Below, one piece after another: positions 1 through 18,473 of a stretch of DNA of 18,473 nucleotides. Source of the stretch: Entrophospora sp. SA101 (Eukaryota; Glomeromycota; Glomeromycetes; Entrophosporales; Entrophosporaceae); contig CAUDNR010000966.1 in NCBI GenBank assembly GCA_958430865.1, forward strand, positions 1 to 18,473, read 5' to 3'. How positions within the stretch are numbered: position 1 is the first letter of the stretch; each line of letters starts with the position of its first letter. Both the position numbers and the translations under genes were made by a program. The notes beneath the pieces are model-generated. The model saw only the letters and a list, made by a program, of their open reading frames with translations, was not told where the DNA came from and did no database searches.

Positions 1-74
1 TGGTGAACAATTTGATTGATTTTGCTTGATCCTATTTCATTTTCCCTCTCTTCTCTTGTAACGTAATTGATTTG
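1..74 (+). repeat. Left arm of a 74-bp perfect inverted repeat
   Basis: Positions 1-74 are the exact reverse complement of 8671-8744; the match carries on for about three T/A bases and then stops. The left edge of the window cuts the repeat, so it may be longer. The pair encloses about 8.6 kb containing the kinase gene and its microexon array. It could be the terminal inverted repeat of one element, or two oppositely oriented copies of a dispersed repeat. No transposase lies between the arms. That the repeat exists is certain; its nature is not. Confidence 0.9.
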
Positions 75-2144
75 TTTACATTTATTGACCGATTGCAAAC
101 TCGCTTTGATTTATTTGCAAAACAACTTATATTTACGATTACAATAATACCACCAATACTTCCGATTAACCTTCGGATCAACACTCACTAGTTAACCAAC
201 GCTAGTCCTAACCTTGCTCGCTTGCTCGCTAAAGCAAATAAATGTGGCTTTTTACCAAGCTCCGCAATTGTTACCTTTTATCAAAGCGCTTTAAACAAAG
301 GAAATAAAAGCAATAATTTTATTTTTTAAAGGTTTATTAACGATTAATTTTATTTAATAAAAATAATGATTCTATCAGAATTTTATTTTATTAGAATGTT
401 AATTATCTATTATTTTTCCTCTACGAATACCCGAAGTTATCCTTAATGAAATTTCGTTGATCACTACAATAAGGATAAAGATAAAGATTGATTTATTACT
501 GCAAATCAACTTAATCAATATTAAAACTTGCATAATTATTACAATAATTATAAAAGGTTTTTGCGTAAACTAAAATTTGTTAACACTGGAACATAAAGTA
601 CCAAATCCCTAATACTAATTGATGGTTTTATCTACTCGATCATTGTTATTAATATTAATATAAGCAATGTTCGAGTTTAGCAGTAAATGAGTGTGTGGGA
701 ACTCAGCAAAAGAAAAATTTGGCTCCTTGGAAACAACTGATGAAACAAAGGAGAGATTAGAATACACAAGAAATATAAAAAAAAGACTTGGAATATACAT
801 CTATAAATCCTTTTTGTGAGCTTTTATATCTTATTAACCTTTAAAGCAATTTTACTTGCATCATTTTTGACTTAATAATAGTAAAACTATTACGCCAAAT
901 AATAATAAGAGTAGAGGCAGAAAATCAATTCATTCTGTAACAAACAATTTTAGAAATTAAATTATTCTGTTGTTCAAGAAAAATACCTTTGAAGTCGGAA
1001 ATCAAGCAGTAGGGTTTAATTGTTTATTTAGTTATCAGAGTGTTATAGAACTAGAGCTTCTACTTGTAATACAGATTATTATTCGAATTATGAAATATAA
1101 CGAATAAAACAAATAATTTGAATAAACCTTATTCAAATAGAAACCCTATATAAGACTCTGAGATTTTGTGACTCGGTTTTGGTTATTTGCTTTGGTAGAA
1201 TGCAAGGTTTAATTTTGGGTTTTTGTTAGTGTAAACATTTTTGTTTTTATAAAATAATTTAAGGCGTTAAGATTGTTCAGTCAGATATAAAGTGCTGACA
1301 TTTATTAAAGTCGTTATCACATATCATTTTGTTGTATTATGTGTTAAAGTATTTGCAAACTGCGATCACCCAAAGAAAAGTAAAAGCAAATAAAAAAGTA
1401 ACTTTATTAAGGCATTCGTTACTTTATAATAAAGCTACGTTTTATTTGTTATTAATTGTACCTTGTGTTGTTTTCCAAACTATAGAGTTTTACAATTGTG
1501 CGAAAGTCAAAAGGTTTCACTATAAGTCGAAAATAGTTTGACTCGTGACTTTTTGTTTAGCTTTGACATATAGCTTTTAATTTTAGTTTTGACATTCACC
1601 TCTTCAAAAATATTTTTGGCGACTAACACTAATTGCACCATAAAAATGCGCTTACGGATTCGCCAAAGCTTTCTAGGTACAAGCAAATTCGTAAAACAAG
1701 TTAATTGATAAAGCATTAAATATAAAAGCTTGCGATTAATCGATGTGGCTCAAAAGTCAATTCAAACTCGGCCATACATATTTTGGAAGCTATATGACCA
1801 TTTAATAACCTTGTTTTTCAAATTACATTGATTATTATCTACATTACGACTTAATTATGGCATTATGGCCTAATTACGACATTACGGCTATCACTCAGAT
1901 GCCGTAATATTATGACATTCGCAAACCAATTTGGGCTGCATGTAAATTGGTGTTAAATGTATAGGGGAAAATCAAATAATAAAATCTATTCCTATGACAT
2001 AAAAATTGCTTTACCTGATTTTGGGTATGACTTATAATAAAAATTTTCTGCTATATCCAAGTCACACCTGTTAAAGTCTTTACCCAAATTTTCATGTAGC
2101 TTCAGCACAGCAAAAAACTATACAATAATCCGGGGTCCTATACT
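75..2144. other. Intergenic DNA, no convincing gene
   Basis: About 2 kb of AT-rich DNA with only short, low-complexity ORFs lacking recognisable domains. Small structures are visible. There is a TATA-like stretch near 1147-1156 followed by GC-mixed sequence that could be an old promoter or LTR relic. A group of short ATTACG/ATTATGGC-type repeats at about 1845-1915 includes a perfect hairpin. A less AT-rich stretch at about 1920-2145 directly precedes the predicted kinase start and is the natural place for its promoter, but I cannot point to specific elements. Confidence 0.55.
1881..1908. repeat. Perfect 8-bp stem hairpin
   Basis: ATTACGGC (1881-1888) and GCCGTAAT (1901-1908) form a perfect 8-bp stem around a 12-base loop, inside a run of related motifs such as ATTATGGC and AATTACGAC starting near 1850. 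It may be the hairpin end of a decayed mobile element. No CTRR-type Helitron end follows it on either strand, so I give no class. Confidence 0.45.
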
Positions 2145-2225
2145 ATGACTGGATTTTTATTGATATCTGGATTGATCATCCACCAGCCACAAACTAAAAG
2201 AACAAAAAATTCCCAACTAAAAAAA

Positions 2226-5200
2226 ATGAATGAAGGTATTTTTTCTTACACATGAAATAACTATTTAAAAATATGTAGCAATAGTAAAGTATCTTTACAT
2301 CATATTTAATATTTTGCTTTATAATAAAATAATGTTTAGCTAAGTTCTATAAAGGTAATTAATTATATACTTTACAAGATAAACTTTCTTAAGACATCAT
2401 TTAATTGAATAATTTATTTATTATTCTTAGGGAGTAAGTATATTATATCATAAATTGACAAAATAAACTTTATTAAAACATCATCTAATTATTTTTTATT
2501 TCTTTATAATAACCAGTTAGTAAGTGTCATATTATAAATTAACTTTGATAACACAAAATAAACTTTATTAAAGCATCATCTAATTAAATAATTTTATTTT
2601 TTATTTCTTTGTAATAACCAGGGCGTAAGTATCATGAATTAACTTTTATAACACAAAATAAACTTTATCAAAACATCATCTAATTAAATAAATTTATTTT
2701 TTATTTCATAGAGGGTAAGTAATATATTATAAATTAACTTTACAACACAAATAAGCTTTATTAAAATATCATCTAATTAAATGAATTTATTTTTTTATTT
2801 CTAGAGCGTAAGTAATATATTATAAATTTAACTTTTACAACACAAAATAAACTTTATATAATCAAATAAATTTATTTTTTATCCCTAGGGAGTAAGTATA
2901 TATTATAAATTAACTTTTACAACACAAAATTAACTTTATCTAATTAAATAATTTTATTTTTTATTTCATAGAGGGTAATCTTTATATTATAAATTAACTT
3001 TTATAACACAAAATAAACTTTATCTAATTAAATAATTTTATTTTTTATTTCACAGATAGTAAGTACTATATTATAAATTAACTTTTACAACACAAAATAA
3101 ACTTTATCTAATTAAATAATTTTATTTTTTATTTCTTTATAATAACCAGTTGGCAAGTATTATATTATAATTTAACTTTAACAAAATAAGCTTTATCTAA
3201 TTAAATAATTTTATTTTTTATTTCATAGATTGTAAGTACTATATTATAAATTAACTTTTATAACACAAAATAAGCTTTATCAAAACATCATCTAATTAAA
3301 TATTTTTATTTTTATTTCATAGACAGTAAGTACTATATTATAAAATTAACTTCTATAACACAAAATAAACTTTATCTAATTAAATAAATTTATTTTCTAT
3401 TTTTTATAATAACCAGTTGGTGATTATTATATTATAAATTAACTTTTACAACACAAAATAAAACATCATCTAATTAAAAATTTTATTTTTTATTTCATAG
3501 ATGGTAAGTATTATGTTATAAATTAATTTTTACAACACAAAATAAACTTTATCTAATTAAATAAAATTTGTTTTTTTACTTCATAGATAGTAAGTATTAT
3601 ATTACAAATTAACTTTAACAACACAAAATAAACTTTATCTAATTAAATAAATTTATTCTTTATTTCTTTATAATAACCAGTTGGTAAGTATTATATTATA
3701 AATTAATTTTACAATACAAAATAAACATCATCTAATTAAATAAAATTTTTTTTATTTCATAGATGGTAAGTATAATATTATAGATTAACTTTTACAACAC
3801 AAAATAAACTTTATATAATTAAATAAATTTTATTCTTTATTTCTTTATAATAAACAGTTGGTAAATATTATATTATAATTTAGCTTTTACAACACAAAAT
3901 AAAACATCATCTAATTAAATAATTTTATTTTTTATTTCATAGATGGTAAGTAATTATAATTAACTTTTACAACACAAACTTTATCTAATTAAATATACTT
4001 CTTTTTTATTTCTTTATAATAATCAGTGGGTAAGTATTAAATTATAAATTAATTTTTACAACACAAAATAAACATAATCTAATTAAATAATTTTATTTTT
4101 TATTTCTCCAGTTAGTAAGTATTATATTATAAATTAACTTTTACAACATATTAAACTTTATCTAATTAAATAAATTTATTTTTTATTTCATAGAGGGTAA
4201 GTACTATATTATAAATTAACTTTTACAACACAAAATAAACTTTAAATAAATTCATTTTTTATTTCATAGAGTGTAAGTATTATATTATAAATTAACTTTT
4301 ACAAAACAAAATAAACTTTATCTAATTTAAATAAATTTATTTCTTATTTCATAGGGTGTAAGTATTGTATTACAAATTAACTTTTACAACACAAAATGAA
4401 CTTTATCAAAACATCATCTAATTAAATATTTTTATTTTTTATTTCTTTAAAATAACCAGTGAGTAAGTATTATATTATAAATTAACTTTTACAACATATT
4501 AAACTTTATCTAATTAAATAAATTTATATTTAATTCTTAGGGAGTAAGTATTATATTATAAATTAACTTTTACAACACAAAATAAACTTTATCTAATTAA
4601 ATAAATTTATTTTTAATTCTTAGAGAGTAAGTATTATATTATAAATTAACTTTTACAACACAAAATAAACATCATCTAATTAAATAATTTTATTTTTTAT
4701 TTCTTTATAATAACCAGGGCGTAAGTATTATATTATAAATTAACTTTACAGCACAAAGCAAACTTAATTAAATATTATCTAATTAATAAATTTATTTTTT
4801 ATAATAATAGTGAGTAAGTATCATATTATAAAATTAACTTTTACAACACAAAGTAAACTTTATCTAATTAAATAAATTTATTTTTTATTTAATAGATGGT
4901 ATTATATTATAAATTAACTTTTTCAACACAAATAAGCTTTATTAAAACATCATCTAATTAATAAATCTTCTTTACAATAATCAGGGAGTAAGTATCATAT
5001 TATAAAATTAACTTTTACAACACAATAAATTTTATTAAAACATCAACTAATTAATAAATTTATTTTCTTTATAATATAACCAGCATGTAAGTAATTTTTA
5101 CAATGCATGCAAAATAAGCTTTTATAACATCATCTAATTAAATACTTTTTATTTTTTCATAATAACCAGCTGGTAACTTTTATCAACACAAAATAATTTT

Positions 5201-6822
5201 TACCAAAACCTTGTCTAATTAAATAAATTTATTTTTTGTTTTAAATGAATGTCTATTTTTATTATGCTGAAAAATAATTCTATTTTACTTTGAATTTTTT
5301 ATAATGAAAAATTTAATTTTTGAAATAATAAGATAATACTAAGGAGTTTAAAGAAAGAAAAGAAGAATATGGGACCTGTTCTGTTTGTGCAAGATATAAC
5401 ACTAATTACCAGTGGTGTCAATCATGTGATCCTAAATTGTTAGCTCAAAGTTGGACAAGCAGTGGGAATCAAAAATTAGATGAAATAATCAGAAATACAC
5501 AGCTTGAAGCCAAAGGATTTGATAGTTATCATTACCTTGAATGGATTCTTTATGACCAACTCACAATTGAAGAAAGAATAGGTGAAGGTGGTTTTGCAAC
5601 TGTGTATAAGTGTTACTGGTCAAATGGTCCTAGATTTGTTCATGAAAATGAAAGATACTATTGTGTAAATGGTGATGTAGCATTAAAAAAGGTTAAAAAC
5701 TCACAAAACATTTCTGAAGAGTTTTTAAAGGAGGTAAATAATTTGATATAATTAATTGACAATTATTAATGATTTTTAATTAATACATTAAATTTTTATT
5801 AATTTTCATAAAGCTTCAAAATCACATTAAATTTATAGGACCATATCATAATGGCATTGTTAATATTTATGGCATTTCACAAGATCCAAATACAAAAGAA
5901 TATGTTTTAATAATGAGATATGCAGCTGATGGAGATTTTAAAAAATTTTTAAAACCAAATTATGCAAGATGGAGTGATAAGATTGAAAAACTTTATAATA
6001 TTATCTCAGGTTTAAACACACTTCATCAAGAAAAACTTATACATGGTGATCTTCACAGTGGTAATATTTTATATTTTCCATATTTATCTGAGGCAATGAT
6101 TACAGATTTAGGGTTATCAGGCCCAGCTGATGAAGAAACATCAAGTAAAAGTAAAAATAATATATTTGGAGTACTGCCATATGTTGCACCAGAGGTATTA
6201 AATAAGAAACCTTATACACAAAAATCTGATATCTATAGCTTTGGGATTTTGATGTCAGAAACATCAATGCATCAACAGCCATTTGAAGATCAACCACATG
6301 ACCTAGATCTTGCTTTCAAGATCTGTGGTGGCTTAAGGCCTAGTTTTTCAGATAATACTCCAGAATGTTATATCAAGTTAGCATACAAATGCACAGATGC
6401 TGATCCTGAAAAAAGACCAACAGCAGATGAAATTTTAAAAATTATTGGTTTTTGGAAAGATGCAATTTTTATTGATGATGAAAATCTAAAATTAAGTAAT
6501 CCTATTTATTCTAAAGAACAGCTTGATGAATTAGAAGAAATAAGAAAAATATTTGAGAAAGCAGATAAAAAATTCTTTGATCCTTCAACAATTACAGTAA
6601 CTGTTCATCCAAATGCTGTTTATACAAGTAGATTATTGAATTTTGAAAATCTTCCTCAACCTGTAAACTCCAATAAAGTTACAATTATTAGTAATAATTA
6701 TAGTAATTATCTAATTTATTGTTATATATTTAATCTTATTATTTATTATTAATGATATTTTAAATTATTTAGAATCTCAACAAATTGAATTAACTATACC
6801 AGATGATTTAATTTATGAATGA
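2226..6822 (+). CDS. TKL-like protein kinase with Cys-rich N-terminus and single-codon microexon array
   Basis: Predicted exons are 2226-2235, 2340-2354, thirty-two 3-nt exons between 2431 and 5172, 5333-5733, 5814-6690 (or 6702) and 6773-6822. They give 482 (or 486) aa. Numbering from the ATG at 2226: acidic then basic N-terminal segment 9-41 from the microexons; likely zinc-binding Cys pairs at C56/C59 and C69/C72; glycine loop from about 123 (IGEGGFATVY); lysine K159 in VALKK; catalytic loop HGDLHSGN with D253 and N258; DLG with D272; APE 299-301; D313 in DIYSFG. The key catalytic residues are present, so it should phosphorylate proteins; the substrate is unknown. HRD is HGD (non-RD) and DFG is DLG. 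Such kinases are greatly expanded in Glomeromycotina. The last intron has two phase-1 donors (6691, 6703) and acceptor AG 6771-6772; both end in TIPDDLIYE. The kinase body is near certain; the microexon 5' part is a strong prediction. An in-frame upstream ATG at 2145 would add 27 residues. Confidence 0.8.
2340..2354 (+). other. 15-nt exon 2 of the kinase gene
   Basis: This short segment is bounded by TTTAG (AG at 2338-2339) and the donor GTAATT at 2355. It enters and leaves in phase 1 and encodes A-K-F-Y-K when joined to the G of the ATG exon (donor GTATTT at 2236). The preceding intron, 2236-2338, is 103 nt. The next intron, 2355-2430, resembles the array units and leads into the first 3-nt exon. 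The inference rests on splice consensus and phase only. Confidence 0.6.
2355..5172 (+). repeat. Tandem array of intron-like units separated by 32 three-nt microexons
   Basis: Units are 76-105 bp and diverged. Each has GTAAGT at the start, a conserved TTATAAATTAACTTTTACA block, ACAAAATAAACTTTATCTAATTAA in the middle (a CTAAT branch-point-like motif about 35 nt before the end), a T-rich tract, and CATAG, ACCAG or CTTAG. Three bases always separate that AG from the next GT. The 3-nt exons begin at 2431, 2517, 2622, 2712, 2805, 2889, 2972, 3056, 3150, 3229, 3323, 3417, 3501, 3587, 3681, 3763, 3858, 3943, 4027, 4112, 4194, 4270, 4355, 4460, 4541, 4624, 4718, 4811, 4896, 4985, 5084 and 5170. Introns between them are 73-102 nt. 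Joined in phase 1 they are open throughout; part of the product reads KDIDYIDDIDVDVVKEW. The other two frames contain stops. The array is certain as a repeat; its splicing is inferred. Confidence 0.9.
5173..5332 (+). other. Last array-side intron of the kinase gene (160 nt)
   Basis: The donor is GTAACT at 5173. The first half is a normal array unit, including CTAATTAAATAAATTTATTT at about 5215, but it lacks the terminal AG and microexon. No AG occurs until AATAATAAG (5331-5332), which leaves AT-AAT-ACT in the kinase frame and removes an in-frame TAA at 5329-5331. The phase (two bases completing G+AT) matches the preceding microexon. It looks like a decayed 33rd unit fused to the original intron end. 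Confidence 0.6.
5333..6690 (+). other. Core exons of the kinase (Cys-rich segment and catalytic domain)
   Basis: Exon 5333-5733 encodes the CxxC pairs, the linker TSSGNQKLDEIIRNTQ and the N-lobe up to FLKE. The intron 5734-5813 (GTAAAT...AAAG) is phase 0 and contains an in-frame TAA. Exon 5814-6690 begins LQNHIKFIGPYHNG and carries the rest of the N-lobe and the whole C-lobe. Removing the intron restores the usual FLKE-LxNH...IVNIYGISQDP continuity of this family. If the upstream array were not spliced as predicted, this region would still encode a nearly complete kinase without an obvious start codon. Confidence 0.93.
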
Positions 6823-7083
6823 ATTTCATTCATCTGATTATTGAAATTTTCACATTAGTTTTTTTATTATTATAAAGAAGTGTTATATAGTGAACAAACA
6901 CCTCTTATTATTTTTTCAATGATTACATGTTTTAATGATATTTATTTTAAATTAAAGTAAACCTCCTTGTAGCTTAACCTGATTGAAGTGACCTAGCACC
7001 ATGCCTCTTATAATCATTTACTATTATTTATTTATTATTCTATTAGTATTTTTATATTCAACGTTTATATATTGTTTTAGCAT
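6823..7083. other. Downstream flank of the kinase gene, no gene seen
   Basis: AT-rich DNA following the kinase stop codon. I see no ORF with recognisable content and no clear AATAAA; an ATTAAA-like motif near 6950 could serve in 3' processing, with low confidence. Confidence 0.4.
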
Positions 7084-7185
7084 TTTTATCACCATCAATG
7101 GATGAGTGAGTTTGAATGATGTTCTCTCCTCATTGAGCTATCCCCCCTCCATGGGAGATCAAGCTATAACTCCTAAGCCACCATG
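7084..7185 (-). mobile_element. Possible tRNA-derived SINE relic
   Basis: On the minus strand this locally GC-richer stretch contains TGGCTTAGGAG, close to a pol III A box, a second tRNA-like 5' half (GGGGATAGCTCAATGAGG), and then ATTCAAACTC, close to a B box. The spacing of roughly 50-60 nt from the first A box to the B box is plausible for a SINE. No complete tRNA cloverleaf can be folded by eye, so a functional tRNA gene is unlikely. A search for dispersed copies would be needed to call it a SINE. Confidence 0.3.
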
Positions 7186-7329
7186 AATATACAGCCTTAT
7201 GTCTTTGGCCTCATACTGATATTTCTATCTTGAGTAAAAGTCAATTGTAAAAATATTTTGTCATTGATTTTTTAGAATTAGTTAATCAAGATACTTTGGA
7301 AGTTATGAATTTAAATTTTTTTTGATTCT

Positions 7330-7773
7330 ATGGTACTTTTAAATTTCGTGCAAATTTTAATTTGTAACAGAAAACATAAATTTGACCATGCATTCATTTG
7401 TCAAAATTATTTTACAAAAATATTTTTCCATGATTTGAATAAGCATCAAAATAAGACAACTCTAGTCAAGATTCAACAGCAGTTGGATGTTTATTTGGAT
7501 CAGCATCCATACATTCGATATAAAATCTTGGTGTTGTTCTTAAGCTGTTTATTTTTAATTGATTCATGCCATTATCACTAATCAACCTTGGCCAATAATT
7601 GTGGATTAATGAATAATATATCTGCTACAAGTTGAACAAGCACCATAATCTTAATCTCATTTGCAGCTTATTTGATTGATAAAAATCCAAGTTTACAATT
7701 CGAGAAAATTTTCAGTCATTTGGAATTATTTAATATGTGGTATGTTTTTAAAAAAACTAGACTTTAGAATAAT
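7330..7773 (+). pseudogene. Degenerate ORF with two internal stops, unrecognised
   Basis: From the ATG at 7330 one frame reads through to TAG near 7771, interrupted by TAA at 7579-7581 and TGA at about 7636. The remaining text has coding-like composition (for example DVYLDQHPYIRYKIL and, after the stops, SFAAYLIDKNPSLQFEKIF). I do not recognise the family. It may be a fragment of a mobile-element or host gene that has drifted. No intron with good consensus removes both stops. Confidence 0.35.
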
Positions 7774-7938
7774 TAAAAGGTCTTAATCAACTGTATTTCA
7801 CCAAAGAACATGCAAAAGTTGTTTATGATGTTTCAAGAAACAAAAGGTTTTTTAAAATCGATTAAACCATGTGATTCTTTTTATTGAAAGAATTGAAAAG
7901 CATATGTAACACTGTCAATAAAAAAACGAAAACTTTAA

Positions 7939-8094
7939 TATCAGAAAGTTAAAGTTTTATTTAAAGAGGGACATAGAAAGAAAAAAGCCATACGAGAAGA
8001 TGAATTAAGTATTGAAGAACCACTAAAAAACGTTTCATTAAAAGATAGGAAAGTAGATTATGGTATAGTCGTCATAGGGAAATCACTGGAATAA
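7939..8094 (+). pseudogene. Short coding-like relic, no start codon
   Basis: An open stretch of 51 codons between stops, without an initiating ATG, ends in KVDYGIVVIGKSLE and then TAA. It is rich in K, E and R and has less AT-biased codons than its flanks, suggesting the remains of an exon. It may belong with the relic at 7330-7773. The family is not recognised. Confidence 0.25.
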
Positions 8095-8670
8095 GTGATG
8101 TTAATATAGTCTCTTATTGATGGAATAATTGCACAACCTAATATGAAAGAAGAAAATTATATGGAAAAATAAATTACTATATAATCATAAACATACAACA
8201 ATCGCGAGAACAAGTACAATAAATAATATGATATCATTGAATTAGAACCTCCTGATAGATATACACAGTAAGAAAGAGAAAACCGCCATCATGCAAATTA
8301 ATTTCTGCTAACAACAGGGCATTGTCACTCTCGTCACGTAAAGCACCTTGTTATCCTGCTTGCTAATCAATACTCCTTGCACCATTAGAATGTATCACTA
8401 TTACTACCTGCCTGATCAATTTCATTAAATCATGTGACTAAACGTGTATAAAATTCTATAAAAGAATTTCAATACAAGAACAAGAACCAACCAAAGAAAG
8501 TAGCATTCATATAACCATCATATTCTCCTCATAATCCTAGAAATACAAAGGCAGAAAATGAATCCAAATTGATAATAATCTATGAAAAAAATAAACTTAT
8601 CTATACTGGCTTGAATAACTTGATAGTATCAAATCATACAAACTCTTAAGTGAGTTTGTCTCCAAAAAAA
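8095..8670. other. Intergenic DNA, no gene seen
   Basis: No ORF of note. The stretch 8290-8560 is less AT-rich than its surroundings and includes TATAAAA/TATAAAAG at about 8450-8465, followed by an A- and C-rich stretch (CAAGAACAAGAACCAACC). It looks like promoter or LTR-type sequence without a gene attached. It ends at the right arm of the inverted repeat. Confidence 0.35.
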
Positions 8671-8744
8671 CAAATCAATTACGTTACAAGAGAAGAGAGG
8701 GAAAATGAAATAGGATCAAGCAAAATCAATCAAATTGTTCACCA
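8671..8744 (-). repeat. Right arm of the 74-bp perfect inverted repeat
   Basis: Exact reverse complement of 1-74. Outside the arm (8745 onward) comparison is impossible because the partner side lies beyond the window. Inside it, the sequences diverge at once after about three bases (8668). A sharp inner boundary with no mismatch in 74 bp implies a recent or conserved repeat. Confidence 0.9.
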
Positions 8745-9959
8745 ACAAAGATAACCATTATTATGAAGTTTAGTATCACAAAAAACATCGCCCCTGGTGT
8801 GAAAATACTGACAATTATTTAAAATGATAATTTTCTCTGTCTCGATAAAAAAGTTGGCCTTAAAGGAGACAATGCAATGGAAAGCTCATAGTGGATTGAA
8901 GCTTTATGAAATTGCATCTAGATTTTTCTGAAGAACTAGTTGAAGCCATACCCTTATGTTCAGAATTTCATCCCGAAAGGACAAATCAAAAACGAACTTG
9001 CATGGGAGTGCAAAAAATACTATATCAATCAAAGGAAAAGTCAGATCAAAATTAGTTTTCATGTGGGCAAAACTGCAACAAAATGAACATAACACCATCA
9101 CTAAAATAATGTTAATGTTTTATACTATTCAACAGTATTCAAAAGTATTCGCCAGACAAAGGTTTATTTTTTCTCTTCAATTTTGATTTTACTTCCTTAA
9201 ATGATATATGGAATTATTCCCATACTAAAAATATAAATATGAAATTAATTTATAGAATCTAAAAATTACTGCATTATTAGAAACATTTTAGAAAGAAATC
9301 AGGGACGTAAAAAAAATTTTAATAAAGATAAGTGACACATATACACAAAATTAATTAAATCCTTCAAGAATGTATAAATCTTATTGATAAATATCTATTA
9401 ATTCATCCATACTCTTTATGTTTTTGAGTTTCATGTCTTTGTAGACCATCTATTCATAAATTACATTCTAGTTTACAAAATAAAAATAAAAAAAAAATAA
9501 AAACTAGAAAATATTGATATGCTTACTTGGGCTTGGTTTTGATTCATTTTTTACAATTGTGTATACATCCTTTTGGGAGGTTGCTCTTTATGACATTATA
9601 AATAAATTCTTGATCTATAGCTTCATTTGCAACTTTATTTTTTTTAACATTATGATACTCGCAGATTCAAGAAATATAGTCTATCAAACATTGTTTTATG
9701 CACAAGATGGTTGTCTATTACTCATGCTACTGAAATTAATAATGAAAATAATGCTCTTGCTCGGATGAATGAGCTTTTTTATATTTGTAACATTGAATAA
9801 TGTTGTACCAGAAATTTTCTTTTTTAAAAATTTCTGATGATCTTTATTAAAAATTATTAACTTTGATGGAGTTAATAATAACAAGAAGAATAAATAATTT
9901 TACTAATTGACGATATTTAAGAAATAGATTTATATATACATATTTTAATAAAACAAAAC
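8745..9959. other. Intergenic DNA upstream of RGP1
   Basis: No convincing gene. Short ORFs at 8906-9055, 8956-9186 and 9514-9768 have no recognisable domain and low or hydrophobic complexity; they may be relics of mobile elements. The last few hundred bases, which are very AT-rich with A-tracts, presumably contain the RGP1 promoter. The RGP1 ATG is preceded by an A-rich context (AAAACAAAACA), typical for fungal starts. Confidence 0.5.
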
Positions 9960-12726
9960 ATGTCAGTTATCGTGACTACTAAAATTCCTCAGAATGCAGT
10001 GTTTTTCGCAGGTGAAAGATTTCGTTGTGAGATCACATTCACATGTCCTTACAGTTATTCAGGAAGAGTTACAACAGAAGATAAAACTCATGGTATGAAT
10101 ACTAAAATTTTTTCGATATTTTTCGAGACCTGTTAAAGAATTGAAATCTTCAGATAAAAGTTTAGAAAAAAAAGATCAGCTTCATTGATTGGCAAATTGC
10201 ATCAACTTTTTAATTATTAGCAGGAAATAACGTTAATTCACAAATTTCCACCAATCATCCTTTCGCCAACCTCCCAACCTCCACCACCAATTCTACCACT
10301 ACTAATGCGACTATTGCTAAAACTTCAAATACAATAAAATCTGAGACAAAAACAGTGAACAGCGAAGAAAATTCCAACTCTGACACAAATGAAAATAACG
10401 GTAAACATATCTGTTATTATTCTTATTATTTTTGTTTGATATTTGAATGGATTTTTCTAACTAATTGGTAATATAAATAAGACAAGGTCGCCACACCCTT
10501 GACGGAATCATTTCATTTTGCAGATGCAGAAATAGATGAAGAAGGTGGATTGATTAATTTGCATAAAGCGGACATTAGTGATACCATTTCCATTAGTGAT
10601 TATGACACAACTGAATCAACGCCAAGAAGCTCAGTTGATTTTTACGGTATTGGCTATTCAGATAGAGGTAGTGGTACTTGGAATGGATCACTAATAGATT
10701 ATAAAAAATACAATATCAGCAGACATTCCTCGAATGGATTTAGATGCAGTTCATCACCTTCCTTAACTCAAAAATATGAAACGTTACTGTGGGGTTTTGC
10801 TCAGATTGTAGGACAATTTACTGTAGATGCTTCATTGATTAAATCTATCGAGTTTGAACCATTGAAAACAAAAACAATGTATCGACCAGCTAGTGGAAAT
10901 GGAGCAGGTGGAGCAGTTGGTGGTGGAACATTGGGAATATTTTCACCAAACTCGATGAATCAATCGAGTTTGGCTGATCTTCAAGAAAGAGCTGGTATTA
11001 ATTATATATTATATTTGTTTATTCATATATATATATATTATTATTATTGTGTATTAAAGAATTTTTTTTTAGATAGCAAATCTATTCCTGTATTTTCAAC
11101 ACCACCTTCAATACTATTCTGTGATTTACACTTGGCACCTGGAGAATCACAAACTTGTAATATTTTAATAATAACAATAGTCTTAATCATAATAACCGTT
11201 TTTATTTCTTAATGCCTGACAAATTCGAATTTTAATGGTTAGACACATATGAATCAAGGCTACCAAATGATCTACCTCCTACACATCGAGGCAAAGCAAT
11301 AAAATTCTATTATAATTTAATAATTGGAACTCATCGGGGATTAATGAATCATCAATCACACATAGTGCAGCTACCGTTTAGAGTATTTAATTATGTGTCT
11401 GGTGAGTAATTAATTGTTTTATAATCAAAATTTTTATTTGTTCACATGGTTATTTTACTAAATTTAGTCATCTTTTTTATTGATAAAAGAGGATGGTTCG
11501 AGGCCTGTTTATGATCTGATGAACCCTGTAGTTATATACAAAGATGAAGCAGTGATAACATTTAAGGAGGATATGCCAAAGCCAAAATTAGTTAAAAAAA
11601 GAGGTCAAAATTCTCTTGCCTAGGTATCTTTTTTAGACAAAGTTATTATACTATAATAAATATTGATTATTTTTTAAAATCTCTTTTTTTTGTAGATGAT
11701 AAACGTGAAGAATTTATGGATTATATTAAAAAACTTGTCCAAAACATGAATAAAGATGATCAATCAACAGATAAAGATGAGGAAGAGACGGAAAGTAATA
11801 GTAGTAGGAATGGTAGGAATGATAGTGATAATTATGTATTTGTTGAAAAATCCGAGACACCAGTAGCAAACACCACATCAATTTTGTCAAAAAATATGAG
11901 AAAAAGTATTAAATTCATATTATTTGTGTAGGGAAATGGATTTTCTAATTGGCTAAAATAAATAAAAAACTAATTAAATATTTTTATTAATTAATAATTA
12001 ACAATTAGCGAATTATGACATTTGTAAAAATAATCAAAGAGTTGCACAATTATGCCTTTTGAAAACATCTTATCGATTAGGTGATATTGTCACTGGAATT
12101 GTAAATTTCAATGGCGCTGTTATACCAAGTTTTCAGGTATAGTTCCTGTCAAATCAATAAGACTATTATTATTATCTAGTAATTTTGATCACAATAACAA
12201 TAATAATAATAATATTATAATAATATAGGTATCAATTACTCTGGAAAATAGTGAAATAGTGGAATCATCTATTGCTAAACGTCCACAAAATCAGATTTCA
12301 CGTCAAACGCGTAAAGTACATGGAGAACATCATGAGTTTTGTCTTAATTCAGAGAGGATCAGCTTTTCCATTTCCATCCCAACGCATGCCACCCCCGATT
12401 TTTCTACAACAGGAGGTATGTGTATATATATATCTAAAATTAATTTTTTACTGTCCTCATATTAATTATTCAATTAAATTTACTAAATAAATTTTTTTTT
12501 TAATCTAGTGAAACTTCAATGGGGTATAAGACTAGAATTCATTACTGGTCCGAAAGGTCATGTTCCATTGGTAACTTTAACTGCCGATGAACGGCATCAT
12601 TATTATCAAGCTGTTGAGGATGTTAGGGTGGAAACCTTTGATTGTTTTATTCCAATAAAAGTATATCCAACATCTTATGAATCTGCACGGACGTTTCCTT
12701 CTCATCACACATTTCGCGTAACATAG
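9960..12726 (+). CDS. RGP1: Rgp1, subunit of the Ric1-Rgp1 exchange factor for Ypt6/Rab6
   Basis: Ten exons join in frame to 627 aa: 9960-10092, 10221-10400, 10524-10994, 11073-11156, 11243-11401, 11490-11603, 11696-11905, 12009-12136, 12229-12415 and 12509-12726. Rgp1 pairs with Ric1 at the Golgi and activates the Rab GTPase Ypt6 (Rab6), supporting retrograde transport to the trans-Golgi. The N-terminus (VIVTTKIPQNAVFFAGERF, then an ITF strand) has the arrestin-like beta pattern of the family. Exons 2-3 are a Ser/Thr/Asn-rich, poorly conserved insert. Conserved blocks include LPPTHRGKAIKFYYNLIIG in exon 5, NNQRVAQLCLLKTSYRLGD in exon 8 and the end VKLQWGIRLEFIT in exon 10. The length is close to that of yeast Rgp1 (about 660 aa). 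Eight of nine introns are phase 1. The donor after exon 6 (GTCAAA) is weak, and the exon 7 donor (GTATTA at 11906) was chosen by phase. The family call is confident; one or two splice sites less so. Confidence 0.88.
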
Positions 12727-12752
12727 TATTGTATGCTATTTTAAATTTTTTA

Positions 12753-12772
12753 ATATATATATATATATATAT
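12753..12772. repeat. (AT)10 microsatellite
   Basis: About ten uninterrupted AT dinucleotides just after the RGP1 stop codon. Confidence 0.85.
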
Positions 12773-12782
12773 TGGATTTCTT

Positions 12783-12788
12783 AATAAA
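12783..12788 (+). terminator. Candidate RGP1 polyadenylation signal (AATAAA)
   Basis: AATAAA lies 57 nt after the RGP1 stop, a suitable place for 3' end formation. Such hexamers are common by chance in DNA this AT-rich, so confidence is limited. The corresponding minus-strand candidate for PMT2 is TTTATT at 13107-13112. Confidence 0.35.
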
Positions 12789-13205
12789 AAGGACATTATA
12801 GATTTTCTTTAATTATTTATGAATTTTTTTCTAATAATTATATTTTTAAATATATTAAATAAATTATTAATTTATAAAGCTTTCTTAATTATATTTTTTT
12901 TTTGTATCATATATATTAATTATGTTTTATTTTTTCTTTCCCACATTATATATATAATAAGTCATTTAAATAATTTCCGGAAAAATTTTTCTATTTACTA
13001 TATAAAACTTTATAAAACTTTATAATAAAAAATAAAAATAATATGTTTTTTTTATAATAAAAACAACTCATTTTAATATTAAATAAATTAAAATTACTAT
13101 ACATATTTTATTGTCTATAATAATCTACAAATAAATTAAATTTAACCTTCTAAAAACTATTATTATTATTGTTATTATTATTATAATCTTTTTAATCACA
13201 ACCAA

Positions 13206-16200
13206 TTAATCAACAATATTCCAAGTACTAAGCCATTTTCTACCGTGATAATCTCTACTAGGATAATCCATACCAAATACAATATCTTTAAACCATAAGA
13301 ATACTCCTACAACCAACAAATACATTATACCAAAGACTATTGCTTTTGTTTTTGGTTTTAGAGAAGAAGTGAAATGATCAAATAAAAATCCTACTAATAA
13401 TATCTTAAAATATAAAGCTGGAAAATAATGATGTAAATAAGTCACTCTACCCATAATACAAAATGGTATATAATGTAAAAACCATCCTATACAACATAAT
13501 TTTCCAACATATAAGAAATGTGCCCATTGTGCTAAAAAAAAAAAAAGATAAAATTTAGGATAAATAATTTTTTTTAAAAAAAAAAAACTCTAAATTATTA
13601 ATTAATTACCTGATGAAAAATCTGAATACTTTCTTTGTGCTCTAATAATATACCAGGCAAATAAAAACACAAAAATTATCAAAGAAGCAGTGCCCGACCA
13701 CCATACAATAGGGTTACCAAGTAAATAATATTTTACTGCATCATCAGCCCAACTACACATACGTAAACCAACTTCTACTATTGGCCATTGACGGGGCGTT
13801 GATGCTAAAATATCTTCTTTATCAGGATCCGGTACAAGTGCATTGTTGGTTGTATACATTGCTACATTTAAATGCCAAAAATCATGTAAAAATTTTGACT
13901 TATAAACTGCTTGTTTTCCAGGTGGCACTATATATCGTTTATTTTTTTAAATATGGATATATATTAATATTAAAAGAATTTATTCGATAAATATAAAAAA
14001 AAAAATTATAATAAACATGTAAATATTACATTTATCGTTCCAATGTTTTTCAATATTCCAATGAGTATGAACATCTCTAGGATTGTTTCTTTTATCACAA
14101 GTAACTTCGACCTGTTTAAATCCCCATTGTGGCAAAATAGAATTAGCAGCTCTTAAATAACATCCAAGGGTATGATGTTTAAATCTAAATGCAGTCGTCA
14201 AGGATCTAATTTTATCATCAGTTTTGCCATATAAAATATCACCGACTACTTCTATATTCCAATAATCATTCTTGTCACCGATTGTATCATTACCATATCC
14301 ACTAACTTCATATTGTGATTTTGTAATTGGCGCATTGACTGGATGGCTGTGTAAATTTCTACCTGTGTTTACATGTAATAATCTTACAACATCGTTATTT
14401 TTAACAAATTCTATTTCAGTCTCGTTATTTATTGTTAAGTTATCTCTTGGTTTATTCACGATCCAATCATTGTTTACATCCTTATAATGATAACATGTGA
14501 CTTGCTGTTGTTCTGATCCTGTTGGATATGTTTGAACATGTGAATGTAAAAGACCACCACCATAACCCATGTTTTTAATGGTAATTTTAGAACCATATGC
14601 TAATTCTATAATAATTGATTATTGTGTTTATGCAGTAGCATTGGAATATAAACCGTAAATAAGCAAATTATAAATTAGAAAAAAAGAAAATCGCTTGTTT
14701 TTTTTTCTCGAGAATAATAACTACCTAAAGGATTATTAGAAAAATCATTTCCTCTAAGACCTGCTTGAAACAAAGAACTCATCTGAGCATCGCCCGGCCC
14801 ACTATTATGTAAAATTGCAAAATGTATAGCAAAACATCCCATATAAATTAGGATTGGCAATATAATCAAACATACAATTCTGGCAATCCAATGTTTAAGA
14901 TAAATCATCTATAAAATTTTTTCGATGTTAACAATAATCAGATAAATATTTGCATTCTGTCGATTAATATATATTATAGTTACTTTTGGCATAGTTAAAT
15001 CTCCAAACTTATCCCAAAGATCTTCTATTGTGTAAATTCCAACTAAAGCGGTAACAAAAAGTCCAACCCATTTGACACTTTTAGGAAGTAATTTTATAAT
15101 TAATTAATAAGAAATTTTATTGAAAATTTTATATCAATGAAATAAATCATTATTATAAATAATAATAGATTAACTAACCTTGAAACACATCCGATGAATG
15201 CACCTGTTAAAAATAACCAAAGCCACCAATCGATTGAAAAAGGTCTTTAAAAAAATTATTAGTTTTTTTAATCTTTCTTTTTTTTTAATAAAAAAAATTA
15301 TTATTTACTTACTCTTGTCGCATATTGTGAAATTTTACCAAACAAAATGTAGTTGCAAATGTAAAGAATAATAACATAGAGTCTAAAAGAATAAATCGAC
15401 TAATGCAAGCATAAGCGGTATCTAATAAGGATAAAATAAATTTTCACATTAATACATATAATTTGTAGTTGATCATTAAACAAAATTCTGATATATACAT
15501 ATATATATGTAAATATATGTACCAAATAAAACCATCAAAGTAACCAGGATTGTAGCATATAATGAAAAATCCAATTCAAGTGCTGTAAAATAAGCCAAAG
15601 GAGTCATCAAAGCACCAAAAGATGCTAAAAATACTCTCATAAATACATAATTTACATCATCGGGGTATTTTTCACCAGATGGAAAATCAAAATGTCCATT
15701 ATATCCTGCTAATAAACCTGCTAAACCAACAAGCATTTTTCCAAGGGGTGGATGGACATCAAAATAAAATTCCCTTTTAAGGTAATATGATCCAAACTAT
15801 TGATTGAATGATCAGTATTATTATTTTTAAAAGAAAATTAATTTTTTTTGTTTTAATTTTTTTAAATTTATTTACCTTTCCAAAATGAGCCTTTTCATGA
15901 TATTAAACAATAATTTAAATATTAGTATTAATATTGAATCGAATTTTGTGTAAATGGATAATTAAAAGATGTTTTACTTACCTCATCCCACACAACAATA
16001 TTTGATAATGAAATTAAATAAAATCTTGTCCAAAATGATAAAAATGTAAAAAATACGGGCAATAAAATATCATAATTTTCAAAACAAAATGCAAGATACT
16101 TTTTTTTTGAAAATGAAAAAGTTATTATTAAGAGAATCTTGGATCAAGAAAAAATCAATTGATAATAAATAATATATTTATATCTATATAGTTTACCTTG

Positions 16201-16385
16201 TTTTGAGGTAAACGTATTGGTTTTAAAAATTTTCCATTTTCATCATATTCAGAAGGTTCTAAAGGAATGGGGTGGTAAGCATTTTTAGAGTAGGGAGAGC
16301 CGTTTATATTTGTTAGATGCCTTCGTTTTAAATTGTCTATTTCTGATGAACTGTTTCCATTACTGATATTGTTGTCGTTTGACAT
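13206..16385 (-). CDS. PMT2: PMT2-type dolichyl-phosphate-mannose protein mannosyltransferase
   Basis: Eleven exons on the minus strand: 16385-16197, 16098-15982, 15890-15876, 15796-15523, 15421-15313, 15244-15179, 15077-14984, 14908-14725, 14605-14030, 13927-13610 and 13531-13206. They give 755 aa, close to yeast Pmt2 (759). The enzyme transfers mannose from dolichyl-phosphate mannose to Ser/Thr of secretory proteins in the ER; in yeast Pmt2 works as a heterodimer with Pmt1. Visible features: catalytic-loop acidic pair in WDEAHFGKFG (D101, E102); HPPLGKML from about 122; several hydrophobic membrane segments; luminal MIR repeats at about 365-530 with [25 protein letters not shown] and LHSHPV motifs; [16 protein letters not shown]; a C-terminal membrane bundle with [16 protein letters not shown]. 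The WDEAHFG and [10 protein letters not shown] blocks fit the PMT2 subfamily rather than PMT1 or PMT4. Start: ATG at 16385 chosen (MSND); an in-frame ATG at 16409 would add eight residues. Exon 3 is only 15 nt. Confidence 0.93.
15876..15890 (-). other. 15-nt exon 3 of PMT2
   Basis: This phase-0 microexon encodes A-H-F-G-K, the residues directly after the catalytic D-E pair. It is bounded by acceptor AAAAG and donor GTAAAT on the minus strand. Protein conservation (WDE-AHFGK-FGSYY) makes it certain that it is spliced in. It shows that this genome can splice very small exons. Confidence 0.88.
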
Positions 16386-16788
16386 TATATCAATTTTAAT
16401 GGCAGTCATTAATGTAAATGTAGAAAAAAGAATGTTCTCAGTTGAGTGGTTATTTTTTATTATTAATAACAAAATAAAATTTTAATATATTGATTAGGTT
16501 AAAAATAAAATTTAAATAAAGACACGTGGTTTTATTTATTTTGTTAAAGGAAAATACGTCATTTTTACAAACTTGAGAATTTTTTTTTTTATATATAACT
16601 AATTCAAAAAATATCAACTAAAATCCCTTTCCATAAAAAGTAAGTATTCGCCGATAATTTCCCTTAGTTTGTGTCACTATGAAGTTTTGCACCAATAAAA
16701 AATAACCAAAATTTTTTTAATTGAATTAAAATGCGCTTTGCGCAATACAAAAATAAAATTACTTCTCAATGTATAAAATTCAATGTGC
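16386..16788. promoter_or_regulatory. Upstream region of PMT2
   Basis: Non-coding DNA between the PMT2 start and the putative hAT element. It presumably contains the PMT2 promoter. The open frame does extend upstream to 16472, but this part is low complexity and unlike PMT proteins. No specific factor site is identified. Confidence 0.45.
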
Positions 16789-16796
16789 GGAATGTG
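16789..16796. repeat. Candidate 8-bp target-site duplication of a hAT element
   Basis: The eight bases GGAATGTG immediately precede the candidate terminal repeat CAGTGTTGG. hAT transposons create 8-bp duplications, so the same octamer should follow the 3' end of the element beyond the window. This is a prediction only; one side is visible. Confidence 0.35.
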
Positions 16797-17033
16797 CAGT
16801 GTTGGAAATTCAGGGTGCGCAGGGTGCGCGCGCAGCATGTTACACCAAAATTGTGAAACATTTTATGTGCAAATTATAATACGTAGTACCAAATAAAACC
16901 ATTTAATATAAAAATAAATTTTGTGAAATATTACTAACAAAGAGTTGAGATTTTTTTTGTTTACTTGCTTACTGTATAAAATATTTAAAAAAAATTTTCT
17001 TAAAAAAATAAAAATTCTAAATTTTTTTTAACA
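16797..17033 (+). mobile_element. Candidate 5' terminal region of a hAT-superfamily element
   Basis: CAGTGTTGGAAATTC at 16797 begins like hAT terminal inverted repeats (CAG-TG-TT type) and is followed by a strikingly GC-rich patch (16811-16840, several copies of GGTGCGC and GCGCGC) in otherwise AT-rich DNA. Such subterminal repeats commonly bind transposase. The transposase-like ORF begins about 240 bp downstream. The 3' terminal repeat is not in the window. Confidence 0.5.
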
Positions 17034-18473
17034 ATGTCTAATAAACAAAATACCAAAAGAGTTTTGTCCATTGACGAAGATTTGAATCCAAAAAAAAATA
17101 AAACATTAGAAAAATCAACTTCATCAATTGATTTTTCTGGTAAAGTTCATAATTCTCCAACTCCCCTAATAGAAGTTTTTCAAATATCTGATGATGAATC
17201 AACTGGTAGTGATAATGCTATAAGTTCTGAAGATGAACAAAGATCACACAATAGAGAAACCATTGTTCCTGAATGGCTTGAATTATATCCATGGTTAGAA
17301 GTTGAAGTTTCAAATGAAAAAACAATCATATATTGCAAAATCTGTAGAACTCAAAATGGGAATACTAACTTTGCAAAAGGTTCATCTAATTTAAGGCTAT
17401 CAGGAATTAAAAAACATTCAAATTCTGGTGCACATAAAAAATTTGAATTATTGGAGACAGAGTTTATTGACTTGACAAATCAATTGAGCTCCAAAAAATT
17501 AACAATAATTTCATTGATGCAAATTGTTTATTTTTGTTCAAAAAAAAATATTTCAATGAAAGTATATCCTGACATATGCAATTTAATGTTCCTGACAAAA
17601 AACAAAGTTACTAATGATAAAAAATTCAATTTAAAACCTGCATCCATAGCAAAGCCATCATCATCTAAATCAACATATGGAAGTTATGCTAATAATAAAT
17701 CTGGATCTGAATTTTTAGAATGTATAGTTTCCGTCATACAAAAGGAACTAATTGAAGAATTGAATTCATCTCCATATTGGAGCATTATGATTGATGAGAC
17801 AAATACCATTAATAATAAGTATTTAGCAATTGTAGGAAAATACATGGTAGATAATATACCATACATGAGATATTTGGGAATGATTGATTTAGAAACAACT
17901 GATGGAGAAAATGTTTTTAATCAAATAATATCATTTTGTGATGACAAAGAAATAACTTCTCAAAAAATAATTCATTTTGGAAGTGATGGTGCATCTAATA
18001 TGACTGGCTATAAAAGTGGTGTTGCTGCAAGACTTAAAAAAATAAATCCATTCATGTCATCTAATCATTGTGTATCACATAGACTTCATTTGGCTGGAAA
18101 AGATGCTTCAAATGAAGTATTATATTTTGAAAAATATGAGAAAACCTTAAAAAATTTGTATGCATTTTTTTCCAAATCACATAAGAGACAAAGCATGTTA
18201 AGAATGATGCAGGATATTAATGATGAACCACCACTAAAGATATTAAATTTATGTGATACAAGATGGTTGTCCTTTTCTAATTCTGTTAGCAATTTGTATA
18301 AAATCATGGATTCAGTACTTGCAACTCTTGATGATTATGTTAATGAAGGTGATAAGCATGCCCAATTATTGTATGATCAGTTGGATCAAGATTTTATTTT
18401 AGCAACTATGTACTTGGCTGACTTAACAAATATTCTAAAAAAATTGATTAACACTTTCCAATTAGATTTTTTA
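17034..18473 (+). CDS. hAT-superfamily transposase-like protein with TTF-type zinc finger (3' end outside window)
   Basis: An uninterrupted 480-codon ORF from ATG 17034 that runs off the window without a stop. Residues 1-80 are a charged, Ser-rich tail with acidic DDE/SED patches. A zinc finger follows, with C101, C104, H128 and H134 in the TTF/BED-like arrangement after YPWLEVEV. The RNase H-fold part shows WSIMIDET with D254 as likely first catalytic acid, HFGSDGASNMTG with D318 as likely second, and CVSHRLHL (C346, H349), the CxxH motif of hAT transposases. CDTRW (407-411) is also typical. The closest families I know are the ZNF862/KIAA1586-type hAT proteins. The third catalytic residue and the hAT dimerisation domain would lie beyond the window. 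The intact frame suggests a young copy or a domesticated gene; the candidate terminal repeat upstream favours a mobile copy. Confidence 0.85.
   Translation, partial: MSNKQNTKRVLSIDEDLNPKKNKTLEKSTSSIDFSGKVHNSPTPLIEVFQISDDESTGSDNAISSEDEQRSHNRETIVPEWLELYPWLEVEVSNEKTIIYCKICRTQNGNTNFAKGSSNLRLSGIKKHSNSGAHKKFELLETEFIDLTNQLSSKKLTIISLMQIVYFCSKKNISMKVYPDICNLMFLTKNKVTNDKKFNLKPASIAKPSSSKSTYGSYANNKSGSEFLECIVSVIQKELIEELNSSPYWSIMIDETNTINNKYLAIVGKYMVDNIPYMRYLGMIDLETTDGENVFNQIISFCDDKEITSQKIIHFGSDGASNMTGYKSGVAARLKKINPFMSSNHCVSHRLHLAGKDASNEVLYFEKYEKTLKNLYAFFSKSHKRQSMLRMMQDINDEPPLKILNLCDTRWLSFSNSVSNLYKIMDSVLATLDDYVNEGDKHAQLLYDQLDQDFILATMYLADLTNILKKLINTFQLDFL

Follow-up and report, generated by a model that had tools for sequence, protein, structure and literature searches.

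Organization of the locus

The kinase gene on contig CAUDNR010000966.1 of Entrophospora sp. SA101 raises the question of whether the tandem repeat lying between its start codon and its catalytic exons is an array of single-codon exons or an intron-like sequence that never reaches the protein. In the window (the whole 18,473-nt stretch of DNA that was analysed), the 32 units described by the initial annotation, each an intron followed by three bases, are all present, with AG directly 5' of 32/32 triplets and donors that are GT in 31/32 and GC in 1/32 (position 3153). The unit behaves as a tandem repeat with a period of 83-100, and the two leading exons are also as described (Table 1). The intron range given earlier, 73-102 nt, holds for the 32 introns from 2355 to 5169, that is, between 2354 and 5170, and not for the longer first and last introns of the region.

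Table 1. Predicted exons, introns and triplets of the kinase gene (window coordinates)
Feature	Position	Strand	Details
Exon 1	2226..2235	+	10 nt, ATGAATGAAG; start codon, exits in phase 1; checked letter by letter
First intron	2236-2339		104 nt
Exon 2	2340..2354	+	15 nt, CTAAGTTCTATAAAG, A-K-F-Y-K, phase 1 to phase 1
Array	2355..5172	+	32 units of intron + 3-nt exon, checked letter by letter; first triplet 2431-2433, last triplet 5170-5172
Triplets 1-8	2431 GGA, 2517 TTA, 2622 GGC, 2712 AGG, 2805 AGC, 2889 GGA, 2972 AGG, 3056 ATA	+	
Triplets 9-16	3150 TTG, 3229 ATT, 3323 ACA, 3417 TTG, 3501 ATG, 3587 ATA, 3681 TTG, 3763 ATG	+	
Triplets 17-24	3858 TTG, 3943 ATG, 4027 TGG, 4112 TTA, 4194 AGG, 4270 AGT, 4355 GGT, 4460 TGA	+	
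Triplets 25-32	4541 GGA, 4624 AGA, 4718 GGC, 4811 TGA, 4896 ATG, 4985 GGA, 5084 CAT, 5170 CTG	+	
Last intron of the region	5173..5332	+	160 nt, 3' end AATAAG, first AG at 5331-5332
Kinase exon 1	5333..5733	+	DNTKEF..., zinc-knuckle-like CxxC...CxxC stretch, glycine loop, VALKK lysine
Intron within kinase gene	5734..5813	+	80 nt, ordinary, size class of array introns
Kinase exon 2	5814..6690	+	HGDLHSGN, DLG; 3' end provisional
Last short exon	to about 6820	+	provisional boundary

Exon 1, exon 2 and the 32 triplets join into 121 nt (MNEAKFYKGIRQERKDIDYIDDIDVDVVKEWLRKRLNGTS) which, as proposed, are stop-free in phase 1 and run into the kinase frame at 5333. Read in phase 2, the window array has seven stops, and its two TGA triplets are incompatible with full inclusion in phase 0. 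No AG occurs in 5173-5330, between the last array donor and the acceptor ending at 5332. This acceptor had been called the only one available, which is too strong: it uses the first AG after the last donor, and three later AGs, with ends at 5353, 5362 and 5365, would preserve the frame as well. It reads AAG rather than the usual YAG, and a junction of the form ...AATAAG or ...AACAAG followed by AT... recurs at many paralogous loci. It does remove an in-frame stop, a TAA lying just 5' of 5332, and since kinase exon 1 contains no in-frame methionine and is immediately preceded by this stop, the gene needs an upstream start. The array-less relatives L052 and L053 have their own ATG at kinase exon 1. 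A search of the window for known RNA families gave no match at gathering thresholds.

A genome-wide family with a fixed spacing of three

The layout recurs throughout the genome. Positions 3000-3400 of the window, used as a query, gave at least 211 matches in the same genome. Spacing-blind patterns, which allowed 0-12 nt, gave a spacing of 3 in 145 of the 146 matches listed from 182 (100/100 with one pattern and 45/46 with the other), and the reversed-pattern control gave none. The lone exception is a GTAAGTAAGT duplication, whose first GT also lies at 3. Spacings of 1 and 7 returned by a first script proved to be triplets beginning with AG and cases in which a later GT had been picked; the sequence contexts have 3 nearly everywhere, and in L011 one unit is readable as a spacing of 9 or 3.

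A genome search for the ATG exon plus donor, with at most two mismatches, gave 61 sites (41 exact; three sites represent one copy), a count of ATG-exon sites and not of verified arrays; the reversed control found no site. At 13 distinct loci with a second exon, the ATG exon is 10 nt long in 11, 7 nt in L012 and 13 nt in L028. A CTAAATTCTATAAAG-like second exon is present in 15 loci rows, two of them duplicates of the window; it is 6 nt in L025, and its splice signal is lost in L016, L021 and L031. The length variants of the ATG exon (7/10/13 nt) and of the second exon (15/6 nt) are all phase-keeping. Of 37 sources (the window and L009-L044, of which L009 and L010 repeat the window), 22 have kinase exon 1 on the 3' side of the array, always on the array strand.

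Stop codons are avoided in in-order joins

In phase 1, which is set by the flanking exons, each codon combines the final base of one triplet with the two opening bases of the triplet that follows. Pooled over 32 arrays of about 7 to 32 triplets (442 triplets, 410 joins), the in-order phase-1 joins contain 2 stops against 21.5 expected by shuffling, with 0 of 20,000 shuffles as low, and reversal of triplet order gives 33; as the arrays are related, the shuffles overstate independence, a kinship that the reversed-order and distinct-pair controls only partly address. Set 1 alone has 1 stop against 11.9 (1/20,000 shuffles as low in a separate run), and the separately fetched set 2 alone has 1 against 9.6. 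Removal of shared tails leaves 2 against 21.2, and distinct neighbour pairs only give 2/226 against 14.1. The depleted joins are T/AG (1 seen, 15.5 expected), T/AA (0 and 3.5) and T/GA (1 and 2.6), whereas A/AG, C/AG and G/AG show no depletion (14, 9 and 30 seen against 13.8, 5.6 and 19.1). One of the two stops is in L028, which has the kinase exon downstream, and the other, in L032, spans a unit that has lost its acceptor. Phase 2 has a marginal deficit (44 stops, 51.7 expected, P 0.058).

The triplet lists of both sets were hand-curated. L009 and L010 were left out as window duplicates, and L029a, L030, L031, L033a and L033b on account of another layout or of having no family kinase exon 1 downstream. 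With these last five added, there are 7 phase-1 stops against 29.3 (four of the added stops in L030, one in L029a) and 55 phase-2 stops against 63.9 (P 0.048). L030, with 47 triplets, shows no phase-1 avoidance (4 against 5.8), and its sole open phase is 0. Units were dropped where the acceptor is lost (L029a, L032, L044), as was a deleted junction in L020. The AAA units of L020 and L032 are doubtful and were likewise excluded; restoration of these two gives 3 stops against 22.1. Broken-donor units were kept in L012, L032, L038 and L041, but not the one that precedes the first L014 unit.

Bases some 90 nt apart are thus constrained together, which points to their being spliced together. The claim of the initial annotation that the arrangement exceeds chance is borne out by the genome matches, the fixed spacing and this avoidance, and its proposal of consecutive single-codon exons read into the kinase gains support from the pooled deficit. 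Three things can be read directly from the DNA: how the array is laid out, that it recurs in the genome, and that stops are avoided in precisely those codons which in-order phase-1 joining would create. The fungus appears to have a kinase gene family in which the N-terminal part is encoded by many 3-nt exons set between near-copies of one intron. Very probably, the array represents single-codon exons, and splicing brings every one of them, in order, to the 5' end of the kinase mRNA, giving a fast-changing N-terminal stretch, which in the window gene would comprise 32 residues ahead of the kinase domain.

Alternative explanations

Combinatorial splicing, in which the triplets would serve as optional cassettes and each gene would yield many peptides, is the alternative that fares best; we regard it as unlikely, and as compatible with in-order inclusion. 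Any subset of 3-nt exons is frame-keeping, several window units have weak donors (gtgatt, gtatta, gtaact), and alternative splicing is reported for the nank genes of Tuber melanosporum in the partial accounts cited below. If skipped forms were as important as the full form, however, skip joins should avoid stops too, and those skipping one triplet form them near chance (15 against 20.1, P 0.085), as do most longer skips (18 against 18.5, 20 against 17.1, 13 against 15.6, 8 against 14.1 with P 0.03, and 10 against 12.5). That skip-one joins are not clearly depleted suggests that full inclusion is the selected product, and the skip test indirectly disfavours alternative splicing as the main one.

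A dying gene family, in which the arrays formerly coded and the present copies are mostly relics, could account for the stops carried by L028 and L029a, for the other sequence found downstream in L019, L025 and L027, for the intron insertion in L015 and for the stops in several copies of kinase exon 2. Relaxed copies would, however, gather phase-1 stops well beyond the two found with 442 triplets, and the window frame is open through the kinase domain, so that we consider this explanation improbable.

A shade more improbable is an intron-like satellite, a tandem repeat within one long intron (2355-5332) whose spacer would be a relic of the founding unit and whose mRNA would join 2354 to 5333. 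The unit is indeed a tandem repeat, skipping the whole array by this join leaves the frame intact, and donors or acceptors are broken in some units. Such a satellite predicts independent triplets, yet the spacer is not independent of the next unit, as the strong stop avoidance exists in the true order only. Moreover, the triplet is highly variable in sequence and fixed in length, unlike its surroundings. Among near-identical unit pairs, the fraction differing at a triplet base is 0.27-0.48, and intron interiors differ at 0.12-0.15 per site, so that triplets vary two to four times as often; here pairs were chosen by one flank and measured on the other, and those with more than 12 differences (mostly indels) were dropped. 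An earlier version of the test, with 51 pairs of at most 2/80 flank differences, gave 0.37, 0.27 and 0.47 by triplet position and 0.012 per flank site, the last value being understated because pairs were chosen by low flank difference.

An assembly artefact has a negligible probability: the window, L009 and L010 share one sequence of about 6 kb, without differences, where three contigs begin, and may be one locus assembled three times, and several arrays are interrupted by a contig end or by N, but the other arrays differ in triplet number, order, content and upstream sequence, and stop avoidance is a biological signal.

The kinase and its relatives

The predicted product matches the Pfam families PK_Tyr_Ser-Thr (PF07714, 136 bits with a cut-off of 23.1, residues 117-383) and Pkinase (PF00069, 131 bits with a cut-off of 31.7, residues 119-383), Pkinase_fungal remaining below cut-off; the same Pfam search gave no NACHT or ankyrin match. 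The catalytic lysine (VALKK), HxD...N (HGDLHSGN) and DxG (DLG) motifs are all present, and by their usual roles they point to a kinase with putative activity.

With the full predicted protein as query, the top database matches span about kinase exon 2 only (84% for P0001), named relatives in Rhizophagus, Gigaspora and Diversispora are at about 36-42%, and none of the best 120 of 1245 proteins carries array residues. Residues 1-172 gave a single match, P0121, which has its own methionine followed by a homologue of kinase exon 1, continues beyond the end of that exon and is without array residues. We do not count these protein searches as evidence for or against a product that contains the array residues. 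A search for intronless copies gave 183 matches; C1852, C1532 and C390 span both kinase exons in one frame with 45-56% identity and stops, and a clear retrocopy preserving the spliced array was not found among the matches listed.

Proposed splicing, recombination and function

Three nucleotides are too few to be recognised as an exon, and we therefore infer stepwise, intron-by-intron splicing, in which each step would remove one intron of ~90 nt, add one codon to the upstream exon and expose the next donor. If this is so, more than 30 introns flanking 3-nt exons are excised from a single short transcript by a fungal spliceosome, which would be a demanding problem for splice-site recognition and would extend across a gene family. 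Stop avoidance across introns would mean that the genome records its spliced product, and would provide a test that dispenses with RNA and applies wherever a genome carries arrays of this type. For these kinases, annotation blind to 3-nt exons would lose the N-termini.

Since the introns on the two sides of each codon are nearly the same, exchange between introns would be frame-safe. Unequal exchange and conversion between introns could add, lose and reorder codons and never break the frame, and the array would then generate peptide diversity at no risk to the frame. Enclosing each codon between homologous introns would be a simple logic for diversity, the layout letting codons be gained, lost or swapped with the gene intact. 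With somewhat less than even confidence, we suggest that diversity arises by single-codon shuffling, with a codon and its homologous intron as the recombination unit, with exchange that relies on intron homology and puts no constraint on the amino acids, and with full, in-order, stepwise splicing, and that the resulting N-terminal sensor or docking peptides form an innate variable-receptor system outside NLRs. More speculatively, and by likeness to what has been proposed for truffle receptors, the N-terminus might be a recognition or docking surface selected for diversity, with the kinase as output.

Comparison with known systems

Schistosome micro-exon genes are flatworm genes with longer exons that encode secreted proteins. 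They resemble the present array in their many small exons of length divisible by three and in the variable protein stretch, and differ in that the present array has 3-nt exons in a kinase gene. The initial annotation had named them as the nearest analogy; the codon-sized exons of Tuber melanosporum are closer. The nank (NACHT-ANK) genes of this truffle contain dozens of 3-bp mini-exons that are alternatively spliced (Iotti et al. 2012, as relayed in passages of PMC9815663, PMC4986451, PMC3689799 and PMC10197012). From these passages, both systems share tens of consecutive codon-sized exons (32 predicted in the window) in an expanded fungal gene family, with diversification of a protein stretch as the proposed use. 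The truffle genes, so far as the passages describe them, are ascomycete NLR genes with the exons in the C-terminal recognition part, whereas the arrays described here belong to kinase genes of a glomeromycotan fungus, not to NACHT-ANK (NLR) genes, and are N-terminal. Alternative splicing is reported there, whereas the sequence record points here to full in-order inclusion. As predicted from its sequence, the Entrophospora array is of the truffle kind, in another fungal lineage, in another gene family and at the N-terminus. A literature search, with subscription journals mostly outside its scope, found no report of such arrays in kinases or Glomeromycotina. If true, codon-sized exons arose in a second fungal lineage and gene family besides the truffle NLR genes.

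Two further fungal systems are comparable in part. The hnwd WD-repeat genes are repeat-exchange receptors with a proposed role in nonself recognition (excerpts of PMC9815663), and as there described they too change fast through exchange of near-identical repeats; their repeat is coding, whereas here the repeat would be the intron and the unit of coding change one codon. Xlr2 of Trichoderma, a transcription factor, has a functional, switch-like microexon in a filamentous fungus (excerpts of PMC11121469), which is, from that account, a single microexon and not an array.

Layout of the array and its occurrence in the genome

Base-level reading of the window bears out every detail that matters of the layout proposed in the initial annotation: an ATG exon of 10 nt and a 15-nt exon precede the array, the kinase exon follows it, the introns measure 73-102 nt, and the three-base spacer is found in each of the 32 AG-NNN-GT units, one of which has GC instead of GT as its donor. 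Joined in order, the exons of the window gene give the predicted product MNEAKFYKG-IRQERKDIDYIDDIDVDVVKEWLRKRLNGTS-DNTKEFKERKEEYGTCSVC..., which contains an ordinary kinase domain. The best named relatives of this kinase, among the matches listed, come from Gigaspora, Rhizophagus and Diversispora; taken with the Racocetra match of a mannosyltransferase fragment (below), they make a glomeromycotinan fungus the most likely source. The window, which is the whole of contig C852, has a G+C content of 25%.

Window positions 3000-3400 have at least 211 matches across the genome searched (101 Mb, 2123 contigs). The 36 array loci sampled include two, L009 and L010, that are identical to the window for some 6 kb (72 to about 6100), with divergence beginning inside the second kinase exon and all three at contig starts; this identity reflects either a single locus assembled three times or a recent conversion. 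Alignment of 252 sequences taken from 18 loci and the window, of which 7 were gapped at the junction, leaving 245, reveals that AG is kept in all but one, that the three columns after it have entropies of 1.94, 1.38 and 1.90 bits, and that the GT columns following the triplet have 0.11 and 0.17 bits. Two genome-wide patterns permitting any AG-to-GT spacing from 0 to 12 matched 136 and 46 places; the spacing is 3 in 145 of the 146 listed matches and 7 in the other, which is accounted for by a duplicated GTAA, and the reversed patterns had no match in the whole genome. Counted irrespective of an adjoining array, sites of the ATG exon plus donor number 61 in the genome, 41 exact and the others with one or two mismatches (three are the window copy), and the reversed pattern likewise had no match genome-wide. 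Of 37 sources, among them the window, L009 and L010, 22 have the first kinase exon downstream of the array; in the remaining 15 the array is followed by a contig end, N, the end of the fetched piece or different sequence.

Avoidance of stop codons across the triplets

If an array were left unspliced, the order of its triplets would be without effect. The phase is set beforehand by the flanking exons, as the two leading exons (10 + 15 nt) end in phase 1 and the first kinase exon requires it. A phase-1 codon takes one base from the end of a triplet and two from the start of its successor, and so bridges neighbouring units separated by about 90 nt. Phase-1 joins in 19 arrays (271 triplets) contain one stop against a mean of 11.9 on shuffling triplet order, and in a separately fetched set of 13 arrays (171 triplets) one against 9.6; pooled, with triplet lists curated by hand and related arrays non-independent, the count is 2 against 21.5, and none of 20,000 shuffles was equally low. 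The same pooled triplets in reversed order give 33 phase-1 stops, phase 2 has 44 against 51.7 (P 0.058), and seven triplets are themselves stops in phase 0, which is insensitive to order. The deficit persists when the tail shared by many arrays is excluded (2 against 21.2), when each distinct neighbour pair is counted once (2 in 226 against 14.1), and both in arrays whose kinase exon is visible (2 against 14.1) and in the rest (0 against 7.5). The combinations missing from phase-1 joins are exactly T/AG, T/AA and T/GA, the slash marking the join. One exception, AGT/GAT, is in L028, where the gap between array and kinase exon is about 700 nt against 165-250 in the window, L017 and L018; the other, in L032, arises only if a lost-acceptor unit is skipped, because that unit separates the two triplets.

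Joins omitting one triplet contain 15 stops where shuffling gives 20.1 (P 0.085). Longer skips stay close to chance, save for one (8 against 14.1, P 0.03) among the six skips tried. As skip joins are thus near chance, the record, read from sequence, points to full inclusion of the triplets in order; combinatorial splicing is possible, though it is not what selection has mainly seen.

Five further arrays were kept apart from the pooled set. A single phase-1 stop, spanning a broken unit, is present in L029a; L031 and the two L033 arrays are free of them. L030 (contig C262, 1700-7200) has 47 units with spacing 3 throughout, 4 phase-1 stops against 5.8, and phase 0 as its only open phase; the window-type kinase family was looked for alongside and not found. 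It is either part of another gene in another phase or non-coding. Upstream of it is a long ORF. All 37 arrays pooled have 7 phase-1 stops against 29.3. The arrays of L033 (contig C939, 13100-16500), L031, L025 and L027 adjoin kinases of other subfamilies, and both of those in L033 are on the 3' side of a kinase fragment, ahead of pieces resembling a kinase N-lobe.

Diversity and evolution of the triplets

When unit pairs were picked by one near-identical flank and the other flank was measured, the intron interior differed at 0.12-0.15 per site and the triplet bases at 0.27-0.48. The middle base, the phase-1 wobble position, varies least (T 164, G 157, A 25 and C 6 in 352 triplets), whereas the bases adjoining the splice sites (codon positions 2 and 1) vary freely among the four letters. 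By argument rather than test, this is the pattern that amino-acid selection would be expected to leave and the opposite of splice-site constraint. The middle base is nearly always T or G, with A rare, even though the genome is A+T-rich.

The arrays tested range from 7 to 32 triplets, and related ones, such as L017/L036 and L018/L023, have some parts in common and others different, as unequal exchange would leave them. Change seems greater at the 5' side and in the middle. The tail ATT CTG CTG GGA CAT CTG is common to many arrays, with differing earlier triplets. One array intron of L015 carries an inserted element with inverted ends (4185-4405), the splice signals being intact on either side. 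A conserved AACAATTGAAG/GTAAAA motif, possibly a decayed unit, lies between the last triplet and the kinase exon at many loci (L017, L018 and L021 among them) and is absent in the window.

The array-less relatives L052 and L053 of the same genome have their own Met about 25 residues ahead of the cysteine motif, and the window kinase exon has no in-frame Met and a stop immediately before its acceptor; hence the window gene seems to owe its start to the array and the two exons ahead of it. What the sequence shows is the layout, the phase, the avoidance of stops and the diversity. We propose that stepwise, intron-defined splicing would leave one codon per step, that diversity may arise through exchange between homologous introns, and that the N-terminus may be a recognition or docking part.

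The NACHT-ANK genes of Tuber melanosporum are reported to have dozens of alternatively spliced 3-bp exons (Iotti et al. 2012, as cited in passages of PMC9815663, PMC4986451, PMC3689799 and PMC10197012). As described there, they share codon-sized exons and an expanded family with the window-type genes, which however belong to another lineage and gene family and have the exons at the other protein end, and in which full inclusion is the probable rule, in contrast to the alternative splicing reported in Tuber.

Other features of the window

Features of the window and their positions
Feature	Position	Strand	Remark
Exon 1 (ATG)	2226-2235		
Exon 2	2340-2354		
Array	2355-5172	+	32 units
Kinase exon 1	5333-5733		
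Kinase exon 2	5814 to about 6690		
Perfect 77-bp inverted repeat	1-77 and 8668-8744		one arm at very start of contig
Rgp1 gene	about 9961-12730	+	extent estimated
Protein O-mannosyltransferase gene	about 13200-16470	-	extent estimated
ORF with zf-C17orf113 match	about 17034-18473	+	runs off contig end; extent estimated

For a mannosyltransferase fragment of the window, the named relatives that match best come from Racocetra (74%). The inverted repeat is either the end of a mobile element or a feature of the assembly.
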